Of a stretch of 64,000 bases of DNA, positions 1 through 64,000 are shown piece after piece. The position numbers and the translations under genes are program-made. The stretch covers positions 62,001-126,000 of the forward strand of contig NZ_WTVN01000007.1 of assembly GCF_012910905.1 (NCBI RefSeq). The letters are read 5' to 3'. Within the stretch, counting starts at the first letter, position 1. Each line of letters starts with the position of its first letter. The notes under the pieces are model-generated. The model was given only the letters and a program-made list of their open reading frames with translations. It was not told the DNA's origin and made no database searches. This DNA comes from Aromatoleum toluvorans. GTDB lineage: Bacteria > Pseudomonadota > Gammaproteobacteria > Burkholderiales > Rhodocyclaceae.

Positions 1-77
1 CGGCAGGCACCCCGGTCACCGGAAACCTTGGGCGCCGGTGCAGCTCTAATTGGCGCAGTCCTCTCCGACATGCACCG

Positions 78-920
78 GTGCGCGGGGTTCGCCACGTGGA
101 TATCCTGCCCCTGATCTCGCCGCTCGGCCTGTCCGGCACGAGCGCCATTCGTCCCGCTTCGACAAACCTTGTCGCAGCGGCGAGCAGCTTTTCGCTGCTC
201 GGCAACACATCGACGATCGTCAATCTGTCCAGCTTCGGCCAGCTTCTTTCGGCAGTGGCGACTTTCCAGAACCGTCTGGCGGTGCTGCGCCCGGGCGCGA
301 CCGACAGCAGCCTGGGGAGCAATTTCGGCACCGATTTCGGCAGCCTCGCGACCGAAGTGCAGCATTTCGTCGACAGTTTCAACGGGCTTCAGGGCAGCCT
401 GAACGAGCAGGGCTTCCTGTTCGGCACGGTGCCGGGCTCGTCCGCCGGGACGCAACTGACGGCCGACCTCCAGACACGCTTGACGCGGGTGTTCGACAAC
501 GGCGAATCCGCCCTGACCCGCTTGTCGGATCTCGGTATCGAACTGCGGCCGTCGCTGATTCCCGGTGTCGGAACCCTGGGCATCGACGTGGCGAAGCTGC
601 GCGCAGCCTTTGAATCCGACCCCGCAGGCGCTTTTACGCTGCTGGCGAAGGCGGTAACGGAATTCTCCGCGCTGGGAGCGGCGTTCACTTCCTCCAATGG
701 CGGCGCGACGGGGCTTCTGGCGGCGGAACTGCAGTTCTCCGCGCTGCAGTTGAGCCTGGGCCTCTTCGATACGGGCGCCGACCGGCTCAACGCCGGCCTT
801 CCGGGCCTCAATGACCTGCTCACGCTGGCCTCGCTGGGCAACGCCGGGCGCGACTCGCAGGCGCGAACCCTCGCCGCGCTCAACGAGTTCTCGCTGATCT
901 CCTCACTGCTGGGGCAATAG
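78..920 (+). CDS. FliD C-terminal-like protein, function unknown
   Basis: About 280 residues, rich in Leu, Ala, Ser and Gly. The middle part (about residues 80-190) resembles the C-terminal half of the flagellar cap protein FliD: a stretch like FVDSFNGLQGSL, then a LTRLSDLGIEL...LGIDVAKLRAAFESDP pattern. It is much shorter than FliD (usually 400-500 residues), lacks the FliD N-terminal region and has no flagellar genes beside it. The start is uncertain: GTG at 78 or GTG at 96 (giving a protein starting MDILPLIS) are both possible, and the frame is open back to the window edge. Four small-RNA repeats begin 150 bases downstream. Function not known. Confidence 0.55.
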   Translation: MRGVRHVDILPLISPLGLSGTSAIRPASTNLVAAASSFSLLGNTSTIVNLSSFGQLLSAVATFQNRLAVLRPGATDSSLGSNFGTDFGSLATEVQHFVDSFNGLQGSLNEQGFLFGTVPGSSAGTQLTADLQTRLTRVFDNGESALTRLSDLGIELRPSLIPGVGTLGIDVAKLRAAFESDPAGAFTLLAKAVTEFSALGAAFTSSNGGATGLLAAELQFSALQLSLGLFDTGADRLNAGLPGLNDLLTLASLGNAGRDSQARTLAALNEFSLISSLLGQ

Positions 921-1040
921 CAGGCTGCAACATCGGCACACAAAAATCCTGAACGCGTGTTTTTCTGTCATAGCGATATGATTTTTCTCATTTATTTGCA
1001 CAAGTAATCCTGATATAAAAATCTTTTGGGATATTTCTTG

Positions 1041-1069
1041 TTGCGCCGCACAAGGGATTCCAATATAGT
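1041..1069 (+). promoter_or_regulatory. Promoter of small RNA copy 1
   Basis: A TTGCGC -35 like box (1041-1046), 17-base spacer and TATAGT -10 box (1064-1069). The spacer starts with CGCACAAG, which is shared with copies 2 and 3 at the same distance (9 bases) from the -10 box. The predicted start is near 1076. The equal spacing in all four copies is the main support. Confidence 0.6.
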
Positions 1070-1075
1070 TTGAAC

Positions 1076-1143
1076 CGTCTCCTCCACCCTCCTCCTTTGG
1101 TGTGGATTTAGCCCGAGCCGAAATACCGTGCTCGGGCTTTTTT
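1076..1143 (+). ncRNA. Candidate anti-SD small RNA, copy 1
   Basis: First of four copies of one unit. The predicted transcript is about 68 nt. It begins with a pyrimidine-rich block holding two CCTCC-type anti-Shine-Dalgarno elements (CTCCACCCTCCTCCTTTGG at 1082-1100), then TGTGGATTTA. It ends in a factor-independent terminator: stem GCCCGAGC (1111-1118) with GCTCGGGC (1130-1137), followed by six T. No open reading frame or start codon fits. The anti-SD motif is reminiscent of CcsR / cuckoo-type sRNAs of alphaproteobacteria, but homology is not claimed. The likely mode, by inference, is base-pairing with ribosome binding sites of target mRNAs. Confidence 0.7.
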
Positions 1144-1315
1144 CTTTTTCGGCCCCCGGTTTTCGGGTGCCAAAGCAGAACACCATCATCAACTGCCCCC
1201 GCCGGTACAGCGCGGACCCGGCTCGACGGCCCCGAGCGGATCCGCTTCCGTTGATTGCCTGAATCGCCGCCATCTGCCGCGCACATTGGAACGCCTGATC
1301 CAGCGATAAAAAAAT

Positions 1316-1360
1316 TTGTCGTACAACTTTACTGCATTGCACAAGCGAGGCCGGTAAGAT
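1316..1360 (+). promoter_or_regulatory. Promoter and operator-like site, small RNA copy 2
   Basis: CTGCAT (1332-1337), a 17-base spacer and TAAGAT (1355-1360). Six bases upstream of the -35 box lies a palindrome TTGTCGTACAA (1316-1326). Copy 3 has the matching TTGTAGAACAA at the same distance, so a shared regulator is possible. The spacer contains GCACAAG as in copies 1 and 3. Confidence 0.6.
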
Positions 1361-1366
1361 TCGATC

Positions 1367-1430
1367 CGTCTCCTCCACCCTCCTCCTTTGGTGTGGATTT
1401 AAGCCCGAGCCTCAACCGCTCGGGCTTTTT
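1367..1430 (+). ncRNA. Candidate anti-SD small RNA, copy 2
   Basis: Second copy, about 64 nt. The CU-rich anti-SD block (CTCCACCCTCCTCCTTTGG at 1373-1391) and TGTGGATTTA are nearly identical to copy 1. The terminator stem is AAGCCCGAGC (1401-1410) with GCTCGGGCTT (1418-1427) and a T run. The loop differs from copy 1 while the stem is kept. The transcript ends about five bases before the stop codon of the convergent LysR gene, so the terminator may stop both transcripts. Confidence 0.7.
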
Positions 1431-1434
1431 CTTT

Positions 1435-2340
1435 TCAGCCGCCGCTCGGCGCGCTCAGCAGGGCCCAGATCCGGTCGACCATCGGGTTGCTGTTTTCGGC
1501 GGCGCGATGCAGGCGGACCTCCAGCGGGCAGGTCCATTGCGCCGGCCCCGCCGCAACCAGGCGGCCTTCGCCGATCTCGCGGCCGACGCAACTCTCCGGC
1601 AGCCAGCCCAGGCCGTGGCCTTCCAGCACCATCGCCTTCAAGGCCTCGGACATGTGGGTGTCGAAGGAGCGGTCGAAATGGCAGCGCGCGTTGGCGAGCA
1701 GGATCATTTCCACGACGTGCCCGAGGTAGGTCCCGGACGAATACGCGAGGAAAGGCACCGCCGCCTCCACCCGCCCCGGTAGCTTGTAGCGCGGCCGGCC
1801 GTCTTCGCGGGGGGCGGACAGCGGCAGCATGCGGTCGGTCGCGAGCGTGATGTACGGGAAACGCACCGGATCGAGCAGCATCGGCAGTTGCGGGTGGTGG
1901 TAGGCGATCACGAGATCCGTTGCGCCTTCGATCAGTGCGCTCGCGCCTTCGGGCACGTTCACCGCACCGACGCGCGCGACGACGTTGCCCAGCGCCTCCT
2001 TCAACTGCCCCAGCCAGCGCGGAAAGAAGGTCAGCGACAGCGTATGCGCGACCGAAAAGCGCACGGTGTCGACATTACCCGGCGACTGCCCGCGCAGCAC
2101 CGTGCGCATGTCGTAGGTGCGGCGCAGGATGTCGGCCGCGAAGCCGCGGAAGATGCGCCCGGCGGCCGTCAGATGCACCCCCTGCGAGCGGCGGTCGATC
2201 AGCTCGACGCCGAGCCAGTCCTCGAGCGCCTGGATGTGCCGGCTAAAGGTCGGCTGAGACACGTTACGGCGTTCCGCAGCGCGCGAAAACGCGCGTGCGT
2301 CGGTCAGTGTGAGGAAATCCTCGATCCATTTGATTTGCAT
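1435..2340 (-). CDS. LysR-type transcriptional regulator
   Basis: 301 residues, normal length for the family. The N-terminal winged helix-turn-helix (about residues 1-60) is clear: AFSRAAERRNVSQPTFSRHIQALEDWLGVELIDR. The rest is the LysR effector-binding fold (about 90-295). The N-terminus resembles the HypT/YjiE branch more than the CysB or BenM branches. It is divergent from the aspartase gene with a 148-base shared intergenic region holding an ATGC-N7-GCAT (T-N11-A) site. By the usual LysR arrangement it probably controls aspA and itself. The inducer is unknown. Confidence 0.85.
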   Translation of the reverse strand: MQIKWIEDFLTLTDARAFSRAAERRNVSQPTFSRHIQALEDWLGVELIDRRSQGVHLTAAGRIFRGFAADILRRTYDMRTVLRGQSPGNVDTVRFSVAHTLSLTFFPRWLGQLKEALGNVVARVGAVNVPEGASALIEGATDLVIAYHHPQLPMLLDPVRFPYITLATDRMLPLSAPREDGRPRYKLPGRVEAAVPFLAYSSGTYLGHVVEMILLANARCHFDRSFDTHMSEALKAMVLEGHGLGWLPESCVGREIGEGRLVAAGPAQWTCPLEVRLHRAAENSNPMVDRIWALLSAPSGG

Positions 2341-2488
2341 GCCCGGTTGACTCCTGTTCGGCTCCTGTCTGGCCCCTATTCGGCTTTCTTGGGGATCTTA
2401 TGCGTTTTTTGCATGGCGAAACACGGAATCGCAACAGCCTCCGTAGCATTCATGCACACCCACCCACACCAGCCGAAAGGAACAAAGA
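2341..2488. promoter_or_regulatory. lysR-aspA divergent regulatory region
   Basis: Shared promoter region. ATGC-N7-GCAT at 2400-2414 fits the LysR-type T-N11-A box. A second small palindrome GCATTCATGC is at 2446-2455, close to the aspA start. The ribosome binding site of aspA is AAAGGAA just upstream of 2489. No unambiguous -35/-10 pair was chosen. Confidence 0.45.
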
Positions 2489-3919
<1,431 letters not shown>

Positions 3920-4021
3920 GCACACACCGACAAACGAAAACGCCAATCATCGACGCGATGCGGTCAGCCGAACCAGGAGATGAAGAGTCCCGCACTGCCG
4001 GATATTGCGTTGCAGCATGCC

Positions 4022-4037
4022 TGTCTTATACAAGACA
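4022..4037. promoter_or_regulatory. 16-base palindrome, operator-like
   Basis: TGTCTTATACAAGACA has six-base arms TGTCTT/AAGACA. It looks like a GntR-type operator. It lies 77 bases upstream of the promoter of small-RNA copy 3 and about 100 bases past the aspA stop. No protein can be named from sequence alone. Confidence 0.4.
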
Positions 4038-4096
4038 CACCCCGGAACCCCAGCTTTCGCTTAACTATATGAATATCTGATAGCTGGATAGAAAAT

Positions 4097-4142
4097 TTGT
4101 AGAACAAACTTTATTGCATCGCACAAGGCGGTTCGATATGAT
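4097..4142 (+). promoter_or_regulatory. Promoter and operator-like site, small RNA copy 3
   Basis: This is the best promoter of the four: TTGCAT (4114-4119), 17 bases, TATGAT (4137-4142). The palindrome TTGTAGAACAA (4097-4107) lies six bases upstream of the -35 box, as in copy 2. GCACAAG is at 4121-4127. Confidence 0.65.
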
Positions 4143-4148
4143 TTGAAC

Positions 4149-4212
4149 CGTCTCCTCCACCCTCCTCCTTTGGTGTGGATTTAGCCCGGACCTTCAAACG
4201 TCCGGGCTTTTT
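4149..4212 (+). ncRNA. Candidate anti-SD small RNA, copy 3
   Basis: Third copy, about 64 nt. The anti-SD block CTCCACCCTCCTCCTTTGG (4154-4172) and TGTGGATTTA are the same as in copy 1. The terminator stem AGCCCGGAC (4183-4191) / GTCCGGGCT (4200-4208) changes bases on both sides compared with copies 1 and 2 and still pairs. That is covariation and supports selection on RNA structure. A T run follows. Confidence 0.7.
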
Positions 4213-4369
4213 CTTTTCCGGGCCTGCTGCTTGAGTCGGACGCGCACGAACGGTTTGAAATCCGGTGTTGAAGCCGGGGAGCGGGACGTGCGTCCGTGGC
4301 TTGCGACCTGGCCGATGCCGGTCATTTGCCCCTCAAATCACCCCATGAGAACTTCTCACGGCATTCTAG

Positions 4370-4398
4370 TTGCACAACGCAACTATTTTGTTTAATAT
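4370..4398 (+). promoter_or_regulatory. Promoter of small RNA copy 4
   Basis: TTGCAC (4370-4375), 17-base spacer, TAATAT (4393-4398). It is more diverged than the other three and has no TTGT-N3-ACAA palindrome upstream. The GCACAA motif is present but overlaps the -35 box instead of following it. Confidence 0.55.
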
Positions 4399-4404
4399 TT
4401 CAAC

Positions 4405-4477
4405 TGTCTCCTCCACTCCTCTCCTCCTTTGGTGTGGATTGCAGCCCGGGCCCCTCCAGAGCCTGGGCTCTTTTTTT
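4405..4477 (+). ncRNA. Candidate anti-SD small RNA, copy 4
   Basis: Fourth and most diverged copy, about 73 nt. The CU block is lengthened (CTCCTCCACTCCTC then TCCTCCTTTGG) and is followed by TGTGGATT. The terminator stem AGCCCGGGC (4443-4451) / GCCTGGGCT (4461-4469) keeps pairing with one G-U pair, followed by a run of T. The end lies a few bases from the stop codon of the convergent UbiU-like gene (4483). Confidence 0.65.
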
Positions 4478-4482
4478 CCTGG

Positions 4483-5541
4483 TCAGGCCGCGGTCGGCAG
4501 CTTCGCTTCCGCATCGCCAAGCGCCTGCCGGCTCCGTACCTCGGGGTAGTAGCACATGTAGCCGCCTGCGCAGTGGCTCGGTGCGTCGCGCAGGCCGACG
4601 GCGAACTCGCGTACCGCGTGTTCCGGCTCGCCGGCCGCGATCCGCTCCAGCACGCGGGCGACGAGTTCGACGCTCTTGATCTTGCGCTCGCTCGCGCCCT
4701 CGCGGCCGGCGATCTTGACCGAATGCACACCGGCCGCATGCATCGCCGGCATCGCGCAGATGCCGCACGGCCCCCACGGGTAGCCGTTCGGCGCGACCGA
4801 GAAGCCGTTGCCGAAGCGGTACCACAGCCAGCGCTTGTAATCGAGATCGTTCTGTTCGAGCCGGCGCAGCGCACGTTCGTGCGGCTTGCCGCCGCCGGTC
4901 GCCCGCTCAGTTGCGCGGTATTCGAACTGGTAGTTGTCGATGCAGATCGGGCCGCCCTTGTTCATCGGCAGATGCACGGTGTGGCAGGTGCCTTCCTCGA
5001 ACACGCAGCCGTCGTTGAGGACAAAGGCTTCGATGTCGAGGTCGGGCAGCGCTTGCGTGATCGCGCCGATCTCGGCGACGGTGACGTCGCGCGGCAGGAT
5101 GATGCGGTTGGCACCGAGCGCGGCGAAGAAGCGCGCGGACTCGACGTTGCGGCAGGTGGCGACGGAGCTGACGTGGATGTCGAGGTCCGGCACGTTGGCG
5201 GCGAGGGAGGCGATCAGCGAGATGTCGGCGACGATCGCGGCCTTGCCGCCGATGCTGCGGAAGCGCGCGCCGATCTCGGTGAGCGCGTCGAGGTGCTGCT
5301 CGCCGTATTGCTGCGCGTTGAGGACGAGGAAGACGTCGGCGTCGAGGGCGGTCGCCTTGTCGACGACGCGTTCGAGATCCGCGTAGCCGTTGAGGTTGCC
5401 GAACACGCGACGATTCACGCCGGAGGTGTTGAAGCGCTGGATCCAGTCGGGCGGGACGACGCCGCAGTAGAGCTCGCGGGCACCCGCGCGCACGAGCGGT
5501 TCGACTTCGGCCGGGGTGCTGATGGGGGCGGTTATTTTCAT
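4483..5541 (-). CDS. UbiU-like U32-family protein, last gene of the amine dehydrogenase operon
   Basis: 352 residues, soluble, U32 (collagenase-like) family. Residues 171-186 read EAFVLNDGC...GTC, which lines up with the U32/UbiU signature ExF-x5-C-x6-C; the Cys spacing (C179, C186) equals that of the first two UbiU cluster ligands. C200 and C262 (or C259), followed by HSVKIAGRE, match the remaining ligand region before the conserved KIEGR stretch. UbiU with UbiV carries 4Fe-4S clusters and hydroxylates ubiquinone precursors without O2. Here the gene ends a quinohemoprotein amine dehydrogenase operon beside a UbiV-like gene, so I infer a role in CTQ maturation. ATG 5541 has a GGGAG SD; the TTG at 5565 is less likely. 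Confidence 0.75.
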   Translation of the reverse strand: MKITAPISTPAEVEPLVRAGARELYCGVVPPDWIQRFNTSGVNRRVFGNLNGYADLERVVDKATALDADVFLVLNAQQYGEQHLDALTEIGARFRSIGGKAAIVADISLIASLAANVPDLDIHVSSVATCRNVESARFFAALGANRIILPRDVTVAEIGAITQALPDLDIEAFVLNDGCVFEEGTCHTVHLPMNKGGPICIDNYQFEYRATERATGGGKPHERALRRLEQNDLDYKRWLWYRFGNGFSVAPNGYPWGPCGICAMPAMHAAGVHSVKIAGREGASERKIKSVELVARVLERIAAGEPEHAVREFAVGLRDAPSHCAGGYMCYYPEVRSRQALGDAEAKLPTAA

Positions 5542-5623
5542 AGGACTCCCGTAGGGCCGCCCCAAGGGAGGCCTCGGCCCCCCAGGGGGGCAGCGAACAA
5601 AGTGAGCGTGGGGGCTGTCACCG
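5542..5623. repeat. Palindromic intergenic element
   Basis: Gap between the UbiV-like and UbiU-like genes. It holds a perfect hairpin GCCCCCC-A-GGGGGGC (5577-5591) followed by CAGCGAAC and GTGGGGGCT. From memory, elements of this look are scattered through betaproteobacterial intergenic DNA. It could lower expression of the last gene or act as an mRNA stabiliser. Confidence 0.5.
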
Positions 5624-6526
5624 CTAGGCTCCCGAGAGGACGATGCGGCTGACCCAGCCGTTCTTCACCGCTTCGGCGACCGCCGCGGCCATACCCTTGG
5701 CGTGGCGGTAGTACATCGTGTTGCCGCGCTGCGAGGTGGGGAGTTCGTGCGTGCCGGGGCGCGCGCCGATTTCGTTGAAGCCGAGGCACTCGCGGCGGCA
5801 CTTGTGGCCGGGCGAGAATTTTTCCGGGGTGTCGAGCGACAGCGAGCCCATTTTGCAGATGCGCCCCTTGGCGATGTAGCCGTAGGGGGCGCGCACGCCG
5901 ACGGGAAAGTCGATGCCGGCGTACATGTCGGCCGCGCCGAAGGGCGGGAAGTCGAGTTCCAGGCGGCCGATGCCGAGCCCGTCGAGGATGTCGCGGAAGG
6001 GGCCGGCGCGCAGGCCGTTGGGGTACATGCGCGCCCAGGTCGCGGACGGCAGGCGCGGGTCCTTGAGCATCTTGCCGAGGAGCCGCCCGGCGACCGGCCG
6101 CAGGTCGGGGAATTCGCGCTGCACGAAGCGGGCGACGCCCCAGTCGTTGACGGTGACTTCGGCGCCCGCCGGCAGGCGTGCGAGCGCCGCGCGCAGCGGG
6201 TCGAACAGGCCGTCGCAGGCGATCGGCGTGACGAGGCCGAAGGTGAGGTCCCAGCGTTCGCACAGCGCGACGGCGCGGTCGATGGCTTCGACGCTCGGCA
6301 ACAGGTGTTCGCAGAACTCGCTGCCGAGGAAGAAATGCGTCGGCTCGGCGTCGTCGGGGAGCGCGACGTAGTCGCGGGCTTCGCCGAGCTGGTCGAGGTA
6401 GTCGTCGCGCGTGAGGCGTTCGTGGCGGGCAAAGGCCGCGAGTTCGCGTTCGTCGACGAGGGCGAAGCCGAGTTCGATCGGTCGGGTGCCGCTGTCGGGG
6501 GTGGGGGCGTGTTGTGTGCTTGTCAT
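5624..6526 (-). CDS. UbiV-like U32-family protein in the amine dehydrogenase operon
   Basis: 300 residues, similar to UbiV (about 290). The motif FFLGSEFC (C72) matches the YLGEAVC around the first UbiV cluster cysteine. C224, C243 and C247 follow, with the last two spaced CxxxC exactly as in UbiV. All four expected 4Fe-4S ligands are therefore present. The ATG overlaps the qhpE stop (ATGA), so the two genes are translationally coupled. UbiV works only as a partner of UbiU, and the UbiU-like gene follows. Known function of the family: O2-independent hydroxylation. Inferred here: hydroxylation of the CTQ tryptophan of QhpC in place of QhpG. It could instead be the cell's ordinary UbiV, though no ubiT-like gene is near. 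Confidence 0.75.
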   Translation of the reverse strand: MTSTQHAPTPDSGTRPIELGFALVDERELAAFARHERLTRDDYLDQLGEARDYVALPDDAEPTHFFLGSEFCEHLLPSVEAIDRAVALCERWDLTFGLVTPIACDGLFDPLRAALARLPAGAEVTVNDWGVARFVQREFPDLRPVAGRLLGKMLKDPRLPSATWARMYPNGLRAGPFRDILDGLGIGRLELDFPPFGAADMYAGIDFPVGVRAPYGYIAKGRICKMGSLSLDTPEKFSPGHKCRRECLGFNEIGARPGTHELPTSQRGNTMYYRHAKGMAAAVAEAVKNGWVSRIVLSGA

Positions 6527-7218
6527 GAATCGATCTCCGCGATTCTCTTGTGTTCCCGCCCATGCCAGCTGGCGCGGGCGGCGAGGTGTTCCACGAGCCC
6601 GTCGGGGCGCGCGGAGGGAAAGTCGGCGAGGATGCGTGCGACGATGCCGGCGAAGCGCGCCGTTGCCATGCTGGCGCCCCCGGTCGCCTTGGCCGGCCCG
6701 GCGGGAGAGCAGCCCCAGCCGGCGCCGCCGGACGTCTCGCCCTGCAGCAGCGACCACTGCCCGGGAGCGCAACGCGCGTCGCCGCTGACGGCGAGCACAC
6801 CGGCATAGGTTGCGGGGAAGACCGGGGTGCCGCGTGCCGGCGCTGCGGCGACGAGCACGACGCCTTGTGCGAGCACACGGGCGCAGGCGTCGCGCAGGAC
6901 CGTGCGATCTTCGAGCAGGCCGAGGCTCAGATTGACGACGCGCGCGCCCTCGCCGGCACACCATTCGATCGCCGCGGCGACCATCGCGGGCGTGGGCGCG
7001 TGCTTGTGCGAGGCGATGCGGGCGTCGATGAGGCGAGCCGCCGGTGCGGCCTCCAGCACGAGCGCCGCCACCGCGTCGCCATGCGGCAGCGGGCGGCCGA
7101 CCGCGGGTGCACGACGCACGTTTCCATCGGGAACAGGCGCGAAGCTCGCCGCCCGATGCAGCGCGCGCGCAGGCACGCCCGTGAAGCCGCCGTCCACGAT
7201 GCCGACCATGACGCTCAT
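6523..7218 (-). CDS. qhpE: QhpE, subtilisin-like leader peptidase for the CTQ subunit
   Basis: 231 residues, a compact subtilase. Catalytic triad candidates are Asp9 (GIVDGG), His46 (PHGDAV) and Ser183 (TGGASMATA). In known qhp operons QhpE removes the N-terminal leader of QhpC after crosslinking. The region where subtilases carry the oxyanion-hole Asn (AAGN) reads AAAPARG, so that residue is not in its usual place. The gene has no signal peptide, so it acts in the cytoplasm. Its start overlaps the qhpF stop and its stop overlaps the UbiV-like start, both as ATGA. Confidence 0.85.
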   Translation of the reverse strand: MSVMVGIVDGGFTGVPARALHRAASFAPVPDGNVRRAPAVGRPLPHGDAVAALVLEAAPAARLIDARIASHKHAPTPAMVAAAIEWCAGEGARVVNLSLGLLEDRTVLRDACARVLAQGVVLVAAAPARGTPVFPATYAGVLAVSGDARCAPGQWSLLQGETSGGAGWGCSPAGPAKATGGASMATARFAGIVARILADFPSARPDGLVEHLAARASWHGREHKRIAEIDS

Positions 7219-8933
7219 ACGATCCTCAGCAACGGTGCGGCGGACCGGGTCGGCACGTGCTCGACGAGACGGCCGTCGCGCAGTTCGACGATTCGGTCGA
7301 CGGCGCCCACGGACGCGAGGTTGTGCGTGATGACGATGCGGGTGCGACCGGCGAACACGTGGTCGACGGCCCCGATGATCGCCTGTGCGACGGGGAGGTC
7401 CAGCCCGGACGTCGTCTCGTCGAGGATCAGCACCGCCGGGTCCTGCAGGATCGCGCGGGCGAGCGCGATGCGCAGGCGTTCGCCGCGCGACAGGGCCGCC
7501 GCGGAGGCGCCGACGGGCCGGTCGAGTCCGCCGGCGTGGGCGAGCTTCGCCAAGCCCGCGAGATCGAGCGCGCGCAGCAGCATCGGCTCGTCGGCGTCGG
7601 GGGCGACGAAGCGCAGGTTGTCGCGCACGCTGCCGGGTGTCAGCACCGGCTCCTGATCGACGACGACGACCTGCCGACGCAGTTCGGCGAGGTCGAGCAG
7701 ATCGAGACGCACGCCGTCGAGCAGCAGGCGCCCGGCCTGCGGGTCGTAGTGGCGCTGCAGCAGGTCGATCAGCGTCGATTTGCCGGCGCCGGATGCGCCG
7801 ACGAGGGCGAGCTTGGTGCCGGCCGGCACATCGAGCGTCGCGCCGTCGAGCACCGCCTCGGCGCCATAGCCGAAACGCACGGCGTCGAGCCGCAGTTCGC
7901 CGCGCACCGGCTGCGCGAGCGGGACGGGGTGCGTCGGAGACTGCACGGTCGGTTGCTCGGCCGCGAGTTCGCGGATGCGCTGCAGGCTGACCTTGGCGCG
8001 CTGCCAGCCCATGAACACGCCGGCGAGCGTCTGCAGCGGCCCGGCAGCGCGCGTCGTGTAGGCGATGAAGGCGACGACGACGCCGACCGACAGTTCCCCC
8101 GCCGCCGCCATCGAGCCGCCGACCGCGAACACCAGCAGCACGCCGAGGCCCGAAAGCAGACGCTGCAGGCCGCCTGCGCCGAGAGACGCGAGTTGCGAGC
8201 GGCGCAGTGCGGCGAAGTAGTCGCCGTGGTGCGCGCGCAGGCCCGCCTCCTGCCGCCGCGCGGCGTTGGACGCCTGGATGAACTTCATCGCGCGCAGCGA
8301 TTCGACGAAGAAGCTCGACATCGCGGCGCTTTCCTTGCGCATCGCCTGCGCGCTTTTTTCGAGCCACGGGCGCGTGAACATCAGCGCCGCGACCTGCAGC
8401 GGGACGAGCGCGAAGACGAGCGCCGTGAGCAGCGGGCTCAAGGACAGCATCAGCACCAGTGCGACCGTGAGCGAGAACGCGCCATTGAGCAGCGCCATCG
8501 GTGCGTCGAGGGCGAAGCGCTGCACTTCGGCGACGTCACCGTCGAGACGCGACAGGATCTCGCCGCCACGCGTGCGGGCGTAATAAGTGGGCGCGAGCGT
8601 CTGCAGGTGCCGCCAGACCTGCTCGCGCAGGCCGAACAGGACGTGGGCGGAGAGTTTCAGATAGGTGAGCCGGGACAGCGTTTCGACGAGCACGCCGCCG
8701 ACCATCAGGACGAGGAAGGCCGCGCAGAGCCACAGCACCAGACCGACCTTGCCGCCGACGATGCCTTCGTCGACGAGACGCTGCGTGAGGTAAGGCGGCA
8801 GCAGCGCCGCGGCCGAGCCGATGCAGGACAGGACGACGACGCCCGCGACCGTGCGCGCACGGTCGCGCACCAAGGGGAACGCCCAGGCGAGGGCCTGGCG
8901 GGGCAAGGAGCGGTTGCCGTTCAGTGGGATCAT
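7215..8933 (-). CDS. qhpF: QhpF, ABC exporter for the crosslinked CTQ subunit
   Basis: 572 residues, a half-transporter with an N-terminal six-helix membrane domain (about 1-310) and a C-terminal ATPase. Walker A GASGAGKST, signature LSRGERLR, Walker B VLILDETTSGLD. QhpF of known qhp operons moves QhpC, which has no Sec signal, to the periplasm. ATG 8933 was chosen; an upstream TTG at 8948 is possible. It is separated from qhpB by 251 bases of repeat-rich DNA, the largest gap inside the operon, and is tightly coupled to qhpE downstream. Confidence 0.85.
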   Translation of the reverse strand: MIPLNGNRSLPRQALAWAFPLVRDRARTVAGVVVLSCIGSAAALLPPYLTQRLVDEGIVGGKVGLVLWLCAAFLVLMVGGVLVETLSRLTYLKLSAHVLFGLREQVWRHLQTLAPTYYARTRGGEILSRLDGDVAEVQRFALDAPMALLNGAFSLTVALVLMLSLSPLLTALVFALVPLQVAALMFTRPWLEKSAQAMRKESAAMSSFFVESLRAMKFIQASNAARRQEAGLRAHHGDYFAALRRSQLASLGAGGLQRLLSGLGVLLVFAVGGSMAAAGELSVGVVVAFIAYTTRAAGPLQTLAGVFMGWQRAKVSLQRIRELAAEQPTVQSPTHPVPLAQPVRGELRLDAVRFGYGAEAVLDGATLDVPAGTKLALVGASGAGKSTLIDLLQRHYDPQAGRLLLDGVRLDLLDLAELRRQVVVVDQEPVLTPGSVRDNLRFVAPDADEPMLLRALDLAGLAKLAHAGGLDRPVGASAAALSRGERLRIALARAILQDPAVLILDETTSGLDLPVAQAIIGAVDHVFAGRTRIVITHNLASVGAVDRIVELRDGRLVEHVPTRSAAPLLRIV

Positions 8934-8954
8934 GATGAGCGCTTCCAAATCTGC

Positions 8955-9041
8955 AGGGCGGATGAGCCGAAGGCCGCGGCTGACAGATGAGCTCGCGAAC
9001 CGGCGGCCGACATTCGGCGGAAGGCGCTCCGCTTTTCCGCC
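8955..9041. repeat. REP-like double hairpin element
   Basis: GGGCGGATGAGCCGAAGG (8957-8974) and, facing it, GGCGGAA (9016-9022) pairing with TTCCGCC (9035-9041), followed by CTACG. I recall elements of this type from intergenic DNA of many proteobacteria. It sits in the qhpB-qhpF gap and may tune the ratio of structural to accessory proteins. Confidence 0.5.
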
Positions 9042-9066
9042 CTACGTCCGCCGTCGGCACGGCGCA

Positions 9067-9143
9067 GCCCCCGACGGGAGGCACTTCGTGCCGAGGCGTC
9101 CGCCACGCGTCCAACGAGGCGCGGAGTGCCGCCCGTCGGGGGC
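9067..9143. repeat. 18-base inverted repeat between qhpB and qhpF
   Basis: GCCCCCGACGGGAGGCAC (9067-9084) pairs with GTGCCGCCCGTCGGGGGC (9126-9143) with one mismatch in 18. The 41-base loop includes a small inner palindrome GGCACTTCGTGCC. It lies 40 bases past the qhpB stop on the transcribed strand. No T run follows, so it is more likely an mRNA 3'-end stabiliser or mobile palindromic repeat than a terminator. Confidence 0.6.
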
Positions 9144-9184
9144 GGGTTCAAGCCACGCGCATGAATCGGCATCCCGATCACCGC

Positions 9185-10282
9185 TCAGCGCTTCACCACC
9201 CGCATCCAGCCGATCGACTGGTCCGCTCCGCCGGGCATCGTGATCTCGCCCTTCTTCTCCAGCGTCTCCGCGTCGTGGATGGACACCTTGTCGAGTGCGC
9301 CGCCGACGTAGACCTCCTTGCCGTCGCCCGAAATGTTGATCGCGTAGAAGGTCTGCGGCAGGTCGACGCGCTTGAGCAGCTTGCCGGAGTCGGTATCGAC
9401 CTTGCTCAGTTGGTTCATCACAAGGAAGGCCTCGTTGCGCCGGGCCGGGTTGATCACCGACGAGAACATCACCGTCGTCGCGTTCTCGAACTCCCTGACC
9501 TGCAGCGTTTCCGCGTCGAGGTCGAACATCGCGATGCCGGCCTTGAACGCTTCCGGCGAATCGGTCGGAACGTCGGTCTTCGCGACGAAATACGGCGTCG
9601 ACAGCATCCGCGCCTGCTCGTAGGTGCCCCACATCGCGAGCACGTCCGGCTCGCCCATGCCCGGCCGCTCCCAGTGCCGGATCGGGAAAGTCTTCTCGAT
9701 CTTGCCGCTCTTCGTGTTGAAGAGATACATGTCCCAGCCGAGCGCGATCACGTGGTCCGGATTGCCGGTCGGCGCGAGCAGGCTGATGCGGCGCGGCGCC
9801 GGGAAGGTGCGGCGCGGCTTCGCGTTCAGGCCGTCGGCGGTATCGAAGACGGCGATGTAGGTGTCCTCGACCTGGTACTCGGAGCGGCCGAGTTGCACCG
9901 GCGCCTGATGGGCGTAGAGCTCCTTGCCGTCCTCGCTCACGGTGACGGCGAAGAAGCCCTTCACGCGCCGCTGCGGCGTCGAGAAATCGGCGCGGAACAC
10001 CGGCTTGCCGGTATCGAGATCGACACCGACGACGCTCTCCATGCGGTTGGTGAGCACGTAGGCGACCTTGCCGTCCTTCGGCACGGAGATCGCGCCGGGG
10101 ATGCCGTCGCCCGGCAGCACGATCGTGCGGATCACCTCGCGTTTCTCGGGATCGACGACGTGCAGGTTGTTCGGGCGCGTGACGGTCAGGAGGTATTCCT
10201 TGGCGAACGCCGGCAGCGACGCGGCCGCGCAGCACAGGACCACCAGTGCCGCTCGCGCCTTCTTGATGGGCAGCATCCTCAT
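9185..10282 (-). CDS. qhpB: QhpB, quinohemoprotein amine dehydrogenase beta subunit
   Basis: 365 residues. Signal peptide of about 27 residues (ARAALVVLCCAAASLPAFA). The mature part is a seven-bladed beta-propeller type repeat protein (YVTN/WD-like blades such as GDGIPGAISVPKDGKVAYVLTNR). In the alpha-beta-gamma QHNDH the beta propeller packs against the CTQ-bearing gamma subunit at the active site in the periplasm. It starts three bases after the qhpC stop. Confidence 0.9.
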   Translation of the reverse strand: MRMLPIKKARAALVVLCCAAASLPAFAKEYLLTVTRPNNLHVVDPEKREVIRTIVLPGDGIPGAISVPKDGKVAYVLTNRMESVVGVDLDTGKPVFRADFSTPQRRVKGFFAVTVSEDGKELYAHQAPVQLGRSEYQVEDTYIAVFDTADGLNAKPRRTFPAPRRISLLAPTGNPDHVIALGWDMYLFNTKSGKIEKTFPIRHWERPGMGEPDVLAMWGTYEQARMLSTPYFVAKTDVPTDSPEAFKAGIAMFDLDAETLQVREFENATTVMFSSVINPARRNEAFLVMNQLSKVDTDSGKLLKRVDLPQTFYAINISGDGKEVYVGGALDKVSIHDAETLEKKGEITMPGGADQSIGWMRVVKR

Positions 10283-10285
10283 CGC

Positions 10286-10606
10286 TCAGTCTCCCGGGAA
10301 AAGCGTCTGCAGTTCGCGCCAGTCGCGCAGCGCCGAGTTCTTGCCGTCGGTCCAGTCGCGCGCGGTATTGAGGCTATCGGCGAGCTGCGCGGGCCACCAG
10401 CAGGGGTCGGTGCAGCCGTAGAGGTCGGCTTCCATCGGCTGGCACAGGCTCGCCAGGCCGCCGAAGGCATCGACTTCCCAGCCGGGGTCGAAAGTGGTCG
10501 TGCAGCCGACGACGCTGCTCATCAGTTGCACTTCCTCGCGGTGACCTTCCGTGGCCGCCTGTTCGATCAGGTGCGCCTTGTGATTCAGGGCTCGCAGTCG
10601 TTTCAT
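10286..10606 (-). CDS. qhpC: QhpC, CTQ-containing gamma subunit of amine dehydrogenase
   Basis: 106 residues: a 28-residue leader and a mature chain of about 78. Adding 28 to the crosslink residues known for the Paracoccus enzyme lands on the right residue every time: Cys7-Glu16 is C35-E44, Cys27-Asp33 is C55-D61, Cys41-Asp49 is C69-D77, and the CTQ pair Cys37/Trp43 is C65/W71. All modification sites are thus present. There is no Sec signal; export is expected through QhpF after QhpD makes the thioether bonds and QhpE cuts the leader. The start overlaps the qhpD stop (ATGA). Confidence 0.95.
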
Positions 10607-12030
10607 TGCAGGGCACTCCTTTGTTCGAGGGCGGCGTTGAAGAACGCCGGATTGGCGAGCGCGATCTCGCCGAAGGCTTCGAGGCCGAAAGCCGTCCATT
10701 CGCGGATCTGGTCGCAGTATTCGAAGGTCGGCTGGAAGGGGTCGCCGGAGCGGGAATAGGATTCGTGGTAGCAGCCGCCGGCGCACAGGCTGCGCGCGGG
10801 GCAAACGGAGCAGGCGCTGTGCGGGGCTTGGGCGCGGGTCATGAATTGCGAGAGCGACTCGCGCGCGATGCCGTTCTCGACGTCGCCGAAGGTCTCCAGT
10901 TCCGAACCGGTGAAGCGATGGCACAGCGAAATCTTGCCGCTCGTACCCACCGCCAACAGGCCGACGCCCGCACCACAGGGCAGCACCTTGCGTGTACCCA
11001 TCCACAGGTCGGTCATCAGCTGCTGCATGTTGCCGAAGCCGTGGCGGCGGCCGCGCTTGGCCTCGCTGATGTACTCGCGGCCGAGCGCCTTGAAGGCTTC
11101 GAACACGATGTCGAGCTCCTCGCGGCTCAGCCCGACCGGCGAATCGGGCCCGGCCGTCGCCGGGGCGAAGCCGACTTCGAAGAAGCCCAGCTCGTCGTGC
11201 AGATGCTTGTAGATCGCAGCGACGTCGGGGTTGCCGCTGGCCAGCGTGACGCGCGCGCCGACCGGCTTCGACTTGTACTTCTCCAGCAGCCGCTTCACGC
11301 GCATCGCGACCGTCTTGTAGGTGCCACCGCCGGCGATCGTGCGGCGATGGCGGTCGTGCTGCGCCTGGTCGCCGTCGATGCTGACGGTGATGCCGAAGCG
11401 GTGCGCGTCGAGGAAGTCGATGACTTCGTCGGTGAGCAGCGTCGCATTCGTCGTGAGCGAGAACTCGACATCCTTGCCCGCGGCAGCGGCCTTCTCCTCG
11501 GCGTATTCGACGAGGTCGCGGATCACCGCGATGCGGGTCAGCGGTTCGCCGCCGAAGAAGACGATGCCGACGCGCTCGTTCTCGCTCGCCTCCTCCATCA
11601 AGAGGTCGATCGAGCGCGCGCCGGTCTGGAAGTCCATCACCGACGAGTTCTTCGGCGAGGTCAGGTCCTCGCGGTAGCAGTAGCTGCAGCCGAGGTTGCA
11701 GCCGGTTGTCAGCGTCAGCACCAGCGTCTTCAGCGGCGAGCGCTCGACGACGCGCGCCGGGATCTCGTAGTGCTTCGCCTGCGGCGCGACGATGCCGAGG
11801 TCGATGAAGTCCGACAGGCTGTCGCACAGCTCGGCCGGGGTATAGCGGCCGTCGAAGCGGCTCTGGATGTCGTCCGCGCTGACCGCCGGACTCGTCTCGA
11901 ACAGCCCGAGCAGCTCGGATGCGGCCGGATCGAGCTCGAAGATCGAGGTCGTCGGCACGTGCAGCAGCACCTGCCGGTCGCCCCGGCGGATCGCGCGGTA
12001 GTTGTGGGGTTGGATCTGGAGCGTTGCCAT
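10603..12030 (-). CDS. qhpD: QhpD, radical SAM thioether-forming maturase
   Basis: 475 residues. The radical SAM motif CxxxCxxC is at C111, C115, C118 (CNLGCSYC). The C-terminal SPASM-type Cys cluster region is [17 protein letters not shown]...EYC. The N-terminal 90 residues look like a peptide-recognition domain. The QhpD family forms the three Cys-to-Asp/Glu thioether crosslinks in QhpC in the cytoplasm, using S-adenosylmethionine. It lies directly upstream of and overlaps its substrate gene qhpC. Confidence 0.93.
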
Positions 12031-12048
12031 GTTCTCTCTCCTGACTCG

Positions 12049-13647
12049 TCAGCGCAGCGGCGTCGGGTTCCAGCGCTGCACGGTGACCACCAGCTGGCCT
12101 TTCGCATTGAGGGCGCGATCGCCGTCCGCCACGGTCGCGATGACCGACAGGTTGCCGACGTTGTTGAGGCCGCGACGCACCGGGTTGGGGCCGGCGAAGG
12201 ACGGCAGGAACTGGCCGTGCGGCTCCATGTGACCGGCGAACCGGAGGTCCTCGTCATGCTTCGCACGCTCATCGAAGGGCTCGGTGGACCACGTCGCCGG
12301 CACGCTGCCGAGGCGCACGTCGTCGTCGGTGCCGGGCTGCCCGTCGGGACCGTTGAGGAAGGCAACCGCGTTGAACTGCGCCGTCATCGGCGGATTCGTG
12401 CCGCCGCCGACGCGGGCGATGCCGAAAGCCGGCTCGACGCGCACCGAGTCGATCTGGCGATACACGGCAACGCTCTTGTCCGACTCGCGCCCGCCGACGA
12501 CGACCTTGCGCAGGCCCGGTGCGGCGTCGGACGCGACCTTCACGCGCAGCTTGAGCTGCTCGGCGGACTTGCCCAGCCACTCCACGACCTCGATCCCCGG
12601 CCCGAGATCGACCTTCGCATCGAGGCCCGCACCGGCAACCGTCACGGTGGCCGTGTCGCCTGCGCGCAGCATGTGCGGCGTGACCAGGGCGAGCGCGCTC
12701 TTCGCCGTCTTGTCGGCGCGCACCGCCTCGAAGCTCGCACCGATCTCGTCGGCATGCTTCAGGAACCAGCGCCCCGAAATCCGCGAGCCGTTCTCGCTCA
12801 GCGCGAACACCGAACGCGTGTCCTCGTTGCCGAGCCGCGCCGAACCGCGCCACTCGTAACCGGTGTAGATCACGGCGTCACCGTGGCCGCGCACCTTGTT
12901 GCCAGCGCCGAAGTGCAGCTCGTAGCTGACTTCATACTTGTCATTGCCCTTGGCGACGGCGGTCATCACGCCCGTGTAGGCGCCCCAGCCGGGCCGCTCA
13001 CCGGCGACCACCCAGCGCCCGTCGGCCGGGCGATGCTTCGCACGGCTCCAGTCGCGCCACGCGTCGGTGTTCTTCGGGTACAGCGCCGCCAGCCGGCCGG
13101 GCATCTTGTCGCGCGCGATCTCCCACCAGTTGCGGTCGCGCCCCAAGGCCGAGTATTCGGCGCTGGGGAACTGGCCGAGGTGGGTGTGCATGAGCTTCCT
13201 CCACTCGGCCTCGTCGCGGCGCTGCAGCGCGACACGGCCGAAGCTGTGGCAGCGCCCGCACATCTGCGCCATTTCCTCGTCGGGCGGCGTGTCCTGCATG
13301 TTGGGCCGGCGCTCGGTCAGGAAGCGGAACGGCGCCGCCTCGGACGGCGCGAGCCCCTGTCGGTCGGCGAGGTACTTCACGACCGCACGGCGCTCCTCGG
13401 CGGTCAGCTCGACCTTGTGCCAGATGCCCATGCGCGTGACCGTCATGTCCCAGCCTTCGGGCGACTTGCGGATCTCGGGGATGCGCGTGAGCTTGCCGCC
13501 CTCCAGGTGACAGCTGGCGCATTTCCTGTCGATCACCTCACGCCCGGGATCGCCGGCGGCGTTCGCGGACACGGCCCCGGTCACCCCCAGCGCCATTGCG
13601 ACGGCGCCGACGATGTGCAAACGCTTGTTCTTGGTCTCAGCCTTCAC
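12049..13647 (-). CDS. qhpA: QhpA, diheme alpha subunit of amine dehydrogenase
   Basis: 532 residues. A GTG start at 13647 with SD GGAGA is preferred because it gives a normal signal peptide (residues 1-31, ending ANAA). Two heme c sites: CASCH (43-47) and CGRCH (130-134). The rest forms beta-rich domains, as in the four-domain alpha subunit of QHNDH. Electrons pass from CTQ to the hemes, then to a soluble cytochrome or azurin, which is not encoded nearby. It follows the aldehyde dehydrogenase gene by 57 bases. Confidence 0.92.
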
Positions 13648-13704
13648 TTCTGTCTCCACTCTCCGGTGAGGAAAAGCGCCGCCCGTGCTGACGGCGCACC
13701 GCAC

Positions 13705-15207
13705 TCACAGCGCCATGATCACGGACTTGGATTCGGTGTACAGGTCGAGCACCGCCCGCCCCATCTCGCGGCCGATGCCGGACTGCTTGAAGCCGCCGAA
13801 AGGCATCGCGTTGTCGAGGATGTTGTGGCAGTTCACCCACACGGTGCCGGCCTGGATCTTCGGGATCAGGCGATGCACGCGCGACAGGTCGTTCGACCAG
13901 ATGCTCGCGGCGAGCCCGTAGGGGGTGTCGTTCGCGCGCCGGGCGACCTCGTCGAGATCGTCATAGGGCATCGCGACGACGACCGGCCCGAAGATCTCCT
14001 CGCGCACGACCTTCATGTCGTCGGTCGTATCGACGAGCACCGTGGGCTTCACGAAGTAGCCTGCGCCCTCGCCTGCGGCGCCGCCGGTCGCGGCCCGCGC
14101 GCCTTCGGCAAAGCCGCTCTCGATGTAGCCCAGCACGCGCTTTTGCTGCGTCGCGGATACCAGCGGGCCGATCTGCGTCGTCGGGTCGATGCCGGCGCCC
14201 AGCTTCATCCCGGCGGCGATGCCCGAAAGCCCCTCGACGACCTCGTCGAAGCGGCTCTTATGCACGAAGAGGCGCGAGCCGGCCGTGCACACCTGGCCCT
14301 GGTTGAAGAAGATCGCCTGCGCGGCACCGGCCGCGGCTGTGCTTATGTCCGCGTCGTCGAGCACGATCACCGGGCTCTTGCCGCCCAGTTCCAGCGACAC
14401 GCGCGTCATGTTGTCGAGCGCCGCCTTGCCGACGAGCTTGCCGATCTCGGTCGAGCCGGTGAAGGCGACCTTCTCGACGCCCTTGTGCGACGCGAGCGCC
14501 GCGCCCGCGGTGTGGCCCAGGCCAGTGACGACGTTCAGCACGCCCTCCGGATAGCCCGCCTCCAGCGCCAGCTCCGCGAAGCGCAGCGCCGACAGCGGCG
14601 TCTCCTCGGCCGGCTTCAGCACCATCGTGCAGCCGGTTGCGAGCGCCGGCGCGACCTTCCACGCGGCCATCAGCAGCGGAAAATTCCACGGGATGATCGC
14701 GCCGACGACGCCCACCGGTTGGCGCCGCGTGAAGCCGAAGAACTCGCGGTCGCGGATGATGGGCACCGACACGTCCATCGTCGAGCCCTCGATCTTGGTC
14801 GCCCAGCCCGCCATGTAGCGCAGGAAATCCACCACAAGCGCCACGTCGACATGGCGCGCCATCATCACCGGCTTGCCGTTGTCGAGCGACTCGATCTCGG
14901 CCAGCTCCTGCGCGTTCGCCTCGACGAGGTCGGCGAACTTCAGCAGCAGGCGCTCGCGGTCGACCGGGCGCATCTTCGGCCAGTCGCCGCTCTCGAAAGC
15001 GCGGCGCGCCGCCGCGACGGCGCGATCGATGTCTGCCGCCCCGCCTGCCGGCACGCCGGCGAATTTCTCGCCGCTGGCCGGATCGACCACCGCCAGCGTC
15101 TCGCCGCTCGCCGCCTCCACCCATTCGGCGCCGATCAGCATGCGCTGCGGGCGCGCCAGAAAGCGCCGCGTGCCTTCGCTCAGCAGTTGTCCGTGGTAAC
15201 GCTCCAT
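13705..15207 (-). CDS. NAD(P)-dependent aldehyde dehydrogenase
   Basis: 500 residues, the usual length. Catalytic Cys307 (GQVCTAGS) and general base Glu273 (LELGGKSP); the cofactor loop GSTEIGKLV is near residue 251. It oxidises the aldehyde released from an amine by the dehydrogenase encoded next to it. ATG 15207 is chosen because of the strong SD AGGAGA; the ATG at 15246 is less likely. It belongs to the betaine/phenylacetaldehyde-like group, so the exact substrate cannot be told. Confidence 0.88.
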   Translation of the reverse strand: MERYHGQLLSEGTRRFLARPQRMLIGAEWVEAASGETLAVVDPASGEKFAGVPAGGAADIDRAVAAARRAFESGDWPKMRPVDRERLLLKFADLVEANAQELAEIESLDNGKPVMMARHVDVALVVDFLRYMAGWATKIEGSTMDVSVPIIRDREFFGFTRRQPVGVVGAIIPWNFPLLMAAWKVAPALATGCTMVLKPAEETPLSALRFAELALEAGYPEGVLNVVTGLGHTAGAALASHKGVEKVAFTGSTEIGKLVGKAALDNMTRVSLELGGKSPVIVLDDADISTAAAGAAQAIFFNQGQVCTAGSRLFVHKSRFDEVVEGLSGIAAGMKLGAGIDPTTQIGPLVSATQQKRVLGYIESGFAEGARAATGGAAGEGAGYFVKPTVLVDTTDDMKVVREEIFGPVVVAMPYDDLDEVARRANDTPYGLAASIWSNDLSRVHRLIPKIQAGTVWVNCHNILDNAMPFGGFKQSGIGREMGRAVLDLYTESKSVIMAL

Positions 15208-15291
15208 GTATGTGTCTCCTCTGTCTTGTCTCTTGTTGTCATTCATAGGGCGGAGTTGAGTCCCGCCACTGCCGACTGAGCCGCGTGCGGT

Positions 15292-15771
15292 TCAGGCGTC
15301 CGGCCCGTCGTCGATCAGCCCGGCACGCGCCACGGCCGTCGCCCGCGCCGCATCGACAGCCTCTGGCTCGAGGTCGAGCTGCTGCGCGAGCCGCGCCACC
15401 AGCCGGTCTTCGAGTCGCGCGAGGTCACCGTCCGCGTAGGCGACTTCCCACAGCATCGTCAGCACCTCGCGCCGCTCGGCGGCGTTGAAACCGGCCCGCA
15501 CCGCCTCGGCAAACTCCCAGTCGTCGAGCGCCTCGGCATAGCGCTCGTCGGCAACCCGGACGAGCTCGCGCGCGGCCTCGTCGGGCAGGGAAAAGTGCTC
15601 GCGCAACAGGCGCGCGATCGCCGCCTGTTCGTGTTCGCTCGCGCGGTGGTCGATGTACATCGCTTCCAGCAACAGCACCGCGACCGCGATGTGCCGGCGC
15701 TCGAAGGGGCCCGTTTCGAGTCCTTCGGCCCGGAGCTCGCCCGACAGCAGCGCCATCAGTTTGTTGAGCAT
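15292..15771 (-). CDS. TerB-like protein
   Basis: 159 residues, acidic and helical. The motif VAVLLLEAMYIDHRASEHEQAAI repeated as VLTMLWEVAYADGDLARLEDRLVARLA is the two-fold TerB/DjlA-type helical bundle with its acidic metal-binding look (AMYIDH..., VAYADG...). There are no membrane segments. It has a good SD (GGGAGG) and lies 21 bases after the YCF48-like gene. Its role in an amine oxidation operon is unknown. Confidence 0.75.
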   Translation of the reverse strand: MLNKLMALLSGELRAEGLETGPFERRHIAVAVLLLEAMYIDHRASEHEQAAIARLLREHFSLPDEAARELVRVADERYAEALDDWEFAEAVRAGFNAAERREVLTMLWEVAYADGDLARLEDRLVARLAQQLDLEPEAVDAARATAVARAGLIDDGPDA

Positions 15772-15792
15772 GCGTACGCCTCCCTGTGCTTG

Positions 15793-16761
15793 TTATTTGC
15801 CGGGCACGAGCCGCTCGACACCGAGCTGGCCGGCGACGACGACGGCTCCCGTCGGCGCCGCGACGACGGCGGCGAGGTTCTGCCGGTCCGGGCGGACCTC
15901 CAGCTGGAAGGGCGTCGTCCCGCTGCCGCGCAGCACGACTCCACCCGCGCCGACGACGATCAGGCCGCCGTTCGCGAGCGCGATGCCCGAGGTCAGCGAC
16001 TGCTCGGTCCCCGTCTCGCGCACCTGCCAGGTGGTGCCGCCGTCGCGGCTTGCGATCACGCGTCCGCTCATGCCCAGCAGCACGACTTCACCATCCGCCC
16101 GCTCGAGTCCGCTCCACAGCGAACCCGAAACGCCGGTCGCGAGCTTGGTCCAGCTCGCGCCGCGATCGGTCGAGCGGAACGCGACGCCCGTTTCGGCCGC
16201 GATGAAGAGCTTCCCGTCGCGGGTGCCGAAGATGTGGTTCAGATGCAGGTCCCCGTCGTGGCCGCTGCCCACCGCCAGGCGCGCCCATTTGTGCCCGCCA
16301 TCCAGCGTCACGAATGCCGTGCCGTACGCACCGACCGCATAGCCGCGCTGGGGATCGGCGAAATACACCGACAGCAGCACCGGCTTGTCGTCCAGCGTCG
16401 CCTGCACCTGCCAGTTCGCACCGCCGTCCGCCGTCGCGAGGATCACGCCGCCGTGGCCCACGGCCCAGCCGCGCGTCTCATCGACGAAATGCACCGCCGT
16501 CAGCAGCGCGCTCACCGGCACCTCGGCCTGCTGCCAGGTCCTGCCCTCGTCGGTCGAGCGCACGATCGTGCCGTAGTCGCCGACCGCGACCAGCGCATTG
16601 CCCGCGCGCACCAGTCCCGTCACCGGCACTTTGGCCGCCAGCCGCGCCTTCATCGCCGGCGCCGGCACCTTCGCCGCATCGGCCGGCGCCGCCGCAAACA
16701 CCGTGGCGCTCGCCGCCAGGCACAGGCCGAGCAGGGTCCGCCCGATTTGCATGGATTTCAT
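15793..16761 (-). CDS. YCF48/BNR-like exported beta-propeller protein
   Basis: 322 residues. Signal peptide of about 30 residues. Repeated BNR/Asp-box motifs (STDEGRTW, TADGGANW, TLDGGHKW, STDRGASW, SRDGGTTW) at spacings of about 40 residues, as in photosystem assembly factor Ycf48 and bacterial relatives. Such genes are commonly found next to RND exporters of the MMPL type with DUF1302 and DUF1329 genes, as here. ATG 16761 has SD AGGGG; the gap to the RND gene is 12 bases. Confidence 0.8.
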   Translation of the reverse strand: MKSMQIGRTLLGLCLAASATVFAAAPADAAKVPAPAMKARLAAKVPVTGLVRAGNALVAVGDYGTIVRSTDEGRTWQQAEVPVSALLTAVHFVDETRGWAVGHGGVILATADGGANWQVQATLDDKPVLLSVYFADPQRGYAVGAYGTAFVTLDGGHKWARLAVGSGHDGDLHLNHIFGTRDGKLFIAAETGVAFRSTDRGASWTKLATGVSGSLWSGLERADGEVVLLGMSGRVIASRDGGTTWQVRETGTEQSLTSGIALANGGLIVVGAGGVVLRGSGTTPFQLEVRPDRQNLAAVVAAPTGAVVVAGQLGVERLVPGK

Positions 16762-16773
16762 GTCGGGCACCCC

Positions 16774-19137
16774 TCAGTGAGCCATCAGCGGCGCGCGCAC
16801 CGGGCCGCGGCGCGGGATCAGCACGTCGATCGTCACTGCCAGCGCCGGCAGCAGCGTGATCGCCATGATCATGTTCATCATGAACATGAAGGTCAGCAGC
16901 ATCCCCATGTCGGCCTGGAACTTCAGCGCCGAGAACGACCAGGTCGCCACGCCGATCGACAGCGTCACCGCGGTGAATACGGTCGCCACGCCGATCTCGC
17001 GCAGGGCCTGCTTGAACGCCGTGACGATGTCCTCGCCGTGCGCCAGATGCATCTGCAGCCGGTTGTAGATGTAGAACGCGTAATCGACGCCGATTCCCAC
17101 CGCCAGCACCATCACCGGCAGCGTCGCGACCGTCAGGCCGATGTCGAGCGCCTTCATGAACCAGTAGCCGAGGAAAGTCGCCAGCGTCAGCGGCAGGCAG
17201 CACGCGACCATCGCGCGCCAGTCGCGATACACCGCGAACACCAGCACGAGGATCGTGGCATAGACGTAGAGCATCATCGGCAGCTCGGAATGCTCGACCA
17301 CCTCGTTGGTCGCCGCCTGCACGCCCGCGTTGCCGCTCGCGAGCCGCACCGTCACGCCGGGGAAGGGCTGGGTGTCGCGGAAGTGCTTCACCGCCGCGAC
17401 CACTTCCTTGATCGTCGACGCCTTGTGGTCCGCGAGATACAGGTTCACCGGCAGCAGCGTGCAGTCCGGGTTGAAGAGGCGCATGCCTTCCGGCACCTGG
17501 CGCACCGCCTCGCCCAGCGTCAGCTCCTCCTGCGGCAGCGCGGCCCATTTCGGATTGCCTTCATTGACGCCCGAGGCCGCGAGCTTCGTCATCGCCGGCA
17601 GCGACTGCGCCGAGAGCACGCCCGGCACGTTCGCGAGATACCAGGTCAGGCGGTCGACATGGCTCATGACGTCGTGGCGATAGCAGCCGTCGGCCGGCGT
17701 CTCGACGACCACCGTCAGCAGGTCCAGCCCCAGCGCGTAGCGCGCGACCACTGCCTCGACGTCGCGGTTGTAGCGCGAGTCGTCATGCAGCTCCGGCGCG
17801 CCCGGCAGCACGTGGCCGACGTGCCGCCCCTGGCTCTGCCACACCGCCACCGCCAGCAGCGCGAGGCACACCAAGGTGCCGATCGCGGCGTTGCGCGGAT
17901 TGGCGATATGCACGCCGAGCGAGGCCATCATGCGGTTGCGCAGCGCCTCCATCTTGGTCGCCCGCAGCACGAAGCGCTCGTCGAAGCGGAAGTAGCTCGC
18001 GACCACCGGCAGCATGATCAGGTTCGTCACGATCTTGTACGCGACGCCCACCGACGCCGTGATCGCGAGCTCGCGGATCATCGGAATCGGCACCAGCACC
18101 AGCGTCGCGAAGCCGACGAAGGCCGTGATCAGCGCCAGCGTGCCCGGCACCAGCAGGCCCGTGAAGCTGCGGCTCGCCGCCGTGTAGCCGTCCGCGCCGT
18201 TGATGACCTCCTTGGCGATGTAGTTCACCTGCTGGATGCCGTGCGACACGCCGATCGCGAACACCAGGAAGGGCACCAGGATCGCCAGCGGATCGAGGCC
18301 GAAGCCGAGCAGCGTGATCGTGCCGAACTGCCACACCACCGACACTAGCGAGCACGACAGCGGCAGGAAGGTCAGCAGCCACGAGCGCGTATACCAATAG
18401 ACGGCCGCGGCGGTGAGCAGGAAGGCCAGCGCGAAGAACTCGATCACGCTCGTCGCCCCTTCCGAGATGTCGCCCATCTGCTTGGCGAAGCCGATGATGC
18501 GGATCCTCACGTCGCCGTCGCTGAAGGCGTCGCGCACCTCGCGCTCCAGCCGCTGGCTGAACTCCGCGTAGTCGAGCCGCTCGCCGGTCTGCGGATCGGG
18601 GTCGGCGAGTTCCGCGACCACCATTGCCGACGACGAGTCGTTCGCGACCAGCGAGCCGATGAAGCCGCCGACGATCGTGCGCTCGCGGATCGCCGCGATG
18701 TTGCCGGGCGTGAGCGCCTTCACGGTCACATCGCCGCCGATCACGTCCTCCGCCTTCATGCCTTCTTCGGTGATCTGCACCGCCCGCGTGTTGGGCGTCC
18801 ACAAGGACGTCACCGTGCGCCGGTCGACGCCCTTCATGAAGAACAGCGCCTGCGTCACGTCATACAGCTTGGTCAGTGCCTTCTCGTTCCAGATGTCGCC
18901 CTGCTTCGCCTCGACGGTCACGATGATGCGGTTCGCGCCGAACAGCACGTCGCGGTACTGGTTGAAGGTCTGGATGTATTCGTGGTTCTGCGGCAGCTGC
19001 TTGTCGAAGCCGGCGCTCATGTGCAGGCGCGACGCGAACAGCGCCATCACCACCGTAAAGCCGAGCAAGGCAAGCAGGATCGGCATGCGGTGCCTGAAGC
19101 ACACGCGCTGCATCGCCAGCACGAGTCTCTCTATCAT
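16774..19137 (-). CDS. RND/MMPL-family exporter
   Basis: 787 residues with about 12 membrane helices: one near residue 20, a first cluster near 230-410, and a second near 630-780. Two large periplasmic loops lie after helices 1 and 7. This is the hydrophobe/sterol-type RND fold (MMPL), not the tripartite drug pump. It sits in one transcription unit with YCF48-like, DUF1302 and DUF1329 genes. The substrate is probably hydrophobic; direction and identity are unknown. Confidence 0.85.
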   Translation of the reverse strand: MIERLVLAMQRVCFRHRMPILLALLGFTVVMALFASRLHMSAGFDKQLPQNHEYIQTFNQYRDVLFGANRIIVTVEAKQGDIWNEKALTKLYDVTQALFFMKGVDRRTVTSLWTPNTRAVQITEEGMKAEDVIGGDVTVKALTPGNIAAIRERTIVGGFIGSLVANDSSSAMVVAELADPDPQTGERLDYAEFSQRLEREVRDAFSDGDVRIRIIGFAKQMGDISEGATSVIEFFALAFLLTAAAVYWYTRSWLLTFLPLSCSLVSVVWQFGTITLLGFGLDPLAILVPFLVFAIGVSHGIQQVNYIAKEVINGADGYTAASRSFTGLLVPGTLALITAFVGFATLVLVPIPMIRELAITASVGVAYKIVTNLIMLPVVASYFRFDERFVLRATKMEALRNRMMASLGVHIANPRNAAIGTLVCLALLAVAVWQSQGRHVGHVLPGAPELHDDSRYNRDVEAVVARYALGLDLLTVVVETPADGCYRHDVMSHVDRLTWYLANVPGVLSAQSLPAMTKLAASGVNEGNPKWAALPQEELTLGEAVRQVPEGMRLFNPDCTLLPVNLYLADHKASTIKEVVAAVKHFRDTQPFPGVTVRLASGNAGVQAATNEVVEHSELPMMLYVYATILVLVFAVYRDWRAMVACCLPLTLATFLGYWFMKALDIGLTVATLPVMVLAVGIGVDYAFYIYNRLQMHLAHGEDIVTAFKQALREIGVATVFTAVTLSIGVATWSFSALKFQADMGMLLTFMFMMNMIMAITLLPALAVTIDVLIPRRGPVRAPLMAH

Positions 19138-19198
19138 TTTGGGGTATCCGTTGGGCCGGCACTGCGGAAGTCGCGCTCCCGCAGTGTCGGCAGCTACA

Positions 19199-21001
19199 TC
19201 AGAACGAGTACGAAATGCTCGCCGCGAGGAAGTCCCGGTCGCGCATCAGGTTGTTGGCCCCACCGCCGGAGAAGGTCACCCACTGGATCGCCCCCTTCCA
19301 CGCATCGCGGTAGTTCGCGAACAGCGACAACGTCAGCGCCTTGCGCCCCTCGACGAAGGGCAGCCCGTTGGGCGTCGTGCCGTGTACATCGTGGTACCAG
19401 TCGATCTGCGGCGTGAGCGTGACGCCGGTGCCCCACACGTTCGGGTAGTTCAGCGCGGCCTCGACGACGTAGCCCCACGAAGTCTTGTTCGGCAGCGAGT
19501 AGTCCGGCAGGAACAGCGGCGTCACGCCGCTCGTGTCGAGCCCCGGGTAGTGCGCGACCGCGGCCTCGGCGAGGATGAAGCCGTCGGTCGCCCCCAGCGC
19601 CTTCGCGACGCCGCCGAGCGGATCGTTGTGCGAGAAGGTGTAGAAGCCGGTGAGATGGAACTGGTACTTCTCCTCCTCGATGAAGCCCGGGTTGCTGCCG
19701 TTCTCGTAGATGCTGAACTTGCTCGACGGCCCGCCGAAGATGTTGCCGAAAGGCACCGTCGGGTCGATGCCGACGCTGTCCTTCGGCCGGTACGACAGCT
19801 CCGCCCCGACCGCGATGTTCGCGAGCTTGGTGTTGGCCGAAATCGCGTACAGGTCTTTGTCCTCGCCGTAGGCGACGAAGAACCCGGTGACTGCGCCGGC
19901 GGTGTTGCCGGTGAAGCCCAGGAAGGGCAGCTTGTCGTGGTAGCGCTGGTACGTGAAGGCGAACTCGGTGTCGATCTCCTCGGCGTTGTAGCGGAAGTTC
20001 ACGCCGTACTGGCCAGTCTTCTTCGGCTTCTTCGTGCCGAGGAAGGGCACCGCGATGCCGGCCGCGACCGCATCCGCGTCCGGGATGCCCGGATCGTCGC
20101 CACAATGCCCGTTCGGCAGCCCCGCGCAGGCGCCCGGACCGGCAAAGTCCTCGATGATGCTGGTCGGCACGTACGCAATCCGCCGCCCCTTGCCCAGCAC
20201 GTCCGCGGTCGAGAAGAAGGAACCCACCGGATCGAACTTGAAGCCGTTCCAGCGGAACTGGTAGTACGCCTCCGCGCCCAGCCTCTCCGTCAGCGCGAGC
20301 GAGGCCGACAGCATCGGCGCCGGGATGAAGATCTCCTTCAGCTGCGTGCCCGGCACATGAAACTTCTGCAGGTCGATCGCGTTGATCTGGTTCACGCCGC
20401 CGACGATGAAGATGTCCTCGCCCCAGGAGATCACCTGGTTGCCGAGCTTCACCTTGCCGCGCCGGTCGCCGAGGGTGAATTCCTTGGCCACCCACAGGTC
20501 CAGCAGCGTCGCGTTCCCCGTCGCCTCGTTCGCGGCATCCGTGCGGCGCGTGTCGTCCGACTTCGTGTCCACGAACCAGTTGACGCGCGCCAGCGCGCTC
20601 CAGCCGTCCCCGTACTTCAGCGACAGGTCGTGCGTGCCCTTCAGCACCGCCGAGACGATGTCGTTCTTCTTGTAGTTGAGGTTGCCGTCGTCGAAGTTCG
20701 TGAAGTTGAAGTCGGCGTTCGCGTAACCCAGGCCGTTGCCCAGGTTGTACACCTTCGACAGATCGTTGTTGGTGCCGTTGTTGCAGCCGCCGCTGTCGTT
20801 GCTGACGGTCTTGCAGCTCGCCGACTGCAGCCGGCTGATCACGCCGTACGAGATCGTGCTGTCCAGGCTGCCCGAGATCCCGTCCTCGGACCCGAAGCGA
20901 AACGCATGACTCGCCGGCGACCAGCACGCCGCCGCAACCGCCACAGCCAGGATCGAAGGCGCGAGCGGGCCCCGACGATCCGAAATCGTCCTCTTCTTCA
21001 T
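19199..21001 (-). CDS. DUF1302 family outer-membrane-type protein
   Basis: 600 residues. Signal peptide of about 33 residues ending SHA. Repeated amphipathic beta strands and a C-terminal aromatic residue (AASISYSF) suggest an outer membrane beta barrel. DUF1302 and DUF1329 proteins nearly always occur as a pair next to RND genes. Proposed role: channel or receptor for a hydrophobic substrate. It starts 27 bases after the DUF1329 gene. Confidence 0.8.
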   Translation of the reverse strand: MKKRTISDRRGPLAPSILAVAVAAACWSPASHAFRFGSEDGISGSLDSTISYGVISRLQSASCKTVSNDSGGCNNGTNNDLSKVYNLGNGLGYANADFNFTNFDDGNLNYKKNDIVSAVLKGTHDLSLKYGDGWSALARVNWFVDTKSDDTRRTDAANEATGNATLLDLWVAKEFTLGDRRGKVKLGNQVISWGEDIFIVGGVNQINAIDLQKFHVPGTQLKEIFIPAPMLSASLALTERLGAEAYYQFRWNGFKFDPVGSFFSTADVLGKGRRIAYVPTSIIEDFAGPGACAGLPNGHCGDDPGIPDADAVAAGIAVPFLGTKKPKKTGQYGVNFRYNAEEIDTEFAFTYQRYHDKLPFLGFTGNTAGAVTGFFVAYGEDKDLYAISANTKLANIAVGAELSYRPKDSVGIDPTVPFGNIFGGPSSKFSIYENGSNPGFIEEEKYQFHLTGFYTFSHNDPLGGVAKALGATDGFILAEAAVAHYPGLDTSGVTPLFLPDYSLPNKTSWGYVVEAALNYPNVWGTGVTLTPQIDWYHDVHGTTPNGLPFVEGRKALTLSLFANYRDAWKGAIQWVTFSGGGANNLMRDRDFLAASISYSF

Positions 21002-21028
21002 GGAGATTCTCCCTTGGTGGAGTCGGGG

Positions 21029-22408
21029 TCAGCGCTCGCCGCGGCGGCGCATTTCGTCCTGCGTGAAGTTGCCCGCCGTGATGCGGCCATCCTTGGCCGC
21101 GGTCAGGTCCAGCACCTCGCCCTCGGCAGTCCAGTTGTCGACCACGTAGCGGCGCGCGATGAGGTCATACATCTGCGTCTCGTACGCCATGCACGCCCCC
21201 ACGTCCGGCGCCGCCCACAGGCTGCCCTCCTGCACGCGCCACAGGTTGCCCTTGGCGTCGTACATATCGACCTGCAGCAGCGCCCACGAATCCTCGTCGA
21301 AGTGGAACACCCGCTTCGCGAAGGAATGGCGCTTGTCGGCCTTCACCGTCGCCTCCACGACCCACACGCGGTGCGGCTCGTAGCGCATCAGCTCGCGCTT
21401 CACGTACTCGGGCCCGAGCATGTCCTTGAACTTCTGCTTCTTGTCGATCAGCCGGTAGGAGTTGTACGACACGTACATCTCCTTCTTGCCCACCAGCTTG
21501 TAGTCGTAGCGGTCCAGCGCGCCCGTGAACATGTTGATCTGGTCGACGAAGTACAGGTTGTCGAAACCGGCGATCGGGTTGTCGTAGGCGAAGGTCGGCG
21601 ACCGGCGCACGCGGCGCTGGCCCGGGAAGTAGATCCACGCGTCCTGCGGCTTGTCGATGTAGGCGTGGATCAGGTAGCCCTCACCCGCGCGCGACGGCGG
21701 CGTCAGCACGTCGTACAGCAGCTTCGACTCCACCCCGCCCACGTCCGCCGGCCCGGTCACCTTCGGGTCGTTGAACGGGTACATCTCGTACGCCCACTGC
21801 TTGTTCTCGACGTAGCTGCCGTCCTTCTCCGGCATCAGCGCCGAGATCTGCGCCCGCCGGCCGAGCCCGGTGTAGCGCAGCTTGTAGTTCCACATCACCT
21901 CGGCACCCGACTTCGGCACCGGGAACGGCACGCCCGCGCCGAACACCTGCTCGAGCTGCCAGCCATCCGCCCCCAGCTTCGCCGCCGTGGCGTTCTTCTT
22001 CGTCTGCGTGGCAACGAAATCCGGCACCGGACAGCTGCGCCGGCTCGGATACACGTCCATGCGATAGCCCTTGTAGGCCTTGATCAGCGCGATCTGGCCG
22101 GCCGAGAGCTTGTCCGCGTACTTGTCGACGTTGCCCGCGTCGATCGAGAACTGCGGCTTGTCGTCCTTGAACGGATCCAGATGCCCCGGCTTCCACCCCG
22201 CCGGCACCTGCGTCATCCCGCCGGTCCACGCCGGAATCGCGCCGTCCTTGCTCGCCGCCTGCTCCGCACCCACCGGCGTCAGGCTCTTGCCCAGCGTCGC
22301 CGCCTCCGCCTCGGTCGCCGCCGCCCGCGCAGCACCGTTGCCCAGCACGGCTGCAACGGTCATGCAAACGAGCGCGAGGCCAGGCGACCTCCTGGTCCTT
22401 GTGGTCAT
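21029..22408 (-). CDS. DUF1329 family periplasmic protein
   Basis: 459 residues. Signal peptide of about 29 residues (ending AARA). Typical DUF1329 blocks: LTPVGAEQAASKDGAIPAWTGG near the N-terminus, PNPxxG-like YDNPIAGFDNLYFVDQ in the middle, and EPHRVWVVEATVK. DUF1329 is a LolB/outer-membrane-lipoprotein-like fold by family knowledge. This is the first gene of the long minus-strand operon, opposite the AraC-type regulator. Confidence 0.82.
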   Translation of the reverse strand: MTTRTRRSPGLALVCMTVAAVLGNGAARAAATEAEAATLGKSLTPVGAEQAASKDGAIPAWTGGMTQVPAGWKPGHLDPFKDDKPQFSIDAGNVDKYADKLSAGQIALIKAYKGYRMDVYPSRRSCPVPDFVATQTKKNATAAKLGADGWQLEQVFGAGVPFPVPKSGAEVMWNYKLRYTGLGRRAQISALMPEKDGSYVENKQWAYEMYPFNDPKVTGPADVGGVESKLLYDVLTPPSRAGEGYLIHAYIDKPQDAWIYFPGQRRVRRSPTFAYDNPIAGFDNLYFVDQINMFTGALDRYDYKLVGKKEMYVSYNSYRLIDKKQKFKDMLGPEYVKRELMRYEPHRVWVVEATVKADKRHSFAKRVFHFDEDSWALLQVDMYDAKGNLWRVQEGSLWAAPDVGACMAYETQMYDLIARRYVVDNWTAEGEVLDLTAAKDGRITAGNFTQDEMRRRGER

Positions 22409-22713
22409 GTTGTCGTCTCCTCACTTGATGTGATGTGCCGTTTGGCCGGCTTCTTGTCCGGTCGTCACGGCCGGCGCACGCGCCGACCTGCAACCGATGG
22501 CGTCGATTGTAGGAAGCGCCTTTCGCAGACCGTTATCCGAAATCGGCAATCCGCACCCGTGAGGCCCGGGAGTTCGTCCCGAACGACAACGCTCGCAGAT
22601 CATTAGAAAAATTTCATTGTCCCGTGTGTCACTTTTGTATTAGTGTCTTTCAAACAATAACAATGCTCATAACTACAATTAATCGCACTTTCCGGTGAGG
22701 AGACAATCGGAAA
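22409..22713. promoter_or_regulatory. Divergent regulatory region of the amine dehydrogenase operon
   Basis: 305 bases between the DUF1329 gene and the AraC-type regulator. The right half is AT-rich compared with the surroundings. It contains GTGTC at 22626 and again at 22643, 17 bases apart, each followed by T-rich sequence, a possible AraC-family direct repeat. The left half (22440-22470) has a GC-rich inverted stretch GGCCGG...CCGGCC-like. No certain -10/-35 boxes. No gene seen. Confidence 0.4.
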
Positions 22714-23736
22714 ATGGATGCCCACATCCTCGCCGGGCGCGACCGGAGCACGCGCACCGCGGGCGACGACGCGTATTCCGTCGTGCACCTCGACACACGC
22801 GACGCAGACGACCACGCAGCCTGCCTGCAACACTGGAATCAGCGCTACGACCAGCTTTCGGCCGGTTCCTTCACGGGGCGCTTCGACGAATTCTGGTTCG
22901 ACAACGTGCAGGTCTTCCGTGAACGGACCAACCAGGTCGTGCACGAAGTCGGCAGCTCGTGGGAAGGCTCGCGCACGATCGGCGTACCCGTGGAAATCGA
23001 CGGCGCCGGCTGGTACTGCGGCGAACCGTGTGAACTCGACTCCATCGTCACGCTCAAGGGGGGAGAAGACCTCGACTACCGCACCCCCCGCCTGCACGAC
23101 ATCGTCGCCGTGACGACCGACGTCGCGGCCTTCACCGACTACGCCCTGCGCGTCGAACATCGCGACATCGAAGCCGAAATCGGCAAGCGCCGCGTCATCC
23201 CGGCGACCGCCGACCAGGCCGGAGCATTGCGCGGCTTCCTCCTCACGGTGCTCGCCAGCCTCGAAGCCACCCCGGACCTGCTGCGCCATCCGCAGATGCG
23301 CAAGGGCCTCGAACAGGCGATCTACGGCAGCATCGTCGCCGCGATCACGCCGCGCGAGGACACTCCGCGCCCGGCGACACCGTGCCGCGCCCGCCAGCTG
23401 ATCGTCGATCGCGCGCGCGAATACATGCGCAGCCACATCGACGAACCCATCACCGTCGCCGACCTGTGCACCGAGTTGCGCGTATCGCGCCGCACGCTGC
23501 AGTACAGCTTCCAGGACATCCTCAACCTCAACCCCGTCAGCTTCCTGCGGGCGCTGCGCCTGAACGGCGTGCGCCGCGAACTCAAGAACGCCGACCCCGC
23601 CAGCCACCAGATCGCCGACATCGCCGCGCGCTGGGGCTTCTGGCACCTCTCGCACTTCGCGTCGGACTACCGTTCGATGTTCGGCGAACTGCCTTCGGAG
23701 ACGCTACGCCAGCCGGCGCCCGCCCCTCACGCATAG
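22714..23736 (+). CDS. qhpR: AraC-family regulator, QhpR-like
   Basis: 340 residues. The C-terminal AraC DNA-binding domain (about 225-335) has two helix-turn-helix units: ITVADLCTELRVSRRTLQYSFQ and QIADIAARWGFWHLSHFASDYRSMFGELPSETL. The N-terminal 220 residues are a sensor domain of the type seen in EutR and related amine regulators. Known qhp operons are induced by amines through an AraC-type QhpR, and this gene faces the operon across a 305-base promoter region. The gene name is inferred from context. Confidence 0.75.
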   Translation: MDAHILAGRDRSTRTAGDDAYSVVHLDTRDADDHAACLQHWNQRYDQLSAGSFTGRFDEFWFDNVQVFRERTNQVVHEVGSSWEGSRTIGVPVEIDGAGWYCGEPCELDSIVTLKGGEDLDYRTPRLHDIVAVTTDVAAFTDYALRVEHRDIEAEIGKRRVIPATADQAGALRGFLLTVLASLEATPDLLRHPQMRKGLEQAIYGSIVAAITPREDTPRPATPCRARQLIVDRAREYMRSHIDEPITVADLCTELRVSRRTLQYSFQDILNLNPVSFLRALRLNGVRRELKNADPASHQIADIAARWGFWHLSHFASDYRSMFGELPSETLRQPAPAPHA

Positions 23737-23751
23737 GCGGAAGCGGCGCGC

Positions 23752-25785
23752 TCAGGCCACCTTGAAGCGGCCCACGTCCGCAAGCAACTGCGCCGCGAGG
23801 CTCTCGAGCCGATCCGCCGTCTGGTGGCTCTCGACGGCAATCGCACTGTTCTCCTCGGCCATGCGCGCGATCGTTTCGACGTTGCGTGCAATCTCCGTCG
23901 ACGCCACGCTCTGCTCGCGCAGCGCATCGGAGATCTCGGACACGGTCTCCACGACCCGGCCGGCTTCGTCGCGGATGCTCGCCATCGCAGCCCCCGCCTC
24001 CTGCGCGCGCGCAACGCCGCTGTTCACCTGTGTCACGCCGCCCTGCATGCTGTCCACGGCACCGCGCGCATCGCGCTGAATCGCCCCGACCATCTGCGCG
24101 ATCTCCTGCGTCGACTGCGTCGTGCGTTCGGCGAGCTTGCGCACCTCGTCCGCCACCACCGCAAAGCCGCGCCCCTGCTCGCCCGCACGGGCGGCCTCGA
24201 TCGCCGCGTTCAGCGCCAGCAGATTGGTCTGGTCGGCGATCTCCTTGATCACATTCACGATTGCCGAAATCCGTTCCGAACTCCGGTCCAGCTCGGCAAT
24301 GGTATCGGCCGAGCCGGACACCGCGCGCGCGATCTCCCCGATATCGGCGACCACCGACTCGACGATCTCGCCCCCTTCGCCCGACAGCCTGCCCGAGCGC
24401 CGCGCCAGCTCGTTGGCGCTGCTCGCGTTGCCGGCGATGTGGTCGATGCCCACCGTCATCTCCTCTACCGCCGCCGCCATGCTCGACGCCGCCTCGCTCT
24501 GCCGCTGCGAAGCCGCGTCGATCTGGCGTGCCGACTCCACCATGCCGCGCGCCGTCTCCGCGACCTGCCCGGAATTGCTCTGGATGCTCGTGATCAGGCG
24601 GCACATCGTCGCGGCCATGTCGTTGAAGCCGTCGGCAATCATGTGCAGTTCGTCGCGCGCCTGCAGCCGGATCGCGGTCGTCAGATCGCCCGCCGCCAGC
24701 CGGTGGCTGCCGTCGGCAAGCCGCTTCACGCTGCCCATGATCGACAGATACACCCCGATCGCCAGGTAGGCGATCGCGACCGCGACGACCACCAGCACGG
24801 CGATGTTGAAGTACAGCACGCGCCGGGCCTCGGCAATGCGGTGCCGCAGCAGCTCGTCGAGCGTCGGCAGCAGGATCTCGTTCATCTGCCTGTAGCCCAC
24901 GGTGATCGCCTCGGTGGCCATCCCGAAGTATGCCGACGCCGCAGTGCTCTGCAGATCGCCCGCCTGGATCTGGCGCACCACGCCGTTCACGGTCGCGAGC
25001 TTGCCGGTCATTTCCGCGAACGACGACTCCAGCCGCTGTGCGAGATCGGGCCGCTGCGCGACGATCTTGCGGATGTTGGACTCGAGATCGCCCACCGCCT
25101 CGCTCACGTCGCCCGCGAGCACGCTCACGTCGAGCTTGCCCGCCTCGTCGATCGTGCCGCGCGCGAGCGCTCCCGCCCCCTTGGCGCGCAGCCGGCCGAT
25201 GCGCTCGAGCAGGTAGGGCGTGCGGATCACCGCCGTCGACATCAGGTAGTAACTGTCCTGCTGCGGATCGAAGGTCAGGCCGTACTCGTCCGCGACCGCA
25301 ATCTGGAAATCCAGCAGATTCTGGATCAGCCGCGTATGCGTCCGGATGTTCTCGGCCGGATCCAGCTTCAGCCCGTCCCGCGCCAATCCGTTCCAGCGCG
25401 AACGGATGTCGCTCCAGTCACTCTTGCGCAACGCCTGCGGCAGCGCCGCCTCCAGCGTCTCGAAGGCATGATCGACCTCGACCGCCTTGTCCGCACGCGT
25501 CGCCTTCGCACTCTCCAGCCCGCCGAGCACCGCCGAGGACAGGCCGCGATGCTGCTGGACCAGTTCGACCGCCTTCGATATCGGCCGCACGAGACCGGAA
25601 GCGACCAGCTCGCGCTCCGTCCGCTCGATCGTCGCATTCAACTGGCGTGCGAGCGTCAGCATCAGGCTGGCAAATGCCACCGCGATGATCAGCCCGAGCA
25701 GGCCGAATTTCACCGGGTAGCTGCAGCGGTTCATCAGCCCCACGGCCGGCGCAAAAACCACTTTCACGATCTTCTCCACGGACAT
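23752..25785 (-). CDS. Methyl-accepting chemotaxis protein
   Basis: 677 residues from ATG 25785. Transmembrane helices at about 20-45 and 355-378 enclose a helical periplasmic sensor domain. A HAMP domain follows, then a signalling domain with the invariant hairpin tip [41 protein letters not shown]. The ligand is unknown; [12 protein letters not shown] at the start of the sensor resembles all-helical NIT-like domains. The C-terminus lacks a CheR-docking pentapeptide. It converges on the AraC-type gene. A candidate FNR/Anr site lies about 100 bases upstream. Confidence 0.9.
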
Positions 25786-25885
25786 TCCCGCACGCCGCCG
25801 GAGCGCCACCGGGCATCCGTCGTGCCCCATCGGCACTGGAGCGGGCATTTTCCCGCCAGCGTATCGGGATAGACCGTCCGAGTAC

Positions 25886-25899
25886 GTGATCTGCATCAA
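25886..25899. promoter_or_regulatory. FNR/Anr-type box
   Basis: GTGAT-N4-ATCAA, nine of ten matches to TTGAT-N4-ATCAA; read on the minus strand it is TTGATGCAGATCAC. It is placed 101 bases before the chemotaxis receptor start, with a GATACG -10 like hexamer about 20 bases further down, as expected for an FNR-activated promoter. Confidence 0.45.
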
Positions 25900-26029
25900 G
25901 ATTGCGCCGACAGGGCATGCCGTCGTGACGCGTCCGGCCTTCGCCGGCGCCCCGCTTCCGGCGCGGGCTTTTCCAAAACCTTCGCCCGCGGCAAAATTGC
26001 GCCCTTTTTGCTCAACGGAGACACCCAAG

Positions 26030-26443
26030 ATGAAGACCCGCCAGGTCCTGACCCTCGACGATGCGCGCAAGATCGCCGCGGCAGCGGAAACCGAAGCCCT
26101 GCGCAACGGCTGGGCGGTCACGATCGCGATCTGCGACGAAGGGGGCCACCTGCTGTGGCTGCAGCGCCTCGACAATGCGCCGCCGTCGAGCGCCTATGTC
26201 GCGCCCGAAAAGGCCCGCACCTGCGTCATGATGCGCAAGCCCAGCAAGGCCATCGAGGACATGGTGAACAACGGCCGCTTCGCCGGCCTCGGGCTGCCCG
26301 TCACGCCGCTCGAAGGCGGCGAGATGATCGTTGCGGGCGGCGAAGTGATCGGCGCCGTGGGCGTTTCGGGGGTGAAGTCCTCCGACGACGCGCAGATCGC
26401 GCGTGCCGGCGTCACGGCAATCGGCGCCTCCTGCAGCCTCTGA
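26030..26443 (+). CDS. GlcG/HbpS family protein
   Basis: 137 residues. The whole protein matches the GlcG/HbpS (DUF336) fold: [17 protein letters not shown], then [17 protein letters not shown], then [39 protein letters not shown]. There is no signal peptide. Members are linked to heme or corrinoid binding or to glycolate operons, but a molecular function is not settled. SD GGAG is ten bases before the ATG. Confidence 0.85.
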
Positions 26444-26564
26444 CGAAAGGGGGCGGGGTCCGGACCGGAGCGCGCCCCGCCCCGCCCTCGATCCTTCGCA
26501 GCGACCGCCCGGCCGGCGCGAAGGCACGGTAAACTTGTATGATCAATGTTTATCGGGAATCGCC

Positions 26565-27425
26565 ATGAAGGACTTCGACGCTCAGGCACGCGCCTTCGGC
26601 GACCGGATCGAAGCCGAGATCGCCGACGGGCGTCTCAGCTTTCCCACCGCCATGGACGTTTCGCTGCGCATCAAGCGGCTCGCCGACAGCCCGGCCTCCT
26701 CGCTCGAGGAGATCGCCGCGGTCGCAAAGACCGAGCCGGTGCTCGGCGCCAAGACCGTGCGCATGGCAAACGCCGTCGCGCTCAACCCCTACGCCAGCCA
26801 GATCACCAACGTCGCCGATGCCGTCCGCCGCATCGGCCTTGCCTCGCTGCGCTGCCTCGCCTTCGCGGTGGCCGCCGAGCAGCTCGCCCAGGACCACCGC
26901 TCGCAGAAGATGCGCACCATCGCCTCCGGGCTGTGGATGCATTCGGTCGACGTCGCCGCCTGGTCCCACGCCCTCGCCCGCGAACTGCGCGCGGTCAATC
27001 CCGACACCGCGATGTTCGCCGGCATGATGGCCGACATCGGCCAGTTCCTGCTGCTCGCCCGTGCCGCCGACTACCCCGCGCTCGAAGACAACCTGCCCCG
27101 TTTCGCCGAGTTCGTGACCACCTGGAGCGCCCCCGTCGGCAAGGCCGTGCTCGAAGTGTTCGAGCTTCCCGAAACCATCCTCGACGCCTTCGACTGCAGC
27201 AACCCCTACGGCGGCTCCTGGCCCCCCGCAAACGTCGCGGACGTCCTTTTCGTTGCGAGCCTTGCGGTGGAAACGCCCAATCCCTTCGACAAGCTCCTCG
27301 GGCTGGATCACCGCGCCGGCCTCCGCGACGCGGCCCTGCACGGCATCGACCGGCAAAAGCTCGACCAGCTCCTCGACTCCGCCCGGGACGCCCGCCAGCT
27401 GATCCTCGCGGCCCTCTGCAACTGA
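26565..27425 (+). CDS. HDOD-domain protein
   Basis: 286 residues, nearly all one HDOD domain (about 20-230): LSFPTAMDVSLRIKRLADSPASSLEEIAAVAKTEPVLGAKTVRMANA then GLASLRCLAFAVAAEQL. Phosphodiesterase HD/GYP residues are not evident. HDOD proteins are signalling adaptors linked to chemotaxis, motility or c-di-GMP control. It lies near a chemotaxis receptor, and a second HDOD gene is 3.5 kb downstream. A G-rich hairpin (26451-26482) lies between it and the upstream gene. Confidence 0.85.
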   Translation: MKDFDAQARAFGDRIEAEIADGRLSFPTAMDVSLRIKRLADSPASSLEEIAAVAKTEPVLGAKTVRMANAVALNPYASQITNVADAVRRIGLASLRCLAFAVAAEQLAQDHRSQKMRTIASGLWMHSVDVAAWSHALARELRAVNPDTAMFAGMMADIGQFLLLARAADYPALEDNLPRFAEFVTTWSAPVGKAVLEVFELPETILDAFDCSNPYGGSWPPANVADVLFVASLAVETPNPFDKLLGLDHRAGLRDAALHGIDRQKLDQLLDSARDARQLILAALCN

Positions 27426-27616
27426 CGCCCCGGCACGCGTCAGGGCCGCCCCCGGACGGCTGCGGGCGGCCGGTCGATCGACGATTCGGGGCATTGTTCA
27501 ACGGTTTGCACCGGCACGCTGCACAGCAAGTTGTCATCGCGCCGCGCGGCGCATAACATTAACGATTCGACCGTCCCTCCAACGGCGTGCATACGCCCAG
27601 CTTGAGCAGGTACCCG

Positions 27617-27832
27617 ATGACCGAAGAAGCCTTCGACCAAGTCACCAGCCTGCAGATCCGGCTCACGGAGCTCCGCAACGAGCACCGCGACCTCGACGAC
27701 GCCATCTCGCGTCTGCAGGACTCCCCGCAGGAAGACGAACTGCTGCTGCGCCGCCTCAAGAAGCGCAAGCTCGCGCTCAAGGACCGCATCGCCGTCATCC
27801 AGCGCATGCTTGACCCCAACGAACTGGCCTGA
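27617..27832 (+). CDS. DUF465 (YdcH-like) small protein
   Basis: 71 residues, charged coiled coil: LQIRLTELRNEHRDLDDAISRL and LLLRRLKKRKLALKDRIAVIQRML, the DUF465 pattern. ATG 27617 has GCAGG upstream; an in-frame ATG at 27587 would add ten residues. Function unknown. Confidence 0.8.
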   Translation: MTEEAFDQVTSLQIRLTELRNEHRDLDDAISRLQDSPQEDELLLRRLKKRKLALKDRIAVIQRMLDPNELA

Positions 27833-27869
27833 GCCTCGCCCGCGCCAAGGACAGAAAGCCGCACGACAG

Positions 27870-29174
27870 ATGACCCAACCCAGGACCTTCGGCCCCGAAA
27901 CGCTCGCCCTGCACGCGGGCCAGTCACCCGACCCCGCCTTCGGCGCCCGCGCAGCCCCCATCTACTTCACGACGAGCTACGTTTTTCCGGACGCCGACCA
28001 CGCCGCCGCGCTGTTCAACCTCGAACGCCCCGGCCACGTCTACACGCGCATCTCGAACCCGACCAATGCGATGCTCGAAGAACGCATCGCGGCCCTCGAA
28101 GGCGGCATCGGCGCGATCGCCGTCGCGAGCGGACAGGCCGCGCTGCATCTCGCGATCACCACCCTGATGGGCGCCGGCGGCCATATCGTCGCCTCGCACG
28201 CCCTCTACGGCGGCTCGCACAACCTGCTCGCCTACACGCTGCCGCGCTTCGGCATCACCACCACGTTCGTCGATCCGCGCAACCCCGACGCCTGGCGCGC
28301 CGCAGTGCGCCCCGAAACGCGCCTGTTCTTCGGCGAATCGCTCGGCAATCCCGGCCTCGACGTGCTCGACATTCCCGCCATCGCGGGCATCGCCCACGCC
28401 CATCGCGTCCCGCTGCTGGTCGACGCCACCCTCGTCACCCCCTGCCTGCAGCGCCCGCTCGCGCTCGGCGCCGACCTCGTGCTGCACTCCGCGACCAAGT
28501 TCCTCGGCGGCCACGGCGTCGCGGTCGGCGGCCTGCTGGTCGACGGCGGGCGCTTCGACTGGGAAGCCTCCGGCCTCTTCCCGACGCTCACCGAACCCTA
28601 CGACGGCTTCCACGGCATGGATTTCGCCGAGGAATCGCCCGTCGCCGCCTTCCTGCTGCGCGCGCGGCGCGAAGGCCTGCGCGACTTCGGCGCCTGCCTG
28701 TCGCCGATGAACGCCTTCCAGATCCTGCAGGGGATGGAAACCCTGCCGCTGCGCATGCGCGCCCACGTCGCCAACGCGCGCGCGGTCGCCGAACACCTCG
28801 CAGCCCACCCGCTCGTCGCGCACGTCGCCTGGCCGGGGCTCGCCAGCCATCCGGATCACGCGCTCGCCGCCCGCCTGCTGCCCGACGGCGCCGGCTCGGT
28901 GCTGTCCTTCGAACTCCAGGGCGGCCGCGCCGCCGGTCGCGCCTTCATCGAAGGCCTGCGCGTGTTCTCGCACCTCGCCAACGTCGGCGACGCCAAGTCC
29001 CTGGTGATCCACCCCGCCAGCACCACCCACTTCCGCATGTCCGCGCAGGACCTCGCGGCCGCGGGCATCGGCGAAGGCACCGTGCGCCTGTCGGTCGGAC
29101 TCGAAAGCGTCGACGACCTCATCGAGGACCTCAACCGCGGCCTGTACGCCGCCAGCCGCGTCGTGCAGGGTTAA
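27870..29174 (+). CDS. metY: O-acetylhomoserine/O-succinylhomoserine sulfhydrylase
   Basis: 434 residues, a PLP enzyme of the Cys/Met metabolism family. The PLP lysine is K210 in [30 protein letters not shown] (61-79) and the active-site Tyr region are present. It makes homocysteine (or methionine precursors) from O-acylhomoserine and sulfide. Length and the [18 protein letters not shown] insert fit the O-acetylhomoserine (MetY) branch better than MetZ. It follows the DUF465 gene by 37 bases. Confidence 0.85.
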
Positions 29175-29177
29175 GCC

Positions 29178-29987
29178 ATGGAACTGAGCGTCAACGACAC
29201 ACCCGCCTACGTCTACACCGGCGGGCGCCCCTTCGATCGCCGCCAGGCCGTCGTGGTCCTGGTCCACGGCGCCGGTCACGACCACAGCGTGTGGAACTAC
29301 CAGGCGCGCCAGCTCGCGCACCACGGCTTCTCCGTCCTCGCCCCCGACCTGCCCGGGCACGGGCGCTCGCAAGGCGCCCCGCTGCCCACCATCGAAGCCC
29401 TGGCGGACTGGATCGAGTCCCTGCTCGACGCCGCCGGCGTCGTGCACGCAGCCCTCGCCGGCCACAGCATGGGCTCGCTCGTCGCGCTCCAGGCGGCCGC
29501 GCAGGCTCCCGCACGCATCACGAAGCTCATCCTCCTCGGCAGCGTCGCCCCCATGCCCGTGGCGCCACCGCTGCTCGAAGCCGCCGCGCGCACGCGCGAT
29601 AGCGCGCACGCGATGATCAACCAGTGGTCCTACACGCCCGCCTCGCAGCTCGGCGCGAGCCCCGTCCCCGGCGTCTCGCTCACCGGCCTCAACCTGCGCC
29701 TGATGGAGCGCCAGCGCGACGGCGTGCTCGCCAACGACCTCGCCGCCTGCAACGCCTACCAGGGCGGCCTCGAAGCGGCAGGCCGCATCCGCGTTCCCTG
29801 CGCGATGCTATGCGGCGAGCGCGACCAGATGACGCCCCGGAAGGCCGTCAAGCCCTTGCAGGAAGCACTGGCCAACGTTCCCGGCGGTGCGCGTATGATA
29901 GTCATCAAAGGCGCGGGTCATGCGATGATGGCCGAAGCGCCCGATGCGGTCGGCGATGCCATGCGAGGCTTTCTCACCACCACATAG
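29178..29987 (+). CDS. Alpha/beta hydrolase
   Basis: 269 residues. Catalytic triad Ser97 (GHSMG), Asp216 (GERDQMTP) and His248 (GAGHAM). Oxyanion region LVHGAGHDHSVW near residue 30. It starts three bases after the metY stop, so the two are probably cotranscribed. MetX-like acyltransferases share this fold, but the protein is too short and lacks their motifs, so it is more likely an esterase or hydrolase of unknown substrate. Confidence 0.85.
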   Translation: MELSVNDTPAYVYTGGRPFDRRQAVVVLVHGAGHDHSVWNYQARQLAHHGFSVLAPDLPGHGRSQGAPLPTIEALADWIESLLDAAGVVHAALAGHSMGSLVALQAAAQAPARITKLILLGSVAPMPVAPPLLEAAARTRDSAHAMINQWSYTPASQLGASPVPGVSLTGLNLRLMERQRDGVLANDLAACNAYQGGLEAAGRIRVPCAMLCGERDQMTPRKAVKPLQEALANVPGGARMIVIKGAGHAMMAEAPDAVGDAMRGFLTTT

Positions 29988-30050
29988 GAACAACGACAGA
30001 GAAGCCCCGTTCGCTGCCGCACGACAAGATCCCCCCAACAGGAGAGAGAC

Positions 30051-30863
30051 ATGTCGCAGCAGATCGATACGGGTACGGCAGCAGAAGGTCCGGTGTTCCC
30101 CACGGTCCGCGAAGTCGATGCGGGCGCCCCCTTGCGCTGGATCGGCCGCGGAATCGGCGACCTCCGCGCCTGCCCCATCCCCAGCCTCTTCTTCGGCTTC
30201 TGTTTCGCGGCGATGGGCCTTCTCGTCACGATGGTGTTCGAGCACGCCTACGAATACACCGCGGCGATGACCTCGGGCTTCCTCCTGCTCGGCCCTTTCC
30301 TGGCGATGGGGCTGTACGAGCTCAGCCGGCAACGTGAACAGGGGCGGGCCTGCGCCCTGCTCCCCGCCCTCGCCGTGTGGCGGCGCAACGCCGGCAACAT
30401 CGGCATCTTCGCCATCGTTCTCGGCGTGATTTTCCTCGTCTGGGCCCGCGCCTCGCTCGTCATCTTCGCGCTCTTCTACACCAACGAGCTCCCCAACCTC
30501 AGCGGCTTCCTGAATCAGCTGGTGGCGTTCGAAAATCTCGAATTCCTGCTCGTGTACTTCGGTGTCGGCCTGATGTTCGCGTGCATCGTGTTCGCTGCGA
30601 GCGTGATTTCCGTCCCGCTGATGCTCGACCGCGACCAGGACGCGATAACCTCGATGCTCGCCAGCATCGCCGCCCTCGCCCGCAATCCCGGCGCCATGCT
30701 CGTGTGGGCATCGATCATCGTCATATTGACTTTGATCGGCTTTCTCAGCTTTCATTTAGGGTTGGTGGTATTGATGCCCGTCGTCGGTCACGCAAGCTGG
30801 CACGCCTACCGGGATCTTGTCGCACCTGCGGCGGACACCTCGTCCCCCGCACCCACACGCTGA
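30051..30863 (+). CDS. DUF2189 integral membrane protein
   Basis: 270 residues with six predicted membrane helices (about 45-65, 70-90, 118-145, 165-190, 215-235, 235-255). A conserved N-terminal block LRWIGRGIGDLRACPIPSLFFGFCFAAMG is typical of DUF2189. SD AGGAGAGAG precedes the ATG. Function unknown; relatives often lie near respiratory genes. Confidence 0.8.
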   Translation: MSQQIDTGTAAEGPVFPTVREVDAGAPLRWIGRGIGDLRACPIPSLFFGFCFAAMGLLVTMVFEHAYEYTAAMTSGFLLLGPFLAMGLYELSRQREQGRACALLPALAVWRRNAGNIGIFAIVLGVIFLVWARASLVIFALFYTNELPNLSGFLNQLVAFENLEFLLVYFGVGLMFACIVFAASVISVPLMLDRDQDAITSMLASIAALARNPGAMLVWASIIVILTLIGFLSFHLGLVVLMPVVGHASWHAYRDLVAPAADTSSPAPTR

Positions 30864-30885
30864 CGGCGCTTCACCAGACCTTGCC

Positions 30886-31749
30886 ATGCATTCTGCCCAG
30901 GAACTCGTTGCCAACGTCGTTACGCTCGCGTCACTGCCGACGGTATACCTGCACATCCGCGACGAACTCGACGCCCCGACCGGATCGGCAACGAGCGTGG
31001 CCCACGCCATCAGCGCGGATCCCGCGATCTCCTCCAGCCTGCTGCGCCTCGCCAACAGCGCCTTCTACGGCTACGGCGGCAGGATCGACACCATCACGCG
31101 CGCGGTGACGATCCTCGGCATCCAGCAGGTACACGACCTCGTGCTCGCCATTTCGGCCAGCGATGCCTTCTCCCTGTTCGCGCCGCAGCACCTCGACATG
31201 CCCCGCTTCTGGCGCGGCAGCGTCATGCGCGGGCTGGCCGCACGCGAGATCGGACGAAACCAGGGGATGATCGGCGTCGAGCGGCTGTTCGTGATCGGGC
31301 TACTGTCCGACATCGGGCACCTGGTCATGTACCAGACGATTCCCGAACTCACGCATGAAGCGCGCACCGTCGCCACCGCCAACCGCGAACCGCTGCACGA
31401 GGTCGAACGCCGCATCGCCGGCTGCGACCATGCGGAGGTGGGGGCCGCCCTGATGGCACAGTGGCGCCTGCCGACGACCTTCGTCGACATCATCGGCGCG
31501 CAGGGCAACCCGCGCCTTGCCGGCGACTATGTCTATGAAGCGGCCATGGTGCACGTGGCTGCGCGCATCGCCGAGGCCGATCAGGAAAACGAATCCAGCA
31601 CGGCCGCCGCCGAGCGCATCGCCCCCGTGATCTGGTCGCTGCTGGACATGGAACCGGCCAGCCTGCGGCGCATCCGCGAAAGCGCCGAACTCGACCTTTC
31701 CGCCTACACCGCGCTGTTTTTCCCCAACCTCGGCAACGCGCGCGCCTGA
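30886..31749 (+). CDS. HDOD-domain signalling protein
   Basis: 287 residues with an HDOD domain (about 10-210): LASLPTVYLHIRDELDAP, ISSSLLRLANSAFYGYGGRIDTITRAVTILG, and ERLFVIGLLSDIGHLVM. It is similar in layout to the HDOD gene at 26565 but clearly diverged. Its last 46 bases overlap the 3' end of the convergent hoxW gene. Confidence 0.85.
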   Translation: MHSAQELVANVVTLASLPTVYLHIRDELDAPTGSATSVAHAISADPAISSSLLRLANSAFYGYGGRIDTITRAVTILGIQQVHDLVLAISASDAFSLFAPQHLDMPRFWRGSVMRGLAAREIGRNQGMIGVERLFVIGLLSDIGHLVMYQTIPELTHEARTVATANREPLHEVERRIAGCDHAEVGAALMAQWRLPTTFVDIIGAQGNPRLAGDYVYEAAMVHVAARIAEADQENESSTAAAERIAPVIWSLLDMEPASLRRIRESAELDLSAYTALFFPNLGNARA

Positions 31750-32222
31750 ATCAGGCTGCGCCACCGCCCGGCGTCGGGTTCGCGCAGCAGTTCGCGCGCA
31801 AAGGCCAGCGCCTGCACCACCCCCTCCGCGGCCTGTTCCGACAGCCCCTCACCCAGTTCGAACCGCTCCGCGCGGACGCCCAGGATGAAAGCCGGCGGCG
31901 GCTCGCGCCCCTCGATACGCCGGAATACTGCCAGGATGGCGGAAGGCGCAAGCGCGTGCGAAAAGCTCGCGACGGGGACGCCGCCATCCGGCTCCGCGAA
32001 CCCGAAGGGCGCCTGCAGGCCGCACGCCGCGTCGATGAACAGCGCCAGGTCCGCATCACGCAACTCCAGCGCATGCTCGACCTGGAGCTGGAAATCATGA
32101 ACGACCCGGACCCCCGGCGGCAGTTCGGACTCCAACGCGTGCAGCAAGGCCGGCCCTGCAGCGTCGTCGCCGCGGGACTCGTTGCCGGTGACGAAAACGA
32201 CCAGCCTCACCGGATCAGTCAC
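31704..32222 (-). CDS. hoxW: HoxW, hydrogenase large-subunit maturation protease
   Basis: 172 residues from GTG 32222. VTGNESRGDDAAGPAL is the metal-binding N-terminal motif of the NiFe hydrogenase endopeptidases (GNxxxxDDxxG). It cleaves the C-terminal tail of HoxH after the NiFe centre is built. The start overlaps the hoxH stop by eight bases; a second GTG at 32210 is possible. Its last 46 bases overlap the HDOD gene from the other strand. Confidence 0.85.
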   Translation of the reverse strand: MTDPVRLVVFVTGNESRGDDAAGPALLHALESELPPGVRVVHDFQLQVEHALELRDADLALFIDAACGLQAPFGFAEPDGGVPVASFSHALAPSAILAVFRRIEGREPPPAFILGVRAERFELGEGLSEQAAEGVVQALAFARELLREPDAGRWRSLIQARALPRLGKNSAV

Positions 32223-33672
32223 GCACCACCCGGTCCAGCACCTCGCCGTTCGCCGCCGCCAGCTCCAGCACCAGCGGCATCTTGCCCAGCGCATGGGTCG
32301 CGCAGGACAGGCACGGATCGTAGGCGCGGATCGCCACCTCGATGTGATTGAGCAGCCCCTCGGTCAGCTTCCGCCCGTCCAGGTAGCGGCGCGCCACCTC
32401 CCGCACGGCCGTATTCATCGCCTGATTGTTGTGGGTTGTCGACACGATCAGGTTGCACATCGTCACGAGGTCGTCGTCACCAACCTGATAATGATGGATC
32501 AGGGTTCCGCGCGGCGCCTCGATGATGCCGACGCCCTCGTTTCCGCGCACGCCGTCCCCCATCAATGGCCCTTCGAGCAAATCCCCGTCGCCCAGCAGAT
32601 CGCGGATCACCTCGGCCGCGTGCAGCATCTCGATCATCCGCGCCCAGTGATACGCGAGCGTCGCCCTGACCGGCTCGCCCTTGCCGTAATCGATGAACTC
32701 GAGCCGCTCCGACTCTGCCAGCGGCGTCGGGATGAAGTCGCAGTTCTGCACCCGCGCAAGCGGCCCGACCTGGTACCAGCCCTCCTCCGGTCCCAGCTGC
32801 TCCAGGTAAGGGAACTTCATGTAGCTCCACGGCTTCACCTGCTCCCGGATCACGCTGCGGTAGGCCTGATCCGGCACCTGATCGAGCAGGATCTTTCCAT
32901 CCGCATCGCGAAAGCGCAGCGCCCCGTGATACAGGTCCATCCCGCCATCCGCTCGCACCAGGCTCATCAGCTTGGCCGGGAATCGCCCGAATTCGTCATA
33001 CAGCGCGGGATCGGCCTGGTGCAGCTGCTTCACCAGCGCGACCGCCGTGCGGCTCCACTCGACCATCCGATCGATGTCCGCACGCAGCGCGTCGCGGTCC
33101 TCGACTGCGAGGTGCCGGTTCATTCCGCCCGGCACCGAGCCGGTACCGTGGATGCGCTTGCCGGCGGTCGCCCGGATCACCTCCTGCCCGAATTTCCGCA
33201 GCAGCACCCCCTGGCGCGCGACCTCCGGGTGCGCCGCGGCCACCCCGACGATGTTCCGCTTGCCCACTTCGGAATCGAAGCCGAACAGCAGGTCCGGCGA
33301 GGACAGGTGGAAGAAGTGCAAGGCGTGCGACTGCAGGATCTGGCCGTAGTGCATCAGGCGCCGCAGCTTCTCGGCCGAGCGCGTGATCCGCGCGCCGAGG
33401 ACGCAGTCCATCGCCTTCGACGCCGCGAGGTGATGGCTGACCGGGCAGATGCCGCACAGGCGCTGCACCATCACCGGGACTTCCCAGTACGGACGCCCCT
33501 GGATGAACACCTCGAAGCCGCGGAATTCCACGATATGGAGCCGCGCCTCGCGCACGTGATCCTCCTCGTCGAGGAGCAGCGTCACCTTGCCGTGCCCTTC
33601 GACCCGCGACACCGGGTCGATCACCACCCGTCGCAGGCGCTCCCTGTCGGCGGCCGTTTCAAGCGAATCCAT
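32215..33672 (-). CDS. hoxH: HoxH, NiFe hydrogenase large subunit
   Basis: 485 residues. NiFe ligands: N-terminal [10 protein letters not shown] and C-terminal DPCLSCATH; the tail after CATH ([13 protein letters not shown]...) is the peptide removed by HoxW. It belongs to the NAD-reducing (group 3d) hydrogenases and is cytoplasmic. It oxidises H2, or makes it to dispose of electrons. Operon order is F-U-Y-H-W. Confidence 0.93.
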
Positions 33673-33680
33673 GCAAGACC

Positions 33681-34235
33681 TCAATCGAAATGCAGCAAAG
33701 GGTGAGGCAGGCGCGGCGTGCGACCGCCGATCAGGTCGGTCAGGAAGGTCCAGATCGCGTCGCCCGAAGGCGGGCATCCCGGAATGAAGTAATCGACCCG
33801 CACGACCTCGTGGATCGGGTGCACGCGGTCGAGCAGCAGCGGCAACTCGGGATCGTCGGGAACGCCCCCGTCCTCGACCCCGTCGCGCTTCACGTACACC
33901 TGCTGCAGGCAGTCGCCCAGGTCGAGATGATTGCGCTGCGCCGGCAGCCCGCCATTGATCGCACAGGCCCCCACCGCCACCAGCGTCTTGCAGTTGCGCC
34001 GGAACTCGCGCAGGACGTGGACGTTCTCCGCATTGCACACGCCGCCCTCGATCAGCCCGATGTCGCAAGGCCCGCAATGTTTGATGTCGGTCAGCGGCGA
34101 GCGGTCGAACTCGACGACCTTAGCGAGGTCGAGCAGGCGCTCGTCCATGTCGAGAAACGACATGTGGCAGCCGAAGCAACCGGCCAGCGAAGTCGTCGCA
34201 ACGCGCACGCGCGGCATGGGGATGCTGTCGCTCAT
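33681..34235 (-). CDS. hoxY: HoxY, NiFe hydrogenase small subunit
   Basis: 184 residues, no Tat signal, so cytoplasmic. Cys residues for the proximal 4Fe-4S cluster: SLAGCFGCHMSFLD, EGGVC, GACAINGG and PGCPPSGDAIW. Its ATG overlaps the hoxU stop (ATGA). It forms the hydrogenase module with HoxH. Confidence 0.92.
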   Translation of the reverse strand: MSDSIPMPRVRVATTSLAGCFGCHMSFLDMDERLLDLAKVVEFDRSPLTDIKHCGPCDIGLIEGGVCNAENVHVLREFRRNCKTLVAVGACAINGGLPAQRNHLDLGDCLQQVYVKRDGVEDGGVPDDPELPLLLDRVHPIHEVVRVDYFIPGCPPSGDAIWTFLTDLIGGRTPRLPHPLLHFD

Positions 34236-34936
34236 TCGCCCTTCTCCATCGCGACCGTGCTGATCGACGCCCGATCGTACTTGCGCTCGCCGATCGGTAC
34301 GGCGAACCCCACCCGCTTGCGCAGGATCACGCCCACGGGACAGATATCCGCGGCCCGGTCGGTCACCGCGAAGTCCGTGTCGGCGAGCCGCCCCGACTCC
34401 GCATTCACGACCAGATGCTTGTGAATGCCGCGATCGGTCAGCGCAAACACCCCCTTGCCGTCCACATCGCGCGACGCCCGCACGCACAGCTCGCAGAAGA
34501 TGCAGCGGTTGAAGTCGAGCAACACGTCCGGATGCGACGCATCGACCGGCCGGTCCGGGAAGAAATGCGCGAAGCGCGCGCTGCTCATGTCCAGTTCGTA
34601 CGCCAGCGCCTGCAACTGGCAGTTGCCGCTCTTCTCGCACGACGGGCAGAAGTGGTTCCCTTCCACGAACAGCATCTGCAGCAGCGCCCGCCGCTCGCCA
34701 TTGATCTCCGGCGTATTGCTCTCCACTTCCATGCCGTCCCGCGCCGGCAGCGCGCAGGACGACACGTGACGCCCGCCCACCTTCACGATGCACAGCTTGC
34801 ACGAACCGTGCGGCGGGAAATCCGGGTGCCAGCACAGGTGCGGAATGTAGCGTCCGGCCGCGCGCGCGGCCTGCAGAATCGTCTGACCGTCCTCGAACGG
34901 CACCGGCTGCCCGTCGAACAGGAATGTCCCGCCCAT
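34232..34936 (-). CDS. hoxU: HoxU, diaphorase iron-sulfur subunit
   Basis: 234 residues, like the N-terminal part of NuoG. 2Fe-2S ferredoxin motif (HLCWHP, GSCKLC, SSCALPA), His-Cys type cluster (HFCPSCEKSGNCQLQ) and CIFCELCVRA. It carries electrons between HoxF and HoxHY. Two bases separate it from hoxF. Confidence 0.92.
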   Translation of the reverse strand: MGGTFLFDGQPVPFEDGQTILQAARAAGRYIPHLCWHPDFPPHGSCKLCIVKVGGRHVSSCALPARDGMEVESNTPEINGERRALLQMLFVEGNHFCPSCEKSGNCQLQALAYELDMSSARFAHFFPDRPVDASHPDVLLDFNRCIFCELCVRASRDVDGKGVFALTDRGIHKHLVVNAESGRLADTDFAVTDRAADICPVGVILRKRVGFAVPIGERKYDRASISTVAMEKGE

Positions 34937-34938
34937 CG

Positions 34939-36732
34939 CTACACCTCCTCCCGCCTATCGAGATGCGCCGCCGGGTCGTCACGACCGGTCATGCGGCGCG
35001 CGGTCTCCAGCGCCGCATCCAGGTCGAACGCCGGTTTGAAGTCGAGCGATACCAGGCGCCGCTCATACGCCGGGCGGAACTTGAGCAGCGTGTCGATCAC
35101 CGGATTCGGCGCGCTGGACCCCAGCCCGCAATGGCTGGCATTCTTCAGCAGCCGGTCCAACCACTCGATGTCGGCCAGATCCATCTTCGCCCCCTTCCCG
35201 CTCGCGAGCTTGTCCATGTAGCCCTTGAGCAGGGCCGTTCCGACGCGGCACGGCGTACAGAATCCGCAGCTCTCGTGCGCAAAGAAATGCACGAAGTTGC
35301 GCGCCATCTCGAACGGATCCCGCCTCCCGTCGAACACCATGAAGGCCCCTGCCGTCGGCACATCCTCGAACGCGATGCGCCGATGGAACTCGTGGCTCGC
35401 GATCGTCACCCCCGACGCCCCTCCCACCTGCACGACCTGTGGATCGTGCGCCCCGCAGTCCTCGAGCACATGCTCGATGGTCACGCCGAAGGGGTATTCA
35501 TAGACGCCGGAGTACGCGCAGTCGCCCGAAATCGAAAGCAGCTTCGTGCCGGTCGACTGTGGCGTCCCCGTCGCCGCGAATGCGGCCCCGCCCTGCAGCG
35601 CGATCAGCGTCGTCTTCGCGAGCGTCTCGACGTTGTTCACGACGGTCGGGCGTCCGAGGTAACCGTGCGTCACCGGGAACGGCGGCCGGATCCGTGGCGT
35701 CCCGCGCTTGCCTTCCAGCGATTCGAGCAGCGCCGTTTCCTCGCCGCACACGTAGGCACCCGCGCCGAGGTGGATGTCGATGTCGAAGTCGAATCCGCTT
35801 TCGCCCAGGATCCGCGCTCCCAGCAGCCCCGCGGCGCGGCGCACGGCCAGCACCGCCCGCAGATGCTTCAACAGATAGCGATACTCGCCGCGCAGGTACA
35901 GCAGCCCCTGCCGCGCGCCGGTCGCCCACGCGGCCAGCGTCATGCCCTCGATCACCCGGTCGGCCTGGCTGGCCAGCAGGACGCGATCCTTGAACGTGCC
36001 CGGCTCTCCCTCGTCCGCATTGCAGACCACGACCTTGTCGGCCCCCGGCGCATCGCGGCACGCGCCCCACTTCACCGCCGTCGTGAAACCCGCCCCGCCG
36101 CGCCCGCGCAGACCCGAAACGCGCATCTCCTCGAGCCAGCCATTCCGCCCGCGCTTCATCGCCGCCTGCAAGGCCGATCCGGGAACGAAATCCGCGCCGA
36201 GCAAGGCGCCACGGCGACGGATGTTGTCATCGACGCGGAAGAATTCCGCAGGCCACGCGGCGAGCGGCGTCCCCGCGTGCACCAGCGCCGCGATGCGTTC
36301 CACGCGCGCCTCGTCGAGCCGCGTCACCGCCACCCCATTCACCAGGATCGCCGGCCCCTGATCACCCATGCCGGTACAGGACGTGATATCGACGCTCGCT
36401 TCGCCTCCCGGCGACACCTGTCCCGGCGACACCCCCAACCGGCGACATAGGCGCTCCATCAACGCACGGCTGCCGAGCATCCGGTCGATGATATTGTCGG
36501 AAAACAGGATGCGGAAACGGCCGACGGGCTCCGTGTGCAGGAAGCTGTAGAAGCCGGCAACGCCCTCGACGCGCGACCGTGGCAACTCCAGCAAGCCGGC
36601 GATGCGGGTCAGCGCAGCCGCCGGCAGATAGCCAATGGCGTCCTGCGTTTCGACAAGAACCTGCAGCAGTTGCGACGGCTCGCGCCGATGGCGCTCGACC
36701 GCCTGTGCTGCTACCCGCTCGGCATCATGCAT
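34939..36732 (-). CDS. hoxF: HoxF, NADH-binding diaphorase subunit
   Basis: 597 residues: a NuoE-like N-terminal domain (about 1-155) fused to a NuoF-like domain. FMN/NAD loops [16 protein letters not shown] and [19 protein letters not shown]; 4Fe-4S motif ESCGFCTPCRVG plus a later Cys (ASHCGLG). In the NuoE-like part only one of the four usual 2Fe-2S cysteines remains (TSCTGMGDQG; the first pair reads FSDNIID), so that cluster is probably absent. It is the first gene of hoxFUYHW; hyp maturation genes are not in the window. Confidence 0.92.
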   Translation of the reverse strand: MHDAERVAAQAVERHRREPSQLLQVLVETQDAIGYLPAAALTRIAGLLELPRSRVEGVAGFYSFLHTEPVGRFRILFSDNIIDRMLGSRALMERLCRRLGVSPGQVSPGGEASVDITSCTGMGDQGPAILVNGVAVTRLDEARVERIAALVHAGTPLAAWPAEFFRVDDNIRRRGALLGADFVPGSALQAAMKRGRNGWLEEMRVSGLRGRGGAGFTTAVKWGACRDAPGADKVVVCNADEGEPGTFKDRVLLASQADRVIEGMTLAAWATGARQGLLYLRGEYRYLLKHLRAVLAVRRAAGLLGARILGESGFDFDIDIHLGAGAYVCGEETALLESLEGKRGTPRIRPPFPVTHGYLGRPTVVNNVETLAKTTLIALQGGAAFAATGTPQSTGTKLLSISGDCAYSGVYEYPFGVTIEHVLEDCGAHDPQVVQVGGASGVTIASHEFHRRIAFEDVPTAGAFMVFDGRRDPFEMARNFVHFFAHESCGFCTPCRVGTALLKGYMDKLASGKGAKMDLADIEWLDRLLKNASHCGLGSSAPNPVIDTLLKFRPAYERRLVSLDFKPAFDLDAALETARRMTGRDDPAAHLDRREEV

Positions 36733-37069
36733 AGCGAACTCCGGAGCATGCTCTCTGCAAGAATTTTAGCAGCAAGTGATACTGCATCACGCACCCGCCC
36801 AAAAGGGGCAAACATTTCCTGCCTCCGCCGCGCGAATCGTTGCGCGACACCCAACGACAGCCCAAACCCTTTGCCGGCGCGACTTTCAGCCGCACAGACC
36901 AGCCAAAAGCGCTACTAGATGTAGTGATATTCGCACGCTTGACATACTGTTTAAATTTTTAACTACTTGTTTTTATGTGCTTTTATTTTTTTGCAAAATC
37001 AGACTCCACAGGCTATTCTTCACGCCGAAACACACACCAATCGAACGGACTCACACACTGAAAAAGACC
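36733..37069. promoter_or_regulatory. hoxF-nrdJ divergent region with NrdR-like box
   Basis: 337 bases without a gene. ACTAGATGTAGT (36914-36925) matches ten of twelve bases of the NrdR box core and lies 13 bases before a perfect TTGACA (36939-36944), a likely nrdJ -35 box; the -10 box is unclear in the following AT-rich run. A second NrdR box at the usual spacing is not convincing. No cobalamin riboswitch elements were recognised. No hydrogenase-specific promoter could be assigned. Confidence 0.4.
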
Positions 37070-39937
37070 ATGAGCACGACGATCAATCCGCAGGCAAAAG
37101 GCAAGGCCGACGCTTCGACCCTCGCACCCCAGGAAATCTCGGGCGAGGTTCTCATCGAAAAATACGCGAAGGACGACGAGCAGACCGTCGCCGAAGTGCG
37201 CACGCGCGTCGCACGCGCACTCGCGGCGGTCGAAGCCGAAGACAAGCGCGCCCATTGGGAAGCGAAATTCCTCGAAGCGCAGGAAAAAGGCTTCGTGCCC
37301 GCAGGCCGCATCAACAGCGCGGCCGGCACCAAGCTGCAGGCGACGCTGATCAACTGCTTCGTCCAGCCCGTCGGCGACTCCGTCTCCGAAGCCGTGGACG
37401 GCCGTCCCGGCATCTACACCGCCCTCGCCCAGGCCGCCGAAACGATGCGCCGCGGCGGCGGCGTCGGCTACGACTTCTCGAGCATCCGTCCGAAGGGCGC
37501 CCTCGTCAAAGGCACCCTCTCCAACGCCTCCGGCCCCGTGTCCTACATGCGCGTCTTCGATCGCTCGTGCGAGACCGTCGAATCCGCCGGCGCACGTCGC
37601 GGAGCCCAGATGGGGGTGCTGCGCTGCGATCACCCTGACATCGAGGAGTTCATCCACGCCAAGGACCACGGCGACCTGACGAACTTCAACATCTCCGTAG
37701 GCGTCACGGACGCCTTCATGAAGGCCGTCGACACCGACACCGATGTCGAGCTCGCGCACAAGGCCGAGCCGATCGACGACCTCAAGGCGGCGGGGGCCTA
37801 CCAGCGCGACGACGGCCTGTGGGTGTACCACAAGCTGCGCGCCCGCGAACTGTGGGACCAGATCATGCGCTCGACGTACGACCACGCCGAGCCCGGTATC
37901 CTGTTCCTCGACCGCATGAACCAGGACAACAACCTGTACTACTGCGAGACCATCGAGGCGACCAACCCCTGCGCCGAGCAACCGCTCCCCCCGTACGGCT
38001 GCTGCGACCTCGGCTCGATCAACCTCACGCCCTTCGTGAAGAATCCCTTCACCGAAAAGGCCGACTTCGACTACGCCGCCTTCGGCAAGGTCGTTGATGT
38101 TGCGATCCGCATGCTCGACAACGTGCTCGACGTCACGCACTGGCCGCTCGAACAGCAGGAAAACGAAGCACAATCGAAGCGCCGCGTCGGCCTCGGCTTC
38201 ACCGGCCTCGGCGACGCCCTGATCATGCTCGGCCAGCGCTACGACGGCCCCGAAGCCCGCGCCGTCGCGGCCAAGATCTCCGAGTACATGCGCGACCGCG
38301 CCTACCTCGCGTCCGTCGAACTCGCCAAGGAGCGCGGCGCCTTCCCGCTCTTCAACGCCGACCTCTACCTGTCCGGCGGCAATTTCGCCTCGCGCCTCCC
38401 CAACGAGGTCAAGGACAAGATCCGCAAGCACGGCCTGCGCAACTCGCACCTGCTGTCGATCGCCCCGACCGGCACGATCTCGCTCGCCTTCGCGGACAAC
38501 GCCTCGAACGGCATCGAGCCGCCCTTCTCGTACACCTACACCCGGCGCAAGCGCATGGCCGACGGCACGTACAAGGAGTACGCCGTCGAGGATTACGCAT
38601 GGCGTCTGTACAAGCACCTCGGCGGCAACATGGACAGCCTGCCGTCCTATTTCGTCACCGCCCTCGAGATCTCGGCACAGGCCCACAAGGACATGGTCGC
38701 CGCGGTCGCGCCCTTCATCGACACCTCGATCTCGAAGACGGTGAACGTCCCCGAGGACTACCCCTACACGGAGTTCGAGGATCTCTACCTCTCCGCGTGG
38801 AAAGCCGGCCTGAAGGGCCTCGCCACCTACCGCCCCAACTCGGTGCTCGGTTCCGTGCTCTCCGTCGCGCCCTCCACGGAGCAGAAACAGCCGCAGGACG
38901 TCGAGCTCTCCGGCCCGAACAAGCGCCTGTCGATCAAGAGCCTCCCCGCCCCGGTCCTGTCCAGCCTGCGCTGGCCCGGTCGCCCCGAGCTTCCGGACGG
39001 GAACATGGCCTGGACCTACATGCTCGGGACCCCGACCGGCGACTTCGCGCTCTTCGTCGGCCAGGTCGGCAACAACGGCGGCACCTTCCCGTTCGAAGTC
39101 TGGGTCAACGGCGCGGACCAGCCGCGCGGCCTCGGCGCCGTTGCAAAAACACTGTCGATGGACATGCGCGCCAACGACCGCGGCTGGCTCAAGCTCAAGC
39201 TCGAGACCCTCGCCCGCACGATCGGCGAAAAATCCTTCGAAATGCCCTTCCCGCCGCACGGCGAGAAGACCATGTTCCCCGGCGTCGTCTCGGCCTTTGC
39301 CCAGGTGGTGCGCTACCGTTGCGAAAAACTCGGTGCCCTCGAGGTGAGTGACGCGCCGACGCCGGTGCTCGATACGCTCTTCAGCCTGCAGGAACCCAAG
39401 ACCGGCACCGACGGCACGCTGTCCTGGACGGTGGATATCACCAACCCGGCCACCGGCGAAGACTTCGTCCTCGGCCTGAAGGAAATCACCCTCCCCGACG
39501 GCGTCACGCGTCCGTACTCGGTATGGCTGTCCGGCAACTATCCGCGCGCCCTCGACGGCCTGACCCGCATCCTGTCGCTCGACATGCGCGTCATGGATCC
39601 GGCCTGGATCGGCATGAAGCTGCGCAAGCTGCTGAACTACCCGGAGCCGCTCGGCGACTTCATGGCCTTCGTCCCCGGAACCAAACGCCAGCAGAACTAC
39701 CCGAGCACCGTCGCATACATGGCCCAGCTCATCATCCACCGCTATGCGATGCTCGGCGTGCTCGACGAACATGGTTACCCGGTTCGGGAGATGGGCATCC
39801 TCGAAGCGCCGCGCGAAGACAGTGACCCCAAGGTCATGCAGGGCGGACTGTGCAGCGAATGCGGCAACCACTCCGTCATCCGCAAGGACGGCTGCGACTT
39901 CTGCACCGCATGCGGAGCCGTCGGCACCTGCGGGTGA
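37070..39937 (+). CDS. nrdJ: Adenosylcobalamin-dependent ribonucleotide reductase (class II)
   Basis: 955 residues. Reduces ribonucleotides to deoxyribonucleotides without O2, using coenzyme B12. The catalytic core spans about 30-610: [31 protein letters not shown] (active-site Cys and Glu), and [10 protein letters not shown]. The C-terminal 350 residues hold two related repeats (about 640-800 and 800-910: [11 protein letters not shown]...[16 protein letters not shown] / FVLGLKEI...[16 protein letters not shown]) and end in a zinc-ribbon-like CSECG...CDFCTACG with terminal Cys. ATG 37070 gives the family N-terminus. It allows DNA synthesis in both oxic and anoxic growth. Confidence 0.92.
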
Positions 39938-39947
39938 TCGACCTGAA

Positions 39948-39965
39948 GGCGCCCCGCGGGGCGCC
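39948..39965. repeat. 18-base perfect palindrome after nrdJ
   Basis: GGCGCCCCGCGGGGCGCC lies 11 bases past the nrdJ stop and directly before the terminator hairpin. It could form a tight stem that protects the mRNA end, or be an accessory of the terminator. Confidence 0.6.
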
Positions 39966-39970
39966 CCAAT

Positions 39971-40000
39971 AAAAAACGCGAACCACGGTTCGCGTTTTTT
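39971..40000. terminator. Bidirectional factor-independent terminator
   Basis: AAAAAACGCGAACC pairs perfectly with GGTTCGCGTTTTTT (14 base pairs, two-base loop), with T runs on both strands. It serves nrdJ on the + strand and the NUDIX/nuo transcript on the minus strand. Confidence 0.88.
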
Positions 40001-40103
40001 ATTGCCTCCCTCACCGACGCTCACGCCACGGCTTCAGCGTCCGCCCTGACCCGAAGTACAAGACCGAGCAGCACAACGGTACCTTTCTAGGGCCTTCGTA
40101 GCG

Positions 40104-40691
40104 TCAGTCCTGTGACTTGGCGCCGATCGACAATCCGAGCGCCGGGAGCGCCCTGAACAACGCGGCGATCGTCTTGCCATCGGTGATCGCGCCTTCGGCA
40201 ACCGCCCGAATCACCTCATCCACCGGAAAACTCAGGATCTCGAGAAATTCCCCATCGTCGAGCGCATCGCCGACGTGGGTCAGCTCACGTGCCAGATAGA
40301 TCTCGATGCGCTCGTCCGAGTACCCGATACACGGATGCATCACACCCAGATATTCCCATTGCCCGGCGATGTAGCCCGTTTCCTCACGCAGCTCGCGCTG
40401 GGCACAGTCGAGAAGATCTTCGCCGGAATCGATCTTCCCCGCAGGAAGTTCCAGGAAGGCGCGACGAAGGGGGTAGCGAAACTGCCGTTCGAACAGCAAC
40501 TGCCCATCGGGAAGAACGGGCACGACGACAACGGCACCGGGGTGCGTGATGTATTCCCGGACCGACTCGCCGCCATCAGGAAGCGAAACCCGGTCCCGAC
40601 GGACCTTCAGCAGGACACCGTCGTAGACCGGGTTGGACTCGAGCTGGATCTCTTCGAGAGGATCCCGCTCAGAGGGATGCGAGGAGCGCAT
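40104..40691 (-). CDS. NUDIX hydrolase, ADP-ribose pyrophosphatase-like
   Basis: 195 residues. Nudix box [23 protein letters not shown] fits Gx5Ex7REUxEExGU. The N-terminal layout ([19 protein letters not shown], then [11 protein letters not shown]) and the [18 protein letters not shown] lead-in are like NudF/ADP-ribose pyrophosphatases. The first 23 bases overlap the 3' end of nuoN, so it is translated from the nuo mRNA. It may turn over ADP-ribose derived from NAD, but that link to complex I is an inference. Confidence 0.85.
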
Positions 40692-42237
40692 AGGCGCAGA
40701 GGGACATCAGGCCTTGCGGCAGGAGACCGAGCACCGCGATTGCCAGACCGTTGGCCGACAGCAGGAACCGCACCTCACCCTGCGCGCGGATCGGAGCCGT
40801 ATCGGTCGGCTCGTCGAAGTACATGACCTTGACGACGCGCAGATAATAGAACGCGCCAATCACGGACATCAACACCGCGACCACTGCCAGCCAGACGTAT
40901 CCCGCAGCGACCACGGCCTGCAGGACCGACAGCTTGGCGAAGAAGCCGATGAAGAACGGAATGCCCGCCATCGAGAACATCACGATCATCATCAGCGCGG
41001 CGAACCACGAGTTGCGCTTGTTCAGGCCCTTGAAGTCGTCGATGGTCTCGGCCTCGAAACCGGCGCGCGACAACAGGATGACCATTCCGAACGAGGCGAG
41101 GCTCATGATCACGTAGGAAACCGCGTAGAACATTGCGGAGCTGTAGGCGTTGAGCGCGAAATTGCGATCGCCGTCGACCACGCCGGCGAGAAGGCCCAGC
41201 AGCACGAATCCCATGTGCGAGATGCCGGAGTAAGCCAGCATGCGCTTGATGTTCGACTGGGCGATCGCCGCCAGGTTGCCAAGCACGATCGAAAGAACGG
41301 CCAGGAACATCAGCATCGACTGCCACTGATCGGCGAGCTCGAACAAACCGTAAACCAGCAGGCGCATGGCCATCGCGAACGCCGCCAGTTTCGGCGCCGA
41401 GGAGATCATCAGCGTGACGGCGGTCGGTGCGCCCTGATACACATCGGGAACCCACATGTGGAACGGGACGACGCCCAGCTTGAAGGCAACACCGGCAACA
41501 ACGAACACCAGACCGAACACGAGGACCGTCTTGTTCGCGGCCTGATGGTAGATCGACTGCGCAATGCCGGAGAGCTCGAGGCTGCCCGTGGCACCGTAGA
41601 TCATCGACATGCCGTAGAGCAGCAGACCCGAGGCCAGCGCACCAAGCACGAAGTACTTCATCGCAGCTTCGGTCGAACGCGAGGACTCGCGATCGAAGGC
41701 GACCATCCCGTAGAGGGACAGCGACATCATCTCGAGCCCCATGTACAACGACAGCATGTGATTCGCGCTGATCATCACCATCATGCCGAGGCTCATCAGC
41801 AACGACAGCAGATAGTATTCGGGGCGATCGACCTTGCGGTCAGCAAGGTAGCCCCGGCCGTAAAGCAGCGCGACCGAGACTGCCAGCAGCGAAAACACCT
41901 TGAGCAGCCCGCCCAGCATGTCGCCGATGAACATCCCGCTGAAGGTGGCAACCACCTCGTTCGCCGCGTAACCCTCGGCGAGGCCCATCACGATCTCGGC
42001 GAGCCGCACGCCGAACAGCGGCACTTCGGAAATCACCGCCGCGACAGCCGCAAGCAGGTTGGGGCTCACAAGCACGCAGACGAGCGCTGCAAACACCAGG
42101 GTGAGCTGTGTAAGCCCGTACGCGAGATCACTGGCAACCCGGCGTGCAAACGTGGATGCCAACATGATCACCAGTGCCATCACAGCCACGAGAATCTCGG
42201 CTGCGGCGGGGTAGAAGTCGGGAACGACGAAATTCAT
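40669..42237 (-). CDS. nuoN: NADH-quinone oxidoreductase subunit N
   Basis: 522 residues with about 14 membrane helices, antiporter-like proton-pumping subunit of complex I. Conserved features: an [11 protein letters not shown] glutamate helix and [21 protein letters not shown] with the Lys/His channel residues. It is the last nuo gene, with 37 bases to nuoM. Confidence 0.93.
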
Positions 42238-42274
42238 CTTCTGACCAGTCCGAAAAAGTGTCTCGCCCGCTCGA

Positions 42275-43756
42275 TCAGAGCTTGCTCACGGCGACATGCC
42301 GCAGGAGTTCATTAACCGAAGCGTGCATCACTTCCGTGAATGGGAAGGGATACAGGCCCATCGCCAGCACGCTGAGCGCAAGGATGCCGAGGAAGGCAAA
42401 CTCGCGTGCGCCGATGTCCTCAAGCTCGGCGACATGGCTGTTGCCCACGACGCCGAAAACAACGCGCTTGTACATCCAGAGGGTGTACGCCGCGCCCAGG
42501 ATCAGTGTGATTGCGGCCCCGAACCCGACCCAGAAGTTGAATTTCACGGCGCCGAGAATGACCATGAACTCGCCGATGAAACCGCTGGTTCCGGGCAGAC
42601 CGGCGTTGGCCATGGCGAAAAGCATGAAGAACGCCGCGAACTTCGGCATCGTCTTCACCACACCGCCGTAATCCGCGATGTTCCGCGTGTGCATGCGGTC
42701 GTACAGAACGCCGATGCAAAGGAACATCGCGCCCGAGACGAAGCCGTGCGAGATCATCTGCACCAGCGCGCCTTCAAGACCGATGGCGTTGAACATGAAG
42801 AACCCGAGGGTCACAAAACCCATGTGCGAGATCGACGAATAGGCAACCAGCTTCTTCATGTCGGTCTGAACGAGCGCCACGAAACCGATATAGATCACGG
42901 CGATCAGCGACAGCGCGATCATCATCGGCGCCATGGCCTGAGAAGCATCGGGCACGATCGGCAGCGAGAACCGCAGGAAGCCGTACGCCCCCAGCTTCAG
43001 TGCAATTGCCGCCAGCACCACCGAGCCGCCGGTCGGCGCCTCGACGTGCGCGTCAGGCAGCCAGGTATGCACCGGCCACATCGGAACCTTGACTGCGAAG
43101 GCGATCAGGAACGCCCAGAACACCAGCGTCTGCGCCGGCATCGCCAGCGGCAGCTTGTGCCAGTCGAGAATGCTGAAGCTTCCACCCGCCTCCATGAACA
43201 GGTAAAGCAGCGCGATCAGCATCAGCAGCGAACCGAGCAGGGTGTAGAGGAAGAACTTGATCGCGGCATACACCCGGTTCGCGCCGCCCCAGATGCCGAT
43301 GACGAGGTACAGGGGAATCAGCGAGGCTTCGAAGAAGACGTAGAACAGGATGCCGTCCAGCGCCGAGAAGATCCCGTTCATCAGGCCCGACATGATCAGG
43401 AATGCCGCCATGTACTGCGCGACCTTCTCCTGGATCACCTGCCATCCCGCGATCACGACCATGATCGTGATGAACGCGTTCAGCAGGACGAACAACACCG
43501 AAATACCGTCCACCCCGAGGTGGTAGTTGATGTTGAAGCGCGGAATCCAGGGCAGGAATTCGGCGAACTGCATCGCGCTGGTGCTCGTGTCGAACTGCGT
43601 GAACAGCGGGATCGTCACGGCGAATCCGGCCAGCGCAACCAGCAGGGAAAGAGACCGCGCCAGCGGCGCATTGCGGTCCGAACCGGTTGCTAGCACGAGC
43701 AACCCACCCAGGATCGGTATCCAGATCGCAAGGCTGAGGAATGGCATACCCGTCAT
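42275..43756 (-). CDS. nuoM: NADH-quinone oxidoreductase subunit M
   Basis: 493 residues, antiporter-like membrane subunit. [18 protein letters not shown] holds the key glutamate, [22 protein letters not shown] the channel lysine/histidine region. SD GAAAG before ATG 43756. About 14 helices; one of the three proton channels of complex I. Confidence 0.93.
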
Positions 43757-43825
43757 CGTTACTTTCCGTTCAGTGCGCCGACATCCGACGCGCGTTTATC
43801 GTTATTCACAGACCTACCCGCCGGA

Positions 43826-45847
43826 TCAAACCAGGTTGAACCAGAAGGTCAGCAGGATGAAGACCCCGATGATCATTGCAAAGGCGTACTGATACAGATG
43901 GCCGGTCTGGAACAGGCGGCTGATCTGCGCAACCCAACCCACCAGTCTTGCCGTTCCGTTGACCGCGATGCCATCGATGATCGCCTGGTCGCCAGCCTTC
44001 CAGAGGCCCTTGCCGATCAATCGCGAACCCCCTGCAAAGACGATCTCGTTGAAGCGGTCGAAGAAATACTTGTTCTCGAGCAACGCATGCACGGGGCGGA
44101 AGGTCCGCTGGATCGCGGCCGGGATGTCCGGACGCACCAGGTAGAAGAACCATGCCAGGAAGACGCCGCCCATCGCCAGCCAGAACGGCGCAGTCTGCAG
44201 ACCGTGGAGCGCCATCGCGACCGGACCGTGGAAGTGCTCGGCGAGCTCGGAGAGTCCCACGTGATTGCTGCCCACATGGATCACGCCCTTGAACCACTCG
44301 CCAAAGAGCATCGGCTCGATGGTGAAGAATCCGATCACCACCGACGGGATTGCGAGAAGCACCAGCGGCAGCGTCACCACCCACGGCGACTCGTGCGGCT
44401 TCTGTCCAGGAGCGAGGCCGTGATGGTGATCTGCCGACACCTCTTCGTCGTCGTGGTCACCCTCGTGGTCATGATGACCGTGGTTGTGGCCGAAGCGCTC
44501 CTTGCCGTGGAACACGAGGAAATACATGCGGAAGGAGTAGAACGCCGTCACGAAGACGCCGGCCAGCACGCAGAACAGGGCGTAGCCCGCGCCCGGGATG
44601 TGCGACGCATGCACGGCCTCGATGATCGAGTCCTTGGAGTAGAAACCCGCGAAGAACGGGAAGCCGATCAGCGCCAGCGAACCCAGGAGCGAGGTAATCC
44701 ACGTGATCGGCATGTACTTCCACAGGCCGCCCATGTTGCGCATGTCCTGATCGTGGTGCATGCCGATGATCACGGAGCCAGCGCCCAGGAACAGAAGCGC
44801 CTTGAAGAACGCGTGCGTCATCAGGTGGAACACGGCCGCGGAATAGGCCGAGACACCAAGCGCCACGGTCATGTAGCCCAGCTGCGACAGCGTCGAATAC
44901 GCGACCACGCGCTTGACGTCATTCTGGACGATGCCGAGGAAACCCATGAAGAGGGCGGTTGTAGCGCCAATCACCAGCACGAACGACAACGCAACGTCCG
45001 AGAGCTCGAACAGCGGCGACATGCGCGCGACCATGAAGATACCGGCCGTAACCATCGTCGCGGCGTGAATCAGTGCCGAGATCGGGGTCGGGCCTTCCAT
45101 CGAATCAGGCAGCCAGACATGCAGGGGAACCTGAGCCGACTTGCCCATCGCGCCGATGAAGAGGCAGATACAGATCGCGGTGATGAGCGGCCAACCGGTA
45201 ACAGCCATGTTCTGCGAGGCCAGTTCGCTACCCTTCGCGAAGACTTCGGCGTAGTTGAGGCTGCCCGCGTAAGCTGCGATCAGGCCGATGCCGAGCAGGA
45301 AGCCGAAATCGCCGACACGGTTGACCAGGAACGCCTTGAGGTTCGCGTAAATCGCCGTCGGCCGCTCGTACCAGAAGCCGATCAGCAGATAGGAGACCAG
45401 ACCCACAGCTTCCCAGCCGAAGAAGAGCTGGAGGAAGTTGTTGGACATCACCAGCATCAGCATCGAGAACGTGAACAGCGAGATGTAGCTGAAGAAGCGC
45501 TGGTAGCCCGGATCGTCGTGCATGTAGCCGATGGTGTAGATATGCACCATGAGCGACACGAAGGTCACCACGAGCATCATCATCACCGTGAGCGGATCGA
45601 TCAGGAAACCGACCTCCAAAGTGAGACCACCGCTCTTCATCCACGTATATACGGTGCCATTGAAGGTATGGCCGGCCTGAACGTCCTGAAAGATCACCAC
45701 CGACGCCGCGAGCGCAATCGCCACACCGAGGATGGTCACGATATGCGCACCGGCACGTCCGATCGTCTTGCCGAACAGACCCGCCAGAATCGCCCCTGCC
45801 AGAGGCGCGAGCGGTACCAGGAGATAGAGCTTTTGCATGTCCGTCAT
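43826..45847 (-). CDS. nuoL: NADH-quinone oxidoreductase subunit L
   Basis: 673 residues, the largest antiporter-like subunit with a C-terminal lateral helix. GWEAVGLVSYLLIGFWYERP and VPLHVWLPDSMEGPTPISALIHAATMV are the conserved channel segments. A His-rich loop (HNHGHHDHEGDHDDEE...DHHHG) near residue 470 is unusual in sequence and probably a variable linker. SD AAGGAAG. Confidence 0.93.
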   Translation of the reverse strand: MTDMQKLYLLVPLAPLAGAILAGLFGKTIGRAGAHIVTILGVAIALAASVVIFQDVQAGHTFNGTVYTWMKSGGLTLEVGFLIDPLTVMMMLVVTFVSLMVHIYTIGYMHDDPGYQRFFSYISLFTFSMLMLVMSNNFLQLFFGWEAVGLVSYLLIGFWYERPTAIYANLKAFLVNRVGDFGFLLGIGLIAAYAGSLNYAEVFAKGSELASQNMAVTGWPLITAICICLFIGAMGKSAQVPLHVWLPDSMEGPTPISALIHAATMVTAGIFMVARMSPLFELSDVALSFVLVIGATTALFMGFLGIVQNDVKRVVAYSTLSQLGYMTVALGVSAYSAAVFHLMTHAFFKALLFLGAGSVIIGMHHDQDMRNMGGLWKYMPITWITSLLGSLALIGFPFFAGFYSKDSIIEAVHASHIPGAGYALFCVLAGVFVTAFYSFRMYFLVFHGKERFGHNHGHHDHEGDHDDEEVSADHHHGLAPGQKPHESPWVVTLPLVLLAIPSVVIGFFTIEPMLFGEWFKGVIHVGSNHVGLSELAEHFHGPVAMALHGLQTAPFWLAMGGVFLAWFFYLVRPDIPAAIQRTFRPVHALLENKYFFDRFNEIVFAGGSRLIGKGLWKAGDQAIIDGIAVNGTARLVGWVAQISRLFQTGHLYQYAFAMIIGVFILLTFWFNLV

Positions 45848-45859
45848 CGAGCCGCTTCC

Positions 45860-46165
45860 TTAACCCTTGAGGCTATCCAGATCATCAACGTGGATCGTCC
45901 GCAGGTTGCGGAACAGCACGACCAGAATCGCGAGGCCGATCGCAGACTCGGCCGCTGCCACGGTGAGGATGAAGAAAACAAAAATCTGTCCGGCCAGATC
46001 GCCCAGATAGTGCGAGAAGGCGACGAAGTTCAGGTTGACCGCGAGCAGCATCAGCTCGATCGCCATCAGCAGCACGATCAGGTTCTTCCGGTTCAGGAAG
46101 ATCCCGACCACGCTGATGGCGAACAGGATCGCGCCCAGAATGAGATAGTGGGAAAGCGAAAGCAT
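45860..46165 (-). CDS. nuoK: NADH-quinone oxidoreductase subunit K
   Basis: 101 residues with three helices. The two membrane glutamates of the E-channel are visible ([13 protein letters not shown] and [11 protein letters not shown]). Small membrane subunit of complex I next to NuoJ and NuoA. Confidence 0.93.
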
Positions 46166-46186
46166 CTATAACCCCTTGGGCAATTC

Positions 46187-46789
46187 TTATTCTTTCTCGG
46201 CGGGCATCGAAACGAGCTCGACGCGGTCGCCACGCTTGACGGTTACCTGCTCCGACGGATTGACGTGGCGCACGCCCTTGCGCTTGCGCAGCGTCAGCGA
46301 AACGGCGACGACCATGGCCACCAGCAGCAGCAGCGATGCGAGCTCGAACGGATAGACGTAATCCGTGTACAAGAGGCGTCCCAGCTCGCGAGTATTGCTG
46401 TAGCCGGCCTGCGCCGCGGGCGGCGTTGGCATCGCCTCGAGCCCGAAGTAACGACCGCCCAGGACGAGAGCCATTTCGACGACAAGCAGTATGCCGATCA
46501 GCGCACCGACGGGGAGATAGCTCCAGAAACCCTCCCGCAGCCGGTCGAGATTGATGTCCAGCATCATCACGACGAACAGGAACAGCACCATGACTGCCCC
46601 CACGTAAACCATGACGAGCACGATCGCGAGAAACTCGGCAGCGAGCAGGAGCCAGATGCCTCCCGCAGTGACGAACGAAAGCACCAGGAACAACGCGGCA
46701 TGCACCGGGTTCCTCGCGGTGATCACCCGCAGCGCGGCGAACACCATGATCGCCGACAGGATGTAGAAAACGAGGGTCTTGAAATCCAT
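46187..46789 (-). CDS. nuoJ: NADH-quinone oxidoreductase subunit J
   Basis: 200 residues, five helices, with the conserved ARNPVHAALFLVLSFVTAGGIWLLLAAEFLAIVLVMVYVGAVMVLFLFVVMML segment. Hydrophilic C-terminal tail. It forms part of the quinone-site coupling channel. The gap to nuoI is 30 bases. Confidence 0.92.
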   Translation of the reverse strand: MDFKTLVFYILSAIMVFAALRVITARNPVHAALFLVLSFVTAGGIWLLLAAEFLAIVLVMVYVGAVMVLFLFVVMMLDINLDRLREGFWSYLPVGALIGILLVVEMALVLGGRYFGLEAMPTPPAAQAGYSNTRELGRLLYTDYVYPFELASLLLLVAMVVAVSLTLRKRKGVRHVNPSEQVTVKRGDRVELVSMPAEKE

Positions 46790-46819
46790 GTCCTTTGCGG
46801 CGCCCGCAGGCGCCCTCCC

Positions 46820-47305
46820 TTAGCGGTACTTCGAGTCGGCTTCCCGGTCAGCGGCAATCTGGGCTTCGTAACGGTCGCCAACCGCGAGCAGCATCTGCTT
46901 CGTGTAGTACAGGTCGCCGCGCTGTTCGCCGTGGTACTCCAGAACACGCGTTTCGACGATGGCATCGACGGGACAGGCCTCCTCGCAGAAGCCGCAGAAG
47001 ATGCACTTCGTCAGATCGATGTCGTAACGGGTCGTACGACGCGATCCGTCGTCGCGCTGATCCGACTCGATGGTGATCGCCATGGCGGGGCAAATCGCTT
47101 CGCACAGCTTGCACGCGATGCAGCGCTCCTCACCATTCGGGTAGCGACGCAGCGCATGCAGGCCGCGAAAACGCGGGCTCTGCGGAGTCTTCTCCTCAGG
47201 AAACTGCACGGTGATCTTGCGCGCAAACAGGTGACGCCCCGTCAGCGCCAAGCCCTTGATCAGTTCCTTGAGGAACAGGCTACCGATGTAATCCTTGGCA
47301 CCCAT
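46820..47305 (-). CDS. nuoI: NADH-quinone oxidoreductase subunit I
   Basis: 161 residues. Two 4Fe-4S ferredoxin motifs: [16 protein letters not shown] and [16 protein letters not shown] (clusters N6a and N6b). Peripheral-arm subunit that passes electrons to NuoB. It follows nuoH by ten bases. Confidence 0.94.
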
Positions 47306-47315
47306 CTTCAGCCTC

Positions 47316-48365
47316 TCACTTCCAGATAGACAGCGGCGACATCATCCACACCGCCACCACGATCACCCATACGAGGGTGATGGGAATAAACACCTTCCAG
47401 CCGAGCCGCATGATGTGGTCGTAGCGGAAGCGCGGGAACGTAGCACGCGCCCACAGGAAGACAAACAGGAAGAACGCCGTCTTCAGTGCGAGCCAATGGA
47501 ACCCGTCAGGAATCGCAGCGACCGGGGACAGCCAGCCGCCGAGGAACAGCACGGACGTCATCACCGACACGAGGAACATGTTCGCGTATTCGGCGAGGAA
47601 GAACAGCGCGAACGCCATGCCCGAATACTCAACCATGTGCCCCGCGACCACTTCCGATTCGCCTTCGACGACGTCGAACGGCGCACGGTTGGTCTCCGCG
47701 ATCCCCGAGATCAGGAACACAATGAACATCGGCAGCAGCGGCAGCCAGTTCCACGACAGGAAGGACAAGCCCATGTCGTGGAATCGACCCTGCCCCTGCG
47801 AGTGCACGATGTCGCTCAGGTTCAGGCTGGACGAGATCAGCAGCACGCAGATCAGGGCGAAGCCCATGGCGACCTCGTACGACACCATCTGCGCCGCGGC
47901 ACGCATCGATCCCAGGAACGGGTACTTGGAGTTCGAAGCCCAACCGGCGATGATGACCCCGTACACTTCCATCGAAGTGATTGCGAGGAGCAGCAGCAGG
48001 CCCGCATTCACGTTCGCGAGCACCATGCCATCGTCGAACGGCACGACCGACCAAGCGGCCAGGGACGGAGCTATCGCGAGAATGGGCCCGAGGATGAACA
48101 GCCCCTTGCTTGCACCCGACGGAACGATGATTTCCTTGAAAAGGAGTTTCATACCGTCGGCGATCGGCTGCAGCAGGCCTTTCGGACCCACGCGATTGGG
48201 GCCGATACGCACCTGCATGTAACCGATGACCTTGCGTTCCGCGAGCGTCAGATATGCCACACCCAACATGAGCGGAGCAATGATCGCGACGATCTTTGCA
48301 AGCGTCCAGACGGCGGGCCACGCAGGCCCGAAAAACTGCGATACGGGTTCCAGCAATGCTTCCAT
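47316..48365 (-). CDS. nuoH: NADH-quinone oxidoreductase subunit H
   Basis: 349 residues, eight helices, holding most of the quinone chamber. Conserved: [37 protein letters not shown] and the glutamate-rich loop [20 protein letters not shown] 48365 overlaps the nuoG stop. Confidence 0.93.
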
Positions 48366-50704
48366 CAGACACGCTCCACGCTGATTTCGCCGCACATCGC
48401 CCCGAGGACGGCCGTTGCCGCAGTGGCCGCGGCAACACGCACGCAGTTCGCCGCCACAGTGTCGTCGACCACGATCTGGACCTCTGCAACGCCCTCGCCC
48501 TGCTTCAGGCGCACGCGAGCACCCGACTCGACGCCGATCGCGGCGAGCGTCGCCGCGTTCGCGCGTGCGATCGGGGCTTTCGCGTCGCGCGTCTTCTGCA
48601 GCGACGGAGCGCGCCGCACGAGCGGATCAGCTGCGTAGATAGGCACGTCGCTGACGCGTTCGAACCCCGTGAAGGCCTGATCGGCAAACTTGAATTCGAG
48701 GCCGAAAAGCCGATTTCCGAGGTCGGGACGGTCGCCATCCGCAAGCGCTTCCTTGGCCACCGCATCCGAATCGTTCTGCTCAAAGCCCTCGAACTCAAGC
48801 AGATTCCCCAGGACCCGAAGAACCTTCCAGCCAGGCCGGGTTTCACCGACAGGACGGGCGACAGCATTGAAATTCTGGGCCCGACCCTCGCAGTTGACGA
48901 ATGTGCCCGAAGTTTCGGTGAAAGGCGCAATCGGCAGCAGCACGTCGGCTGCGGCAAAAAGCGCCGGCGATTTGAACGCCGACAGCGAGATCACAAGCGG
49001 CGCTGCACCGAGCGCGGCTTGCGCCAAGGCAGGGTTGGCGAAATCCAGGTCAGGCTCGGCGTTGAGCAGCAGATACGCCTTGCGCGGTTGCTCCAGCATC
49101 TGCCGTGCATTGAGACCGCCAACCAGCGGAATCGCCTTGGCCAGATAACCGCCCACACTGTTGGCTGCCTCGCCGATGATCCCGAAGGCACCTTCGGCGA
49201 GACGAGCGATTTCTTCGGCAAGCTGGTGGATTTCGGTTGCGTACTCGCTCTGGACGGCAAGATTACCGAGCCACACTGCGACCTTGCGGCCCGACGCGAG
49301 ACTTTGGGCGATCGCACGCGCCTCTTCGGACACGGCCGAGGGAACGGCAGCGGCGAGATGTTCCGCAACCGCGACGCCCTTCTCGGCTGCGAGCGCCCCA
49401 ACGACCTGCAGAAGGACCGGCACAAATACGGACGGAGCTGCCAGCACGCGATTCCTGACGGGCAGAAGCCACTCTTCAGCGCTAGCGTTGAGAGCACTGA
49501 CATGCAGGCCGCGCTTGGCCGCCTGCCGCACACGTTGGGCGAGCAGCGGCGTGTCCTTGCGCAGGAAACTGCCGATGACGAACAAGCGATCGAGGCCGGA
49601 GACCTCGTTGATCGGCATACCCAGCCAGGGAGCACCCTCACGGAAGCCGTCGGCACGGAAGTCACTCTGGCGCAGGCGGAAATCGACACTATCCGAGCCG
49701 ATGGCACGGGTGAATTTCTGCAGCAGATACAGCTCTTCGACGCTCGTATGCGGCGAGGCCAGCGCGCCGATCGAGTCCGGGCCGTTTTGCTTTGCGGTCT
49801 TGCGCAATCCGTTCGCGGCGAACTCCAGCGCGGTTTGCCAATCCGTCTCCTTCCACACGCCGTCCTGCTTGAGCATCGGAACGGTGAGGCGATCGTCGCT
49901 GTTCAGCCCTTCATACGAAAAGCGATCCTTGTCCGACAGCCAACACTCGTTGATGTCTTCGTTCTCGAGCGGCAGCACGCGCTTGACCACGTCGTGCTTC
50001 ACCTGAACGATCAGGTTGGAGCCGAGCGAATCATGCGGACTCACGGATTTGCGCCGTGCAAGCTCCCACGTCCGCGCGGCGAAACGGAAGGGCTTGGAAG
50101 TGAGCGCACCGACCGGGCAGAGGTCGATGATATTCCCGGAGAGTTCCGAATCGACCGTCTTCTCGACGAACGGCATGATTTCGGCGTGTTCGCCGCGGAA
50201 TGCCTGTCCGAGTTCCATTTCGCCGGCAATCTCGGTCGTAAACCGTACGCAACGCGTGCAGTTGATGCAGCGCGTCATGTCGGTCGCGACAAGCGGCCCG
50301 AGGTTCTTGTTCAGAACGACGCGCTTCTCTTCCTCGTAGCGCGACTGGCTGCCGCCGTAACCGACAGCGAGATCCTGCAGCTGACACTCGCCGCCCTGGT
50401 CGCAGATCGGGCAATCGAGCGGGTGGTTGATCAGCAGGAACTCCATCACGCCTTTCTGGGCCTTGACGGCCTGCTCGGAGCGCGTCCACACCTTCATCCC
50501 GTTCGTCACGGGCGTGGCACAGGCGGGCAGCGGCTTCGGCGCCTTCTCGACCTGCACGAGGCACATGCGGCAGCTTGCGGCGATGGAAAGTTTTTTGTGA
50601 TAGCAGAAGTGCGGAACGAAAGCACCGATCTTGGTGGCAGCATCCATGATGGTGCTGCCATCCTCGACCGTCACCTGCTTGCCGTCGATTTCAATCTCTA
50701 GCAT
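48365..50704 (-). CDS. nuoG: NADH-quinone oxidoreductase subunit G
   Basis: 779 residues. The N-terminal 2Fe-2S and 4Fe-4S sites are [23 protein letters not shown] (with the His ligand upstream) and [11 protein letters not shown] molybdopterin-oxidoreductase-like domain without a cofactor follows. Its ATG overlaps the nuoF stop (TAATG on the coding strand). Confidence 0.93.
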
Positions 50705-52017
50705 TACGGTCTCACGTAGATTTGGCTGCCTTCGTACTGAACTTCAGGCGGCACTAGACATTTCTTGTTTTCGATGTGGTATTCGAACTCGGAACCGAAG
50801 TGCTTGATGAAACTTTGCACCGGCATCGATGCTGCATCACCGAGGGCACAGATCGTGCGCCCCATGATGTTGCCCGTCACCGAATTGAGGAGATCAAGGT
50901 CTTCCTTGCGACCGAGTCCGTTCTCGATGCGATGGACCACGCGATAGAGCCAGCCCGTACCTTCCCGGCACGGTGTGCACTGTCCGCAGGACTCCTCGAA
51001 ATAGAAGTAGGACAAGCGCTCGAGCGCCTTGACCATGCAGGTCGTCTCGTCCATCACGATGACTGCGCCAGAACCGAGCATCGACCCCGCCTTCGAGATC
51101 GAATCGTAATCCATCGTGCAGTCCATCATCACGCTGCCGGACAGCACCGGCGCCGACGAGCCACCGGGAATCACCGCCTTCAGCTTGCGTCCGCCCCGCA
51201 TGCCGCCTGCCATCTCGAGCAGCTCGGCAAAGGGCGTACCCATTGCGATCTCGTAATTGCCGGGCCGATTCACATGGCCGGAGACCGAGAACAGCTTGGT
51301 TCCGCCATTGTTGGGCTTGCCCAGGTTGAGGAAGCCCTCTCCACCCATGTTGATGATGAAGGGAACCGAAGCGAAGGTCTCGGTGTTGTTGATCGTCGTC
51401 GGCTTGCCATACAGACCGTAGCTGGCCGGGAACGGCGGCTTGAAGCGCGGCTGTCCCTTCTTGCCTTCGATCGATTCAAGAAGCGCAGTCTCTTCGCCGC
51501 AGATGTAGGCGCCGTAACCGTGATGGGCAAACAGCTCGAAGGAGAACTCCGAACCGAGAATCTTCTGCCCAAGGAGCCCTGCCGCACGAGCCTCGGCGAG
51601 TGCCGCCTCGAAGCGCTCGTAAACCTCGAAAATCTCGCCGTGAATGTAGTTGTACCCGCGCTCGCAACCCATCGCATACGCTGCGATGGTCATCCCTTCG
51701 ATAACCGTGTGCGGGTTGTAGCGCAGGATATCCCTGTCCTTGAACGTTCCCGGCTCGCCTTCATCCGAATTGCAAGCCAGATACTTCGCGCCGGGGAAGG
51801 AGCGCGGCATGAAACTCCACTTCAGGCCGGTGGGAAAGCCGGCACCACCCCGTCCACGAAGCGACGAGGCCTTGAGCTCGGCGATGATGGTTTCAGGCGG
51901 AATCTTTTCGGAAATGATCTTGCGCAGCGCCGAGTAGCCACCGCGCGCGACATAGTCCTGCAGACCCCAGGTACGGTCGCCGTCAACGCCGGCGAGAATC
52001 AGTCCGCTTGCGCTCAT
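50704..52017 (-). CDS. nuoF: NADH-quinone oxidoreductase subunit F
   Basis: 437 residues. FMN/NADH sites [15 protein letters not shown] and [23 protein letters not shown]; 4Fe-4S (N3) motif [12 protein letters not shown] plus a later Cys. Entry point of electrons from NADH. ATG 52017 overlaps the nuoE stop. Confidence 0.94.
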
Positions 52018-52493
52018 TTGCTTTCCAGCTCCGCGAGAATCTGATCGATCTTTTCCTTGGTCATCCAGCTGCACATGTGATGGTTATTCACCAGCATGAC
52101 CGGAGCATCGCCACAGGCCCCCATGCACTCGCCTTCCTTCAACGTGAACTTGCCGTCCGGCGTCGTCTCGTTGAATTCGATGCCCAGCTTTTCCTTGAGG
52201 TAATCGGCAGCGTGGACACCCCCCGACAGCGCACAGGGGAGGTTCGTGCACACCGTGATCTTGTGACGGCCGACCGGTTCAAGGTCATACATGTTGTAGA
52301 AGCTCGCCACCTCGTAGGCCGCAATGGCCGGCATGTCGAGGTAGCTGGCGACGAACTCGATGAGTTCCTTCGGCAGCCAGCCCTTCTCGACCTGCGCGAT
52401 GCGCAGCGCCGACATCACAGCCGATTGCTTCTGGTCCGGCGGGTATTTCGCGATCTCGCGATCGATCTGTTGTAGCGATTCCTGACTCAGCAT
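52014..52493 (-). CDS. nuoE: NADH-quinone oxidoreductase subunit E
   Basis: 159 residues from ATG 52493. Thioredoxin-like fold with the N1a 2Fe-2S ligands CTNLPC and CMGAC. It overlaps nuoF by ATGA and follows nuoD by 49 bases. Confidence 0.93.
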
Positions 52494-52542
52494 TTCGTAC
52501 TCGTCTTCCCGGTTTGCCAGCCGACGTTTCAAGATCGGGCGT

Positions 52543-53796
52543 TCAGCGGTCGATTTCGCCGAACACGATATCCATGGTGCCGATGATTGCGACAACGTCG
52601 GCAATCATGTGACCGCGCGCCACTTCGTCCATCGCGGCAAGGTGCGCAAAACCAGGCGCACGCATTTTCAGCCGATACGGCTTGTTCGCACCATCGGACA
52701 CGGCATACACGCCGAACTCGCCCTTCGGATGCTCGACCGCGGCATACACCTCGCCTGCCGGCACATGCATGCCCTCGGTGAAGAGCTTGAAGTGATGGAT
52801 CAGCTCCTCCATGTTCGCCTTCATGCGCTCACGAGGCGGCGGCGCAACCTTGTGGTTATCCGCGATCACAGGGCCCGGGTTCTTCCGCAGCCACTCTATG
52901 CACTGCTTGATGATGCGATTCGACTGGCGCATCTCCTCCATGCGGACGAGATATCGATCGTAGCAATCGCCGGTCTTTCCGATGGGCACGTCGAAATCGA
53001 CCTGATCGTAGACTTCGTAGGGCTGCTTCTTGCGCAGATCCCACGCAACACCCGATCCGCGCAGCATTACGCCGGTAAAGCCCCAGGCCTTCGCCTGTTC
53101 TGGCGTCACGACACCGATACCCACCGTCCGCTGCTTCCAGATGCGGTTATCGGTGAGCAGCGTCTCGTAGTCGTCACAGTAGCCGGCGAAGCGGTTTGTG
53201 AAATCCTCGAGGAAATCCAGCAGCGAACCCTGACGATTCTCGTTCAACTGACGAACGGTGTTCGCATTCTTGAACTTGTTGACCTCGTACTGCGGCATCC
53301 GGTCGGGGAGATCGCGATAGACGCCACCCGGACGGTAATACGCCGCGTGCATTCGCGCGCCGGAAACTGCCTCGTACACATCCATGAGGTCTTCGCGCTC
53401 ACGGAAGGTGTACAGCACCATCGTCATTGCGCCGATGTCGAGCGCGTGGGTGCCGATACCCAGAAGGTGGTTGAGGATTCGCGTCACTTCATCGAACATC
53501 ACGCGGATGTACTGGGCACGAATCGGTACCTCGATCCCCAGCAGACGCTCGATCGCCATGCAATATGCATGCTCGTTGCACATCATCGAGACGTAATCCA
53601 GACGGTCCATGTAGGGCACCGACTGAATCCAGGTACGCGTCTCTGCAAGCGTCTCCGTTCCGCGATGCAACAGGCCGATGTGCGGATCCGCGCGCTCGAC
53701 GACCTCGCCATCGAGTTCGAGCACCAGACGCAGCACGCCGTGCGCCGACGGGTGCTGAGGACCAAAGTTGATCGTGTAGTTGCGAATCTCAGCCAT
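52543..53796 (-). CDS. nuoD: NADH-quinone oxidoreductase subunit D
   Basis: 417 residues, 49-kDa type subunit at the quinone site. [31 protein letters not shown] is the family N-terminus, with the quinone-binding His (HPSAHG). It is related to the hydrogenase large subunit but without the NiFe cysteines. It starts within the nuoC stop region. Confidence 0.94.
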
Positions 53797-54394
53797 GGCC
53801 GACATCCCCGTAATTCTCTTCGCGCACGATGCGCGGCGTATTTTCACGCGGTTCGATGGTTACCGGCTGATAAACCACCCGCCCCTGCTCCGCGTCGTAG
53901 CGCATCTCGACATATCCGGTGACGGGGAAATCCTTGCGGAACGGATGACCGACGAAGCCGTAGTCGGTGAGAATCCGGCGCAGATCGGGATGGCCGGCGA
54001 ACATGATCCCGTAGAGATCGAACGCCTCCCGCTCATACCAGTTCGCACTCGGCCAGACGCCGACGACCGAATCGAGAACCGGAAAATCGTCGTTCTCGGC
54101 GAAAACCTTCACGCGCAGGCGCCAGTTCTTTGCAACCGACAGCAAGTGCACCGCAACCGCGAAACGCTTGCCCGACCATGCATCGCCGCCATAGGCTGAA
54201 TAATCGAGCCCGGACACATCGATCAGCTCATCGAAACAGAGGTCTGCGTGATCACGCAGACTCTGAGCGACGCCGAGATAATTCTCCGGCGCAACTTCGA
54301 TGGTCACCTCACCACGATCGATCACAACCGACCGCAACCTGTCACCCAGGACCTCGCGAAGGACCTGACTCAGACGCTCAAGCTTGGGACTCAT
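53789..54394 (-). CDS. nuoC: NADH-quinone oxidoreductase subunit C
   Basis: 201 residues (30-kDa type). Signature [40 protein letters not shown] 54394 chosen. Structural subunit of the peripheral arm, separate from nuoD as usual in betaproteobacteria. Confidence 0.93.
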
Positions 54395-54408
54395 AGATGA
54401 ACCATCCG

Positions 54409-54885
54409 TCAGCGCGCGATGGTATTCGTGCGCTTGATCTTGTTTTGAAGCTGAATGATGCCGTACAGCAGCGCCTCGGCCGTCGGCGGACACCCGGGAA
54501 CATAGACATCCACCGGCACAATGCGGTCACAACCGCGAACAACCGAGTAGGAGTAGTGGTAGTAGCCGCCACCGTTCGCACACGACCCCATCGAGATCAC
54601 CCAGCGCGGCTCGGCCATCTGCTCGTACACCTTGCGCAGCGCCGGCGCCATCTTGTTGCAGAGCGTACCGGCGACGATCATCAGGTCCGACTGACGCGGA
54701 CTGGGCCGGAAGACCACCCCGAACCGGTCGAGGTCGTAGCGCGCACAGCCCGCGTGAATCATCTCGACCGCACAGCACGCCAGGCCAAACGTCATCGGCC
54801 ACAGCGAACCCGTACGCGTCCAGTTGATTACCGCATCGAGCGAAGTGGTGACAAACCCTTCACGAAAAACGCCCTCAATACTCAT
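54409..54885 (-). CDS. nuoB: NADH-quinone oxidoreductase subunit B
   Basis: 158 residues carrying cluster N2. Cys ligands in [25 protein letters not shown] and [14 protein letters not shown]; the tandem CC is present. It starts three bases after nuoA. Confidence 0.94.
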
Positions 54886-54888
54886 GCA

Positions 54889-55263
54889 TCACTCCCAGTC
54901 GAGCGCACCGTTCTTCCACTCGACGACATAACCGATTACCAGCACGGCAATGAAGACCATAACCGAACCGAATACGAACCATGCAACCTGACCGGCAGCA
55001 ATGAATTCCTGGAAAACCGTTGCCCACGGAAAGAGGAAGGCGATCTCGAGATCGAAAAGAATGAAGAGAATCGCGATGAGGTAGTAGCGCACATCGAACT
55101 TCATGCGCGCGTCTTCGAATGCCTCGAAGCCACACTCATAAGGAGACAGCTTCTCGCTGCCAGGACGATACGGAGCGACAAGGCGCCCGAGGATGACGGG
55201 AACAAGGCCAAAACCGAGCCCCACGAGGATGAACATCAGAACAGGAAAGTAGTTTTCCAGCAT
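54889..55263 (-). CDS. nuoA: NADH-quinone oxidoreductase subunit A
   Basis: 124 residues with three helices. [40 protein letters not shown] carries the loop Cys and the acidic channel residues. First gene of nuoA-N; the AT-rich 90 bases upstream presumably hold its promoter, after the tRNA terminator. Confidence 0.94.
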
Positions 55264-55322
55264 TGCGTGACACCCCGTTTAATTACAGATTGTTTTAGTT
55301 TTTATAATTAACCCGCTGCATG

Positions 55323-55344
55323 AAAACGCCCGCTTTCGCGGGCG
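55323..55344 (-). terminator. Terminator after tRNA-Leu
   Basis: On the minus strand CGCCCGC-GAAA-GCGGGCG is followed by TTTT. The stable GNRA-type tetraloop hairpin lies 12 bases beyond the tRNA end and before nuoA. Confidence 0.75.
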
Positions 55345-55355
55345 ATTCAGTTTTC

Positions 55356-55440
55356 TGGTGCCGACGGTGAGACTCGAACTCACACGGCTTTCGCCACCAC
55401 CCCCTCAAGATGGCGTGTCTACCAATTTCACCACGTCGGC
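55356..55440 (-). tRNA. tRNA-Leu (anticodon GAG)
   Basis: Cloverleaf read on the minus strand: acceptor GCCGACG pairs with CGTCGGC, discriminator A, encoded CCA. The D-arm carries GGTGAAATTGGTAGACACG, the anticodon loop TTGAGGG (GAG), a long type II variable arm, and the T-arm GTTCGAGTC. Total 85 nt with CCA. It lies between secG and nuoA, as in many betaproteobacteria. Confidence 0.95.
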
Positions 55441-55501
55441 ACGTTTGTTACAGCTCGAAATTATACGGCTTTTCCCTTATCGCGCAAAGCCCCGAGGGAA
55501 C

Positions 55502-55861
55502 TTATTTCGGGATCGACTGTGCCTTGGAATCGCCCGCTTCGCCAGCAGGAGCAGCGCCGGCGGGCGCAGCCGGCGCACTGACCGGAGCATCCCGCATGAC
55601 GCTGGAGGGCACCTGCGCCTTACCGTTGGCAAGATAGCTCAGACCGAGACTGGTCACAAAGAACACCGCAGCGAGGACAGCCGTGGTTCGACTGAGGAAA
55701 TTGGCCGAGCCGGAGGCGCCGAAAACGCTACCCGACGCGCCGCTACCGAAGGCTGCCCCTGCGTCGGCGCCTTTGCCATGCTGCATCAAGACCAGGCCGA
55801 TGATGCCGAGACCAACCAACACGTGAATGGTCAGAACGATAGAAAAAAAATAATTACTCAT
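55502..55861 (-). CDS. secG: SecG, protein-export translocase subunit
   Basis: 119 residues with two helices separated by GLVLMQHGKGADAGAAFGSGASGSVFGASG, the SecG signature. Ala/Pro-rich C-terminal tail. Part of the SecYEG channel. It lies 17 bases after tpiA and upstream of the tRNA. Confidence 0.92.
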   Translation of the reverse strand: MSNYFFSIVLTIHVLVGLGIIGLVLMQHGKGADAGAAFGSGASGSVFGASGSANFLSRTTAVLAAVFFVTSLGLSYLANGKAQVPSSVMRDAPVSAPAAPAGAAPAGEAGDSKAQSIPK

Positions 55862-55878
55862 AATAAATCCTGATTATC

Positions 55879-56640
55879 TCAAGCACCCCGGACGGTGTTC
55901 GCCGCCGCCCGGCAAATTTCCAAAAACGACGGCGCATCGAGCGAAGCCCCGCCGATCAAGCCGCCGTCCGCGTCAGGCAATCCGAACAACGCTTCGGCCG
56001 TTTCGGGCTTGACGCTGCCACCATAAAGGACGCGAACCTCATTCGCGGCCTCCACATGTCGCGCGAGCCATCCACGCACGAACGACAGAACTGCCTGCAC
56101 CTGCTCGGCCGTTGCCGCACGCCCGGTACCGATCGCCCAAACCGGCTCATAGGCGATCACTACCCGCTGCAGCACTGCCGAGGGCAGCACAGCAGCCAAA
56201 GCATCCAGTTGCCGCATCAGCACCTGCTCGGTGACCCCTGATTCGCGCTCAGCCAGCGTTTCGCCGACACACACGATGGGCGTCAGCTCGCCATCGAGCA
56301 CCGCTACAGTCTTCCGAGCCACAACCTCGTCGGACTCATGATGCAGCGTGCGGCGCTCGGAGTGACCGACAACAACGAAACGCACCCCCCAGTCGGCAAG
56401 CATTGCGACGCTGACGTCGCCGGTGTAAGCACCATCGGAGAACTCGCTCACGTCCTGAGCGCCAAGCGCGATCCCGCTTCCCTCGAGGATCTCGTTAACC
56501 TGCGCGAGATACGGGAACGGCACACATACAGCACAATCGACGCCGGACGGCATGCCGCCCAGAATTTGGTCCAGCAGCACACGATTTCGCGCCCGGTCGC
56601 CGTTCATCTTCCAGTTACCGACGACTAGCTTTCGTTTCAT
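55879..56640 (-). CDS. tpiA: Triosephosphate isomerase
   Basis: 253 residues, TIM barrel. N-terminal VVGNWKMNGD (substrate Lys), catalytic His in VVVGHSERR, catalytic Glu in VIAYEPVWAIGTG, and the phosphate loop VLYGGSVKP. Glycolysis/gluconeogenesis; interconverts DHAP and GAP. Confidence 0.95.
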   Translation of the reverse strand: MKRKLVVGNWKMNGDRARNRVLLDQILGGMPSGVDCAVCVPFPYLAQVNEILEGSGIALGAQDVSEFSDGAYTGDVSVAMLADWGVRFVVVGHSERRTLHHESDEVVARKTVAVLDGELTPIVCVGETLAERESGVTEQVLMRQLDALAAVLPSAVLQRVVIAYEPVWAIGTGRAATAEQVQAVLSFVRGWLARHVEAANEVRVLYGGSVKPETAEALFGLPDADGGLIGGASLDAPSFLEICRAAANTVRGA

Positions 56641-56742
56641 GCATCGCGCCTCAGCGAAATTTTCCGATTGTATCGTCAGGCCTCCGACAGGTAAAGGAAG
56701 GTCGCCAGCTCACTTGGCGCTCACTACGGACGCAGAATGCAA

Positions 56743-56774
56743 CAAACCCCGCCGGCTTGCACCCGCGGGGTTTG
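56743..56774 (-). terminator. Terminator of the pst operon
   Basis: CAAACCCCGC pairs with GCGGGGTTTG (10 base pairs, 12-base loop) about 60 bases past the pstB stop. On the minus strand the 3' arm ends in GTTTGTTGC, a short T-rich tail. Confidence 0.7.
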
Positions 56775-56830
56775 ATGGGACCGTCCGGAACTATCCGCGA
56801 CCGGGGACGGCAGAGAGCCGCCCGCCGCGC

Positions 56831-57715
56831 TCAGCCGAATCGGCCGGTGATGTAGTCTTCGGTTTCCTTTCGCTTCGGATTGACGAAGATCTGGTTCGTT
56901 TCCCCGAACTCCATCAGCTCACCGAGATACATGTACGCGGTGTAATCCGAAACGCGGGCCGCTTGTTGCATGTTGTGCGTAACGATCAGGATGGTCACCT
57001 TGTCGCGCAATTCGTGGACCAGTTCCTCGATGCTGGCAGTCGCAATCGGATCGAGCGCCGACGTCGGTTCGTCGAAAAGCAGGACTTCAGGCTCCGTGGC
57101 AAGACAGCGCGCGATGCACAGGCGCTGCTGCTGCCCCCCCGACAATGCCGTCGCGGGGTCATGCAGGCGATGCTCGACCTCCGACCACAGCGCAGCGCCC
57201 CGAAGCGCCTCCTTCACGCGATCATCGATGACCGAGCGATTGCGCTCGCCGCGAATACGAAGACCATACGCGACGTTCTCGTAGATGGACTTCGGAAACG
57301 GATTGGGTTTCTGAAAGACCATGCCGATCCGCATGCGGACTTCAATGGGGTCGACGGCCGGATCAAGAAGGTTGGTGTTGTCGGGATGCAGCCGGATCGT
57401 CCCTTCGTAGCGATTGCCCGGATAGAGATCGTGCATGCGGTTGAAGGTCCGCAGGAGCGTGGACTTGCCGCAACCCGACGGGCCAATCAATGCGGTGACA
57501 CGCTTCTCGTGCACCGGCATGGAGATCGACTTCAGCGCCTTGAAGTCACCATAGTAGAAGCTGAAGTTCTCGACCGAGGCCTTGACGGCGACTCCCTTGT
57601 CGGGGCGCACGCCGGAGAATGCATCGCCCACCCCCTGGTCCGCGGCGCTGCCGCCCTGTGATGCCGCCTCTGCGGCGCCTTGGTTGCTCATTCGCATCGT
57701 AACGCTGCTTACCAT
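56831..57715 (-). CDS. pstB: Phosphate ABC transporter ATPase
   Basis: 294 residues from ATG 57715 (SD AAGGA). Walker [10 protein letters not shown], signature ALSGGQQQR, Walker [14 protein letters not shown]. The N-terminal 45 residues are a Gly/Ala-rich extension before the standard fold. The start overlaps the pstA stop region. No phoU gene follows; the operon ends here with a terminator. Confidence 0.93.
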
Positions 57716-58632
57716 TTGATGTCCTTGCGCACGTGGTAACGAATCCAGATCGATACGGCATTCATCGCCAATGTCATCAGGACGAGTATGAATCCGGCCG
57801 CAGCCGCGTTCTGCTGGAAGGCCTCTTCGGGACGCGAAGTCCAGTTGAACATCTGGATCGGCATCACGGTGAATCCGGACTTCAGCCATTCAAAATTGAC
57901 CCACGGAAACTCGGGGCCGATCGGTGACTCGGGGAGGAACGCGATGAAGGTCAGCGCCCCGATCGTGATGATGGGAGCCGTTTCGCCGATGGCCCGGGAC
58001 ATGCCGATGATGACGCCGGTAAGGATTCCCGGCAGCGAATACGGAACGATGTGATCACGGGTGACCTGCCACCGCGTCGCCCCCAGACCGTAGGCCGCCT
58101 CGCGAATATGCAGCGGGATCGACCGGATGGCCTCACGCGTCGCGACGATCACCACGGGCAGGATGAGCAGACCGAGCGTCAAACCCGCTGACAGGATGCT
58201 CTGGCCGAAACCAAAAGTGTAAACGAACACCCCGAGCGCCAGCAGTCCATACACGATGGAGGGTACGCCTGCGAGGTTCGTGACATTGATTTCGATGATG
58301 TCGGTGAACAGGTTCTTCGGCGCGTACTCTTCGAGATAGATACCAGCGGCCACCCCCAGCGGCACCGCCGAAAGGGCGGTCACAAGCATGACAAGCAGGG
58401 ACCCCACCCATGCCGAGAGGATACCCGCCTGTCCGGCACGCCGTGACGGGAAGTTGGTGAAAAAGTCGGGCGTGATGCGCTCCCAGCCCGACCAGGCCAT
58501 CTGGGCAAAGAGCGCGACAAAGGTCAGCACACCTACCAGCAGCGCAAGAAAGCCGGCGACGGCAAAGAACAGCTCGAGCCGCTTGTTGCGCCTGATGATC
58601 TTTCGGATCGACGGGATGTCTTCTGATTTCAT
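57709..58632 (-). CDS. pstA: Phosphate ABC transporter permease PstA
   Basis: 307 residues, six helices after a cytoplasmic N-terminus. The permease EAA-type loop is [29 protein letters not shown]. Pairs with PstC. Ten bases separate it from pstC. Confidence 0.93.
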
Positions 58633-58642
58633 GCCATTCTTC

Positions 58643-59599
58643 TCAATACGCTTCGCGGAAACGACGCCGTACGACGTGCCCGACGAGATTCAGCGCCAAC
58701 GTCATGAGCATCAGGCTCAGGCCGGCAGCGAAGATCGATTGGTACCCGATGGAACCATGCGGCAGATCCCCCAGCGCGACCTGCACGATGTAGGCGGAGA
58801 TCGTCTGCGCCGGTTCGAGCGGATTGACGGTGAAATTGGGTTGCATGCCCGCGGCGACAGCCACGATCATGGTCTCGCCGACGGCACGGGAGATCCCCAG
58901 GATGTAGGCGGACAAAATGCCCGAAAGCGCCGCCGGAAAGATCACGCGGAATGCCGTCTGCAGCTTGGTCGCCCCCATTGCGTAGGAGCCTTCGCGCATG
59001 CTCATCGGCACCGCGCGCATCGCATCTTCCGCCAGCGAACTGACGTACGGAATGATGGCGATCCCCATCACGATACCGGCGCCGAGCATGTTGAAGCCCG
59101 ACAAGTCGGGAATGAGCAGCTGAAGCAGCGGAATCACGACCATCAGCGCAAAGTAGCCGTAGACGATGGTCGGGATGCCACCCAGCAGTTCGAGGAAGGG
59201 CTTGACGACCTCACGAACGGCCGGACGGGCGAATTCGGAAAGGTAAATGGCAATCGTGGTCCCCAGTGGGATGGCGACAACCAGTGCGACCATGGAGGTC
59301 GTCAGCGTTCCCGCGAGCAACGGAAGGATTCCGTAGCGCGGTTCAGCGAAGAGCGGCGTCCACATCGTGTCCGTGAGGAAGGACCAGATGGACACGTTGC
59401 TGAAAAAATTGAACGATTCGCTCACCAGCACCCAGATGATGCCGACGGTCGTCAGAACCGACACCGAGGCTGCCCCGAGAAGCAGGAGCTCGATCACCCG
59501 CTCCTTGAAGTTGCGCAGTGCCTTCCTCGCAAGACGGTCGCTCACGGTGAGGGGAGGCTGAGACATCAGGGCGGCGGCGCCGGAATTGGTTTCTCGCAT
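58643..59599 (-). CDS. pstC: Phosphate ABC transporter permease PstC
   Basis: 318 residues from ATG 59599; the GTG at 59629 is less likely. EAA loop REGSYAMGATKLQTAFRVIFPAALSGILSA and ISRAVGETMIV are the PstC patterns. Six helices. It lies 71 bases after pstS. Confidence 0.92.
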   Translation of the reverse strand: MRETNSGAAALMSQPPLTVSDRLARKALRNFKERVIELLLLGAASVSVLTTVGIIWVLVSESFNFFSNVSIWSFLTDTMWTPLFAEPRYGILPLLAGTLTTSMVALVVAIPLGTTIAIYLSEFARPAVREVVKPFLELLGGIPTIVYGYFALMVVIPLLQLLIPDLSGFNMLGAGIVMGIAIIPYVSSLAEDAMRAVPMSMREGSYAMGATKLQTAFRVIFPAALSGILSAYILGISRAVGETMIVAVAAGMQPNFTVNPLEPAQTISAYIVQVALGDLPHGSIGYQSIFAAGLSLMLMTLALNLVGHVVRRRFREAY

Positions 59600-59670
59600 T
59601 GAACGCTCGGGGACGATAAAAAGGTGCACGGGCGCGGAAGCGCCCGTGCACCACGACTTTCAAAATACGA

Positions 59671-60663
59671 TCAGAGCTTCGCTTCACGCGCGAGGAGAGC
59701 CTCGATCGTCACACCGATTTCCGGCTCGCCACCAAACACGGTACCGAGCTTCTTCTTGTTGACGTGCTCCAGCGCAACCTCGTACGACTTGGCAGGCAGC
59801 GGCACGTACTTCACTTCAGTCGCCAACTTGCTCGCGTTCTTCAGATAGAAGGTGACGAAGTCACGCACCTCGGCCTTTTCGAGGGACTTTTCCGCGACGT
59901 AGATAAAGATCGGGCGCGACAGCGGATTATACGAGCCATCAAGAACGGCCGCAGGACCAGGCTCCACGGGCTTACCTTCCTTGTTCACGATCGGCACGGC
60001 CTTCAGCTTGCCCTTGTTTTCCGCGTAATACGCGTAGCCGAAGTAACCGACGGCGTTGACGTCGCGCGAAACGCCCTGCACCAGCACGTTATCGTCTTCC
60101 GAGGCCGTGTAGTCGCCGCGCGACGCCTTGGCCTTGCCGACCACGGCCTCAGTGAAGTAGTCGAACGTACCCGAGTCCGAACCTGCACCGAAGAGCTTGA
60201 GCGGCGCATCGGGGAAGGACGCGTCAACCTGCTTCCACGTGGTGACCTTACCCTGCGCGTCGGGCTCCCACATCTTCTTCAGCTGCTCGACCGACAGTTG
60301 CTTGATGAAGGCGTTCTTCGGATTCGCGACAACGGTGAGGGCGTCGAAAGCGACCGGCAGCTCGATGTACTTGATCCCAGCCTGTGCGCAGGCGTCCATC
60401 TCCTTCTTCAGAATGGGACGCGAGGCATCAGCAACGTCGATTTCACCGCGGCAGAACTTCTTGAAGCCACCACCGGTTCCGGAAATGCCGACCGTCACCT
60501 TCACTTCGCCCTTCTTCGACTTCTGGAAGTCTTCAGCAACCGCCTCGGTAACCGGAAACACCGTGCTCGAACCGTCGATCTTGACCGTAGACTGCGCATG
60601 CGCGGCCTGCGCACCCAGAACGAGGACGGCGGCCGCAAAGGCGGTCTGCTTGAAACCCGACAT
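59671..60663 (-). CDS. pstS: Phosphate-binding periplasmic protein PstS
   Basis: 330 residues. Signal peptide of about 25 residues ending AHA. Phosphate-binding loops DGSSTVFPVTEA, GTGGGFKKFCRGEIDVADASRP and GAGSDSGTFDYF. It is of the longer PstS type with GYFGYAYYAENKGKLKAV. Captures phosphate in the periplasm for PstCAB. A Pho box lies about 110 bases upstream. Confidence 0.93.
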   Translation of the reverse strand: MSGFKQTAFAAAVLVLGAQAAHAQSTVKIDGSSTVFPVTEAVAEDFQKSKKGEVKVTVGISGTGGGFKKFCRGEIDVADASRPILKKEMDACAQAGIKYIELPVAFDALTVVANPKNAFIKQLSVEQLKKMWEPDAQGKVTTWKQVDASFPDAPLKLFGAGSDSGTFDYFTEAVVGKAKASRGDYTASEDDNVLVQGVSRDVNAVGYFGYAYYAENKGKLKAVPIVNKEGKPVEPGPAAVLDGSYNPLSRPIFIYVAEKSLEKAEVRDFVTFYLKNASKLATEVKYVPLPAKSYEVALEHVNKKKLGTVFGGEPEIGVTIEALLAREAKL

Positions 60664-60752
60664 AGTGAATCTCCAATAAGTGAACTCTGCCAACTTCCAA
60701 ACCGAATACACTTGCAGGGCTTTGCCATCCGGCAAGTGCATTCCAGAAACTT

Positions 60753-60791
60753 CTATTACTTTAGTTTCACCACGTTTCAGGAATGTGACAG
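60753..60791 (-). promoter_or_regulatory. Pho box and -10 of pstS
   Basis: On the minus strand CTGTCAC-ATTC-CTGAAAC (60774-60791) matches the PhoB direct-repeat box, with a weaker third unit TGAAACT at the same 11-base period. TAATAG (60753-60758) then sits where the -10 box is expected. Confidence 0.65.
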
Positions 60792-60805
60792 TTCATAATC
60801 CGAGA

Positions 60806-62167
60806 TTAACAATACCCCGCAGTCGCGCGCTCGATGCACTCGGCGATTTCCCGTGCGAAGCGTTCGACCTCCTCACCGTCCTGCCCTTCAACCATCACAC
60901 GAAGCAGCGGTTCGGTGCCGGACGGTCGCAGCAGGACGCGTCCCCGGCTGCCGAGCCGAGCCTCGACATCCTTGCAGGTCGATGCGATCCCCTGATGCGA
61001 CTGCCACTGGAAGCCGGCCGGAAGCTTCACGTTGATCAGTCTTTGCGGATAGAAGACGAGGTCCGCACAGGCCTCCGCGAGGGTCTTGCGCGCCTCCTTC
61101 AATGCCGCAAGGACCTGCAGGGCAGAAATGATGCCGTCGCCCGTGGTGTGCCGGTCGAGGCAAAGAATGTGGCCGGAGTTTTCGCCGCCGAGCTTCCAGC
61201 CCCGCTCCTGCAGCAATTCGAGCACATAACGATCGCCCACCTTTGCCCGCGCGAACGGAACGCCCAGACGGCCGACTGCGTGTTCGAACCCGAGGTTGCT
61301 CATCAGGGTGCCCACCACGCCCTCGAGACGTCCCTGCCGCCGGAGCGCGGAGGCGATGACGTACAGGAGCTTGTCACCATCATAGATCTCGCCCCGCGCA
61401 TCGACCATCATCACGCGGTCGCCGTCGCCATCAAGGGCTATGCCGAGATCGGCATTGTTTGCGAGCACCGCCTCGCGCAGCGTTTCCGGCGAGGTGGCGC
61501 CACAGCGTTCGTTGATGTTGAGTCCGTTCGGCTCGACGCCGATCGAAATGACTTCCGCCCCCAGCTCGTGGAAGACGCTCGGCGCGATGTGATATGCCGC
61601 GCCATTCGCACAGTCGAGAACAAGCTTCAGCTCGCGCAGGTCGAGCTCGTTCGGGAAGGTGCTCTTGCAGAACTCGATGTAGCGACCTCGCGCGTCATCG
61701 ATGCGGCGCGCCTTCCCGAGCCTGCCGGACTCGGCACAGCCCATCGGCTGATCCAGGCGCGCTTCGATCTCGCTCTCCACCGCATCGGGCAACTTGCTCC
61801 CGTCAGCGGAAAAAAACTTGATCCCGTTGTCGTAATACGGATTGTGCGACGCGGAGATCACCACACCGGCCTGCAATCGCAGGGCGCGCGTGAGATAGGC
61901 AACCGCCGGCGTCGGGACCGGCCCGGCGAGCAGGACATCGACCCCCGCGGCAGCGAAGCCAGCCTCAAGAGCCGCCTCAAGCATGTAACCCGAGATCCGC
62001 GTGTCCTTGCCGATCAGCACAGCCGGCCGCTCGCCGCGCGGCAGATGTTCGCGACCGACCAGCGTCACACCCGCCGAGTAGCCCAGCCGCATCACAAAAT
62101 CGGGCGTAATGACCGACTCACCTACCCTGCCCCGCACTCCGTCGGTACCGAAATACTTGCGCGCCAT
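60806..62167 (-). CDS. glmM: Phosphoglucosamine mutase
   Basis: 453 residues. Active-site phosphoserine loop [17 protein letters not shown], metal loop [12 protein letters not shown], sugar loop GGENSGHI, phosphate loop [12 protein letters not shown]. Makes glucosamine-1-phosphate for peptidoglycan and LPS. ATG 62167 gives the family start [13 protein letters not shown]. It lies downstream of folP and ftsH as in enterobacteria. Confidence 0.95.
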
Positions 62168-62231
62168 CGCGTGTTCCAACTGCGAAAAGCGCTAATTATC
62201 GCACCTCCGGCGGGGCAACCATAGCCTTCGA

Positions 62232-63065
62232 TCAGGGAGTCCCGAACTGAACCGCCTCCCACACGGTCAGTGCATCCCGCGTCTGCGCCACATCATGCAC
62301 ACGAACGATTCGTGCACCACGCTCGACGGCGATCAGCGCACCCGCGATGCTCGCAGGGACACGATCCGCGACAGCACGGCCTGTAACGGCACCCAGTACC
62401 GATTTCCGCGACACGCCGATCAGCACAGGGAAGCCCGTGGCGAGGAATCGATCAAGGGCGCGCATCAACGCAAGGTTATGCTCAACCGTCTTTCCGAACC
62501 CGAAGCCGGGGTCCAGAAGGATGCGCTCCCTTGCAACTCCAAGGGCCCTAAGTGCGCCGACCTGGTGATCGAGAAAATCGAGCACCTCGCCCACCACGTC
62601 GTCGTAATGGGGAGCGGCCTGCATGCTGCGGGGTTCGCCCTGCATGTGCATGACGCACAAAGCCGCATCCGAGTCCGCCACGGCCTCCATCGCCCCCGGT
62701 GCGCGGAATCCGTTGATGTCGTTGATCAGCGTTGCGCCTGCCGCCAGCGATGCACGCATGACCGCGGGCTTCACGGTATCGACGGAAACCGGGACCGGCC
62801 AGTCCGCGAGACGCTCGACGAGGGGAACCACGCGATCGAGCTCCTCCTGCTCCGGGACCGATTCCGAGCCGGGACGGGTCGACTCCCCGCCGATGTCGAG
62901 AATGTGGGCACCCGCAGCAACCGCTGCCTCGCAGCGCCGCATGGCGGCGTCGAGGTCGTGGCCGAGGCCATCGCCGCTGAACGAGTCGGGCGTGGTATTG
63001 ATGATCGCCATGATGCGCGGACGTTCGAGATCGATGTCGAATCGGCCACACTTGAGAACCGCCAT
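62232..63065 (-). CDS. folP: Dihydropteroate synthase
   Basis: 277 residues, TIM barrel. Signatures AIINTTPDSFSGDG and GGESTRPGSESV, then DPGFGFGKTVEHN and GVSRKSVLG. Joins p-aminobenzoate to the pterin in folate synthesis; sulfonamide target. A hairpin separates it from ftsH. Confidence 0.95.
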   Translation of the reverse strand: MAVLKCGRFDIDLERPRIMAIINTTPDSFSGDGLGHDLDAAMRRCEAAVAAGAHILDIGGESTRPGSESVPEQEELDRVVPLVERLADWPVPVSVDTVKPAVMRASLAAGATLINDINGFRAPGAMEAVADSDAALCVMHMQGEPRSMQAAPHYDDVVGEVLDFLDHQVGALRALGVARERILLDPGFGFGKTVEHNLALMRALDRFLATGFPVLIGVSRKSVLGAVTGRAVADRVPASIAGALIAVERGARIVRVHDVAQTRDALTVWEAVQFGTP

Positions 63066-63080
63066 TTCTTCCTCCGGAAA

Positions 63081-63107
63081 TAAAATCGGGCCGACTCTCG
63101 TCGGCCC
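63081..63107 (-). terminator. Terminator or attenuator between ftsH and folP
   Basis: On the minus strand GGGCCGAC-GAGA-GTCGGCCC is followed by GATTTTATTT. It lies about 30 bases past the ftsH stop, so it probably limits read-through into folP-glmM. Confidence 0.65.
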
Positions 63108-63137
63108 AATTCAACTCAATTCACAAGACTGATCGGA

Positions 63138-64000
63138 TCACGCAGCGGGAGCGGCCGCAGTCGGCGCAGCTCCGGGAGCATCATCGTCGCGTGGACGTCG
63201 GGGAGCCTGCGACGTGGGCTTGGGAGCACGGGGCGTCCGGCTGGCCATGATGTCGTCGATCTGGTCGGCGTCGAGGGTCTCCCACTCGAGAAGCGCCTTG
63301 GTCATTGCCTCGATCTTGACGCTGTTTTCCTCGATCAGGCGACGCGCGAGCGCATACTGCTGATCGATGATGCGGCGAATCTCGGCGTCCACCTTCTGCA
63401 TCGTCGCTTCCGAAACATTGCGGTGGGTAGTGACCTGGCGCCCGAGGAAGATCTCGCCTTCCTCCTCGCCGTATACCATCGGGCCGAGATTGTCCGACAT
63501 GCCCCACTGCGTCACCATCCGGCGGGCGAGATCGGTTGCACGCTGGAAGTCGTTCGAAGCGCCCGTGGTCATCTGCTTCATGAAAATTTCTTCGCAGATC
63601 CGGCCGCCGAACAAGACGGCAATCGTCTGCAGCAGGCGCTCGCGGTCCTGGCTGTAGCGATCCGACTCCGGCAACTGCATCGTCACACCCAAGGCCCGGC
63701 CACGCGGGATGATCGTGACCTTGTGCACCGGATCGGTCTTGTCGAGCAGCTTGGCAACCACCGCATGGCCCGACTCATGGTACGCCGTGTTACGGCGCTC
63801 CTCTTCCGGCATGACCATGGAGCGGCGCTCGGAGCCCATCATGATCTTGTCCTTGGCACGCTCGAAGTCATCCATGTCGACAAGGCGCTTGTTACCGCGC
63901 GCAGCGAAAAGGGCGGCCTCATTGACGAGGTTCGCGAGGTCCGCACCCGAAAAACCGGGGGTTCCACGCGCCAGCACCACGGGCTCGACGTCCGGAGCGA
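63138..64000 (-). CDS. ftsH: FtsH membrane protease, C-terminal part (runs off the window)
   Basis: The C-terminal 287 residues are present; the N-terminal membrane and AAA core lie beyond 64000. The visible part starts in the AAA lid (RGTPGFSGADLANLVNEAALFAAR). The zinc protease motif HESGHAVV and the third ligand region follow (LFGGRICEEIFM...GASNDFQRAT). The C-terminal tail is Pro/Ala-rich. Degrades misfolded membrane proteins and regulatory substrates. Confidence 0.95.
   Translation of the reverse strand, partial: APDVEPVVLARGTPGFSGADLANLVNEAALFAARGNKRLVDMDDFERAKDKIMMGSERRSMVMPEEERRNTAYHESGHAVVAKLLDKTDPVHKVTIIPRGRALGVTMQLPESDRYSQDRERLLQTIAVLFGGRICEEIFMKQMTTGASNDFQRATDLARRMVTQWGMSDNLGPMVYGEEEGEIFLGRQVTTHRNVSEATMQKVDAEIRRIIDQQYALARRLIEENSVKIEAMTKALLEWETLDADQIDDIMASRTPRAPKPTSQAPRRPRDDDAPGAAPTAAAPAA

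Follow-up and report, generated by a model that had tools for sequence, protein, structure and literature searches.

A UbiU/UbiV-like gene pair in a quinohemoprotein amine dehydrogenase operon of Aromatoleum toluvorans: a candidate O2-independent replacement for QhpG in CTQ formation

Known routes to tryptophylquinones and known U32 hydroxylases

MauG and LodB/GoxB, which make other tryptophylquinones, convert peptidyl tryptophan to a quinone cofactor, as we propose below for a gene pair of the U32 type; they are diheme or flavin enzymes that use O2 or peroxide and have no relation to U32. To our knowledge, the known routes to a tryptophylquinone cofactor other than that of QhpG all use O2 or peroxide. 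For CTQ, the tryptophylquinone borne by the quinohemoprotein amine dehydrogenase subunit QhpC, the relevant parts of PMC7876137 describe QhpG as adding two oxygens, drawn from O2 and not from water, to the tryptophan of QhpD-crosslinked QhpC, and report that the quinone is missing in a qhpG mutant. Cells that live without O2 must accordingly form CTQ in some other way, given this requirement for QhpG and the O2 origin of the oxygens.

Hydroxylation without O2 is known from the U32 family. The UbiU-UbiV heterodimer, which bears [4Fe-4S] clusters, carries out hydroxylation in the absence of O2, and C169, C176, C193, and C232 are the cluster ligands of UbiU (sections of PMC6747719); prephenate has been reported as the oxygen source for U32 hydroxylases (a review, PMC11574389, cited here for its passages on these enzymes). 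The same review passages cover two further U32 proteins, TrhP and RlhA, whose O2-independent hydroxylation and dependence on prephenate the pair described here may share, and which differ from it in acting on RNA.

The qhp operon and its two U32-type proteins

The window analyzed here is a 64,000-nt stretch of the Aromatoleum toluvorans contig NZ_WTVN01000007.1, from a draft genome (4.8 Mb, 117 contigs) rated 100% complete. Between 15246 and 4483, the minus strand carries, in reading order, an aldehyde dehydrogenase, qhpA, qhpD, qhpC, qhpB, an ABC transporter at the qhpF position, qhpE, U32a, and U32b (Table 1). The qhpA, B, C, D, and E genes lie in a single run and each scores above its NCBIfam cut-off, which identifies a qhp operon, and qhpG is absent from it. 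The initial annotation had placed two U32-type genes after qhpE at the end of this operon, the first with an ATGA overlap, and both points were confirmed: the ATG of U32a overlaps the TGA of qhpE, while U32b starts at the ATG at 5541, 82 nt past the U32a stop. Between positions 4000 and 16000, a pattern scan detected 8 terminator-like sites (6.2 expected) and no sigma-70-like promoter. All eight loci with a named relative of U32a (87-94% identity) belonged to Aromatoleum or Azoarcus. Upstream of the operon lies a Ycf48-like (PSII_BNR) gene (15793-16770, minus strand).

Table 1. Features of the qhp operon in the window
Feature	Position	Strand	Basis
U32b, UbiU-like, 352 aa, candidate catalytic subunit	4483..5541	-	PF01136 141 bits; UbiU profile 99.6%; nine invariant Cys 18/18
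U32a, UbiV-like, 300 aa, candidate partner subunit	5624..6526	-	C72, C224, C243, C247 invariant 18/18; no family model
qhpE, leader protease, start codon uncertain	6523..7215	-	NF049966 232.9 bits, above cut-off
ABC transporter at qhpF position	7215..8948	-	ABC_membrane + ABC_tran; place in operon
qhpB, beta subunit	9185..10282	-	TIGR03907 507 bits
qhpC, gamma subunit bearing CTQ, proposed substrate	10286..10606	-	NF037958 158 bits; CTDPCWW motif; analyzed stretch started at 10600
qhpD, radical SAM thioether-forming maturase	10603..12030	-	TIGR03906 743 bits
qhpA, diheme alpha subunit	12049..13704	-	TIGR03908 719.5 bits
Aldehyde dehydrogenase, phenylacetaldehyde dehydrogenase-like	13705..15246	-	NF045735 750 bits, below cut-off of 850

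U32b belongs to the U32 family, with a score against PF01136 (Peptidase_U32) far above the cut-off of 22.4 bits; the diverged copy of U32b in locus L125 reached 83.6 bits. It is not a member of UbiU as modeled by NF047963 (74.8 bits, cut-off 440), and it scored 64 bits to the TrhP model (cut-off 534), with the profile comparison to UbiU returning the probability given in Table 1. For each of the two proteins, we aligned 18 hand-picked, spread-out representatives, the window's own sequence included. C179, C186, C200, and C262 of U32b, already singled out in the initial annotation, are invariant in all 18, as are C26, C130, C259, C324, and C330; read by eye, all nine are retained in both strongly diverged copies. 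The E-x-F-x5-C-x6-C signature, correctly noted before, is that of UbiU, and C179, C186, and C200, together with C259 or C262, would suit the ligand positions given for UbiU in the sections of PMC6747719 cited above. Four cysteines are expected as UbiU-type ligands, and the other five invariant ones perhaps hold a second cluster.

The Pfam name of the family invites the reading that the pair are peptidases processing QhpC or other amine-metabolism proteins. The known QhpC protease, qhpE, is in the same operon, and the four-cysteine motifs of the pair resemble those of U32 oxidases (as far as PMC6747719 and PMC11574389 describe them); we rejected a peptidase role on these grounds and consider it highly improbable.

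In a 53-row tree, U32b (28 rows) separates from UbiU (21), TrhP (2), and RlhA (2) with support of 100/100, and UbiU forms a group with support of 95/79. The similarity of U32b to UbiU and the likeness of the cysteine motifs could also point to the pair as an additional UbiU/UbiV copy that serves anaerobic ubiquinone synthesis and is present in the operon by chance. This is already contradicted by a separate UbiU-UbiV pair elsewhere in the same genome, on contig C84, whose proteins are 58% (UbiU) and 40% (UbiV) identical to those of E. coli. With the genome's own UbiV as the query, 20 of 24 searched genomes gave a match, among them every one of the 19 from the family. With U32b forming a clade of its own that was not found in 340 relatives lacking qhpC, we rejected an extra ubiquinone pair as an explanation, and rate it the least credible of the readings weighed here. 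The outcome that the initial annotation named as refuting, clustering inside true UbiU/UbiV in a genome with no other ubiUV, was not seen for U32b.

U32a is more difficult to place. Its C72, C224, C243, and C247 are where the initial annotation put them, and its possible UbiV kinship draws on this four-cysteine pattern; the profile and fold comparisons to UbiV were not significant. No Pfam or NCBIfam model matched U32a. A scan of the 18 aligned members gave at most stray non-U32 matches (best E 0.005) and none to the U32 family (PF01136), and the diverged copies in loci L112 and L125 were likewise without a U32 match. Against the UbiV profile, U32a reached a non-significant probability of 2.6% (E 0.017), or 2.4% (E 0.019) with more rows, and with more rows the UbiU profile scored slightly better (8.4%, E 0.004). 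The match to the U32b profile was moderate (79-88%, E 1.5e-5 and 2.8e-6), as opposed to E 0.047 or worse for five unrelated qhp families used as controls, and U32a is therefore probably a very diverged U32 protein. Where UbiV has the spacing CXnCX12CX3C, the X12 gap is X18 in U32a; in a forced full-length alignment, without significance, all four U32a cysteines fall on those of UbiV.

Structure prediction for the pair, with the window's sequences and those of close relatives (87-95% alike) as input, gave poor folds (pLDDT 56.5 and 48.1). A fold search with these models returned no match at E 0.001, a U32 structure (5d88) ranking eighth at E 0.026, and a sequence search with the pair found no credible relative of solved structure.

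Distribution of the pair relative to qhpC and QhpG

In a draw of 395 genomes from the family, the QhpC model found 63 loci above its cut-off in 55 genomes; we fetched 60 of these loci first and two later, the last being the window itself. A U32 match lay within 28 of the 60 loci fetched first. Searched with the U32b profile at E 1e-40, 37 of the 395 genomes matched; all 37 carry qhpC, and none of the 340 genomes without qhpC matched. Given this absence, and the recurrence of the pair near diverged qhp operons, the placement of the U32 pair in the qhp operon is far beyond chance. Of the 50 fetched stretches holding U32b, all but one (49) contained U32a too. The matches in two of the 37 genomes were partial, one with U32a adjacent (G610) and one without it (G537). 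The latter, the sole exception among the 50 stretches, is a short U32b by a contig end (L117:4222-4998) in a genome that has QhpG, and is possibly decaying. In seven genomes (G377, G463, G405, G668, G416, G471, and G657), U32b lay outside the qhp stretch first fetched, with U32a adjoining and an aldehyde dehydrogenase within ~4 kb.

QhpG was identified with NF049967 (552 bits) and PDB 7ctq (454 bits), and a whole-genome search placed it above its cut-off in 29 of the 55 qhpC genomes, in two of them (G537 and G471) as parts at contig ends. Of the 55, 17 had QhpG without U32b, 25 had U32b without QhpG, 12 had both, and one had neither (18, 25, 11, and 1 if G537 is counted as U32b-negative), giving a Fisher p of 1e-5 with genomes taken as independent, though they are not. 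The mutual exclusion anticipated between QhpG and the pair thus holds as complementarity and not as a strict rule. Since 12 of the 55 genomes hold both systems, the pair cannot be read as a mere stand-in for QhpG. G702, the single genome with neither, is split into 680 contigs; its contig ends short of the position, ~13 kb from qhpC, at which the sister genome G668 has the pair, and it is therefore possible that the pair is missing from G702 through an assembly gap. As for the window's own genome, we rejected a QhpG encoded away from the operon, which the initial annotation had listed as a possible refutation, on a best whole-genome match of 52 bits against a cut-off of 240.

In the draw from the phylum, qhpC was found in 7 of 344 genomes, and the six besides the window's own all had QhpG and lacked U32a. 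U32b matched 169 of the 399 genomes drawn from the order at E 1e-20, of which only G000 (596 bits) and G1369 (264 bits) exceeded 90 bits; the remaining matches score as UbiU and TrhP would be expected to. A noisy class-wide qhpD search placed 2 of 369 genomes above the cut-off, the window's own included. In G1369, the qhp operon is deeply diverged and includes the pair, with no QhpG, and G610 has a diverged locus like it, in which qhpA, qhpC, and qhpD alone were detected. The pair is thus present in both strongly diverged qhp operons (23-38% identity), with no QhpG above the cut-off. In these diverged operons (L112 and L125), QhpC is 37-38% and QhpD 34% identical to that of the window, and the CTQ motif and the U32 pair are kept. 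G468 has two qhp loci with the pair in each, and QhpG also in one.

As a control on the neighborhood, we compared open frames of at least 130 codons outside the qhp genes between 24 U32-only and 26 QhpG-only loci, within the stretches fetched around them. U32b occurred in 24/24 and 0/26, respectively, which holds by construction, since the labels were set by U32b; it lay within the qhp stretch in 18 of the 24 and in a companion stretch fetched for U32b in the other 6. U32a was also present in all 24. The next-best frames (20 to 23 of 24) overlap the U32 genes on the opposite strand, and no non-U32 neighbor family was found in all 24. The best frames not overlapping the U32 genes occurred in 18 or 19 of 24 and 0 of 26 loci, and those examined encode an MMPL transporter and DUF1302 proteins; a Ycf48-like gene next to these occurred in 14/24 and 0/26. 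Judged by the protein families encoded, this cluster is a weaker companion of the U32-only loci, of envelope and transport type, and the parts examined include no known hydroxylase. Absences in this comparison carry less weight for the several stretches that run into a contig end.

We rejected another conserved neighbor as the QhpG replacement, as the best non-U32 cluster reached at most 19 of 24 loci and looks like envelope and transport genes. The control also bears on whether the pair might be an accessory of QhpC maturation, acting in cluster repair, as a chaperone, as an electron donor, or in another modification, with an unlinked oxygenase or self-catalysis making the quinone. The genomes that keep QhpG beside the pair would fit such a role, as would the fact that the gene comparison was confined to stretches near the operons. 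On the other hand, no other family shares the 24/24 distribution, the nearest being the envelope and transport genes, and complementarity to QhpG is not expected of an accessory. We regard an accessory role as unlikely, albeit the most serious of the alternatives.

On a tree of 71 QhpD proteins (INDEPENDENCE), we read U32-only operons in at least five separate places. The system label requires 10 changes on this tree, at least 8 of them forced by well-supported branches, with gains and losses indistinguishable owing to the midpoint root and some long branches. All 71 QhpC sequences, across all groups and with either system, retain the four cysteines and the WW, and 69 share some acidic and aromatic positions. 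From this constancy of the substrate, the two systems seem to make the same cofactor.

A proposed O2-independent route to CTQ

The proposal that the U32 pair replaces QhpG, made in the initial annotation, drew support from the genomic tests of distribution, phylogeny, and motifs. As UbiU-UbiV hydroxylates without O2 while QhpG uses O2, the pair is best read as an O2-independent QhpG replacement, and we think it probable, on this comparative evidence, that it serves as a peptidyl-tryptophan hydroxylase for CTQ formation. That it would be the first U32 oxidase to act on a protein, as an O2-independent peptidyl-tryptophan dihydroxylase with prephenate as the probable oxygen donor, we hold with somewhat less assurance, as a fairly likely refinement.

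In the proposed mechanism, QhpD would crosslink QhpC, with QhpD and QhpE presumably working as in known systems. U32a and U32b would form a heterodimeric iron-sulfur U32 oxidase with [4Fe-4S] clusters, devoted to QhpC, which would add both oxygen atoms, without O2, to the tryptophan that is the CTQ precursor in the crosslinked protein; its nine invariant cysteines would allow U32b a cluster beyond the known one of UbiU. The oxygen donor may be prephenate, as proposed for other U32 oxidases. The pair would stand in for the FAD monooxygenase QhpG where this is missing and back it up where both exist, with QhpG then serving in the presence of air and the pair in its absence, as described for ubiquinone synthesis.

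Compared to UbiU-UbiV, the pair likewise comprises two adjacent genes, with the UbiU signature shared by U32b, the CXnC...CX3C pattern of UbiV shared by U32a, and U32a cysteines that resemble the cluster ligands of UbiV (as given in PMC6747719), and would presumably share O2-independent aromatic hydroxylation. It differs in the separate clade and additional invariant cysteines of U32b, in the lack of significant similarity between U32a and UbiV, in its association with qhpC, and in gene order (V-like then U-like). With QhpG, an FAD peptidyl-tryptophan dihydroxylase (PDB 7ctq), it would share the same reaction on the same protein substrate; QhpG belongs to an unrelated protein family and uses O2.

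The pair offers a direct, testable answer to how anoxic amine degraders would make CTQ. The denitrifier A. aromaticum EbN1 is said, in the title of a 2019 J Bacteriol paper by Schmitt et al., to start anaerobic amine degradation with two quinohemoprotein amine dehydrogenases. The main text of PMC9765128, on the same strain, makes no mention of qhp, quinohemoprotein, amine, or U32, and in the open literature, a scope that leaves out most subscription journals and bioRxiv, we found no paper joining U32 to CTQ or tryptophylquinone. If the proposal is true, the making of a tryptophylquinone cofactor would not depend on O2, proteins would join quinone precursors and RNA as substrates of U32 oxidases, and a defined peptide substrate would be at hand for studying the poorly understood U32 chemistry.

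We did note some QhpG genes apart from qhp operons. In the window's genus, the genomes G412, G581, and G535 each have a QhpG gene (L120:7709-9100, L121 at ~8697, and L123 at ~8639, respectively) with no qhp gene detected around it in the fetched stretch; in the qhp operons of these three genomes, the U32 pair is present instead. Another genome (G667:C13:634733-640958) combines a weak match to QhpC (23.8 bits) with a distant match to QhpG (103 bits) ~5 kb away, possibly marking another tryptophylquinone system.
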